Part shown: in pieces, positions 1-34,061 of the stretch
Numbering within the stretch: the stretch's first letter is position 1
Layout of the letters: every line of letters starts with the position of its first letter
Virus record (IMG/VR): IMGVR_UViG_3300048772_000123
Coordinates: 1 to 34,061 of that record
Source of the DNA: a virus
DNA: 34,061 bases
Direction: 5' to 3' (one strand)
Translations under genes and position numbers: made by a program
The notes under the pieces: model-generated
The model's input: the letters and a program-made list of their open reading frames with translations, nothing else
Told to the model about the DNA's origin: nothing
Database searches by the model: none

Positions 1-634
1 GAACCGTGATTGCCGCTGTGGTGTTTCCCGTGATCCCAACATTGTAGTTTCCAGTAAAAGCACCCATTCCAGAAGTTGTATAAGAGGATGATATTGATGG
101 GTCGAGAACGATGGAATCTGGCTCTTGAACAGCCGCAGCAACCGGGAACATCGGAGGGAAAATACCCGTTTGGGCAGGCGCTGCTTGAGTTCCTGTGTCT
201 TTGAACATTCCATTCGCGTCTGCGAAAAAGGCGGTCGATACAGACGTAAAATCTGTGTTGCAGAATGACTGGATCGAGCACGGCTTACCGCTGAAGGACG
301 TTGAAATCTTGGTCCATGAACCAGGATTCAAACCTGAAATTCGCCAGAGAGCACCATCGCTCGTCACTGCATAGCGGTAATAATTATTTCCTAACTGGCC
401 GAGTTTGAACAACGTCTTGACGCTGCCTGATAGTGGGTAGACCGCACCGCCCAGGATTCCAGTGCTGTTGCAAATTACGCTGCCCAATCTTTGGGCATAG
501 GCCCCTTCCGCCAACTCCTCAACCGAATTTTCATTCAAAAGTCCCTGGGGATCGATCAAGTCATCGACTGGGCGCGCAAAAATTCCTTTGCTCTGGAACA
601 ACAAAACATGTTCGGCATAATGAGGATCGGACAT
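1..634 (-). CDS. Partial virion/tail-like structural protein (N-terminal part)
   Basis: This reading frame runs off the left edge of the window, so only about 211 N-terminal residues are visible. The ATG at 634 is the first start after an in-frame TGA at 653-655, and no strong ribosome binding site precedes it. The protein is rich in Gly, Ser, Thr and aromatic residues (for example YYRYAVTSDGALWRISG and FFADANGMFKD), the texture of beta-rich virion or tail proteins. No catalytic motif is visible. It was not in any complete open frame because it lacks a stop inside the window. Its place beyond the neck proteins in the direction of transcription supports a structural role, but the exact function is unknown. 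Confidence 0.75.
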   Translation of the reverse strand, partial: MSDPHYAEHVLLFQSKGIFARPVDDLIDPQGLLNENSVEELAEGAYAQRLGSVICNSTGILGGAVYPLSGSVKTLFKLGQLGNNYYRYAVTSDGALWRISGLNPGSWTKISTSFSGKPCSIQSFCNTDFTSVSTAFFADANGMFKDTGTQAAPAQTGIFPPMFPVAAAVQEPDSIVLDPSISSSYTTSGMGAFTGNYNVGITGNTTAAITV

Positions 635-667
635 AAGAGCATCGTACCGCGCTCAAAGCCGCAGATT

Positions 668-847
668 CTACCGTTTTCTTGGAATCGGAGTTTTCACGCC
701 AAATTCCGCGATATATACATCGGCGTCTTGATGAGTCTGGAATAGACGGACGTACTGCTTATCCCTAGTCGCATAATCGCTGAAGCGCCCTACGATCTCC
801 TCAAGTCGTTCCAACCTTTGTAGAACTTTCATGGCATCGTCAGTCAT
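668..847 (-). CDS. Small hypothetical protein (59 aa)
   Basis: A 59-residue ORF (MTDDAMKVLQRLERLEE...) lies in the 13-bp to 33-bp gaps between the two neighbouring genes. The start at 847 follows a GAGGGAAG purine tract. The N-terminal third is strongly amphipathic and likely forms a short coiled coil; the C-terminus ends in PRKR. Collinear spacing and the absence of any competing frame make it likely to be real. No family was recognised. Confidence 0.65.
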   Translation of the reverse strand: MTDDAMKVLQRLERLEEIVGRFSDYATRDKQYVRLFQTHQDADVYIAEFGVKTPIPRKR

Positions 848-860
848 GCTTCCCTCGATC

Positions 861-1403
861 CTAAAAGTTCTTCATCTCCTGCCAAACCGCTAGCGCCAAC
901 TTCTCGAACTCCAGTACCAGCATTGACCCGACATGCCCACCATCTGTACGCTTCACTACGCCGTTTAGGATGAGTCTTTCCAGAGCGTGATAGGTGGCCT
1001 CTCTTGCTCCTTCTATAATCCTCCGTTCGGCGTAATCAACACTGCCGTCTCCGTGACAAGTATGGTGGAGAACGTTTGGCAGGTAGTCTGCGGATTTTAG
1101 AGAAGACGGGACAAGAAAAGTATGTTGGCACTGCTCACACCGATAGCCGAAAAAGAACCATCTATGCTCTTCGCGCTTGAGTATTGGGCCTGCTCCCAAA
1201 TGTGCAGACGGTCCAGCATCATACATCAGCAATCCGTGAACCGGCTCAACTGAAGCGAACCACTGAATGTTCATCACAAAACTATCTTGCCAATAAACGC
1301 CAGCCACATCGATCCCAGGCTTTATTCCGCCCATCATCCGAGGAGTAGTCGTGCAGTGTACATACCCCGGCAATCCGCATTCGAGTAAAGCGTCCATCCC
1401 CAT
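861..1403 (-). CDS. Hypothetical protein with CxxC/CxH pairs
   Basis: This is a 180-residue protein with a clear GGAGGG ribosome binding site five bases before the ATG at 1403. The middle carries CEQCQHTF, and about 25 residues later HHTCHGDG, which could form a zinc site. The C-terminal half is helical and contains a segment (HALERLILNGVVKRTDGG) that resembles a small winged-helix. It sits three bases after the nucleotidyltransferase-like gene and is probably co-transcribed with it. No known family was recognised. Confidence 0.8.
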   Translation of the reverse strand: MGMDALLECGLPGYVHCTTTPRMMGGIKPGIDVAGVYWQDSFVMNIQWFASVEPVHGLLMYDAGPSAHLGAGPILKREEHRWFFFGYRCEQCQHTFLVPSSLKSADYLPNVLHHTCHGDGSVDYAERRIIEGAREATYHALERLILNGVVKRTDGGHVGSMLVLEFEKLALAVWQEMKNF

Positions 1404-1405
1404 AA

Positions 1406-1813
1406 TTACCCTCCGTATTTTACCGTCATTCCCGGCGTACTTAATCCCCGCTCATACATTTCCAGAGCGTCTTGCGGCCCGCAACGCGACAAACGAATCT
1501 GAATGTCTATCGTCCTGCCGTCTTTCAATCGAAGCAACGCACACAGTTCCGCAAAGATTGACGCCTCAGAATATTCGATTCTGGCTCCAAGATGATAAGC
1601 CACATCCTCAAGGAAATAACGTGGAATCACCCCGCTGCGTTTTTGAACGCAAATCAGGTCAAGGTCACGGCCATTACCGGAACGCGCTGTTGACCCATAG
1701 ACAGCAATCAGGAATCCATGCCTATTCCCAGTCGATTCAAGTTGAGTCAAAAGGCTTGGAATCTCATCGATGCTCCACCTTGGACACGCAGTAGTGTTCA
1801 GAGTGTCGTACAT
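1406..1813 (-). CDS. Nucleotidyltransferase-like protein (MNT fold)
   Basis: This 135-residue protein has the signature of the DNA polymerase beta-like nucleotidyltransferase fold. The motif VYGSTARSGNGRDLDLI (about residues 38-54) contains the GS pair and the two metal-binding aspartates of the GSxxR...DxD pattern. A further acidic position (DIQI) lies later in the protein. The start was set at the ATG at 1813 because GGAGGGG lies just before it; a GTG 12 bases upstream is also possible. Free-standing members are often antitoxins or substrate-modifying transferases. No HEPN-like partner is obvious next door, so the substrate is unknown. Confidence 0.75.
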   Translation of the reverse strand: MYDTLNTTACPRWSIDEIPSLLTQLESTGNRHGFLIAVYGSTARSGNGRDLDLICVQKRSGVIPRYFLEDVAYHLGARIEYSEASIFAELCALLRLKDGRTIDIQIRLSRCGPQDALEMYERGLSTPGMTVKYGG

Positions 1814-2034
1814 GGTCCCCTCCACTTCACAATGGCCTTCGGACCCTCTTTCACAAGAGACGTTGGCCGCTTAATAATTTGTGTCCAGGCCGACTTTAAG
1901 TTCCACCAGTCTATGAACACCACCGGGAAGTCATCGCTCGAATCCACACACCGGCCTTCAATCCAACGCTCATGTCGGATCGTTCCGCCCGGTTTGCGGT
2001 AGTAGCGGTCTTGGACTAGGACTGTATCGCGCAT
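1798..2034 (-). CDS. Small hypothetical protein (78 aa)
   Basis: A 78-residue ORF with a GAGAGG tract ahead of its ATG. It overlaps the next gene by 16 bases and the previous one by 19, typical of the coupled genes around it. It is rich in Trp, Arg and Lys (DWWNLKSAW, WRGPC). No known domain was recognised. Confidence 0.7.
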   Translation of the reverse strand: MRDTVLVQDRYYRKPGGTIRHERWIEGRCVDSSDDFPVVFIDWWNLKSAWTQIIKRPTSLVKEGPKAIVKWRGPCTTL

Positions 2035-2282
2035 TGCCGACCTCTCAGAACACCGTCAGGAACGGAGTCGTCAACTTCAATAGTTACCCCGTTCCACGGA
2101 GGCATATCGACAAACGGAAGCCGCCACACTTCATGCTGCCCCTCGATCACGTCACATCGTTGCTTGATGTCCGAGTAAGTAGCCGTGTTGACGTAGCATC
2201 GATGGGAGCCGAAAGCCTCTTTCGCCTTAAGCCCAAACTCTTCTTTCCAAGTGAACAATTCGTCTACAGTTACGTCCCTCAT
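2016..2282 (-). CDS. Small hypothetical protein (88 aa)
   Basis: An 88-residue ORF whose ATG overlaps the stop of the upstream gene in an ATGA arrangement, indicating translational coupling. The N-terminus is mixed helical; the centre contains DMPPWNGVTIEVDDSVPDG. No recognised motif. Confidence 0.72.
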   Translation of the reverse strand: MRDVTVDELFTWKEEFGLKAKEAFGSHRCYVNTATYSDIKQRCDVIEGQHEVWRLPFVDMPPWNGVTIEVDDSVPDGVLRGRQCAIQS

Positions 2283-2548
2283 ACTTTTGGATACTCCCCC
2301 GGCATTGCCAGTTGCGTAGACATCGGCATCATGGAGCCGTGGTGCGGCTGGCCGATAATCAGGTCTGCTCCCTGTGCTATCAACTTCCGCTCCTCGGCGC
2401 TAAATCGAAACCGCACCATCGAGCAGCGGCTTTGATCTTGAAACAGAATCCGGGCGACGATAATGGGGTAGTATTGCTCCTGCTCCAAAGCAACCACTTG
2501 CTCTGACTCAACTTCTCTCTCTGTCAATACCGGGCTTATTGAGTTCAT
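2279..2548 (-). CDS. Small hypothetical protein (89 aa)
   Basis: An 89-residue ORF with GGAGAAGAAAG directly before its ATG at 2548. The N-terminal half is acidic (EREVESEQVVALEQEQ) and the C-terminal half is His/Met/Gly-rich. It overlaps the preceding gene by about 40 bases. The family is unknown. Confidence 0.7.
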   Translation of the reverse strand: MNSISPVLTEREVESEQVVALEQEQYYPIIVARILFQDQSRCSMVRFRFSAEERKLIAQGADLIIGQPHHGSMMPMSTQLAMPGEYPKV

Positions 2549-2717
2549 CTTTCTTCTCCATTTTCAAAGCCGTTAAAACCACCGCATAGTTGTCCCGCAA
2601 ATCGGTTCCCAGTTGAACGAATGTACCGCAGTCGGTACACAGCCATCCCTTGCGATGGAAACTCTCGTGTGATCCGAGCATCAGCATTTCGTGTTTGCAC
2701 TCGGATGCGGGGATCAT
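2508..2717 (-). CDS. Small Cys/His zinc-finger-like protein (69 aa)
   Basis: The start at 2717 overlaps the upstream stop as ATGA. The pattern C-K-H, then a histidine pair, then LCTDCGTF, gives a plausible CxH...CxxC zinc site in the first 35 residues. The second half is a Lys/Glu-rich helix. It is one of more than a dozen small zinc-ribbon-like genes in this window. No specific function can be assigned. Confidence 0.72.
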   Translation of the reverse strand: MIPASECKHEMLMLGSHESFHRKGWLCTDCGTFVQLGTDLRDNYAVVLTALKMEKKDELNKPGIDRERS

Positions 2718-2974
2718 GACCCGTAGCCGCCATTGCCAAGATTCCTACGGAACGTCAACGGTATAGGACCACTGATCGTCCCATCGGGGTTCACCGTTGT
2801 CGTGTCGCCATTTTCCTCCGCAGGAATAATCGTCCCAATACGCTTCCCGTTCTTCTCAATATGGACTTTCATCCCCTTGGAAACGTGGTCAATTACGCTA
2901 CCCGGCTCAGAACGCAACTCCATCATGGAAACAGTTGCTTCTCTGCCACGATAATCGGTCTTCGGTAAGCCCAT
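2714..2974 (-). CDS. Phd/YefM antitoxin-like protein
   Basis: This 86-residue protein has the hallmark layout of the Phd/YefM fold. A short strand and helix (VSMMELRSEPGSVIDHVSKG) is followed by a hairpin ending in a GKRIGTIIP segment, equivalent to the usual G-K-P-V-A-V-L-V-P. The C-terminal 35 residues are Gly/Asn-rich, unlike the helical toxin-binding tails of known antitoxins. No RelE- or Doc-type toxin is recognisable beside it. It may be a solitary DNA-binding regulator. The start overlaps the upstream stop (TAATG). Confidence 0.65.
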   Translation of the reverse strand: MGLPKTDYRGREATVSMMELRSEPGSVIDHVSKGMKVHIEKNGKRIGTIIPAEENGDTTTVNPDGTISGPIPLTFRRNLGNGGYGS

Positions 2975-3207
2975 TACGCTCTCCCGGCTTTCACGTCCTC
3001 ATTGAACATCAAGAGTTCCGCCTGCAACTCAGAGAGTAAGTCTGACGTGTCCATGCTCTGCAATGGAACCTCAGTGAGTGCGTTTATCAAACCAGCGGCC
3101 CCGCCGAAGAATGTCCGCTTCAAGTCGATGTTTTGTTGCTTCGACAGGTTAGGCGGGAAACAAGCCGCCTTAAATGACTGCCACTGTCTTTCAAGCATTC
3201 CTTCCAT
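2974..3207 (-). CDS. Small hypothetical phage protein (77 aa)
   Basis: The start is the ATG at 3207, which overlaps the previous stop (TGATG) and has GGAGG five bases upstream. The sequence reads W..F...CFPPNLSKQQ....KRTFFGGAAGLINAL. This resembles a small phage protein type I have seen widely, with an F-GGAA-L segment followed by a long acidic helix, but I cannot name the family. Function unknown. Confidence 0.78.
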   Translation of the reverse strand: MEGMLERQWQSFKAACFPPNLSKQQNIDLKRTFFGGAAGLINALTEVPLQSMDTSDLLSELQAELLMFNEDVKAGRA

Positions 3208-3401
3208 CACGCCTCCTGAGCCCATATCGCGCGAATCCTGTCTGCGACATTTTTCCACGCTTCTGCGACTGTCTTTCCTTCGCCCTCAACCTTGACTTTT
3301 TTGAACGGACTATAGCGCCGAATCGTTACCTTTCCCGGCCAGTCCTCAACCGCATGGGCACTCTTCCAAACAGATTTAACCACCAATTCGTCGTCGCTCA
3401 C
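3207..3401 (-). CDS. Small hypothetical protein (64 aa)
   Basis: A 64-residue ORF starting with a GTG that overlaps the upstream TGA (GTGA), with AGGAGG immediately before. It reads as a compact alpha/beta domain with a Lys-rich middle (YSPFKKVKVEGEGKTV) and an amphipathic C-terminal helix with two tryptophans. Function unknown. Confidence 0.72.
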   Translation of the reverse strand: MSDDELVVKSVWKSAHAVEDWPGKVTIRRYSPFKKVKVEGEGKTVAEAWKNVADRIRAIWAQEA

Positions 3402-3577
3402 GCCTCCTGCCTCACCAGCGGCCTTCTGCTGGCCTCCTGCATCCTTCGGACGATCTCAGCCATGCAAGCCTCTTCACGGCGCTTTGCGTAGCCATTGCTG
3501 GCGTCCTGAGCTACGGTTTCAATAGAGTCTGTCCACTCAGCGTACAAATCTGGGTTGCTCATCTTGCGAACGTCCAC
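3398..3577 (-). CDS. Small hypothetical protein (59 aa)
   Basis: This gene was placed by reading the strand between 3401 and 3600. Two in-frame starts exist: GTG at 3577, and ATG at 3562 (54 residues, MSNPDLYAEW...). The GTG is preceded by GGAG with seven-base spacing, and that GGAG is the right arm of the dispersed palindrome at 3584-3600. The protein is mostly charged helix. It overlaps the next gene by four bases. Confidence 0.65.
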   Translation of the reverse strand: MDVRKMSNPDLYAEWTDSIETVAQDASNGYAKRREEACMAEIVRRMQEASRRPLVRQEA

Positions 3578-3583
3578 CGTCTC

Positions 3584-3600
3584 ACTCCAAAATTTGGAAT
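3584..3600. repeat. Dispersed palindrome copy 1
   Basis: On the minus strand this copy is ATTCCAAATTTTGGAGT. It begins on the final base of the TAA stop of the 3600-4067 gene. Its downstream arm is GGAG rather than GGAA and is positioned as the ribosome binding site of the GTG at 3577. Confidence 0.9.
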
Positions 3601-4067
3601 TACAACTCTTTCAAACTGATCTTTCCGCCATTCTTGTTGATGATTCCAGCCTTGTTGAGCCTGTACACGAGATCGGAAATACTTCCCGCTGCGCAGCCCA
3701 CATGAATCCGAAGCTGTGTCTGTGTAAGCGCCCCGTGCATGAGAAGCGCGTCTATAGCTTTAGCGGGCATGGGTCCAAGTTTCTGCTTCCAACTCTCCCA
3801 CACCGCGCTCTTCTGCGGACTAGACGCTGGCGATTCACCAACTCCCATCGCATCAATCTCACCAAAAATGTGCTGTAGACCTTGATATAGAGGCGTCAAC
3901 ACTGTCCGCAACTCCTGCGCTCCACGCGCCGCCGTAGCTGCCTCGCGTCGGCAAGAAGATGCTTCCTCGCGGGCCTCGCGCACTTCTTCGCGTAAGGTGT
4001 CGTTTTCCTGTCTGAGTCGCCGCACTTCATCCATCGGGTTGGGTAATGCCGCAAGCGAAAGGCTCAT
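3600..4067 (-). CDS. Coiled-coil plus winged-helix DNA-binding-like protein
   Basis: This is a 155-residue protein. Residues of about 12-60 form a heptad-like Arg/Glu coiled coil (VRRLRQENDTLREEVREARE). The C-terminal 55 residues look like a winged-helix: a helix (PAKAIDALLMHG), then LTQTQLRIHVGCAAGSISDLVYRLNKAG as turn and recognition helix, then a short wing. This suggests a dimeric DNA-binding regulator or replication accessory factor. It overlaps the J-domain-like gene in an ATGA arrangement. Confidence 0.75.
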   Translation of the reverse strand: MSLSLAALPNPMDEVRRLRQENDTLREEVREAREEASSCRREAATAARGAQELRTVLTPLYQGLQHIFGEIDAMGVGESPASSPQKSAVWESWKQKLGPMPAKAIDALLMHGALTQTQLRIHVGCAAGSISDLVYRLNKAGIINKNGGKISLKEL

Positions 4068-4672
4068 GCCGCCCCTCCAGTCGAAGCTACGAGTTTGGCT
4101 CGGAAGGCTCCGAGCGTCTGCGTAAGAATGGCTGGCGCTCCAACCCGCTCAAGGCCGCGAATATAAGAGAATGCCAACCGCAGAGCGCAAAGATTCAACC
4201 GCGCCTCCGTGTACTGGTCAATCGCCATCACATACTCGTGTCGATGATCGTGCGTTCCAAGAATCCATGCCTTCGCCTGTTGACGCCACTCGGACAGCTT
4301 CTTAAACAATGCAGGATCGCCGCCACCTGGGGAGTCGGGGTGGGCCTTCCTTGCGCGGTCGCGGAATGCCTCGTCAATCTCAGCCAGCGTCGGCGCAGGG
4401 CTTTCGAGTCCCAACCCCTGCTGCCAAGAGAAGTCCTCCTTCTTCATTGACCACCATACCGACACGCCAGGGTCGAGACGATCACCCTCAGAGCGGCAGA
4501 CGAGGATTGACGTTGCTTCCATCTTGTCAAGTTCGCTGGCAAGCATATCTCGGTATTGACCCCACGACTTCTTCCATGAGTGTTGCGGTTTGCGCTCCTT
4601 GATGCGCGTTCGTTCGCATCCATCCGGCCACTTCAACTTACATTCCTCAATCAGATCGACTTTCTTAGGCAT
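4064..4672 (-). CDS. J-domain (DnaJ-like) phage protein
   Basis: This 202-residue protein contains a J-domain-like segment at about residues 94-137. Helix II (LAEIDEAFRDRARKA) is followed by the diagnostic HPD tripeptide (111-113), a Gly-rich loop, and helix III (PALFKKLSEWRQQAKAWI). J-domains recruit and stimulate DnaK/Hsp70. The flanking regions, a basic N-terminus and a helical C-terminus, match no family I recognise. Helix I is short and the domain is internal, unlike bacterial DnaJ. It may redirect host chaperone activity, for example in replication or assembly. The start overlaps the previous gene by eight bases. Confidence 0.7.
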   Translation of the reverse strand: MPKKVDLIEECKLKWPDGCERTRIKERKPQHSWKKSWGQYRDMLASELDKMEATSILVCRSEGDRLDPGVSVWWSMKKEDFSWQQGLGLESPAPTLAEIDEAFRDRARKAHPDSPGGGDPALFKKLSEWRQQAKAWILGTHDHRHEYVMAIDQYTEARLNLCALRLAFSYIRGLERVGAPAILTQTLGAFRAKLVASTGGAA

Positions 4673-4967
4673 CCTCTTCCCCCTCTACAAACCGCTCCCC
4701 GCAGTCCTCGCAAACGTACTGTCCCTCACCAACAATGGTCAGATCGTCGCTGCCACATTCAGGGCACACGGGAATATCTTCTGGCCCCTCGTCAAGATCA
4801 TCGTCGAACTCGTCATACTCAAACGCGCCTCTCACTTGACCACCGGCACTCTCTTGCAACGCACACAGGCCAGATGAAGCCGGTACGGATTGTGCCGGTC
4901 CCTCACTGGCCTTGGCTTGCAGCCGAATAATTTGCAAATCAATCGCCTCATGTAGGCAGAATACCAC
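4665..4967 (-). CDS. Acidic zinc-ribbon protein
   Basis: The protein has about 100 residues. The second half is very acidic (EYDEFDDDLDEGPED) and ends in a classical four-Cys ribbon, CPECGSD...YVCEDCGERF. The start is uncertain: a GTG at 4967 follows the previous stop by five bases without a clear ribosome binding site, and an internal TTG after GAGG is an alternative. Ribbons of this type often bind nucleic acid or transcription proteins. Function unknown. Confidence 0.72.
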   Translation of the reverse strand: MVFCLHEAIDLQIIRLQAKASEGPAQSVPASSGLCALQESAGGQVRGAFEYDEFDDDLDEGPEDIPVCPECGSDDLTIVGEGQYVCEDCGERFVEGEEDA

Positions 4968-4972
4968 CTAAA

Positions 4973-5725
4973 TCATTTTTGAGGGTGTTCGTGAATCAGG
5001 AGATGGGCTGGTATTAAAGCCGCGCCTTCTGCCGGGGTCCGTGCGTCCATCTGCTTCATCCAGAACTTCGTCCCCATCACCTTGCAGTCGGCCAGTACAT
5101 CTTCCGCCCATTTACATTCCATCGGTCTGCGATGAGGACCGGACTCGCCCCCAAATATCATCCATTCGGGAACAATGGGATATCCTCCCATCACTCCATG
5201 CAGGCGCACAGGACCAAGCGCAGGCTCATAACTAACGAACGTTGTCAGATACCGGGCCGATGCAGCTTTGAACAGAATCGGCCAGCGCAGATCGTAATTC
5301 TCTTGATTCTCGGTCGTTGCACCCAGCCACACGTTATTGTGCTTGAATCCTGCTGGAAGATAGCGCGAATACCGCTGCGGGCGCTTGGTCAACAGAAGCC
5401 AAGTGAGATGCGGAGTGGTGTCGATCAACTCCCACAACCGTTCACGCTGGCCCTCTGGAGCCTCGTCGTCCATCACATCAGCCATCGAAGCGCAGAACAC
5501 TCTCCACGGCTCCCCAGAAGCCTCTGCAAGCCGGTTCCACTTGAGGGGTTCTTTCCAATAAGCATCGCTCATCACGCGGCGTGGAACACCCTTACCCCAT
5601 CCGTATCCATACCGCTTCGCAAGTGTGCGGGCATAACAGTTGTCGCACCCGTCTGATACCTCAGTGCAAATCCACCAACAGTTGAATGTGCTCGTGCACC
5701 AACTTATGCTTGTGTCCTGTCCCAT
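4973..5725 (-). CDS. Phage Gp37/Gp68-like (DUF5131) protein
   Basis: This 250-residue protein matches the Gp37/Gp68 family by several features: an opening SISWCTSTFN, the CTEVSDGCDNCYA cluster (Cys 20, 27 and 30), and later LLLTKRP and GGESG segments. I recall the family as radical-SAM-like in fold with an unusual Cys spacing and no established substrate. The start at 5725 follows GGGAGGG with four-base spacing, and the gene overlaps the preceding stop by 22 bases. The family name is confident; the reaction is unknown. Confidence 0.88.
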   Translation of the reverse strand: MGQDTSISWCTSTFNCWWICTEVSDGCDNCYARTLAKRYGYGWGKGVPRRVMSDAYWKEPLKWNRLAEASGEPWRVFCASMADVMDDEAPEGQRERLWELIDTTPHLTWLLLTKRPQRYSRYLPAGFKHNNVWLGATTENQENYDLRWPILFKAASARYLTTFVSYEPALGPVRLHGVMGGYPIVPEWMIFGGESGPHRRPMECKWAEDVLADCKVMGTKFWMKQMDARTPAEGAALIPAHLLIHEHPQK

Positions 5726-5964
5726 AAAACCCTCCCACATGGCATTGTGAATTCTCTCGGGTCAGAAACCGAATTCTGAACCGTAACCAAAGCCCAGGCC
5801 GGACACGTCTCGCACTCGATCTTGTACGATCCTCGTTCGGGTGCCACCGGCAGCTTCACCGTACACTCGGTTCCTGAGCACGTACTCTTCGGTCGTTCGC
5901 GGCCTAGCCAACTCTTCCGGTCTGGGGAGGTAGCGCCGATGAAGTAGAGTTTGTGGTCATTCAT
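5704..5964 (-). CDS. Small Cys-containing hypothetical protein (86 aa)
   Basis: The ATG at 5964 overlaps the stop of the YkgJ-like gene (ATGA). The 86-residue product has CSGTEC, CETCPAW and a final PCGRVLW, so it may bind a metal or iron-sulfur centre. It lies between two other cysteine-cluster proteins in one coupled run, suggesting a shared role. No family was recognised. Confidence 0.72.
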   Translation of the reverse strand: MNDHKLYFIGATSPDRKSWLGRERPKSTCSGTECTVKLPVAPERGSYKIECETCPAWALVTVQNSVSDPREFTMPCGRVLWDRTQA

Positions 5965-6347
5965 TGGGACCGTTCTCCCGCGTATACAAACTCGTGCGAT
6001 AGAGCCACAATGTCGTCCTCTTCTCCATCTAAGGAAACTCTCATGCGAGCTACGTCTCGCGTAATGATGTTTACCAACTGCGGATGATGTGGGCACTCCG
6101 CGCCTTCGGTCCTGCCGAAAATCTCGCACAAGGCTGGCCGCACCGGATACACCGCGCATGTCCAATTCCGCGTGTCCACAAAAGCGCAAGTCAACTTCCC
6201 TCTCTTTTGCGCCTTTAGCACCGCGTACTCTTCAGCCGGTACGCTCGCCAGATGTTTTTCAATTGCCGCGAGACGATGCGCCGACAAAGGGACTATGCCG
6301 CAACAGTCGGCATGGCAAGTCGAGCATGGCAATTTATCACTCATCAT
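5961..6347 (-). CDS. YkgJ-family cysteine cluster protein
   Basis: The product is 128 residues. The N-terminus carries CSTCHADCC. The centre carries CAFVDTRNWTCAVYPVRPALCEIFG, and CPHH follows. This spacing (CxxCxxxCC, C..C..Y..RP..C..F) is typical of YkgJ-like proteins, thought to chelate zinc or iron. The start is the first of two ATGs at 6347, preceded by GGAG that is part of a dispersed palindrome. It overlaps the upstream stop. Confidence 0.85.
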   Translation of the reverse strand: MMSDKLPCSTCHADCCGIVPLSAHRLAAIEKHLASVPAEEYAVLKAQKRGKLTCAFVDTRNWTCAVYPVRPALCEIFGRTEGAECPHHPQLVNIITRDVARMRVSLDGEEDDIVALSHEFVYAGERSQ

Positions 6348-6547
6348 TGGTTCTCCAAATTTTGGAGTCGGCTTGCCGCGTCCTTCCAAGCCTCTTCATC
6401 GGTCCAGTGGATGCCGCTTAGGATCACGTAGCCAACCAATGCAGGCGGGTCCGACTGCTCCCGTGGACGGCGTATCTCGACACGCGACCTGCGCCAATAT
6501 AAATACGCTGTCGGGTATTTACTAAAGACCTTTTCCTGATATGTCAT
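6344..6547 (-). CDS. Small basic hypothetical protein (67 aa)
   Basis: A 67-residue ORF with GAGGAA before its ATG. It is Arg/Tyr/Trp-rich in the first half and has a C-terminal WTDEEAWKDAASRLQNLENQ helix. The dispersed palindrome at 6352-6368 is read through as codons for the residues LQNLE near the C-terminus. No known domain. Confidence 0.72.
   Translation of the reverse strand: MTYQEKVFSKYPTAYLYWRRSRVEIRRPREQSDPPALVGYVILSGIHWTDEEAWKDAASRLQNLENQ
6352..6368. repeat. Dispersed palindrome copy 2
   Basis: On the minus strand this copy is ACTCCAAAATTTGGAGA, with the core CCAAANTTTGG intact. It lies in the last codons of the 6344-6547 gene and supplies GGAG five bases before the ATG of the YkgJ-like gene. 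Confidence 0.85.
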
Positions 6548-6653
6548 GGTTCCTCGCGTATTCCACTACTCTTGCTTTTACGGTCGCTGCGCTAGGCTTA
6601 CAAGGCTCGCTACTGCGTAGCGGCCTTGTGGGGAATGTTTCTGCTTCTGTCAT
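6522..6653 (-). CDS. Possible micro-ORF (43 aa) in the candidate origin
   Basis: A 43-residue frame starts at an ATG preceded by GAGGCAGAGGCAA and overlaps the next gene by 26 bases. It begins MTEAETFPTRPL. The same DNA holds a 13-bp hairpin, so coding capacity could be accidental. Reported with low confidence. Confidence 0.3.
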   Translation of the reverse strand: MTEAETFPTRPLRSSEPCKPSAATVKARVVEYARNHDISGKGL

Positions 6654-6747
6654 TTGCCTCTGCCTCTGTAATGTGCATCTGCTTTCTGCCTCTGCTTTCT
6701 GCTATGTGTGATGTTACGGTAACGTAACGCTACGTAACGCCGTTACG
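6548..6747. other. Candidate replication origin region
   Basis: This interval between two genes holds three structures. First, a hairpin at 6600-6629 (ACAAGGC, one bulged T, CGCTAC, loop TGC, then the complements). Second, a run of short direct repeats at about 6640-6705 built from CTGCTTTCTG and GCCTCTGC. Third, CGTAAC/GTTACG boxes beginning at 6713, 6723, 6733 and 6742, close to one helical turn apart, overlapping the 3' end of an initiator-like gene. Phased repeats plus a hairpin next to such a gene resemble iteron-type origins. No direct proof. Confidence 0.45.
6600..6629. repeat. 13-bp hairpin with one bulge
   Basis: The left arm is ACAAGGC and CGCTAC, separated by a single bulged T. 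The loop is TGC and the right arm is GTAGCG and GCCTTGT. There is no U-tract on either side, so it is not an intrinsic terminator. Confidence 0.8.
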
Positions 6748-7173
6748 ATATTGCTTCCTTCGCTCTCGAAGTTTTCTTTGTCGGTCAGCGGCAGTATGGT
6801 CTTTGTCCCTATATTTCATGAAGTTAAGGATTAAAAAGCCGCCGTCAGTACGAATCATTCGCCTGCCATCGAACTCCGTTGATCGGCTTTCAATCTCAGG
6901 TTCCCCCAACCTTCGAAGAGCATCTAAGCCAGCATCTTTGTCGACGCCGGCCCGGTTAATGATTCCAAGGCTTGCGGCTGGTACGAAGCCGTACCAACCT
7001 GGGGGAGCCTCGAAGTCGGTGAATTCCAACTGACCAACCTCAATTTGTCGAGTGGGATCTTTGAACTCTCTTGGTTCTGCCATTAGAAGAGCTGTGATGA
7101 AGATTTCTCTGAGGTCGCGTTCAATCCAGAGCGTAGAATCGAGGATTTTGGTGTCGAGTTTTACGAATGCCAT
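6730..7173 (-). CDS. Replication-initiator-like protein (phage replisome type)
   Basis: This 147-residue protein begins MAFVKLDTKILDSTLW. That opening is common in phage replication-organiser or DnaD-like N-terminal domains, where it precedes a winged-helix. Here the wing region would be PAASLGIINRAGVDKDAGLDALRRLG, followed by a beta strand (IRTDGGFLILNFMKYRDKD) and a basic C-terminus (RQRKLRERRKQYR). It lacks the C-terminal helicase-loader half of longer family members. Its 3' end overlaps phased GTAACG boxes. The start was set at ATG 7173; a GTG six bases upstream is possible. Confidence 0.65.
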   Translation of the reverse strand: MAFVKLDTKILDSTLWIERDLREIFITALLMAEPREFKDPTRQIEVGQLEFTDFEAPPGWYGFVPAASLGIINRAGVDKDAGLDALRRLGEPEIESRSTEFDGRRMIRTDGGFLILNFMKYRDKDHTAADRQRKLRERRKQYRNGVT

Positions 7174-7215
7174 TCGCACAAAGTAACACCTGTCACTCCG
7201 TTACGCAAGACATTT

Positions 7216-7244
7216 TTGCAGCATTTGTGGAAGTCTGGTATGAT
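7216..7244 (+). promoter_or_regulatory. Sigma70-like promoter, rightward
   Basis: The -35 is TTGCAG (7216-7221) and the -10 is TATGAT (7239-7244), with an ideal 17-base spacer. The predicted transcription start is near 7251. It faces against nearly all genes in the window. Confidence 0.5.
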
Positions 7245-7250
7245 TCTTTT

Positions 7251-7344
7251 GTGATAGGGGCGTACCGCGCCCACACCTTTTGGTTGCCTCCATTTGCTGT
7301 TTCACTTACCTCCAGCCCCGGCCTCAAAGCCGGGGTTCCTTTTT
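7251..7344 (+). ncRNA. Candidate terminated small RNA (about 95 nt)
   Basis: The transcript is bounded by the promoter at 7216-7244 and an intrinsic terminator. The stem is CCCCGGC (7316-7322), loop CTCAAA, then GCCGGGG (7329-7335), followed by TTCCTTTTT. Two CCTCC motifs (7287-7291 and 7309-7313) are complementary to the GGAGG ribosome binding sites used across this genome, as in some Gram-positive regulatory RNAs. It could instead be an attenuated leader for the downstream ORFs. Low to moderate confidence. Confidence 0.42.
7316..7344 (+). terminator. Intrinsic terminator, rightward
   Basis: A perfect 7-bp GC stem (9 bp with flanking A-U and G-U pairs) with a 6-base loop is followed on the plus strand by TTCCTTTTT. 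The minus strand has no T-tract after the stem, so it is directional. Confidence 0.8.
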
Positions 7345-7386
7345 GCCTGTTTCCCACTTTTACACAATCCGGTGTATCCTGCCTAC

Positions 7387-7596
7387 ATGGACACGATTTC
7401 CACATGCGATCTGTGCAAATACTGGCAGTGGCGGCTGAGAGATGTAAGCCGATCTAAAGAAAAAGCTATCGAAGCCAACACTCAGCGCCAGTTGAACGGA
7501 TGCTCAACCGAATCAATCGGCGGCTTCCATGATGATTTCCTCTCAGTGAGACACGCTCTTGTGCGGCATAGACTCTCCGCGCATGGTACGGCATAA
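7387..7596 (+). CDS. Small plus-strand protein with CxxC (69 aa)
   Basis: A 69-residue frame opens MDTISTCDLCKYWQWRLRD and continues as a basic helical protein. It lies 43 bases after the plus-strand terminator and overlaps a second small ORF in a TAATG arrangement. No good ribosome binding site precedes the ATG, which weakens the case. The CxxC start is reminiscent of the small zinc-ribbon genes elsewhere in the window. Function unknown. Confidence 0.45.
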   Translation: MDTISTCDLCKYWQWRLRDVSRSKEKAIEANTQRQLNGCSTESIGGFHDDFLSVRHALVRHRLSAHGTA

Positions 7597-7721
7597 TGAT
7601 TGTCGAAGTCTGGAGCCTCAAGAGAGGTATCATCGACCCACCAGAGCCGCTGGAACCTGAGCACAGCGCATGGGTTGAAGACCTCTGGTGGAGGCAAAAC
7701 AACCCCGAAGAGTCTGAGTGA
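7596..7721 (+). CDS. Small acidic plus-strand protein (41 aa)
   Basis: A 41-residue frame begins on the last base of the preceding TAA. It is acidic and Trp-rich in the second half (SAWVEDLWWRQNNPEESE). The tight overlap with the first ORF supports translational coupling. No ribosome binding site or known family. Confidence 0.42.
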   Translation: MIVEVWSLKRGIIDPPEPLEPEHSAWVEDLWWRQNNPEESE

Positions 7722-7755
7722 ATAAGCTATTGGGGAACGCTGCGGAGAGAACTTC

Positions 7756-8649
7756 CTATTGCATCTGGGGATCGTTAATTATGTCACTCAGCATCTTGCA
7801 GACCTTTACCCCGAACTGGTAGCGGCTTGCAAAGTATTTCGCTAAACCTGGGTTCCTGGCTTCACCGTCCTTGGAGAACGCGAAACTGAGGGTTCTGTAG
7901 AGGATGTACTGAGTTAGGCAGTCCGGCACGATGAAGCCGTCTCCCCACCCCATAGTCTGCGCCTGCCGCTGCGCGTAGACACACTCCAAGCTAAGATTGT
8001 TCCCCATCCTCGGCCAGATGCCGACGTTCTGGATGCCGATTTTATCCCTAAACCAAACCCTCGGCTGGCTCAACGCCTGCTGGCTCCATCCGTAGAACAT
8101 CGAATCGAGATTGCTTTGTGAAGTCTCCCTCAGCGGATACGACTCGTAAGCTATCCTGACCGGAAACAAAGAATCGGCCGGCAGCGGCGTGTTCTGCTGC
8201 ATGAACGGGACTGCGAGTGTCGCTAAGTTGTAGCAGAGCGGAACGTCCGTATAAAAGTCCGAGCAAGCCGATGAGATGTACGCAATCATTTCTGCTTGCG
8301 TAAAGAGCGGATCTGTCGGATACCGCACCGGGAACGTGCTTCCGTTTATCCATTCCCCGGCAGCGTGCGGGTTGGTGAACGTTGCAGTGAAGCTCACACC
8401 CACGTTCACAGCCGTGACCGTAACAACTTCGAGGTTCCCCCCGGTCACTCCGCAGACAAGTTGAGCGCCAGTGTAAAAACAGACCGTAGGAACCCACACT
8501 GCCGGATCGGCAATCGGAATCGTTTGTGAGCCGGATGTGATCGACGCAGGGAACGTCTCGTTGATGACCGGCTGAAACAGCGCATAGCTCGCGTCTTGAA
8601 GTCGATCTATGACTCGGAGAAAACCGGAGCCGATAACAGGAGCAGCCAT
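7756..8649 (-). CDS. Neck/head-completion-like structural protein A
   Basis: This 297-residue protein has a beta-rich insertion (about residues 35-105) between helical parts. Its core segment is YPLRETSQSNLDSMFYGWSQ, then RVWFRDKIGIQNVGIWPRMGNNLSLECVY. The same architecture occurs in the 11193-11924 product (YPIRKTSLSGLDQMNPGWGQ...), so the two are paralogues or carry homologous domains. Such proteins commonly act as adaptors between portal and tail. Its start overlaps the DUF6527-like stop (TGATG). Confidence 0.72.
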   Translation of the reverse strand: MAAPVIGSGFLRVIDRLQDASYALFQPVINETFPASITSGSQTIPIADPAVWVPTVCFYTGAQLVCGVTGGNLEVVTVTAVNVGVSFTATFTNPHAAGEWINGSTFPVRYPTDPLFTQAEMIAYISSACSDFYTDVPLCYNLATLAVPFMQQNTPLPADSLFPVRIAYESYPLRETSQSNLDSMFYGWSQQALSQPRVWFRDKIGIQNVGIWPRMGNNLSLECVYAQRQAQTMGWGDGFIVPDCLTQYILYRTLSFAFSKDGEARNPGLAKYFASRYQFGVKVCKMLSDIINDPQMQ

Positions 8650-8999
8650 CAGTCCTCCCAGTCCGGCAAATCAACGGTTTGTCCTGCCAGGGAGTGCGTC
8701 GAGTCTCCAAGGAATTGAATGCGGCCATCAGTCACGAAACTGTGGCAGCGGATGCAAATGAATGAGTCCTTTTCCTTGGGATGTTCCGCATTGTAGGTAC
8801 ACCAGCAACGATCTGTATTTGCTCTGTCGGGAGCGTAATGTCCAGACTGGAAAAGCACGCTTGGTTGAAGGGTTGGAGCATCTACGCTCCCGTTCCATTG
8901 CCACGCTTTTTCTCCACTGACACGCAAGGTGTGGGACATGCCGCAACCGGGACATTTGAAAGAAGCGCGGCCTTCTGGTTCAAGACTCAACTTCGCCAT
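8649..8999 (-). CDS. DUF6527-like protein with zinc-ligand pairs
   Basis: This 116-residue protein reads FKCPGCGMSHTL...WQWNGSVDAPTLQPSVL...CIRCHSFVTDGRIQFLGDSTHSLAGQTVDLPDWE. The PT..PSVL, CHSFVTDGRIQFL and DSTH.LAG.TV.LP blocks match a small phage family I recognise as DUF6527, sometimes mislabelled as ammonia monooxygenase. The role is unknown; the Cys and His pairs suggest a bound metal. It ends on the start of the neck-like gene. Confidence 0.82.
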   Translation of the reverse strand: MAKLSLEPEGRASFKCPGCGMSHTLRVSGEKAWQWNGSVDAPTLQPSVLFQSGHYAPDRANTDRCWCTYNAEHPKEKDSFICIRCHSFVTDGRIQFLGDSTHSLAGQTVDLPDWED

Positions 9000-9014
9000 G
9001 CAATCATTTTCTAC

Positions 9015-10367
9015 TCAGCGGCTTATGGAGTCCACTGGAATCGGCTTGAAGGTTCTGGCGATGTATTGGGCAAGCGCAAAAGGAATCTTGGCGATCATGG
9101 CACTTGCGGCCTTCCTTGAATCGCTGCGGCTCCCGTGAGCCGCAGCGCCATCTTGGAACCATTTATCGCCTTTGCCATTCTCTCTGACTCCCGATATGCC
9201 GGATTGCTTTGTTCCGCCCTGCTTCCCCGGCCAGTTTGGATCGCTAAAACAGTCCCCGCCGTGTTTGATTCCGTCGCGGTATCTCTGCGCTGCCGTCACG
9301 TTGAAGCCTACGCTCTTGCCTTCTGATAGGCTGATGCCGGGAACCTTTCTGCCATCTGGATTTTGTCCTGTAACGGTTTGGCCGGGACCACCGATTGCGA
9401 ACCATGAGCCGCCGTTGTTTTTTAATCCTTCTGCACAGGCATCTTGTCCTTGTCTTCCATCCTTAAACCAATCGCCGCCCGGTCCCTTGCGGCCATCTTG
9501 ATTAGCCGCTATCTCAGCGTGCATCACTTCGCCCGGCCCCATATTATGAGTTCCCCACTTATTTTCTGCGTCGTAACTTAGGCTTCGACCGGATGTTTTC
9601 GTTCCACGGTTCTTACTATCCGCGATCTTGAACCATGACCCCGGTGGATTGTCTGTGCCGTCTGGATTTGCTTTCTTACCCATACTCTCTACGGCGGCAG
9701 TTTGAAAACTGCCGCCATCTCCATCGAATCTAAACCCAGGAACTTTCACTGCCTTCATCGCAGAAACGCTGATTCCAAATTTTGGAATACCAGCAATGAT
9801 CCGATTCCCAACCATCCCCACGTCGCCCCAAAGATAGTACGAGCCGTAGTTCGCTCTCGCCCTGCCAACCCACTTCTGCGCTCCTCTCACGTTCTCGATC
9901 ACGAGCGGAATGTAATGGCCAGCCGCTTCGATCGCTTCCCTCTGAATCCGAAAGCACGAGTTAAATAGTTCGATGAACAACTTCGGATCAGGACGTGGAT
10001 AGTCGCGCTGCCATACGCGCCAACTAAGCAACTCGACATGTGACATCTTGCTTTCTGGCTTGTCCCACCATTCAGGATCGGGAATACCAACTTCTTCTGG
10101 AGACAGTGCCCTTGCTCGCTTCCACGGCATTGCGCGATAACTTGGTTCCTGACAAGGGGGCGATGCAACAATTACGGCGGCGTCTTTGCACTCCGAGCCG
10201 TGGATTGAGCGCACGTCACGAATGATTAACTCGCCCGGATAGCCGCCACTACCGTAGTCATGCGCCTCGATGTCGAAGCCGCGGCAGTGGTAGCCTTCGG
10301 ATATGAATCCTTCAGCCCACCCACCTAAACCTGAATAGAGATCGCAACAGATTGGTTTGTCGTCCAT
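9015..10367 (-). CDS. C5 cytosine DNA methyltransferase with repeat-bearing insertion
   Basis: The product is 450 residues. Motif I is DLYSGLGG (9-16), motif IV has the catalytic Cys in SPPCQ (69-73), motif VI is IENV (157-160), and a motif X-like segment (IAKIPFALAQYIA) lies near the C-terminus. The enzyme should transfer methyl from S-adenosylmethionine to cytosine C5. Residues of about 215-415, where target recognition normally lies, are an unusual Gly/Asp/Lys-rich stretch with five or more degenerate units of the type G-G-x-W-F-x-x-x. A dispersed palindrome is encoded at residues 193-199. No cognate restriction gene is seen, so it is likely an orphan protecting phage DNA. Confidence 0.9.
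   Translation of the reverse strand: MDDKPICCDLYSGLGGWAEGFISEGYHCRGFDIEAHDYGSGGYPGELIIRDVRSIHGSECKDAAVIVASPPCQEPSYRAMPWKRARALSPEEVGIPDPEWWDKPESKMSHVELLSWRVWQRDYPRPDPKLFIELFNSCFRIQREAIEAAGHYIPLVIENVRGAQKWVGRARANYGSYYLWGDVGMVGNRIIAGIPKFGISVSAMKAVKVPGFRFDGDGGSFQTAAVESMGKKANPDGTDNPPGSWFKIADSKNRGTKTSGRSLSYDAENKWGTHNMGPGEVMHAEIAANQDGRKGPGGDWFKDGRQGQDACAEGLKNNGGSWFAIGGPGQTVTGQNPDGRKVPGISLSEGKSVGFNVTAAQRYRDGIKHGGDCFSDPNWPGKQGGTKQSGISGVRENGKGDKWFQDGAAAHGSRSDSRKAASAMIAKIPFALAQYIARTFKPIPVDSISR
9772..9788. repeat. Dispersed palindrome copy 3 (inside methyltransferase gene)
   Basis: A perfect ATTCCAAATTTTGGAAT lies within the coding sequence and is translated as IPKFGI. It is the only full copy fully internal to a gene. 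Confidence 0.9.
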
Positions 10368-10436
10368 ACTGCGTACATCATACCGCCTATTCAGCGGTCT
10401 TGGGGTTGACCTGGCTCCTGCCGCCGTAAGCAGAAC

Positions 10437-11132
10437 TCAAGCTACACGAGCGAACGCCCCGTGGAATTTGAGAGCAGCCGCGCAGTAAGCCGCATAAGCC
10501 AATTCAGGTGTTGAGAAAATTCCGAGGTATATCTTCTTCCTATTGACGCATATTTGTGCTGTCCACTTCCCGGTAACCTTATGCCAACTTACGCCCTTAT
10601 AGCCGCTCTTATTCGTACACGGTTTCTTCGTGTTCTGCATATTCTCTGCACATGAGGCAGGGCGGACGTTCTTCCTACGATTGTCTAAGGTATTACGGTT
10701 ACTGTGATCTGGCTTCGGAATGCCAGCGATTTCCCTGTGCATATACACTGAGGTTTTGTGATTCCCATCCGCGTGACGAACAGCGTAGAAACAATTTCCT
10801 TTTTTGTCTTGTTTTGCAAACCATTTCGCCTTCATGAGCCAGTAGTAATCAATTTCATCAACTATGGCCCAGAGTCCACGAGTAAGCGGAATGAGACGAC
10901 AGTACACGTCGTCGATCTTGAATGGTTTGGCGTCTTCAATAACCGGTCGAATCTTGCTTTGATGCCCTAGCACATAACGGCATGGATATCCTTGCTTGAC
11001 GCCGAATTTCCGGCTTGTCATCGTGCAGATTTTAGTTTTCTCGCCGCATTCACAATGGCAATACCCGTACCCAACCTCGCAGTCGGGACCACAGAAGATA
11101 CATGTTGGTACAATGATTGCTGAGGGTGTCAT
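10437..11132 (-). CDS. HNH homing endonuclease-like protein with AP2 domain
   Basis: This 231-residue protein starts with a Cys-rich segment typical of phage HNH proteins (CIFCGPDC...GYCHCECGEKTKI, then GYPCRYVLGHQ). The HNH core is at about 131-155 (MHREIAG, PDHSNRNTLDNRRKNVR), and a C-terminal AP2/ERF-type DNA-binding domain follows at about 175-226 (SGYKGVSWHKVTGKWTAQI...YLGIFSTPELAYAAYCAAALKFHG). It is inserted among structural genes, as expected for a free-standing homing endonuclease. In the second HNH block the usual DHINGN reads DHSNRN, which may affect activity. ATG 11132 is favoured by GGAG five bases before it. Confidence 0.9.
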   Translation of the reverse strand: MTPSAIIVPTCIFCGPDCEVGYGYCHCECGEKTKICTMTSRKFGVKQGYPCRYVLGHQSKIRPVIEDAKPFKIDDVYCRLIPLTRGLWAIVDEIDYYWLMKAKWFAKQDKKGNCFYAVRHADGNHKTSVYMHREIAGIPKPDHSNRNTLDNRRKNVRPASCAENMQNTKKPCTNKSGYKGVSWHKVTGKWTAQICVNRKKIYLGIFSTPELAYAAYCAAALKFHGAFARVA

Positions 11133-11192
11133 AGTCGCTCCAATCCAGCGATGAGGCTTGCCGGGAGGTCGCACTCCCTGACACCCTTAATT

Positions 11193-11924
11193 CTACTCTA
11201 TAGTCTTGGAATTTACAGTCGATTTTGCTCCGTAGGCCGCTGAGAACGTAAGCGAGTCGATCCGATTTTGGAACAGACTGAGATCCTTAAGCTCATTCAT
11301 GTACTCCTCGAACACAATACCTGCCTCGTCCGCTTCCTGTCCTGCCTCTTTAGCTCTCAACTGAGCCGCCGCGTACTTGGACAGCAAATCGGAGAACTCA
11401 CTTTGCAATGGAATGGTCTCATTGCCTGTTAGCGGCCTTGGGGTGTTGATCGGGCAAGCGATGAAGTCAATGACCACGTTAGCCTCCGCGACCAATTGCG
11501 GATAGATGAAGAACCCCGAAACACCCAACGGCCCCCAACCGATGATCTGTGTCCCCGGTGTCATCTGGCCCCAGCCGGGGTTCATCTGATCCAAGCCACT
11601 CAGAGAGGTCTTCCTAATGGGATATGGCGCTTTCATCCTCAACGGCGCCACAATGCCCACAGGGACCGTAGGGCTCGCGTAGAGGCCCCCTCCTGACGCC
11701 TGAAGGCTGAACCACGTCGTATTCGCTGCCAAGGTCACCTGGACGCTCACAAGCTGCACTACGCCGGTTATGAGAGACGCTTCGAAGATCCCGTCAACCA
11801 TCGCCGGATAGACCTCGCCGGTCAGCGACCAGAAAATTGGTCCAGATGGAGTAGCCGAAGGCAGGGCCTCCTCAACTCTGGACAGCACATCCGGCAACAA
11901 ATCCGAGAGTACCAGTAGCGCCAC
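11193..11924 (-). CDS. Neck/head-completion-like structural protein B
   Basis: This 243-residue protein starts at a GTG after AAGGGAACC. A beta-rich domain is followed by YPIRKTSLSGLDQMNPGWGQ, then a WGPLGVSGFFIYPQLVAEANVVIDF hydrophobic strand region and a C-terminal helical tail. The middle matches the 7756-8649 product, suggesting duplication of a neck or adaptor gene. Its neighbours are a structural gene upstream and the HNH endonuclease downstream. Confidence 0.72.
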   Translation of the reverse strand: MALLVLSDLLPDVLSRVEEALPSATPSGPIFWSLTGEVYPAMVDGIFEASLITGVVQLVSVQVTLAANTTWFSLQASGGGLYASPTVPVGIVAPLRMKAPYPIRKTSLSGLDQMNPGWGQMTPGTQIIGWGPLGVSGFFIYPQLVAEANVVIDFIACPINTPRPLTGNETIPLQSEFSDLLSKYAAAQLRAKEAGQEADEAGIVFEEYMNELKDLSLFQNRIDSLTFSAAYGAKSTVNSKTIE

Positions 11925-11935
11925 GGTTCCCTTTC

Positions 11936-11966
11936 AAAAGCAAAGCCGCCCAATGAGAGCGGCCTT
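11936..11966 (-). terminator. Intrinsic terminator, leftward
   Basis: On the minus strand, AAGGCCGC is followed by a 9-base loop, GCGGCTTT, then GCTTTTG. A single bulged G lies in the stem. It sits between the 11990-12517 gene and the neck-like gene, just after a dispersed palindrome. Confidence 0.65.
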
Positions 11967-11973
11967 GACTTGG

Positions 11974-11990
11974 ATTCCAAAATTTGGAAT
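11974..11990. repeat. Dispersed palindrome copy 4
   Basis: A perfect ATTCCAAAATTTGGAAT begins, on the minus strand, on the last base of the TGA stop of the 11990-12517 gene. An intrinsic terminator follows directly. Confidence 0.9.
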
Positions 11991-12517
11991 CAGATGATGA
12001 TTGCCGCCGCACCCATCTTGTCATTTAGCGTCCCGGCAACCCACATATCACTTGTCCTGATGGCGTTCCATTGTTCGACACCGAAATTGTCAGACCCACT
12101 AACTAAAATCTCTTGAAAAGCACTGCCTCCACCTACATTCGTAACAGTGCTGTCAGAGCCTTCCCAGATGCTCCCTGAATTATTCGTGATGTTGTTCATC
12201 CTGAGAACAGCGCAAGCAATACTCAGAACGATCTGCGTCCCACTCGGCCAGTTCGATACCGGAGCATCGCCTTCAGATATGCAAGAGAGAACGTTGGTGC
12301 TGGTATTGACTGCATTGACCATCAAGCAGTTCGTCGGACTCGATCCACCAAAACCGAGAACGATGCGGTCGCCTATTTGGTACTGGGAGGCTTTCGCAAC
12401 CGGCACGAAGTAGAATCCGTTCGGCTGCTTCAAGTTCTTGAAAGCCGCAGTCAGCTTGTCTCCGAAGAGAGGCTGTGCGGCTCCGGTGATAGTTTGTAGT
12501 CCCCAACTTCTGATCAT
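11990..12517 (-). CDS. Virion-like structural protein (175 aa)
   Basis: The protein is rich in Gly, Ser, Asn and Val with alternating beta-strand texture (YQIGDRIVLGFGGSS..NCLMVNAVNTSTNVLSC). No charged coiled coil or enzymatic motif is visible. Its start overlaps the previous stop (ATGA). Context in the head/neck block and composition suggest a decoration, neck or tail-tip protein. Confidence 0.7.
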   Translation of the reverse strand: MIRSWGLQTITGAAQPLFGDKLTAAFKNLKQPNGFYFVPVAKASQYQIGDRIVLGFGGSSPTNCLMVNAVNTSTNVLSCISEGDAPVSNWPSGTQIVLSIACAVLRMNNITNNSGSIWEGSDSTVTNVGGGSAFQEILVSGSDNFGVEQWNAIRTSDMWVAGTLNDKMGAAAIII

Positions 12518-12711
12518 GGCCGGTCCTTTTCATCCCACATTGCGTTCCCTGCCTTCGGAGAGAAGAACGAGCACTCTCCTCCACGTGGGTCTGGAATCAA
12601 ATCGAACTCCGTTGACCTGGGGATGGCAGTTGATGGACTGATCTCCGATTCCGGCTGCACAAACCGCCTCTGCACCGTTGCCTGCATGTCTGTCGATTGA
12701 TTCTTCTTCAT
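12514..12711 (-). CDS. Small hypothetical protein (65 aa)
   Basis: The ATG at 12711 follows GGGAGG with seven-base spacing and overlaps the upstream stop (ATGA). The 65-residue product is polar and probably disordered, with many Pro and Ser. Coupled between two structural-block genes. Function unknown. Confidence 0.72.
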   Translation of the reverse strand: MKKNQSTDMQATVQRRFVQPESEISPSTAIPRSTEFDLIPDPRGGECSFFSPKAGNAMWDEKDRP

Positions 12712-13103
12712 CTGCGTACCTCCCCTACCGTTACACCGTGAGGCAAAACCTGTCCTGGCGGCGTTTGCCAATTCTCTCGCGGCATCCTCGGCTGGTCCCA
12801 GTTCGACCTGTTCTCATTCAAGACTACACTCGAACATCCGTGCTCTTTCTCAAGCCGCTGAAGATGCTGCATACTCTCGACGTGAACCGGCTTCCCTGTG
12901 ATCGTTGTCGTCACGAAATCAAATGCGCTCTTGGCTACGTTCGGCAATACTTGGCCACGGCCGTAGAAGCAGTCCGTACAGAGGAAGGCTTGTCTTTCAG
13001 CGGAATACACGAACCCGCCGCCGCTATATACGGTATGCTTCAAGCATCCTTCGTTAGCACAGTAGTTCTTCTTGTATGCCAAATTCAGTTCCTCGAAAAT
13101 CAT
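12708..13103 (-). CDS. Cys-containing hypothetical protein (131 aa)
   Basis: The N-terminus reads FEELNLAYKKNYCANEGCLKHTVYSGGGFVYS, then FLCTDCFYGRG, giving a four-Cys metal site of about 30-residue span. The C-terminal half is polar with a Trp/Pro-rich end. The ATG at 13103 is preferred over an upstream TTG, though neither has a good ribosome binding site. The family is unknown. Confidence 0.68.
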   Translation of the reverse strand: MIFEELNLAYKKNYCANEGCLKHTVYSGGGFVYSAERQAFLCTDCFYGRGQVLPNVAKSAFDFVTTTITGKPVHVESMQHLQRLEKEHGCSSVVLNENRSNWDQPRMPRENWQTPPGQVLPHGVTVGEVRR

Positions 13104-13141
13104 TATGCGCTGTAGGACCAAGCGGCTTCAATTGAAAACCG

Positions 13142-14125
13142 TTAGCGGTGCATCTGACCCCAAAGCGAGTTGTCGCCGCCTACATTCACTTCGTCGTTGT
13201 AATCCCACTGCACAGCTTGCTGTTCCAGACCCTCGTCGGCGTTCTCCATCTCAAGAAGGTCTTTCTCGAATTGCTTCTCCTTGTTGGCCGCAACCGTAAT
13301 CGCCGTCATTGGGTCGTAGTAAGTGTTCTGCTTGGGTCGATACTGAAGAGCATCCGCAATCGCCCCGGTCACCACAAGGTCTGACCTGATCCACGCCTGC
13401 GGTGAGTCGCTATCGAGAATCATGTTCGGCGGTTGTGTGTAAGCCTCAAATGGGAAGGTCTGAGCCGCATACGGAGAAGGCCACACTTCGACCTGAAACT
13501 GTCCGTCTGGGGTCGGAGGCCGCGTAGCCATCGTTGTAGCCCAACCCATAGACGCTCGCCATTGGTCACGAGCTTCAAGTACCTGGACAGGGACACCAAT
13601 CTCTAAGGGCCAACCGAACAAGGCGTTTGACGCCCATTTCAGCCTCTTAACATTTGCCCCGAAACTTATGTAAACCTCTAAAATGTAATACGCGCCACTG
13701 AAGCTCGGTCCTGGGTATGGAGTGTCTAGCGTCAACTGCTGCAACCCTGGATTGACGAAGACGATGGTTTGGTAAGGCTGTGTGAACGTCTGCCGGAACT
13801 GAAGCCCAACAAGAGCAGGAGTCCATGCGGTCCCGATCCCCTGAACGATGTTGCTGTTGTAGGTGACCGTGCAGGTTCCCGTGGTCTGGATGTTGGGGAC
13901 ATTCGCTACGCCGCGTACCTTGGTCGCATACCACGATCTGCGGTCGATGATCTGCCGCATCCGGTTATTCACCATGCGGCCAGCTACTTCGGAGTCTACG
14001 TTCGAATTCCAGTTCGTGACTTCACGAAGCATGGTGCCAAAATTTGACTGCACCGAAAACGCTTGGCTGTACGGGCTACTTCCGACTTGGAAGGGAAATA
14101 ACGGCGATGTCAGGACTACAGGCAT
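13142..14125 (-). CDS. Head-to-tail connector/adaptor-like protein
   Basis: This is a 327-residue protein. The N-terminal half holds helix MLREVTNWNSNVDSEVAGRMVNNRMRQII followed by a beta domain. Then come the segments VPVQVLEARDQWRASMGWA and VEVWPSPYAAQTFPFEAYTQPP, and a C-terminal helical region with KEKQFEKDLLEMENADE. The architecture (helical, beta insertion, WPSP strand, helical end) resembles phage neck adaptors and is shared loosely with the 11193 and 7756 products. It is the first neck-like gene after the capsid block. Confidence 0.75.
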   Translation of the reverse strand: MPVVLTSPLFPFQVGSSPYSQAFSVQSNFGTMLREVTNWNSNVDSEVAGRMVNNRMRQIIDRRSWYATKVRGVANVPNIQTTGTCTVTYNSNIVQGIGTAWTPALVGLQFRQTFTQPYQTIVFVNPGLQQLTLDTPYPGPSFSGAYYILEVYISFGANVKRLKWASNALFGWPLEIGVPVQVLEARDQWRASMGWATTMATRPPTPDGQFQVEVWPSPYAAQTFPFEAYTQPPNMILDSDSPQAWIRSDLVVTGAIADALQYRPKQNTYYDPMTAITVAANKEKQFEKDLLEMENADEGLEQQAVQWDYNDEVNVGGDNSLWGQMHR

Positions 14126-14133
14126 CTAGGCTC

Positions 14134-14361
14134 CTAGCGCCCGCTGGAGCGAGCCTTCTTCTTGCGCCATGTTTGATCTGCGACCTTGCCGCGAGGAAGG
14201 GTCTTACCGGGCGCTCCACTGTCATACCGCTTATTGTTGGCCCTTACCGTCTCGTTGTAGTTTGTATTGCGAGGACCGTCTTTCTCAATCTGATGGAGTT
14301 CTGTACCAAACGGCTTCAAGGCTCTCATCTTCGGACTCGCGCTGATTGTTTGGGTCGCCAT
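14134..14361 (-). CDS. Very basic microprotein (75 aa)
   Basis: A 75-residue ORF, Lys/Arg-rich throughout, ending TWRKKKARSSGR. It starts two bases after the preceding stop. It is the last of five consecutive tiny basic genes. Such proteins might bind packaged DNA or be minor virion components. No defined family. Confidence 0.7.
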   Translation of the reverse strand: MATQTISASPKMRALKPFGTELHQIEKDGPRNTNYNETVRANNKRYDSGAPGKTLPRGKVADQTWRKKKARSSGR

Positions 14362-14363
14362 GA

Positions 14364-14471
14364 CTACGACCGTCCCTTCTTCATCCCACGCATCATCTTT
14401 CCGGTTGGCTTCTTCTCGCCCCGCATGATCTTCGAACCGCGTGAACCCTTATTCTCGCTGCAACGCTTCAT
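14364..14471 (-). CDS. Very basic microprotein (35 aa)
   Basis: The ATG at 14471 is preceded by GAGGAG with six-base spacing, a strong ribosome binding site. The 35-residue product has repeated Lys/Arg/Gly/Met motifs (KIMRGEKKPTGKMMRGMKKG). The strong translation signal argues that it is real despite its size. Confidence 0.68.
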   Translation of the reverse strand: MKRCSENKGSRGSKIMRGEKKPTGKMMRGMKKGRS

Positions 14472-14473
14472 GG

Positions 14474-14656
14474 TTAGCTCCTCGCTTTCATTCTCTTCTT
14501 CGAACGGACCTTCCCGCCCTTCCGCAAACTGGCAAGGTTGGTGATCGGGCTAAGCACTCTTAGCCATGTCGGGACTCCACCACCACTCTTTTTTCCCTGC
14601 TTGCCTTGTGGTGATTTCATCCTATCGTTGTCGCTCCAATTGCCGCTGTCTGCCAT
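14474..14656 (-). CDS. Very basic microprotein (60 aa)
   Basis: A 60-residue ORF with SLRKGGKVRSKKRMKARS at its C-terminus. This repeats the KKGGRVK-type tail of the 14808-15032 product, suggesting duplication. It lies two bases before the next gene. Confidence 0.7.
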   Translation of the reverse strand: MADSGNWSDNDRMKSPQGKQGKKSGGGVPTWLRVLSPITNLASLRKGGKVRSKKRMKARS

Positions 14657-14658
14657 GA

Positions 14659-14808
14659 CTACCTCGATTCCTTGCCGCGCTTCTTGTTTGTCAAAGTCAT
14701 TCCCGACCGCTTCATCAACCGCTCTACAGGCTTACGCTTGTTCGCCGGTATAACCCTTTCATTCTCATGGGCGACAATCAACACCGGCTTGTTCTTTCTC
14801 GTCGCCAT
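14659..14808 (-). CDS. Basic microprotein (49 aa)
   Basis: A 49-residue frame starts on the last base of the preceding TAA (TAATG). It contains VLIVAHENERVIPANKRKP, a segment like the KGERVIP motif seen in small phage virion proteins. The ORF is below common size cut-offs, but the coupling and composition match its neighbours. Confidence 0.7.
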   Translation of the reverse strand: MATRKNKPVLIVAHENERVIPANKRKPVERLMKRSGMTLTNKKRGKESR

Positions 14809-15032
14809 TACTTCCTCGGCTTTACTCTTGACTTCCGTGCCTTGACACGCCCACCCTTTTTGAAACTTACGGGCGTGATCCTGTCACTGGCAGACCTATC
14901 CATGAGGCTACTTCCTTCTGAACTCAGAGTCCGTCCAGCCGCCTTCAAACCTTCTTTCCACTTTCGATCTTGTTTTGAAGCAGGGCTTGTACTTGCATTG
15001 CCTGGATTTACTCCATCGCCGCCATCAGGCAT
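14808..15032 (-). CDS. Basic microprotein with KKGGRVK tail (74 aa)
   Basis: The 74-residue product is Ser/Gly/Lys-rich with a C-terminal SFKKGGRVKARKSRVKPRK. It is the first gene after the terminator at 15048-15082, so its expression may depend on readthrough or an unseen promoter. Function unknown. Confidence 0.7.
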   Translation of the reverse strand: MPDGGDGVNPGNASTSPASKQDRKWKEGLKAAGRTLSSEGSSLMDRSASDRITPVSFKKGGRVKARKSRVKPRK

Positions 15033-15047
15033 ATCGTGCTCCTCTCA

Positions 15048-15082
15048 AAACGAAAGGGGCAGGGCCTAAACCCCGCCCCTTC
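15048..15082 (-). terminator. Intrinsic terminator, leftward
   Basis: On the minus strand GGGGCGGG is followed by a short loop, then CCCTGCCCC with one bulge, then TTTCGTTTTG. It follows the 15105-15461 virion gene and precedes the basic microprotein cluster. Confidence 0.7.
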
Positions 15083-15104
15083 GGTTAATCGCCCATAGAG
15101 GGCC

Positions 15105-15461
15105 TTACAGACCGGCAACTAGCAGATCAAACGAGTAACTGGCAAGGTTGGTCCCAGGACCGATTTCTCCCAATGGAGCGTTGGCGCCAGAATCCTGAAA
15201 AATCTGCAACTTCTGAGTCGCGGTATTCCACTGGGGGAAGTAAGCCGAACTTGGCTCAGGTCCGACAGTTCCTCCAACCGGAACGACAAACAACACCTTG
15301 GTCAAACCAACGTCGCCTCCGGTAAGAGGATTCCCACCGATTCCCTCGATGAGATACCCGCCCGAAGCATAGTCGGAGATCCCAGGTTGCAGGGTGACAA
15401 GCTCCCCCCTCAGATTTCCAAGAGAGAGATCGCCGTCCGGGTTCTTCGTGATTGTTGCCAT
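15105..15461 (-). CDS. Virion-like protein, possible head decoration (118 aa)
   Basis: A 118-residue Gly/Pro/Val-rich protein with beta texture (LVTLQPGISDYASGGYLIEGIGGNPLTGG, TKVLFVVPVGGTVGPEP). It lies two genes after the major capsid gene, a usual place for decoration or stabilising proteins. No motif is diagnostic. Confidence 0.65.
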   Translation of the reverse strand: MATITKNPDGDLSLGNLRGELVTLQPGISDYASGGYLIEGIGGNPLTGGDVGLTKVLFVVPVGGTVGPEPSSAYFPQWNTATQKLQIFQDSGANAPLGEIGPGTNLASYSFDLLVAGL

Positions 15462-15473
15462 GAACGGCCTCCC

Positions 15474-16130
15474 TTAGATGATGTCGCAGCCAACGAGCAC
15501 GTCGACCTGACCGGCTGTGATAGCCGACAAAACCGATGCCTGTCTGCCGAACGGTTGATAGGTTGCCGAGCTTCCAGCCGCGATTGAGTTCATGCTGAGA
15601 GTTCCTGCAACCGGAACTAGCCATGAGCCAATCCCAGCATTGGAAGAACCAGAGCAATACGCCTGCGACAAGAAGCCTGCGACTTGGATCAGGATGTAGG
15701 AACCGACAAGCCCCGCCGCCGTCAGAGACGTGAGCGATGTCGTGTTGACCATCATGAACCCAGCAGGGAAATTCAACCCGAGGGTCGTCCCTCCCAATGC
15801 CTCAGTCGTGATGCCGGTGACTGTCGTGTAGGTTTCGTCCGTCCAGTAGACCGGAGCCGGAGCGCCAGCGGTTGTCAAGTTCGCCGTAGTGATTGCCGAG
15901 GTCGACAAATACTGGACGAGCATGAAGATTGCCGGAGAACCGCTTGGATTCGCCTGCAAACTCGTAGCGCCAGTGGTTGTACTGGTTACGCCGAAATACC
16001 TCTGACCGAGCACTTGGTTCTCGCCCAATCCCTTCCACGGAGCAAATGCGGTCGTGGGGTTGTAGAGATAGGTACGAGTTAAGCCTGTGTCGATCTGAAG
16101 AAGTTGATTGCTTACACCGAAAATTGCCAT
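15474..16130 (-). CDS. Virion structural protein (218 aa)
   Basis: The product is 218 residues, low in charge and rich in Thr, Ser, Ala and Gly, with many beta-type segments. Composition and position directly after the capsid gene point to an abundant structural protein, for example a head fibre or decoration. The family was not recognised. Confidence 0.72.
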   Translation of the reverse strand: MAIFGVSNQLLQIDTGLTRTYLYNPTTAFAPWKGLGENQVLGQRYFGVTSTTTGATSLQANPSGSPAIFMLVQYLSTSAITTANLTTAGAPAPVYWTDETYTTVTGITTEALGGTTLGLNFPAGFMMVNTTSLTSLTAAGLVGSYILIQVAGFLSQAYCSGSSNAGIGSWLVPVAGTLSMNSIAAGSSATYQPFGRQASVLSAITAGQVDVLVGCDII

Positions 16131-16145
16131 GTCATTCTCCTTTTC

Positions 16146-17126
16146 TCACAGGCCGCTAAAGTTCAGATTAAACATGAGCCTTGGCGCATCGAACACCAAG
16201 TCGCCGTCATAGAAATACTGGCCGGCCACGTCGTCAGTGTTCTGCGCTTCCTTCCACCCCGAGAACCCGAAAGCGTACTTCGGAATCGTCGACACGTAGA
16301 AGAAGATGTAGTTGGTGTTGAAGCCGTACATCTGGTAGGCACCGCCCAGCGTACTCAGGTACTGGTCGACAACCACCTGGCCTCCACTCCAGAAGAACGA
16401 GCGGAATCCAACGTGAACGTCGGAGGTCTCGTCATTGAACCGCTGTTGCGGCTGGAGCTTGTTCCACATAGCATCCCACACCGGCTGTGTGGTCGTAATC
16501 ATGTCGACCTTCTCCTGGCCGAACCATGACGCACCGTAAGCCGTCTGCACAGCGCCCAGCGAGAATGCCGATGGAGCCGCGTAGTAAGCGTTGATGCCAG
16601 TGTTAGCCGCCGATGCGATGTCGGTTCTGGTGACACCGCCATAGGTCGGATAGTTGGCCGGGATATTGATGGCCGCTGCCGCGCCGTCCAGATCGGTCGT
16701 AGAGTTCAACGAAGTCGAACCGTCTAGGCCGCCGTCTCCGTACAGGTTAATCGCAAGCAACTGCGCCATCGTGCCGGAAGCGTTAATCATCTTCGAGCCG
16801 ATGAAACTCAAAGCGCCTTCGGGACCACGGTTCAAAACCTGATCGGACCCATACAATGTGACGTTTACATAATATTGCTTCACATTGAAATAGAGCGCCG
16901 TGTCGGTCTGCACTGCGGATATGTCGAAGGCTTGGCCGCGCTGGTAGGAGCCGCCCTTGAGCGGCGCGTACATGATGTTGTGGCGGATCGTTAGACCGCC
17001 CTCGAACTGGAAGCGTCTTTTGTTCTTGAGCCGAGTCAGGACCGGCGAGTTCTTGAACACGGAGTCCACGATTCTCGGTACGATCTTGTCAACGGTTTTG
17101 CTCGTGAGGTCATTATAAGTGAGCAC
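16146..17126 (-). CDS. Major capsid protein
   Basis: This 326-residue protein follows the scaffold-like gene and has the expected size and character of an HK97-fold coat protein. The N-terminal arm (LTYNDLTSKTVDKIVPRIVDSVFKNSPVLTRLK) is followed by an extended segment GGLTIRHNIMYAPLKGGSYQRGQAFD. The central part includes AQLLAINLYGDGG, and the C-terminal part includes WFGQEKVDMITTTQPVWD and FRSFFWSGGQVVVD. The GTG start has GAGG seven bases upstream. A 182-base structured leader precedes it. Assignment rests on context and pattern, not on a motif. Confidence 0.85.
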   Translation of the reverse strand: MLTYNDLTSKTVDKIVPRIVDSVFKNSPVLTRLKNKRRFQFEGGLTIRHNIMYAPLKGGSYQRGQAFDISAVQTDTALYFNVKQYYVNVTLYGSDQVLNRGPEGALSFIGSKMINASGTMAQLLAINLYGDGGLDGSTSLNSTTDLDGAAAAINIPANYPTYGGVTRTDIASAANTGINAYYAAPSAFSLGAVQTAYGASWFGQEKVDMITTTQPVWDAMWNKLQPQQRFNDETSDVHVGFRSFFWSGGQVVVDQYLSTLGGAYQMYGFNTNYIFFYVSTIPKYAFGFSGWKEAQNTDDVAGQYFYDGDLVFDAPRLMFNLNFSGL

Positions 17127-17308
17127 GTTAAAGCCTCGATTCCGCCCATTCGGGCCTGAGATGCTGACAACTCGGCTTTCGCCGCTTCATCGTTCAACAG
17201 GCTCTGCTAACGCTTCCTGTTGACTCATCCCTGCCAATCCCGAGTGGGTTCTGCACGAGGCTTCCCGCTTACAGATTGCAGTTGCGGTTTTGAAAGAACC
17301 GCAAAACT
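17127..17308 (-). other. Structured leader of the capsid gene
   Basis: No convincing gene lies in these 182 bases. Three hairpins are visible: an 8-bp stem TTGCGGTT/AACCGCAA (17282-17304) directly after the scaffold stop, a 7-bp stem CAACAGG/CCTGTTG (17195-17222), and CGGC-GAAA-GCCG on the minus strand (17173-17184), a GNRA tetraloop. None has a U-tract, so they are not typical terminators. They may protect the capsid transcript or regulate translation. Confidence 0.6.
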
Positions 17309-18235
17309 CTAAACCTTGCCGGCCTGGATCAATTCCTTTGCTCCCTCGACAACTCCTGCTTGTACGAGATCGCGTACATCAACCGGACCCTTGTCGCTGC
17401 CTGCGCTGTCATCCAACGCCTTTTGCAAAAGTCCCTTGGCATCACCGCCAAACTGTTGCGGAATGAAACGCTCCCCGCCGCCCGCCGGCATTCCACGATC
17501 CGCAAGCCGCTTGTTGACTTCAGCTTCGATGTCGGCCTCACGCTGCTTCTTGGCCTTCACTGGCTCCATCAGTTTGTCTTCGAGAGCGTAAGGGTCAAAC
17601 TTGTTCTCCTTACTCATCATCTCGAAAAACTCTTTCTGCTTGTCCGGCGTCCACTTCTCCCCGGATTCCTTCTCGTATCGTAGCGCCACAACTCCATTGG
17701 CTGCGGCAAATCCAGCTACAAACGGGATGGTCTCCGAGTTGAACTTCGCTTCACGGGCCGTGAATCCATCCTCTACGGCCTTCTTCGTCTCGGCTGCGTA
17801 GAGTGCGGTTGCTTCTTCCCGCGTCAAACCGCCAGCTTGCTTGGCGATCTCCTGAACTTTCTTCGTAACCAGTTCGTCCAACTGCTTCGGGTCCATGTCT
17901 CCTCCAAGAGCTTTTGCCGCTTCAATCTGCCGTTCGAGTTCTGCCTTCTGGTCAGTCCAAAGGACTTTCCCTTCAGAATCGAGAACGCCTGCCTCTTCCA
18001 GAGCATGAAGTCTGTCGTAGGCTTCCTGCGACCAAGGCTCCATCTTTGCCTTGTACGCCACGGCTTCCTCGTACACAGTCTCTTTCGACTTCAACTCGTT
18101 CTGCTTGCGGCTGTAGTCGTCTTGGCGAAGCCACCCGCCTTTTAGTTCGGGTTCCTTTGCAAAAAGGTTGTCAATGAGCGTCTTCTCTTGGGCACTGAGC
18201 GCAGAGTAAATCTCTTCAAAGGTCTTGACTGCCAT
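17309..18235 (-). CDS. Scaffolding-like protein
   Basis: The product is 308 residues, highly charged and helical, with extended coiled-coil stretches (ELERQIEAAKALGGD, VKAKKQREADIEAEVNKRLADRG) and a C-terminal amphipathic tail. Location immediately upstream of the major capsid gene and this composition fit a capsid scaffolding protein. No protease triad is evident. The ribosome binding site is AGGGAG next to the ATG at 18235. Confidence 0.8.
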   Translation of the reverse strand: MAVKTFEEIYSALSAQEKTLIDNLFAKEPELKGGWLRQDDYSRKQNELKSKETVYEEAVAYKAKMEPWSQEAYDRLHALEEAGVLDSEGKVLWTDQKAELERQIEAAKALGGDMDPKQLDELVTKKVQEIAKQAGGLTREEATALYAAETKKAVEDGFTAREAKFNSETIPFVAGFAAANGVVALRYEKESGEKWTPDKQKEFFEMMSKENKFDPYALEDKLMEPVKAKKQREADIEAEVNKRLADRGMPAGGGERFIPQQFGGDAKGLLQKALDDSAGSDKGPVDVRDLVQAGVVEGAKELIQAGKV

Positions 18236-18301
18236 CTCCCTTGTCCTTCCTCGCTTCCCTCATCGGGCTCCGTCGAGGCTACGGGCTGCGGGTGTTAATG
18301 A

Positions 18302-18655
18302 TTATCCGGGCATCTGCCCCGGCATCGGAGGTAACTGAGGTTGCGGTGGGGGTGCGCCTGCTCCAGCCGCCGGAGGAGGACCTGCCATTCCCCCTGGCTG
18401 AGATTGAGGCCCCTTTTGCTGCGCCATTGCCGCTCCGGTCTTCAAGATGGCGATGGCTCTTGTTGCATAGGTGCGGAACGTGTCGTCGTTCACACCCATT
18501 GCAATTTTCTCGATTGTCGAAACAGCCAAATCGATTTGGTTCTTGCCCACTTGCTCTTGAGCTTGCCCAATTGCTGAACCGAACCCGCTGCCGCCTGGAG
18601 GCCCCATTTGGGCCTGGGCTTGTGGTGACATCGGCGGTCTGTCGATTGGAGGCAT
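18302..18655 (-). CDS. Pro/Gln-rich protein (117 aa)
   Basis: The N-terminal and C-terminal parts are Pro/Gln/Gly-rich and likely disordered. The middle (about 37-80) is a helical segment, QIDLAVSTIEKIAMGVNDDTFRTYATRAIAILK. Similar small proteins occur between portal and scaffold genes. The start overlaps the preceding stop (TGATG). Confidence 0.75.
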   Translation of the reverse strand: MPPIDRPPMSPQAQAQMGPPGGSGFGSAIGQAQEQVGKNQIDLAVSTIEKIAMGVNDDTFRTYATRAIAILKTGAAMAQQKGPQSQPGGMAGPPPAAGAGAPPPQPQLPPMPGQMPG

Positions 18656-18855
18656 CAGAATTCCGAGTTCCCAACCTGCGTTTTGCCGGTCTTCACGTTG
18701 ACACTCGTGCCACGCGGTTCAACCGTGGTCATATCGCCTTCGTCAATGAAGGTTCCAACGGCTGCGAACTCGCCCTTCTTCATCTTCGGCGCCGAAGTCG
18801 CATCATAGTGACCGCCTACTGCAATGGGTGCGGCCATGCCCTTTCCATCTTTCAT
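18655..18855 (-). CDS. Small hypothetical protein (66 aa)
   Basis: A 66-residue beta-type protein preceded by GAGGAATCAC. It has Gly/Thr/Lys-rich loops and no recognised motif. It is coupled to the Pro/Gln-rich gene. Probably a small virion or assembly factor. Confidence 0.72.
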   Translation of the reverse strand: MKDGKGMAAPIAVGGHYDATSAPKMKKGEFAAVGTFIDEGDMTTVEPRGTSVNVKTGKTQVGNSEF

Positions 18856-18888
18856 GTGATTCCTCGTCGGATGGTTTGCTTGAGTTAA

Positions 18889-18912
18889 GGGGAGAGCTTT
18901 TGGCCCTCCCCC
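18889..18912 (-). terminator. Weak terminator or attenuator hairpin, leftward
   Basis: On the minus strand GGGGAGGGC, loop CAAAA, then GCTCTCCCC makes a 9-bp stem with one G-U pair. The other strand has an A-C mismatch instead, so the structure belongs to leftward RNA. The following TTAACT is a poor U-tract. Confidence 0.45.
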
Positions 18913-18944
18913 ACTTGCTGCCGGTCAAAACCGGCTAGCTCCGA

Positions 18945-18998
18945 TTAGCGCCGTCCGTGCTTGACACGGGCCTTCTTGCCACGCTTGGTCTCGAACAT
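18945..18998 (-). CDS. 17-residue basic micro-ORF
   Basis: The frame MFETKRGKKARVKHGRR has a strong AAGGAG ribosome binding site seven bases before its ATG. The basic composition matches the microproteins at 14.1-15.0 kb. The size makes it uncertain. Confidence 0.45.
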   Translation of the reverse strand: MFETKRGKKARVKHGRR

Positions 18999-19146
18999 GG
19001 GATGCTCCTTTCCGGGTAGTTCGCCCTGGGTTTTATTTCGCCGGTGTTCTGGTTGCGGCCTCTCACCGCTGTACTGCTGGCGATCCCCGGAATGGATACC
19101 GGAGGTCTAATGCAGCAAGTAGTTAACTTGCCTCATTGAGCAAATG

Positions 19147-19173
19147 ATTAAACAATTGTCCGAATGATTTCAA
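19147..19173 (-). promoter_or_regulatory. Possible leftward promoter after the portal gene
   Basis: On the minus strand TTGAAA and TTTAAT are separated by 15 bases in an AT-rich stretch. The spacing is shorter than ideal, so this is tentative. Confidence 0.25.
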
Positions 19174-19193
19174 GCGAAATCGTAAAGAGAAAA

Positions 19194-21056
19194 TTATTTA
19201 TGGTGTGCCGCTCCCGGCTTTATGCCAGCAGCAGCCGCCGCAAGCGCCATCTGCTTTGCCTCTTCCGCAAGCTCTTCATCGTTCTCTTTCTGGTCTATAT
19301 TCCAATCTGGAACAGCGATGGCAAAAAACTTCTTGCGGCTCAAATCTCGATTCTTTCTCAGTCCGGCCGCAATCGAAATACGGTCCTGGCGCTGGAATCC
19401 GAACAACGATCCCTGCTCGCATTCAAAGCCGAACTTACGGACGTGCGATTCAGAGTTCACACCTTCAGGTATCAAACTTCCCGGCCTATCGTCGATGTCC
19501 TCTTTCGTTAGTCCATCCATACCGAGAGTTTCAACGCGCCTTGCAGCGTCATAGAACTGTAGTGCTGTTCCGGTCCACAATTCTCCAACTTCATTCACGC
19601 CCGTCTCAACGTTTGCGGCTTTGAACCTGATTGGTGTTGTCTTCGAGAACTGAATCTTTTCGAGTGTGTCTCCACCTGGAACCTGCTTCTTCCCGAGAGC
19701 TTGATTAACAGCATCGGTCCCTGAGTTCTCCTTGATCGTCCTTCTGAGCATCTCAAGCACTGGCAGTGGGTAGTTTCCAATATTTGGAGGAGCCTGCCAC
19801 GTCGGACCTGTAATGGCATTCGAGTTGAAAGAGATTTTCAGGTTTGGCTTGTTGGCGTCTATAGCCTTCAATGCGTCTGGGTGAATAGCCGATTTTGGAG
19901 CCATCAAAGCCGGTGCTAGTGCTCTCTTCACAGCCAACAACAATCCCGACATAATCTGGTTCATGATGTCGTTTGTGTCCATCCACGGCTTCAATACACT
20001 CAAAGCGTACTGCTGCCACGGGACCGAGTGAAGACCCATCAAAACGAATGGCCTCTTGCGGTGGTAGTAGGGGTTGGGCTCATCGTATAGGGTCACTTTG
20101 TTCGAACGAATCACAAGCCTCCCACGAGGATAGAGCTTCTCTTCTGGTTTAACCCAGTATCCCCACGGTGCGCTGTTTGGGCTCTTTCCATCCCCAGGCC
20201 CCATCCATAATGTGTTGCGGCTTTCATTGATCGAATCGTCGTTCATCCAGAACTCGACTACTTCTGCCTCTGGATACTTGCTTCTCGCGCTCGACGCCTC
20301 AGACCCTCCCATAATACGTTTCCAGCCGGAATTCAACTGCTCAAACAATTGCGGCATGACCGTTGGAGGAACCTGTGGCTCAACACCGTAGGTGCTGTAA
20401 TCTTCCTGCGGACGAACGTGCTTGCCCATATTCGGATAGGCTCTCTTGATCCAGTCGAGCGTCTCCCGGCGCCGGTAGATCACCATCTCGTCTTCTTGAA
20501 GATCATGAGGTCTTGTAGGCCCAAGCCGCATCAGGGCCTTGGGGTTCAAATGCTTCATGGAGATGTCGGCGTCACACGCATCCCCGCTCGTCCCTCTGGC
20601 AAACCGATTCCAGTAGAGGAGGACCGGCGAAGTCGTGAACATTCCGAACATTGTCCAGAACGCAAGCGTTTGATTGAATTTGTCCCTGCGAGCCCAACCC
20701 TTGACCATCGCATTCAGAATCTTTGCGGTCTTCGAATAATCACCAGCAAACCCAACTTCCGAGATATGGAAGATCGGCCTTACATCGGTGAGCAGTCCTA
20801 TCGTCTCCCAAAAATTCGAGAGAACCTCGTTCGACACCGGCTTTGGCCTGTAATTGGGGAGTTTCTCGCGCCATTGGATTCCGGCCAGATAATCGATAGC
20901 CTCATCCATTGCCTTCAGTTCTGGAGTGGTCTTTTGGCGCGCAATTCCCTCGCTGAAACAGCCGTCAAGGAAATCGGCCATCTTGGAATAATATTCCAAC
21001 AGATAGCGGTCTTCTACTTCAGGAGTCTTCGGAATGGGAGCTTGAAAGTCTGCCAT
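19194..21056 (-). CDS. Portal protein
   Basis: This 620-residue protein lies downstream of the large terminase and upstream of scaffold and capsid. It has the portal-like progression of an N-terminal helical part, a central mixed domain (WNRFARGTSG, PEAEVVEFWMNDDS), long crown/stem helices (VLKPWMDTNDIMNQIMSGLLLAVKRALAPALM), and a C-terminal acidic-helical tail (QKENDEELAEEAKQMALAAAAAG). Size is like podovirus-type portals. It forms the dodecameric DNA gate at one capsid vertex. Identification is by context and pattern. Confidence 0.85.
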   Translation of the reverse strand: MADFQAPIPKTPEVEDRYLLEYYSKMADFLDGCFSEGIARQKTTPELKAMDEAIDYLAGIQWREKLPNYRPKPVSNEVLSNFWETIGLLTDVRPIFHISEVGFAGDYSKTAKILNAMVKGWARRDKFNQTLAFWTMFGMFTTSPVLLYWNRFARGTSGDACDADISMKHLNPKALMRLGPTRPHDLQEDEMVIYRRRETLDWIKRAYPNMGKHVRPQEDYSTYGVEPQVPPTVMPQLFEQLNSGWKRIMGGSEASSARSKYPEAEVVEFWMNDDSINESRNTLWMGPGDGKSPNSAPWGYWVKPEEKLYPRGRLVIRSNKVTLYDEPNPYYHRKRPFVLMGLHSVPWQQYALSVLKPWMDTNDIMNQIMSGLLLAVKRALAPALMAPKSAIHPDALKAIDANKPNLKISFNSNAITGPTWQAPPNIGNYPLPVLEMLRRTIKENSGTDAVNQALGKKQVPGGDTLEKIQFSKTTPIRFKAANVETGVNEVGELWTGTALQFYDAARRVETLGMDGLTKEDIDDRPGSLIPEGVNSESHVRKFGFECEQGSLFGFQRQDRISIAAGLRKNRDLSRKKFFAIAVPDWNIDQKENDEELAEEAKQMALAAAAAGIKPGAAHHK

Positions 21057-21100
21057 GTCGTTTTAATCGTATCTCTCAACAGTTCAGTTTGCTACGGAAA

Positions 21101-21706
21101 TCAGAGCCAGTTGTTCTCAACCACATGCTTGATTACGCGCTCTGCCCACAACTTTGCGGTCTCCCCCTGGTCGCGGGCCTTCTCGACTACGGCACCGTAA
21201 AGACTTCCCAAGTTGATTAGTACGGCCCCCGGATTGCGCCCCTCGTAAATCGCAACGTCCTTCTTCGCTTCATCTGCAATCAACTTGGCGGTTTCAAGTT
21301 CCATCGAGAGGTTGTAGACCAACCCAAACAACTCAGATGCGCTTTCAGGCCGCTTTCCCAATAGTTCCTTCATCCGTTGGAGATCCGCTTCGGGAACGAT
21401 CACTACCTCCCCCTCAGCCAGCATTTGAATCAATCCAGAGACCGTTGCGTTTCCCCTGTCTCCAAACTTAGCTTCAAACTTTGTCTTCGCGGTCGGCGGT
21501 ACAACCACTTCCATCTTGACGTGGTTCGGCTGGACCATCACTGGCGGCTTAGACTCTTCGTACTTCACTTGCGGGTTCAATCCAAGGAACGCTGCGGTGT
21601 CGTTCCATGAATGGCTACTGTTGGCCGAGCACACTAGCTTGCGATGTTCGGCGTTGACCTGTGCTCCGCATTGCGGGCAGGCATAACGGGTTTTTACGAT
21701 TGGCAC
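21101..21706 (-). CDS. Zinc-ribbon protein between terminase and portal
   Basis: I set the start at GTG 21706 because AGGAGG lies eight bases before it; a longer frame beginning at 21763 would run through the palindrome and the terminase end. The 201-residue product opens with YACPQCGAQVNAEHRKLVCSANSSHSW, a ribbon with CxxC and a C...H pair. It continues with a basic linker and a mostly helical C-terminal half. Its role is unknown; genes here often assist head assembly or packaging. Confidence 0.75.
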   Translation of the reverse strand: MPIVKTRYACPQCGAQVNAEHRKLVCSANSSHSWNDTAAFLGLNPQVKYEESKPPVMVQPNHVKMEVVVPPTAKTKFEAKFGDRGNATVSGLIQMLAEGEVVIVPEADLQRMKELLGKRPESASELFGLVYNLSMELETAKLIADEAKKDVAIYEGRNPGAVLINLGSLYGAVVEKARDQGETAKLWAERVIKHVVENNWL

Positions 21707-21721
21707 TTTCTTTCCCTCCTC

Positions 21722-21738
21722 ATTCCAAATTTTGGAAT
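21722..21738. repeat. Dispersed palindrome copy 5
   Basis: A perfect ATTCCAAATTTTGGAAT (plus strand). On the minus strand it begins on the last base of the terminase TGA stop and is followed immediately by GAGGAGG. Confidence 0.9.
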
Positions 21739-23984
21739 CACTGGTACTTCCAAGCATCCGCATCGCTCATCACTTCTTCGCTGGCGTGACGCGAATCGTA
21801 ATCCGCTGCGGTTTGTGAGTCGATAAACTCGGCCGGAACTCCTTCGTCAAACATCTGCTGCTGTGTGCCAGGGCGATCATGAATCGGACTAAATCGACTA
21901 TTCTGAAAGTCTGATGGCACTCGCACCGTCTTCTCAACCAACTTGCCTTCTTCGTTCTTCCGCTTCAAAACCAAATCCGCCATCGCTCCGTGTTCGTTGA
22001 CGATGTAGGAGCCGATCATCCTCTTTGAAAACTTCTCGGCCTCGAATGGAGAGCTTGATCGGTACTGCTCAACTTGAACAGGCATTCCCTCGAATATGAC
22101 CCTCTTGTAGACGATGTAATTGTTTTCGTCCTTCTTGCCTTCTACTGGCCGTTGTCGCCGCTCTTCGAACTCACCTTCATGGCCGCAGTAAAGAGCGATT
22201 ATAAATGCCATCACAATATCGTCATGGGCACCTTCTCCCTCCGCGCCATCCTCAGTGAAGTCTCTCAACTCATCGATCAAATACTTGTTACGGATGAGCA
22301 CCTGATTGTCGAGCATCATCTTCGACATGTGCGCTATCAGAGTCCGCTTAGATTTGTAGTCGGTCCACCATCCAACGATGTCAGTCATGAAGTGCTTGAG
22401 GCGGTCCATGCGCTTGAACCGATAAATGTTTTCGTATTCGTAGTCACGCATCAGACGAGTGTTGGTTGCCATGCCAAAGGAATTGACTTCGACAGCCGCA
22501 AGAGCTTCGTTGTAGTACCAGCAAAGAGCAAGCACAATGTCTGTAAGGTTGTACGGGTCCATGTACCCATGCCAACTTGCAACCTGTTCATCGAGTTGAT
22601 GGCCGTCACCGATCTTGATTACTTCACAGCAGGAATAATCCGCACCTTTCTGCCCTAAAGCAACATCGGCGGATACGACGTATCTAGCCCCTGGAATCCG
22701 CTTCTCCCACATGTGCAAGCGGTTTTCGTTCTCCGGGTATGACGCCTTTTTAACAAGTCCAAGCAATTCCCCTTTATCGTCACGCGGATTTATTTCCGTC
22801 ATGTGGAGATGCGGCAACCACTGAGTAAAATCAAAACTGATTTCTCCAATCCATCTTGGTTCTTCAGTCAATTTGCTGTAGCGGTTGATGACCCCTCTAG
22901 GAATTGCGGAGATGATTGCGTTTTGGAATGACACTTCAGCGGTGACCGGATACTCTTGGTCGAAAATCATATCGTCGCCGTCAGTGGCGATGAATTCCTC
23001 CTTCGTCTTTCGCATCCAGTTGATCGTTTCATTCGATATAGTGATGCCATCTTTCTTCTTTATCTGCTCAACCATATCTTTCTCTTCGAGAGTCAGTGTA
23101 AATGCTTCTCCCTTTGGGATTGGTAGTGAGTAGGTCTTCGGTCTCCGATAGAACGGAATGAAGATCGGATGCCAATCAACCGATCCAGCCTCTGCGCGTC
23201 TCCACAGGTTATGCCACGCATCGTTACGTCCATTGGCTGTTGATCCCATGACGTAGAATCCGTCTTTAGCAAGAAAGGTACGAATGAGCGACTTTGAAAG
23301 CTGTGACGAATCCTTCCAGTGAGCCAACTCGTCCAGCATCGCGCATCGAAAACCCTTACCTCGACCAACACCTGAAGGTCTGTTGGCATTGTCTGCGTAC
23401 ACCCAGTTCTTCAATCCTGGGCGGCTTGTTCTTAAATTTTCATCTGGCTCGTCAAAGCAGTACACCTTTCCATTCTCGTGCTTCATGACTCTTGGCTGCA
23501 TCCACCACGGCAGGAATGAGAAAGCGGACTCGTACATCTCCATGTTGTACTTTGCGCCGTCTTCATCCTGAGACACAAAAACTGTGTTGGTGTGCTTATA
23601 CCGAATTACTGTCTTGTGAAGGAACTCGCCAACCATATAGGTCGTGTATCCCATGCGGCGAGCTTTATCGACAATTGCACGAACACGCCCATACTTCTTC
23701 TCCAGTTTTCTCAATTCATCATGGAGAATTTCTTGGCTGTCAAAAAATGGGTAGAGACCTTGGAAGCCTTTGTCTTCAGTTCGGACGGCGTAGTAGTTAG
23801 AGAGAAAATATCGAGTGTCAATCAGGGAGTGGTAGCATTCACCATCGATCCATTCATTATCGGCAGAGGAAAGCGAGGCTCGGGCTTCATCATCCCCTAT
23901 GTTGCCGGCCCGGTACTTCTGCCGGTGCATGTCGAGGATTTCTATGATCTCTCCAAGGTACTTGTTCGCCCGAATGATCGACAT
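21738..23984 (-). CDS. terL: Terminase large subunit
   Basis: This 748-residue protein has both terminase activities visible. The ATPase has a Walker A variant VDKARRMGYTT (105-115), Walker B AMLDELAHW (215-223, with D218 and E219) and the coupling motif GSTANG (248-252). The nuclease has candidate metal ligands D440 (VVSADVALG), E499 (AAVEVNSFG) and D588/D589 (GAHDDIVMAF). It should bind the portal, translocate DNA and cut concatemers. The roughly 140 residues after the nuclease core are an extra polar tail not typical of short terminases. The start lies one base after the preceding stop. Confidence 0.95.
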   Translation of the reverse strand: MSIIRANKYLGEIIEILDMHRQKYRAGNIGDDEARASLSSADNEWIDGECYHSLIDTRYFLSNYYAVRTEDKGFQGLYPFFDSQEILHDELRKLEKKYGRVRAIVDKARRMGYTTYMVGEFLHKTVIRYKHTNTVFVSQDEDGAKYNMEMYESAFSFLPWWMQPRVMKHENGKVYCFDEPDENLRTSRPGLKNWVYADNANRPSGVGRGKGFRCAMLDELAHWKDSSQLSKSLIRTFLAKDGFYVMGSTANGRNDAWHNLWRRAEAGSVDWHPIFIPFYRRPKTYSLPIPKGEAFTLTLEEKDMVEQIKKKDGITISNETINWMRKTKEEFIATDGDDMIFDQEYPVTAEVSFQNAIISAIPRGVINRYSKLTEEPRWIGEISFDFTQWLPHLHMTEINPRDDKGELLGLVKKASYPENENRLHMWEKRIPGARYVVSADVALGQKGADYSCCEVIKIGDGHQLDEQVASWHGYMDPYNLTDIVLALCWYYNEALAAVEVNSFGMATNTRLMRDYEYENIYRFKRMDRLKHFMTDIVGWWTDYKSKRTLIAHMSKMMLDNQVLIRNKYLIDELRDFTEDGAEGEGAHDDIVMAFIIALYCGHEGEFEERRQRPVEGKKDENNYIVYKRVIFEGMPVQVEQYRSSSPFEAEKFSKRMIGSYIVNEHGAMADLVLKRKNEEGKLVEKTVRVPSDFQNSRFSPIHDRPGTQQQMFDEGVPAEFIDSQTAADYDSRHASEEVMSDADAWKYQ

Positions 23985-23985
23985 A

Positions 23986-24417
23986 CTAGAGCCACCCGTC
24001 GAAAGCGCCAGCGTTCATCAATCGTCGCATTTCTTTTTTCCAGTTTTTTCCTTCCCCCATGCTGCGACCGAATTTGCTATTCACTTTCATGTGGGCCATT
24101 TCATGAAGTAGGGACAGTCTGGTTTCATTGACATTGAGGTCATCCGGCAAGAGTATTGCCTTTGGGCACGGATGCCCTGCAACCTTACCCCCATAGCAGC
24201 AGAGTCCGTCTACGTCGTCATAGCCGCCAAGTCGGGTTATTTCACGCCTCGGAAGAAACATGAGCAATACTTCTTCAGTTGGAGGAATGGTGTTTCCAAA
24301 ATGCCTATTGCGAAGGACTCGATAGTCCCGCATCAAGTCGATGATTCGCAACTCTGCGATGGTTGGAGTCACCATCTTGATGCGTTCTACTTCCGACTTG
24401 GAGAGTTTGGATACCAC
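23986..24417 (-). CDS. SprT-like zinc metalloprotein with altered third ligand
   Basis: The 143-residue product contains LLHEMAHMKV (HExxH at 105-109), then GEGKNWKKEMRRLM about 15 residues on. In SprT-like proteins the second block normally reads HGxxWxxxM, where the His is the third zinc ligand. Here that position is Glu (E122). It could still bind zinc as in gluzincins, or be inactive. It is coupled between the putative small and large terminase genes (GTG start overlapping TAG). Confidence 0.7.
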   Translation of the reverse strand: MVSKLSKSEVERIKMVTPTIAELRIIDLMRDYRVLRNRHFGNTIPPTEEVLLMFLPRREITRLGGYDDVDGLCCYGGKVAGHPCPKAILLPDDLNVNETRLSLLHEMAHMKVNSKFGRSMGEGKNWKKEMRRLMNAGAFDGWL

Positions 24418-25031
24418 TATTCTCCCTCTTCGTCTTCGCCGTCTTCATCGTCGCTGCTAGGAGGATCTTCATCGCGGTCCAGATACCCAGGCACAGCCGC
24501 TACTTCGGCAGGGAGCAAGTTCTCTTCTGCGGCCCTCTTTCTCAGCCGGTCCATCCTCTCTTCTGTGGTCTCCGCTGTGCTCAGATTGGCTACCTGATTC
24601 GTCTGGTTCACGTTGATCTCCGCAATCGGCTGCTTTGGTTGCTTGGCGACAATAATGTCCTTTACGATGCGGCTGGCCTCAAGGCGCGTGGTCTTGTCGT
24701 CCTGCTTGACGATCTTCTTCTTCCCAGTGTTTGCGTCGTTGATCTCGACCAACTCAGTCGCCTCCAAGAGTCCGACCATGCTGTTTTCGAATGCCGGCAT
24801 CACCCTGAGAATTGATTCGTTAAGACGAAGTTCAACTCTCCCAGATTCATTCTGCCTGTTGTAGCTTTCGATCTGGCGCACGGAATCCTTGACGGTCTCG
24901 ACGCTCACGCTCTCAGACTTGGCGATAGCCTTCAACCTTTCAGGCTCGGTCCCGGTGAGCGCCTGAAACTTCACAAACCGCATCAAGTGACGCGGGTCGC
25001 GCATGTTGTGCTTAGAAAGTGCAGTCGCCAT
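24417..25031 (-). CDS. Putative terminase small subunit
   Basis: The 204-residue protein has an HTH-like N-terminal part (EPERLKAIAKSESVSVETVKDSVRQIESYNRQ), a helical middle, and a very acidic C-terminal tail (SSDDEDGEDEEGE). A DNA-recognising small subunit upstream of terL is expected, and size and HTH fit. An intervening SprT-like gene and a lack of family-level recognition keep this tentative. The start overlaps the preceding stop (TAATG). Confidence 0.55.
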   Translation of the reverse strand: MATALSKHNMRDPRHLMRFVKFQALTGTEPERLKAIAKSESVSVETVKDSVRQIESYNRQNESGRVELRLNESILRVMPAFENSMVGLLEATELVEINDANTGKKKIVKQDDKTTRLEASRIVKDIIVAKQPKQPIAEINVNQTNQVANLSTAETTEERMDRLRKRAAEENLLPAEVAAVPGYLDRDEDPPSSDDEDGEDEEGE

Positions 25032-25537
25032 TACTTGCCCTCTGGTTCACCGCTCAAGTCAGCAAGCTCCTTGAGTCGCGCATGATCTGCTTCGCGGGTT
25101 GCGGCCTTCATCCTCTCCTGAGTTTCAAAGTCCGCAGCCTGGGTGTCTCTTTCTTGTTCGAGCACTTCCTCATCGGTCGCCGTCACGTCCACTTCTCGGG
25201 CAGATTCAGCGGGCGCATCCTCCTCCACAACTTTGATTGGGAACCTACCCAAATACGGGTCCGGCATTCTCGATCCGTACTGCTCCTGCTTGGGAATGAT
25301 CGACTCCGGTTCGTCTCCCGGAGTTGCAACCGGCGCCGACTGTGCGATCTGCCGAAGAATGGAAAGGTCTTCGCGGTAGGACCTCGCTATCTCTGTAGCG
25401 TCCTTTAGGGTACTGGTAAGGTCGTTGGCGACACTCATAATTCGCTTGGAGCCCGTCACAACCCAGCGCACGAATGTCCATACGCCGAGACAAGCGAAAA
25501 ATCCACCGACAATACAGAGCCAGATTATGCCTGTCAT
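25031..25537 (-). CDS. Membrane-anchored coiled-coil protein (168 aa)
   Basis: Residues 4-28 form one strong transmembrane helix (IIWLCIVGGFFACLGVWTFVRWVV). The remainder is charged, with a coiled-coil from about residue 110 to 160. No lipobox is seen. It could be a lysis-related or inner membrane protein, but there is no specific signature. The start overlaps the zinc-ribbon stop (ATGA). Confidence 0.75.
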   Translation of the reverse strand: MTGIIWLCIVGGFFACLGVWTFVRWVVTGSKRIMSVANDLTSTLKDATEIARSYREDLSILRQIAQSAPVATPGDEPESIIPKQEQYGSRMPDPYLGRFPIKVVEEDAPAESAREVDVTATDEEVLEQERDTQAADFETQERMKAATREADHARLKELADLSGEPEGK

Positions 25538-25782
25538 TCCGCAATCCTCACTTCACTTCCGTCATCACGCAACGCAACTATCTGCGACGAAGAATTGGTC
25601 ATTACTGTTGAGTGGACCTTGTAGTTGCATCCAGTTTCTTTGTTCTTGCAGACGTACTCCAGATGATCGACAACCTGTTTCTGTCCCCTGCGGCCCATCA
25701 CTACCTTCGGCTTCAAGACGGTTCCGCAACTATGACACACGAGATTGGCCGCGACTAACGGCGAAAGGTCCGGTATTGACAT
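25534..25782 (-). CDS. Zinc-ribbon protein (82 aa)
   Basis: The ATG at 25782 is chosen because GAGGAG lies seven bases before it. The product has CHSCGTVLKPKVVMGRRGQKQVVDHLEYVCKNKETGC, a four-Cys ribbon with a spacing like topoisomerase or phage DNA-binding ribbons. It overlaps the deformylase gene by about 53 bases. Function unknown. Confidence 0.75.
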   Translation of the reverse strand: MSIPDLSPLVAANLVCHSCGTVLKPKVVMGRRGQKQVVDHLEYVCKNKETGCNYKVHSTVMTNSSSQIVALRDDGSEVRIAE

Positions 25783-26335
25783 GCCCATTCTCCTCATTCC
25801 TTCTTGTTTGTGCTCTGCGCATTGCTTTCCAATTGTGAAATCGTTCCAGAACCTCTTTCCTGCGCCGCTCTGGAACCCTGTCAACGAAAAATGTTCCCGT
25901 CAGATGATCGAGTTCATGTTGAACGATTCTCGCCACCGATCCCCTAAACGTCAACTTCTTTCGCTCGTATGGAGTTTCTGCTAGAGAAGCCTCAACGTCG
26001 ACGATTTCAAGCCGTGGCACCATGCACTCATTTCCCGAAGGCGGCAAACTTAAACAGCCCTCCGGTTCCTTAATCTCTTTTCCGTACAACCTAGTGATCT
26101 CCGGGTTCACTAAACCAATGACTATTCCGTGACTCCTGCCGATCAATACGAATTGCTTGAAGCATCCTATCTGCGGAGCCGCCAATCCCAGTCCATCAGC
26201 CTTTCGCATCACTTCTAGCATGTACTCGAACAATTTCGGAATCTCCGGCCACTCAGCCTCTTCGACAGGCTTCGCAAGGATGTTGTTCATCTCTGGCCCA
26301 TAAATAGAGAGCCTAAAATTCCTCTGAAAGTACAT
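25730..26335 (-). CDS. def: Peptide deformylase
   Basis: This 201-residue protein shows all three deformylase motifs: GLGLAAPQ (48-55), EGCLS (92-96) and QHELDH (139-144). The Cys and two His bind the catalytic metal and the Glu is the base. It removes formyl from N-formylmethionine of nascent proteins. ATG 26335 has GAGGG before it; a GTG nine bases upstream is also possible. The C-terminus is longer and more basic than in cyanophage forms. The presence of intact motifs suggests it is active. Confidence 0.93.
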   Translation of the reverse strand: MYFQRNFRLSIYGPEMNNILAKPVEEAEWPEIPKLFEYMLEVMRKADGLGLAAPQIGCFKQFVLIGRSHGIVIGLVNPEITRLYGKEIKEPEGCLSLPPSGNECMVPRLEIVDVEASLAETPYERKKLTFRGSVARIVQHELDHLTGTFFVDRVPERRRKEVLERFHNWKAMRRAQTRRNEENGHVNTGPFAVSRGQSRVS

Positions 26336-26340
26336 TGCCC

Positions 26341-26808
26341 TCACCTGGGTACAACAATACTCCCAGCAGCCCTCGACCGTTCGGCCTTGAACATAATCTC
26401 AATTGCTTCAGGGATAGCCGAGTTGCCAATCAATTCAAGACGATCTGTGTCCGCCCTCAACCATTGAGGCATATACATCTTATGCGTAGCGCACCGCGTC
26501 CCCCTGGCGCACTCGCAACCAAGAAAAGTGTCAAGCCGCTCTCGCGCCTTCGCGGTCCAGTCAAAATGTTCGGGGTAGATTTGCGGCAGAAAATAATCGG
26601 CGCAGAAGCATAGACCGTCAGACCTCAACCCAACGGCTCTGCCGGTCACTATCGGTCCAGCGTTGCTCGGAACCAAGACAATCATGTAGCCGACGTTTTT
26701 CCACGATGACGTGTCGGCTGCGGGTTGACTTTCTGGAACCGCAATTACTTCCGTGGTTGGCGATTCCTGCTTCTCTTTGCGCCGGTCAATTACCTCAAAA
26801 TTCGACAA
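26341..26808 (-). CDS. Hypothetical protein (155 aa), TTG start
   Basis: A 155-residue ORF starts at a TTG at 26808, preceded by a GGGGGAAG tract. The first 35 residues are polar and disordered. The rest is a compact domain containing LGCECARGTRCATH, a Cys/His cluster. It overlaps the deformylase region by a few bases. The family is unknown. Confidence 0.72.
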   Translation of the reverse strand: MSNFEVIDRRKEKQESPTTEVIAVPESQPAADTSSWKNVGYMIVLVPSNAGPIVTGRAVGLRSDGLCFCADYFLPQIYPEHFDWTAKARERLDTFLGCECARGTRCATHKMYMPQWLRADTDRLELIGNSAIPEAIEIMFKAERSRAAGSIVVPR

Positions 26809-26983
26809 TGTAATCTTCCCCCTCGCTGGTTATGGTTTCACCCGGCAGTAGGCAGTACGCGAACGCTACGCGGCTATCATTCTTCGCAACGATCTCTCGA
26901 AGGACTACGCATGATCCTTCTATCTCGACGTAGCCTTTAGCTACCGAACGCTTTCCCCCGTTCTTTATTTTCAGACTTGCCAT
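26795..26983 (-). CDS. Small hypothetical protein (62 aa)
   Basis: A 62-residue beta-rich protein with AAGGAG ahead of its ATG. It has a basic start and an acidic end and overlaps the next gene by 14 bases. No recognised domain. Confidence 0.72.
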   Translation of the reverse strand: MASLKIKNGGKRSVAKGYVEIEGSCVVLREIVAKNDSRVAFAYCLLPGETITSEGEDYIVEF

Positions 26984-26993
26984 TGCTCACTCC

Positions 26994-27281
26994 TTAGTTC
27001 GGCTTTGGTTTGTTTTGATCGATGGCATCCTTGATGTTCGACACCATCATTTGATTCTCTCCGGTTTTGAATCCCTCACGCGCCTGTTGCTCAAAAGCAA
27101 TAGACGTTGTTTTTGATGCAACCTTTAGAACCCCAATCTGGAGCGCAAAGTCTATGAAGTTAACCTGCATCTCCAAACCCATAGGAGAATGCACGATCAC
27201 GATAATCGGACACCCCTCGCGCTCCTTCAAATGGTTCTGGACCGCCTGCATGAATCCTTCGTGGGTCATAGGGGACTCCAT
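26994..27281 (-). CDS. Small hypothetical protein (95 aa)
   Basis: A 95-residue alpha/beta protein (QAVQNHLKEREGCPIIVIVHS...FIDFALQIGVLKVASK) with a polar C-terminus. It overlaps the preceding stop in TAATG. Function unknown. Confidence 0.72.
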   Translation of the reverse strand: MESPMTHEGFMQAVQNHLKEREGCPIIVIVHSPMGLEMQVNFIDFALQIGVLKVASKTTSIAFEQQAREGFKTGENQMMVSNIKDAIDQNKPKPN

Positions 27282-27535
27282 TAGTTCACCGCCGCTCTGT
27301 GTGTGATAATCGTTCGGTCCTGAGAGTAAATCTCAGTGATCTTTGGGTGGCAAGCGCAGTCACGCCCCAAGTTGTGAACCCCAAAGTTCAACCGCTGCGG
27401 GTCCGGCTCCTCTTTGAAGGGAACAATATGAGCCACGTTGTCGTAGCGAGGGTCTTCAGGATCGAAGTCTGTCGACGGAGTAATAATCTCCAATGCTCCG
27501 CTCTCCACGTTCTTGACTACGACCAGCCAGCGCAT
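27281..27535 (-). CDS. Small hypothetical protein (84 aa)
   Basis: An 84-residue ORF coupled to both neighbours (TAATG). The C-terminal part holds LGRDCACHPKITEIYSQDRTIITH, a possible Cys/His site. No known family. Confidence 0.72.
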   Translation of the reverse strand: MRWLVVVKNVESGALEIITPSTDFDPEDPRYDNVAHIVPFKEEPDPQRLNFGVHNLGRDCACHPKITEIYSQDRTIITHRAAVN

Positions 27536-27855
27536 TACTTCTTTCCCTTCCCAAAGAATTCCGCGATCTTGGCTTCAATCGCCAGCACTCGCGGGTCGGC
27601 AGGGCGCCGCTTGATGCGGATCTCAAGATAGTACGTGTTCGGAATCTTGTCCGGGTTCGGGTTGTCGTTCTGGTGGAAGTCCCACTCAAACACCCCGGTA
27701 TCCCACTCGTAGGTCGTTGAGCCCCACTGAACCTTCGACTGGTTCTGCTGAATCGGAAGCCGGAACGCCTGATGCAGCAGCGTCTTTAGTTCGGCCCACT
27801 CCTCAACCGTGACGTTCTCGTACTTTGTTACTTCGTTTGCGAATTTCTCTTTCAT
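27535..27855 (-). CDS. Small hypothetical protein (106 aa)
   Basis: The ATG at 27855 overlaps the preceding TGA (ATGA), and AAGGAG lies about ten bases before it. The 106-residue product starts with a charged helix and continues with Trp-rich strands (VQWGSTTYEWDTGVFEWDFHQND) and a Lys-rich end. Function unknown. Confidence 0.74.
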   Translation of the reverse strand: MKEKFANEVTKYENVTVEEWAELKTLLHQAFRLPIQQNQSKVQWGSTTYEWDTGVFEWDFHQNDNPNPDKIPNTYYLEIRIKRRPADPRVLAIEAKIAEFFGKGKK

Positions 27856-28058
27856 GCTGTCTGTTCTCCTTCTTTGTTCTCTGGTGCGTGATTCTCGAAC
27901 GGCAGAACCGGATTCTTTGCCGCTCGCTTTCCATGCCCTCGCGTCCACGGCCAGATGTAGCGGCCGGCGAACCAAATGCTCAATCCGGGGTTCAATGAAT
28001 TCTTCGGACCCAGGTAGATCCCGAACTTCAAATCCTTTTGCGTCAGTCGGACTTTCAT
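27852..28058 (-). CDS. Small basic hypothetical protein (68 aa)
   Basis: A 68-residue ORF with GAGGGAG before its ATG. It is Lys/Trp/Gly-rich, possibly a nucleic-acid-binding or membrane-associated peptide. No recognised domain. Confidence 0.72.
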   Translation of the reverse strand: MKVRLTQKDLKFGIYLGPKNSLNPGLSIWFAGRYIWPWTRGHGKRAAKNPVLPFENHAPENKEGEQTA

Positions 28059-28061
28059 GGA

Positions 28062-28247
28062 CTACTCCCTCTTCCATTGGTAGCCGCGAAGAACTAACTC
28101 CTGAAGCGCTAAATACCTCGCCTCTGTTGGCGTTGGCATCGTGTCTTCGTTGTTGTCGAGAAGGATTTCCACCAACCGCTTGTCGCTCGGCGCCTTGCGC
28201 TTGATTGCCGCCCTCGCTTCATCCGTCAGTACGATTGTCTTTTTCAT
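28062..28247 (-). CDS. Small hypothetical protein (61 aa)
   Basis: A 61-residue helical protein. The ATG at 28247 is preceded, with correct spacing, by GGAG that is the right arm of the palindrome at 28252-28268. Function unknown. Confidence 0.72.
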   Translation of the reverse strand: MKKTIVLTDEARAAIKRKAPSDKRLVEILLDNNEDTMPTPTEARYLALQELVLRGYQWKRE

Positions 28248-28251
28248 CGCC

Positions 28252-28268
28252 ACTCCAAATTTTGGAAT
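28252..28268. repeat. Dispersed palindrome copy 6
   Basis: On the minus strand this copy is ATTCCAAAATTTGGAGT. It lies between genes and supplies GGAG for the 28247 start. A GCGGTTTTGGA leader motif abuts it. Confidence 0.9.
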
Positions 28269-28287
28269 CCAAAACCGCTCAGTCGTC

Positions 28288-28494
28288 CTATCGCCGCGTG
28301 ATGACATCCTTCAAAATTAAGGTCTTCGCCATCTCCAGCATCCCCAACCGCGTCGACAAAACCGATGTCGATCCGAGTGTGATGATGTCGCCGCCGGCTT
28401 CAGTCATAATCACAAGACACTCGACCGCATCGCCAACCTCTTCCATCGCCTTGACCAGCGTCTCTGTCGGAGTCCTCTTGATTACATCGCCCAT
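28288..28494 (-). CDS. Small hypothetical protein (68 aa)
   Basis: The start was set at ATG 28494 because GGAAGGG precedes it. The product (LVKAMEEVGDAVECLVIMTEAGGDIITLGSTSVLSTRLGMLEMAKTLIL) resembles a small alpha/beta phage protein type I have seen often. The specific role is unknown. Confidence 0.74.
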   Translation of the reverse strand: MGDVIKRTPTETLVKAMEEVGDAVECLVIMTEAGGDIITLGSTSVLSTRLGMLEMAKTLILKDVITRR

Positions 28495-28499
28495 TCTTA

Positions 28500-28516
28500 C
28501 CCTTCCAAAAACCGCT
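28500..28516 (-). repeat. AGCGGTTTTTGGAAGGG leader repeat (copy 1)
   Basis: On the minus strand a 17-base sequence AGCGGTTTTTGGAAGGG precedes the start of the 28288-28494 gene and contains its ribosome binding site. The identical sequence precedes the adjacent gene. Confidence 0.8.
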
Positions 28517-28721
28517 AGACTTTTCTCCATCGGTCCCTGCCGCCGACATATATATCGCGGACGCGCTCAACGTAAATCACTGCCTCCGGATTCATCCCCC
28601 GCGCTCGCTCAATGGCTTTGGCTTGGGTTGGGAGAATCGCGCTGGCCCGTTCCGAACCCGGCCTCCGTATCGCATACTCGCCGGTCCTTGTCTTCTCGAT
28701 GTACAGTTCAGACTTTGCCAT
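28515..28721 (-). CDS. DUF2188-like protein (68 aa)
   Basis: The 68-residue product reads YIEKTRTGEYAIRRPGSERASAILPTQAKAIERARGMNPEAVIYVERVRDIYVGGRDRW. This fits the small DUF2188 pattern: a paired-strand start, TQxxAIERA helix, and a final GRD-type strand. Function in phages is unknown. ATG 28721 has GAAGGGG before it. Confidence 0.75.
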   Translation of the reverse strand: MAKSELYIEKTRTGEYAIRRPGSERASAILPTQAKAIERARGMNPEAVIYVERVRDIYVGGRDRWRKV

Positions 28722-28726
28722 TCGAC

Positions 28727-28743
28727 CCCTTCCAAAAACCGCT
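28727..28743 (-). repeat. AGCGGTTTTTGGAAGGG leader repeat (copy 2)
   Basis: An identical 17-base copy of the leader motif at 28500-28516. A third shorter form (AGCGGTTTTGG) lies at 28269-28279. Confidence 0.8.
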
Positions 28744-28787
28744 CGAAAACCGCCAGCCCGCGCCAGCGGGCACCGTCGTGCCACGCA

Positions 28788-28973
28788 TTACACTAACTCT
28801 TCAACTCGACTCACATTCGACAACGCAGCGAACTGAATCAACTTACCATCCTCCACGCGGAACAAATCCACATATTCTGTCCCGCACGACCAGAAGTGAC
28901 ACTGCCACTCCTCCGGTGCATTATTGTGAAATGTCACCTTCAACCTGATCGGTCTCACCGCTTCCGTATTCAA
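28788..28973 (-). CDS. Small hypothetical protein (61 aa)
   Basis: A 61-residue frame from a TTG at 28973 is favoured because GGAGGG lies three bases before it, the same spacing as another gene in this window. A GTG at 29021 would give 77 residues. The protein is mixed alpha/beta with one conserved-looking CHFWSCGTEYV segment. Function unknown. Confidence 0.65.
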   Translation of the reverse strand: MNTEAVRPIRLKVTFHNNAPEEWQCHFWSCGTEYVDLFRVEDGKLIQFAALSNVSRVEELV

Positions 28974-29021
28974 TATCCCTCCAACCTTTCTGCCTACATC
29001 CACATCATTGCACATCTTCAC

Positions 29022-29381
29022 GCTTTTGTGTTGACCAACTCAAATACACAACTTTTCAAAACTTCAAAACTGCTTACATCATTTCAACTTCTTGGATTTT
29101 GAAAATCTGTTCGCTGGACCAGTCGCGTAGCGACCGGACCCCCACCCCACCCCCTTGCGCCGGGTCCGTTGCGGCGTGCGTGCTGGGCGGTGGGCGCTGG
29201 CCGTGGCAGGGCGGCGGGGCAGGGGCAGGGCAGGCGGGAGGGGCTGGGCCAAGCTGCGGAAGGCGAAGCGGAGGCAGGGTACCGGGACCGATGGAAGGCT
29301 CAAGAATGGCACCGGGTGGCGTCAATCATTAGAAGTGGGCGCGGTGAAGCTGGTACAGGGTGCCATGAGGCAGGCGAAACT
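29022..29381. other. Gene-poor region with GC island and AT-rich repeats
   Basis: No convincing gene is seen in this 360-base stretch. From 29139 to 29290 it is very GC-rich, unlike its surroundings. The plus strand has six runs of three or more G between 29216 and 29248 (potential quadruplex). The minus strand has three longer G runs (G5, G4, G5) between 29139 and 29154. Next to it, 29040-29107 is AT-rich with a tandem TTCAAAAC and the inverted repeat GATTTT-G-AAAATC (29095-29107). A proline-rich frame in the GC island is probably spurious. Confidence 0.6.
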
Positions 29382-29425
29382 GCCATGCTGTAGTATGTCC
29401 AGCTTGGCTGCGATGCGTCCTAGAG
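29382..29425 (-). promoter_or_regulatory. Bipartite promoter-like element, copy 1
   Basis: On the minus strand CTCTAGG, 18 bases, GGACATACTA, two bases, GCATGGC. The same arrangement with identical spacing occurs at 30532-30575. Both copies lie downstream of an intrinsic terminator, where a new promoter would be expected. Confidence 0.6.
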
Positions 29426-29457
29426 GCGCTGGTCAGGCCGTTTCAGGACACAACAAA

Positions 29458-29477
29458 GCCCCAGACGTATCTGGGGC
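29458..29477 (-). terminator. Intrinsic terminator, leftward
   Basis: On the minus strand GCCCCAGA, loop TACG, TCTGGGGC, then TTTGTTGT. It lies 20 bases after the stop of the 29498-29680 gene. Confidence 0.85.
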
Positions 29478-29497
29478 CAGTCTTGCCGATCCTGCCG

Positions 29498-29680
29498 CTA
29501 GTCGAGGTAGAGCCGGGTATTGATGTTCTTGAACTGGTCTTTGCCGTTGTAGGTTCCCATGTACATCCAGCCTCCGGCGTAGTTCCATTCCCCATCTTTG
29601 CCGCTGAGCCTGCCTGCTGCTATCGCCTCTTCAAATGCCTGCCTGCTGTCCTTGAATACTGGTGCTGTCGTGGTTGCCAT
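29498..29680 (-). CDS. Small hypothetical protein (60 aa)
   Basis: A 60-residue ORF with GGAGGG before its ATG. It begins helical (FKDSRQAFEEAIAAGRL) and ends in Tyr/Asn/Gly-rich strands (NYAGGWMYMGTYNGKDQF). It is flanked by two terminators and so appears to be its own transcription unit. Function unknown. Confidence 0.75.
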   Translation of the reverse strand: MATTTAPVFKDSRQAFEEAIAAGRLSGKDGEWNYAGGWMYMGTYNGKDQFKNINTRLYLD

Positions 29681-29734
29681 GTTCCCTCCTGCGGTCTTGC
29701 CGCATCCCCAACTTATCGCGGCTCAGGGCAAAAG

Positions 29735-29759
29735 AAAAGCCCCCACCGAAGTAGGGGCG
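29735..29759 (-). terminator. Intrinsic terminator with UUCG tetraloop, leftward
   Basis: On the minus strand CCCCTAC, TTCG, GTGGGGG, followed by CTTTTCTTTT. The stem has a G-U wobble that would be an A-C mismatch on the other strand, fixing the direction. Confidence 0.88.
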
Positions 29760-29776
29760 ATTCCAAAGTTTGGAAA
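29760..29776. repeat. Dispersed palindrome copy 7 (central G variant)
   Basis: Plus-strand sequence ATTCCAAAGTTTGGAAA; the central base is G, showing that the centre is free while both arms are kept. It lies four bases past the stop of the 29781 gene and directly before a strong terminator. Confidence 0.88.
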
Positions 29777-29780
29777 GTTT

Positions 29781-30089
29781 CTACTGTATGACGTGCTGCC
29801 GCTTGCCGTTCTGCTCGATCACCGTATCTCTGTTGAGGTAGCCGATTATGCTGCTCTCTGAGAGTGGAGCCGTCGCCCTGGTGTGAAACTCTCCATAGCT
29901 CAGCGCGAACCCTGGCAGGGCGCGTACTGCGTTGTAGGCCGTCGCTACCAGACAATCAACCACATACAGATAGTCGCTCATGCCGCCGCGCTGCGCGTGG
30001 TCAAGCTCCTGAATACCGTTCGTGCGGATCGTGCCGGAAACTTCCGCGATGACTCGATCAATGATCTTTGATGCTTCCAAATGGTTCAT
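29781..30089 (-). CDS. Hypothetical protein (102 aa)
   Basis: The ATG at 30089 is preceded by GGAGGG with seven-base spacing. The product is helical at the start (EASKIIDRVIAEVSGTIR) with an ALPGFALSYGEFHTRATAPLSESSIIGYL region. It is followed by a palindrome and a terminator. No family recognised. Confidence 0.74.
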   Translation of the reverse strand: MNHLEASKIIDRVIAEVSGTIRTNGIQELDHAQRGGMSDYLYVVDCLVATAYNAVRALPGFALSYGEFHTRATAPLSESSIIGYLNRDTVIEQNGKRQHVIQ

Positions 30090-30093
30090 GGTT

Positions 30094-30306
30094 CTACCCT
30101 CCAAACAGCGTCGGGTTAACCTTGCCGAAGAACAGAGGAGAATCATTCTCCATGCTCCCGGCTCGGTGGTTGATGTCGGCGAGGGGCTTTAGCATCTCTG
30201 CGGTTAGCTCCTCGGCTTGCATTGCGGCTGCGGCCTGGGACTGCTCTTGTACGGCCGTCTCCATGCCGGCGAAGGTGTGAGAGGTTACAGGGCGATGCTT
30301 TGCCAT
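30094..30306 (-). CDS. Small hypothetical protein (70 aa)
   Basis: A 70-residue ORF with a Gln/Glu/Ala-rich helix in the middle and a Pro/Gly/Phe-rich C-terminus. Its stop lies in the ribosome binding site of the following gene. Function unknown. Confidence 0.7.
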   Translation of the reverse strand: MAKHRPVTSHTFAGMETAVQEQSQAAAAMQAEELTAEMLKPLADINHRAGSMENDSPLFFGKVNPTLFGG

Positions 30307-30467
30307 ACGTCAATCCTTCCTTGAGTCCGCTTCCATCCCTGCCGGTCAAGCTCAGCCGTCAAGGTCTTGTCGTTGTAGTCCGCTGCCGGGAGTTTGATCT
30401 CTCCGCGCCGATCCGCTTCGATTACTGCGTTGATCTCTGCGGCTGTGAACTTGCTTGCTAGTTGCAT
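30285..30467 (-). CDS. Small hypothetical protein (60 aa)
   Basis: The ATG at 30467 has GGAGGG seven bases upstream. An in-frame ATG at 30536 coincides with the bipartite promoter-like element and could give an 83-residue form. The 60-residue product is acidic/helical with a WKRTQGRIDVWQS end. It overlaps the next gene by 22 bases. Confidence 0.7.
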   Translation of the reverse strand: MQLASKFTAAEINAVIEADRRGEIKLPAADYNDKTLTAELDRQGWKRTQGRIDVWQSIAL

Positions 30468-30531
30468 TGTGTTTCCCTCCGTAGTTGCATCATCCTCCAG
30501 TCTCAGCCGGTCTTCAAGTACCCTCAAAAGC

Positions 30532-30575
30532 GCCATGCCCTAGTATGTCCGACCGTCTACGGAGAGCGCCTAGAG
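30532..30575 (-). promoter_or_regulatory. Bipartite promoter-like element, copy 2
   Basis: On the minus strand CTCTAGG, 18 bases, GGACATACTA, two bases, GCATGGC. This matches copy 1 in both boxes and spacing. It lies 26 bases after a strong terminator. Confidence 0.6.
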
Positions 30576-30600
30576 CCTCTGAGCGGGGGTTTTGGACGTG

Positions 30601-30627
30601 AAAAAGGCCGATCCCGAAGGACCGGCC
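30601..30627 (-). terminator. Intrinsic terminator with UUCG tetraloop, leftward
   Basis: On the minus strand GGCCGGTCC, TTCG, GGATCGGCC, TTTTT. Nine base pairs with one G-U wobble and a clean U-tract make it the strongest terminator in the window. Confidence 0.92.
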
Positions 30628-30645
30628 CATTCTCGCACTCGCGCT

Positions 30646-30879
30646 CTACTGGGTAATTCCGTCCATTGCTTCCCATATGCAGGTCTGGTTATACTTTGCT
30701 CCGTCTGGTGTCTTCTGTCCGGTTAGCTCTGCCGCCAGCTTGCGCGATGCCCTGCCGCGTCCATACCTCAACACGAGGTCTACAGCGCGGCGATAGAGCG
30801 GTTCGTCATTGTTGATCCACAGCGAGACATTCCAAGCGTTCCAACTGCGATGCCCTTGATACTCTTTTGACTTCCCCAT
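30646..30879 (-). CDS. Small hypothetical phage protein (77 aa)
   Basis: The ATG is preceded by GGAGGG. The product reads YQGHRSWNAWNVSLWINNDEPLYRRAVDLVLRYG, resembling a small phage protein type whose start is typically W.TWNVALWI.N....Y. I recognise the pattern but not a function. It is followed by the strong terminator at 30601-30627. Confidence 0.78.
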   Translation of the reverse strand: MGKSKEYQGHRSWNAWNVSLWINNDEPLYRRAVDLVLRYGRGRASRKLAAELTGQKTPDGAKYNQTCIWEAMDGITQ

Positions 30880-30912
30880 TGTTGCACCCTCCGCCAGCCT
30901 TCCGGCCAGCCG

Positions 30913-31041
30913 TTACCATGCTACCAACTCGTAGATTGCTGCATACACCAGCAACCCAAACGCTACCGCTCCGGCAAACCCTTTTACCTGTCTCCAAGTC
31001 TTCGGGTCGCCGTTCATCAGGTTGTAAATCCATTCATCCAT
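30913..31041 (-). CDS. Micro-membrane protein (42 aa)
   Basis: A 42-residue frame starts on the last base of the preceding TGA (TGATG). A polar N-terminus with three Trp/Tyr is followed by a single transmembrane helix, FAGAVAFGLLVYAAIYELV. It is the third of three coupled micro-membrane genes. Function unknown. Confidence 0.65.
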   Translation of the reverse strand: MDEWIYNLMNGDPKTWRQVKGFAGAVAFGLLVYAAIYELVAW

Positions 31042-31178
31042 CACAGCACCAGCCCGATCAAAAGCATTATGCCGGCTGCAACGATCCACAACGACCTGTA
31101 CACGGCGCGGCTTTGCGTCCACTTCGCCCAGGTCAGGAATACCGCTAGAGCGATTACCAAACCCCACGGAACTACCAT
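31041..31178 (-). CDS. Micro-membrane protein with two TM helices (45 aa)
   Basis: A 45-residue frame with helices VVPWGLVIALAVFLTW and SLWIVAAGIMLLIGLVL separated by a short basic loop. The start overlaps the preceding stop and the stop overlaps the next start. Size and topology could suit a small holin-like protein, but no diagnostic feature is present. Confidence 0.65.
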   Translation of the reverse strand: MVVPWGLVIALAVFLTWAKWTQSRAVYRSLWIVAAGIMLLIGLVL

Positions 31179-31258
31179 ACAGCCACCTTTCCCAGCCGCC
31201 ACGACACGAAAACCGCCGCAGCAGCTACCCCAACAAAGAACCCAATCACGTAGGCCAT
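31172..31258 (-). CDS. Micro-membrane protein (28 aa)
   Basis: A 28-residue frame preceded by GGAGGG and consisting of a single hydrophobic helix (VIGFFVGVAAAAVFVSW) and a short basic end. Very small but with a good ribosome binding site, and it starts the coupled trio. Confidence 0.6.
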   Translation of the reverse strand: MAYVIGFFVGVAAAAVFVSWRLGKVAVW

Positions 31259-31312
31259 AAGCCCTCCATGACCCAACTATGCCCCCAAACCGCTACGGGT
31301 TCAAGGGGTCAC

Positions 31313-31657
31313 TTAACTGATCTGGCTTCCCATCCGGTGATTAGATCTGTGGCCCAAAGGAAGTTTGCAGCGGTAGGTCTCCCCAATATCCGAAACGTAC
31401 TCGGTGTATTCGCATATTGGTTCCTCGCTCTCGATCTCTCGTGCCTCGATCTGTCGCACTCGCTCTATTAGCGGGATCGCTCTCGGCGTCTCTGGCTTCT
31501 TCTCGATAATCATTTGCGCAGCCTTCTCCCCGTCGCTATCGCTGTTCCATATCCTCGTTCGACACTTCGCGCACTGCTTCGGGGTTACGCCCGCCTGCTT
31601 CAACCAAACATGCCCGCATAGGTCGCACTTCCACGCTTCAATCGTTATACATGCCAT
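31313..31657 (-). CDS. Zinc-ribbon protein, possibly leaderless
   Basis: The 114-residue product starts MACITIEAWKCDLCGHVWLKQAGVTPKQCAKCRTRIWN, a compact four-Cys ribbon, followed by a charged helical region and a C-terminal Cys pair. The ATG at 31657 lies seven bases after a TACAAT -10 box, where transcription would begin, and has no ribosome binding site. An upstream in-frame start at 31741 would place the promoter inside the gene. The family is unknown; it may be a DNA-binding regulator. Confidence 0.72.
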   Translation of the reverse strand: MACITIEAWKCDLCGHVWLKQAGVTPKQCAKCRTRIWNSDSDGEKAAQMIIEKKPETPRAIPLIERVRQIEAREIESEEPICEYTEYVSDIGETYRCKLPLGHRSNHRMGSQIS

Positions 31658-31663
31658 GAGTGC

Positions 31664-31693
31664 ATTGTAACCAAACCCGGTGAGTGCAATCAA
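31664..31693 (-). promoter_or_regulatory. Sigma70-like promoter, leftward
   Basis: On the minus strand TTGATT (31693-31688), 18 bases, TACAAT (31669-31664). The -35 lies inside the operator-like repeat at 31679-31699. It would start RNA at or next to the ATG of the zinc-ribbon gene. Confidence 0.6.
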
Positions 31694-31699
31694 CTCACC
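31679..31699. promoter_or_regulatory. Operator-like inverted repeat 1
   Basis: GGTGAGT, 7 bases, ACTCACC is a perfect inverted repeat overlapping the -35 of the promoter. A repressor bound here would block transcription. A related copy lies at 31722-31742. Confidence 0.7.
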
Positions 31700-31721
31700 A
31701 GCCCGCTTTTCTCCACTTCTT

Positions 31722-31742
31722 GGTGAGCGCAACACACTCACT
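31722..31742. promoter_or_regulatory. Operator-like repeat 2
   Basis: This 21-base sequence is identical to the first at 16 of 21 positions and is spaced 43 bases from it, about four helical turns. The arms are imperfect. Spacing on one face would allow looping or cooperative binding. Confidence 0.6.
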
Positions 31743-31750
31743 AGCCCTGC

Positions 31751-31936
31751 CTACGGTACTGTAGTACCACATTCGAGCGTATTTATAGGGCGCTCCAGAG
31801 GGCCGAGGAAAGGCTCATCCATCGCGGTCTTTTCGGCTGGCTGTGGTTGTGGTTTGTCTGTGTCGGTGTAATTGGTGAGGGCGTCTGCAAGCGTTACTGA
31901 TTTTGGTGTGGGATGGGCAAGAGAAAGCCCGCGCAC
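31751..31936 (-). CDS. Doubtful small ORF (61 aa)
   Basis: A 61-residue frame starts at a GTG with no ribosome binding site. It is Pro/Thr/Glu-rich. The region also holds an inverted repeat GGTACT-N2-AGTACC (31755-31768) and a weak terminator-like stem (AGCCCG...CGGGCT). It could be a true gene or merely intergenic DNA. Confidence 0.25.
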   Translation of the reverse strand: MRGLSLAHPTPKSVTLADALTNYTDTDKPQPQPAEKTAMDEPFLGPLERPINTLECGTTVP

Positions 31937-31975
31937 TTGGGAAGGTGAACGGGCTAAAGTAGTTAATGTTGTGTT

Positions 31976-32194
31976 TTAACTGGCTTCGGTCTCGCAGATT
32001 CCGGTCAGGATGTACTTGTCTGTCCAGTCGATGCCGCAAGCATTGCAGTGCATATCCTGAAGCGCCAACCCATCGTTAATGGAAATGTCTCCACCTTGCA
32101 GGTCGCCGCTTTCGCATTGCGGGCAAACTACGCCAAGGCTTGAGACGTACTCCTCTTCTTGGTGTTTGGTGATTGCTGCCTTCACTTGCTCCAT
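31976..32194 (-). CDS. Small zinc-ribbon protein (72 aa)
   Basis: The 72-residue product carries CPQCESGDL and later HCNACGIDW, a four-Cys ribbon. The first 20 residues are a charged helix. GAGG lies before the ATG. Part of a run of five zinc-ribbon-like genes. Function unknown. Confidence 0.75.
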   Translation of the reverse strand: MEQVKAAITKHQEEEYVSSLGVVCPQCESGDLQGGDISINDGLALQDMHCNACGIDWTDKYILTGICETEAS

Positions 32195-32243
32195 TTAGAA
32201 TCCTCGCTTTCACTTTGGTTGTCTTCTCTGCGGTTTTGAATCA

Positions 32244-32414
32244 CTATTCGTAGTGTTTCCGCTCACAGTCCGCACAGAGAACCCATTCCCCAACGATCCC
32301 CAATTTCTCTGTGGTTCCGCAACAGTCACACCGGCTGTCGTCGTAAATCTCCGCCTTCGGTCTCCTGTTGGCGTCTATGCCCGGCTCCCGATACGGACTG
32401 TCGTCTCTTAGCAT
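32244..32414 (-). CDS. Small zinc-ribbon protein (56 aa)
   Basis: The ATG at 32414 has GGAGGG seven bases upstream. The product has CDCCGTTEKLGIVGEWVLCADCERKHYE, a four-Cys site resembling the N-terminal ribbon of HNH or DksA-like proteins. Function unknown. Confidence 0.75.
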   Translation of the reverse strand: MLRDDSPYREPGIDANRRPKAEIYDDSRCDCCGTTEKLGIVGEWVLCADCERKHYE

Positions 32415-32456
32415 CCCTATTCCCTCCATTGCGGTTTTAGGCCGTCGCCGGCCGGT

Positions 32457-32690
32457 TCAAAACAAACTCATCTGCCGCTCAGGTTCCGGCGCCCACTCTT
32501 GCACTTCCGGCTCCGCTTCCATGCGGCTTGCCACTACTGAGACTGTACCTTGCAATGCAGGCTGGTGGTAGGGGTCGGTTATGTCCCTGCCGCAGATCCC
32601 GCACTGGTACGGCTTCTTGCGGCTTTTATCCACGAAAGCATGGAAAGCCTCATCTGCCGTTGCCCAGCCGAACCTTGCTCGGTTTCTCAT
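32457..32690 (-). CDS. Cys-containing small protein with clamp-binding-like C-terminus (77 aa)
   Basis: The 77-residue product has CGICGRDITDPYH near the middle and ends with PERQMSLF. The QMSLF terminus fits the QL[SD]LF consensus of bacterial sliding-clamp binding. It may therefore attach to the replication clamp of the host. The ATG is preceded by GAGGG just after a dispersed palindrome. Confidence 0.74.
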   Translation of the reverse strand: MRNRARFGWATADEAFHAFVDKSRKKPYQCGICGRDITDPYHQPALQGTVSVVASRMEAEPEVQEWAPEPERQMSLF

Positions 32691-32700
32691 CGCACCCTCG

Positions 32701-32717
32701 ATTCCAAATTTTGGAAT
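32701..32717. repeat. Dispersed palindrome copy 8
   Basis: A perfect ATTCCAAATTTTGGAAT (plus strand) lies between genes. On the minus strand it is three bases after the TGA of the upstream gene and directly before GAGGG. Confidence 0.9.
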
Positions 32718-32720
32718 TTC

Positions 32721-32939
32721 TCAGCCCTGGTAGTTCATCACAGCTATGTCGAAGTCTTCCGCTCGCATGTCCCGCTCGTGCTGCTTCCCGCAGCCGTCGC
32801 CGGCACACATCACTTTCTTGGTTGCAGGGAAATACAAGGCATCCTCGCCTTTCTTGATGCCAAAGCCGCAGCGTGAACACTTCCCGCCGTAGCGGGTTTT
32901 CAGCCAGTACGGAGCAGTGTTTCTCTGACGGCCGCTCAC
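32721..32939 (-). CDS. Small zinc-finger-like protein (72 aa)
   Basis: The GTG at 32939 overlaps the previous TGA (GTGA). The 72-residue product carries KCSRCGFGIKKGEDALYFP...MCAGDGCGKQH, a four-Cys zinc site with C-x5-C type second half. Function unknown. Confidence 0.75.
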   Translation of the reverse strand: MSGRQRNTAPYWLKTRYGGKCSRCGFGIKKGEDALYFPATKKVMCAGDGCGKQHERDMRAEDFDIAVMNYQG

Positions 32940-33127
32940 TGGAGAACCTCGACCGCTTCCGCGATTTCCTTGATCCCTGCGTCTGCCTTCAGTTCCAATG
33001 CGAGATATTGAAGTTCTGCGCCGTCTTCCACACGGCGAACGGTAAGCTGCTCGTCGTACTCCATGATTCCAGAAAACTCCCGCTTGATGATCGTGCAAGG
33101 GTTCCCATATTGCGTAAAGATTGCCAT
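32936..33127 (-). CDS. Small hypothetical protein (63 aa)
   Basis: The ATG at 33127 has GGAGGG three bases before it, and a GCGG-TTTTG-CCGC hairpin (33137-33153) lies just upstream. The 63-residue product has no recognised domain. Confidence 0.74.
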   Translation of the reverse strand: MAIFTQYGNPCTIIKREFSGIMEYDEQLTVRRVEDGAELQYLALELKADAGIKEIAEAVEVLQ

Positions 33128-33195
33128 TATCCCTCCATGCGGTTTTGCCGCATCCCCATAGTGGAGTAGAAGAGGCTTAGATTCAAGCCCCCTGC

Positions 33196-33516
33196 TCAGG
33201 CTGGACGATACACAGAAAACCGTTGCTCGTCCTGATAGGCTGTTTCGTCTTCGACCTTGGCCGCTAGGTCCGGCCTGTTCTCGACAATCCACTTAGCCGT
33301 AGGCTGCAATTCCTCGTCAGAGCAGTTTTCCAGAACCCGCTCCACGTCTGACCGGCGAAGCTGAGCTATGCTGTCGGCTGCAATCTTGATAATGAAGTCT
33401 GGTTGCCTCATCCTATCGGCCTCCTTCCGCGCCTTGTCTACCGATGTGAAAGTTTTAGGTGAATACTGCCATCCTTCAAGGTTCTTCCAGCGGACTCTCC
33501 ACACTAGATTCTGCAT
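33196..33516 (-). CDS. Hypothetical protein (106 aa)
   Basis: The ATG at 33516 overlaps the previous gene by 13 bases with GGAGG before it. The product is helical in the middle (LRRSDVERVLENCSDEELQPTAKWIVENRPDLA). No known family. Confidence 0.72.
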   Translation of the reverse strand: MQNLVWRVRWKNLEGWQYSPKTFTSVDKARKEADRMRQPDFIIKIAADSIAQLRRSDVERVLENCSDEELQPTAKWIVENRPDLAAKVEDETAYQDEQRFSVYRPA

Positions 33517-33641
33517 GGAGCCTCCAGCGCGGCCAGGCGATAGGCTTTGATCCTGCCGGCCTTGATCCAGGCCTGAACGGTCTGGGTGGAGCAGCCGAAC
33601 AGCTCGGCAGCTTGCTTGATGGTGAGGTCAGTATGGGTCAC
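33504..33641 (-). CDS. Excisionase/MerR-type helix-turn-helix protein (45 aa)
   Basis: The GTG at 33641 overlaps the upstream stop (GTGA), with AGGAG seven bases before it. The 45-residue product reads LTIKQAAELFGCSTQTVQAWIKAGRIKAYRL, the standard small HTH (HTH_17) used by excisionases and regulators. It ends soon after the recognition helix and lacks a usual GRRWRI-type wing. It may regulate transcription or DNA recombination. No integrase is seen nearby. Confidence 0.78.
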   Translation of the reverse strand: MTHTDLTIKQAAELFGCSTQTVQAWIKAGRIKAYRLAALEAPCRI

Positions 33642-33940
33642 AGGGCGACTCCTCTCGCCTTTAGCGACTCTAGGTATGCCTCGGCACGAGTCGGTTCCGT
33701 GTGGGAGATGAGCGCCTCTTTGTCGTACCACCATGCCCACTTGAGACGCTTGCATGTTTGGCTTCCGTCGGTGCGCTGGCAACCTCCGATCAGAGTCCCA
33801 TCGAGGAGCACGAGGCGAGCGGGACAACGCAGAGTCTCAAGGCGCTTCGCCATGATCGCAGCATTCCCTTGCCGCATCTCAGACGCCCCATTGCGGGCAG
33901 TCCAGTACAGTTTGGCGATGTTATAAACAGTAACTGTCAT
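33638..33940 (-). CDS. Hypothetical protein (100 aa)
   Basis: The ATG at 33940 has GAGG six bases before it and is preferred over a GTG at 33994. The 100-residue product is basic with a CPARLVLLDGTLIGGCQ segment and a WAWWYD motif. Function unknown. Confidence 0.7.
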   Translation of the reverse strand: MTVTVYNIAKLYWTARNGASEMRQGNAAIMAKRLETLRCPARLVLLDGTLIGGCQRTDGSQTCKRLKWAWWYDKEALISHTEPTRAEAYLESLKARGVAL

Positions 33941-33969
33941 TGCAGCCTCTACCCGGATAACGCTCCGAG

Positions 33970-34023
33970 CTAGCGGTTTAGTGGGATATTGCACCTGGCG
34001 GATGCAGACTCTTGGTTGGTCAT
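33970..34023 (-). CDS. 17-residue frame with strong ribosome binding site
   Basis: The frame MTNQESASARCNIPLNR follows AAGGAG with ideal spacing at the right edge of the window. It overlaps an alternative start of the next gene. It may be a leader peptide or the start of a gene disrupted by a frame difference. Confidence 0.35.
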   Translation of the reverse strand: MTNQESASARCNIPLNR

Positions 34024-34061
34024 GGTCTGTCTCCTTAGATGATTGACGGTCAAGTCAGGCT

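Follow-up and report, generated by a model that had tools for sequence, protein, structure and literature searches.

We propose that a segment of a 34-kb virus record forms a self-contained unit for the control of a phage zinc-ribbon autoregulator, in which a leaderless gene lies under stacked operators of its own, specificity is set by a residue of the ribbon, and gene and operators are exchanged between phages as a cassette. To this reading, which draws on comparison among dozens of related viral sequences, we assign a probability of roughly 0.8. The zinc-ribbon protein very probably recognizes the promoter of its own gene and regulates itself, and its mode of control is probably that of an autoregulator of the autorepressor type, which would resemble NrdR or the C proteins of restriction-modification systems and be a member of neither group.

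The zinc-ribbon gene, its predicted promoter, and its putative operators

The window, i.e., the whole stretch of 34,061 nucleotides that was analyzed, carries its larger assigned genes (terminase, portal, capsid, and peptide deformylase) on the minus strand. The features of the proposed control unit are the following, with the basis of each in parentheses.

31313–31657, minus strand: 114-amino acid zinc-ribbon protein, proposed autoregulator (open reading frame [ORF], family alignment, and structure prediction).
31574–31576, minus strand: codon 28, Gln, directly before the third cysteine, proposed base-reading residue (sole base-predicting alignment column and combined tally).
31658–31672, minus strand: putative start-site operator GGTTACAATGCACTC, adjoining the ATG (position matches the full dyad of relatives).
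31664–31669, minus strand: −10 element TACAAT, separated from the ATG by 6 nt, which predicts a leaderless start (promoter search and relatives).
31679–31699, minus strand: putative operator O1, a perfect 7+7 dyad (GGTGAGT-N7-ACTCACC), GGTGAGTGCAATCAACTCACC (sequence).
31688–31693, minus strand: −35 element TTGATT, within O1 (promoter search).
31722–31742, minus strand: putative operator O2, a second dyad with two mismatches, GGTGAGCGCAACACACTCACT (sequence).
31314–31757, minus strand: exchange cassette comprising the gene with its promoter and operators, the whole of which differs in the related contig L003 (comparison of window and L003).

In the family alignment, the cysteines of the window ribbon are C11, C14, C29, and C32, accompanied by tryptophans W18 and W37, and the second knuckle is a short CxxC. 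Structure prediction gives a confident N-terminal ribbon (pLDDT >90) that is connected by a flexible linker to a small beta module at the C terminus, which contains further Cys/His residues. A fold search returned no PDB match at an E value of 0.001 and only Z scores of 2.2 to 2.4, one of them for rubrerythrin, and no fold family is therefore claimed; PADLOC returned nothing for the protein. The frame is open upstream as far as a GTG at 31741, but conservation within the family begins at the ATG at 31657 and not at this GTG. ORFs downstream of the ribbon gene are small and unassigned.

The two operator-like 21-bp repeats described in a sequence-only reading of this DNA were confirmed. The 15-bp core of the perfect dyad O1 is GAGTTGATTGCACTC (31682–31696), and O2, with the core GAGTGTGTTGCGCTC (31725–31739), is identical to O1 at 16 of 21 positions. 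Dyads of 7+7 bp with spacers of 5 to 9 bp are not rare as such (12 observed versus 11 expected); a second copy that matches the first at 16 or more of 21 positions and lies within 80 bp of it occurred once in the window and in none of 60 sequences simulated with a first-order Markov model. The overlap between O1 and the −35 element of TTGATT-N18-TACAAT was likewise borne out, TTGATT lying inside O1 with a spacer of 18 bp to the −10 element, and this is the only minus-strand promoter-like match within 26000–34061. The half-site described at the start of the gene, TGAGTGCA, is present at 31657–31664. Judged by their position, the bases directly before the ATG are a predicted third, half-conserved operator, of which only the right half (GCACTC) fits in the window. 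O1 is located 24 bp upstream of this start-site element, and O2 43 bp beyond O1.

The final T of TACAAT precedes the A of the start codon at 31657 by 7 bases, and RNA is therefore predicted to start at the ATG itself. TANNNT ∼12 bp upstream of the start codon is a published mark of leaderless bacterial genes, and such TA-led leaderless genes account for a mean of 13.3% of genes in three Acidobacteria examined (PMC3160421); the window carries this mark as TACAAT, 6 nt, and ATG. The leaderless start claimed from the sequence alone gains support from the family as well, since TACANT followed by 6 nt and ATG recurs in most of the relatives found with a dyad.

Recurrence of dyad and ribbon in viral contigs

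The first relatives of the window product to be found were L003–L006. The promoter of L003 has the dyads GGCACACTGTACC and GGTACACTGTACC, and that of L006 the dyads GGCACAATGTACC and GGTACAATGTACC, each with TACANT six bases before the ATG. Most family members found have a predicted leaderless start, and a 15-bp dyad, G-N-G-TACAATGTA-C-N′-C, adjoins the start codon, usually accompanied by a second copy; such tandem copies of the operator lie mostly 20 to 25 bp further upstream, i.e., about two helical turns. Several members have no visible operator.

Viral contigs were scanned by DNA pattern only, with one dyad type and an ATG (GGTACANTGTACC-N-ATG), and a zinc-ribbon ORF started at 28 of the 73 matches; among other ATG ORFs of at least 30 amino acids at the same loci, 2 of 9,492 were zinc ribbons. 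A second DNA-only scan, with the pattern GNGTACANTGYACNCATG, yielded zinc ribbons at 20 of 78 matches, and a third scan by protein pattern alone contributed eight further clusters with a dyad. Both DNA scans picked loci by their operator, which biases base frequencies but not the residue pairing. Matches to the window-type pattern TACAATGCACTCATG were mostly unrelated coding sequence, with L145 (on the same contig as L131) as the sole family member.

Of 10 phage records of 22 to 97 kb, 8 contain the core GTACANTGYAC a single time each, close to or directly at the start of the ribbon gene, and the exact core is absent from the other two. The only target seen from sequence is thus the ribbon gene itself, together with genes cotranscribed with it. 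Solitary occurrence of this kind argues against the dyad being a strong leaderless promoter consensus common to the hosts and palindromic by coincidence, which would be expected at many genes. As that explanation would have it, a TACAAT that precedes the ATG by six bases fits the ordinary TA-led leaderless pattern (PMC3160421), but the outer dyad bases vary as complementary pairs (GG/CC, GAG/CTC, and GTG/CAC) and the upstream copies stand where a −10 element is unnecessary, and we consider a pure promoter signal highly improbable.

Searches of the family against Pfam, PHROG, and NCBIfam gave no model at cut-off or with a convincing E value, and phage reference genomes searched with the 5-kb window region or the family ribbon gave no match. 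A genome scan with alignment A2 produced six matches; among them, the one in a Methylococcaceae MAG has the operator and the one in Edaphobacter aggregans lacks it. Among Acidobacteriota genomes, 4 of 396 had a match and none of those an operator, indicating that family members are rarely prophages in this phylum. In the open-access literature, a body without most subscription papers, we found no description of the family, nor an earlier one of phage zinc ribbons whose operators vary together with a single residue and travel with the gene.

Several further features were observed in the course of these comparisons. tRNA genes (Trp, Met, and one of unclear type) lie within the zinc-ribbon ORF of relatives (L212:2659–2734, L234:1155–1230, L224:3391–3469, and others), in the orientation and frame of that ORF and without interrupting it by stops; they are placed between the ribbon and the C-terminal Cys motif, with different tRNAs at the same place. 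Within the ribbon gene of L138, which has no leaderless promoter, four GGTACA/GGACA half-sites follow one another (CCCATTGGTACA and variants; L138:3001–3400). At L354:3451–3468, GCGTACAATGCACGC is joined directly to the ATG of a helix-turn-helix (HTH) protein; here the leaderless dyad arrangement accompanies another type of DNA-binding fold. At L250:11183–11199, a gene starts at GGTACAATGTACCTATG directly after a capsid gene whose product resembles the window's capsid protein at its C terminus. We take the product of this L250 gene to be nuclease-like. An Arg-type ribbon might have the gene as a second target; the L250 contig itself yielded no ribbon gene.

Two other repeats were seen in the window. 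A dispersed palindrome, TTCCAAAWTTTGGAA, is present at 3585, 6353, 9773, 11975, 19775, 21723, 28253, 29761, and 32702, with several copies directly after stop codons; the window has 11 matches at ≤3 mismatches versus 1.9 expected, and each of four related contigs has 5 to 21 copies, with none for a reversed-pattern control. A hairpin-like repeat, TGCGGTYTTGCCGCATCCCCA, occurs at 29690–29710 and 33138–33158 as 95% identical copies 3.4 kb apart.

Covariation of one ribbon residue with one operator base

The variable dyad base N tracks the residue before the third cysteine, with Arg accompanying G, Gln accompanying A, and His, Ser, or Thr accompanying T. The window carries Gln28 and a dyad of the GAG...CTC type. 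In the first 16 clusters compiled, the variable dyad position was complementary in 15, and the residue before Cys3 was the only alignment column that predicted the base (family-wise p = 0.007, corrected for all alignment columns). The residue rule was drawn from tabulated members found by protein and was fixed in writing before the GNGTACANTGYACNCATG scan; the new GTG...CAC families from that scan have His before Cys3, with one contradicting Gln member (L360). By our reading, the rule was kept in seven of the eight further dyad clusters from the protein-only scan, L475 being the exception. Altogether it holds in 18 of 21 clusters separated at <65% identity (permutation p below 5e-6), and under other clustering in 15 of 18 (60%) or 23 of 26 (70%). 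The clusters that break it are L360 (Gln with GTG...CAC), L475 (Gln with GTTACAATGTAAC), and L325 (Arg with another type of element); the short CxxC second knuckle of the window is also found in the latter two, and the code is therefore least secure in the window's own subtype. A near-matched switch is seen in L411 (Gln, GAG...CTC), which groups at 65% with His members (GTG...CAC). A tree from 40 alignment columns is mostly unresolved, with operator class needing at least seven changes on it; its well-supported branches carry just one independent pair, which leaves a sign test, and with it proof of phylogenetic independence, out of reach.

That compensating dyad changes track a protein residue also bears on whether the inverted repeats work in RNA, as a hairpin or terminator before a gene transcribed from an upstream promoter. 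O1 can be folded into a 9-bp stem and is terminator-like by prediction; however, a proper T-run is absent after this stem, and the dyad of relatives includes the −10 element, upstream of the predicted transcript. Taken with the covariation, these features make a role in RNA very unlikely. The autoregulation by the zinc ribbon that the sequence-only reading had put forward is instead favored by the comparison, in which the dyad varies with the ribbon and one residue predicts the base, while the HTH protein it had offered as an alternative binder (33504–33641) has no comparable link to the dyads.

Exchange of operators and ribbon as a block

The window and L003 are 97 to 98% identical in the flanks 30873–31313 and 31758–32925, and between them the block 31314–31757 is present in L003 as a divergent version of gene and promoter together, so that Gln (window) and Arg (L003) are swapped on a matched backbone. 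An independent second swap involves L212, L302, L303, L368, and L218, which have in common the end of the upstream gene, presumably terS-like, and carry three different operator-plus-ribbon versions. The residues on these matched backbones are Arg in L212, Gln in L302, and His in L368, and between L212 and L302 sequence identity resumes directly after the ribbon domain.

Dyads by themselves name no binder, and the HTH protein encoded nearby at 33504–33641 has excisionase/MerR-like similarity; another phage or host regulator might thus bind them, with the ribbon gene merely its target. We regard this as unlikely, since the dyad varies with one ribbon residue and is exchanged along with the ribbon domain while the remaining genome is kept, and the HTH gene is located beyond the exchanged block.

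Proposed mechanism and significance

In the autoregulatory loop that we favor, transcription from TTGATT/TACAAT would begin at the A of the ATG, and the product would bind its own promoter at the stacked dyads O1 and O2 and at the start site. Binding would probably be by dimers, each half-site taken by one ribbon, with neighboring dimers presumably cooperating. Occupation of the −10 element and start codon would block RNA polymerase and, because the operators cover the −35 element, −10 element, and start codon, the promoter should shut off as the protein accumulates; activation from the far site while protein levels are low is possible, as in C proteins. The residue before the third cysteine would be the main determinant of the half-site base, Gln28 going with the A of GAG (CTC). 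Since operator and ribbon adjoin, recombination would move both as one cassette, changing specificity and leaving the loop unbroken.

Phage genomes often encode small zinc-ribbon proteins that have no assigned function, and one such family here gains a candidate target, a likely function, and a putative specificity rule. The family offers naturally matched pairs of operator and protein in which a single residue apparently sets specificity, and these are accessible to single substitutions. Its leaderless layout would explain how regulator and site are exchanged by a single recombination, as between the near-identical phages here, and the operator and ribbon arrangement proves to be a recurrent, swappable unit across phages, beyond what the first reading had observed. 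More tentatively, the family might represent a new phage repressor class, a zinc ribbon with a one-residue-one-base code (Arg-G, Gln-A, and His/Ser/Thr-T) whose leaderless layout couples operator and DNA-reading domain in a swappable cassette of ∼200 to 450 bp, the alleles of which may serve as specificity groups in competition or immunity between close phages; we hold this broader proposal to be somewhat doubtful.

Comparison with known systems

In lambdoid immunity mosaics of the lambda/434 type, the operator and the DNA-binding part of the repressor are replaced as a block, and the phage family resembles these regions in such block exchange between otherwise similar phages. Lambdoid mosaics have HTH repressors and divergent promoters, whereas the phage family has one leaderless gene predicted to control itself. 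The Ogr/Delta regulators of P2-like phages are also small zinc-binding phage transcription regulators with two Cys pairs; they are late-gene activators, and comparison of the family with P2 Ogr gave an hhalign probability of only 18.7 and no Pfam match.

The zinc ribbon of the bacterial ribonucleotide reductase repressor NrdR recognizes half-palindromes within paired boxes (PMC12051234), and NrdR is by analogy the best precedent for the reading proposed here. The likeness comprises a zinc-ribbon DNA-binding domain and paired palindromes over the promoter, with one ribbon per half-palindrome and a preferred helical spacing (PMC12051234), and a pair of palindromic boxes at the putatively controlled promoter is present in the window. 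In contrast, NrdR contains an ATP-cone, is under nucleotide control, and acts on other genes, whereas the phage family has operators seen at its own gene and no ATP-cone (no match among 25 members), and box centers are spaced by ∼2 turns in the family versus 3 in NrdR. Homology was not detectable between the family profile and Escherichia coli NrdR (hhalign probability 0.4), nor did the NrdR model match in NCBIfam/Pfam scans of the family.

C proteins of restriction-modification systems autoregulate through boxes within their own promoters and have leaderless transcripts (PMC4824078). The phage family would share with them a small autoregulator, palindromic boxes in its own promoter, a leaderless transcript, and several box specificity classes (PMC4824078, PMC5282649). 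C proteins are HTH proteins (PMC5282649) and control a restriction enzyme, whereas the phage family is a predicted zinc ribbon with no restriction gene recognized downstream; family profile scans gave no HTH match, and a beta ribbon is predicted instead. The two traits characteristic of C proteins, palindromic boxes in the gene's own promoter and a leaderless start, are both found in the window, by sequence geometry alone.
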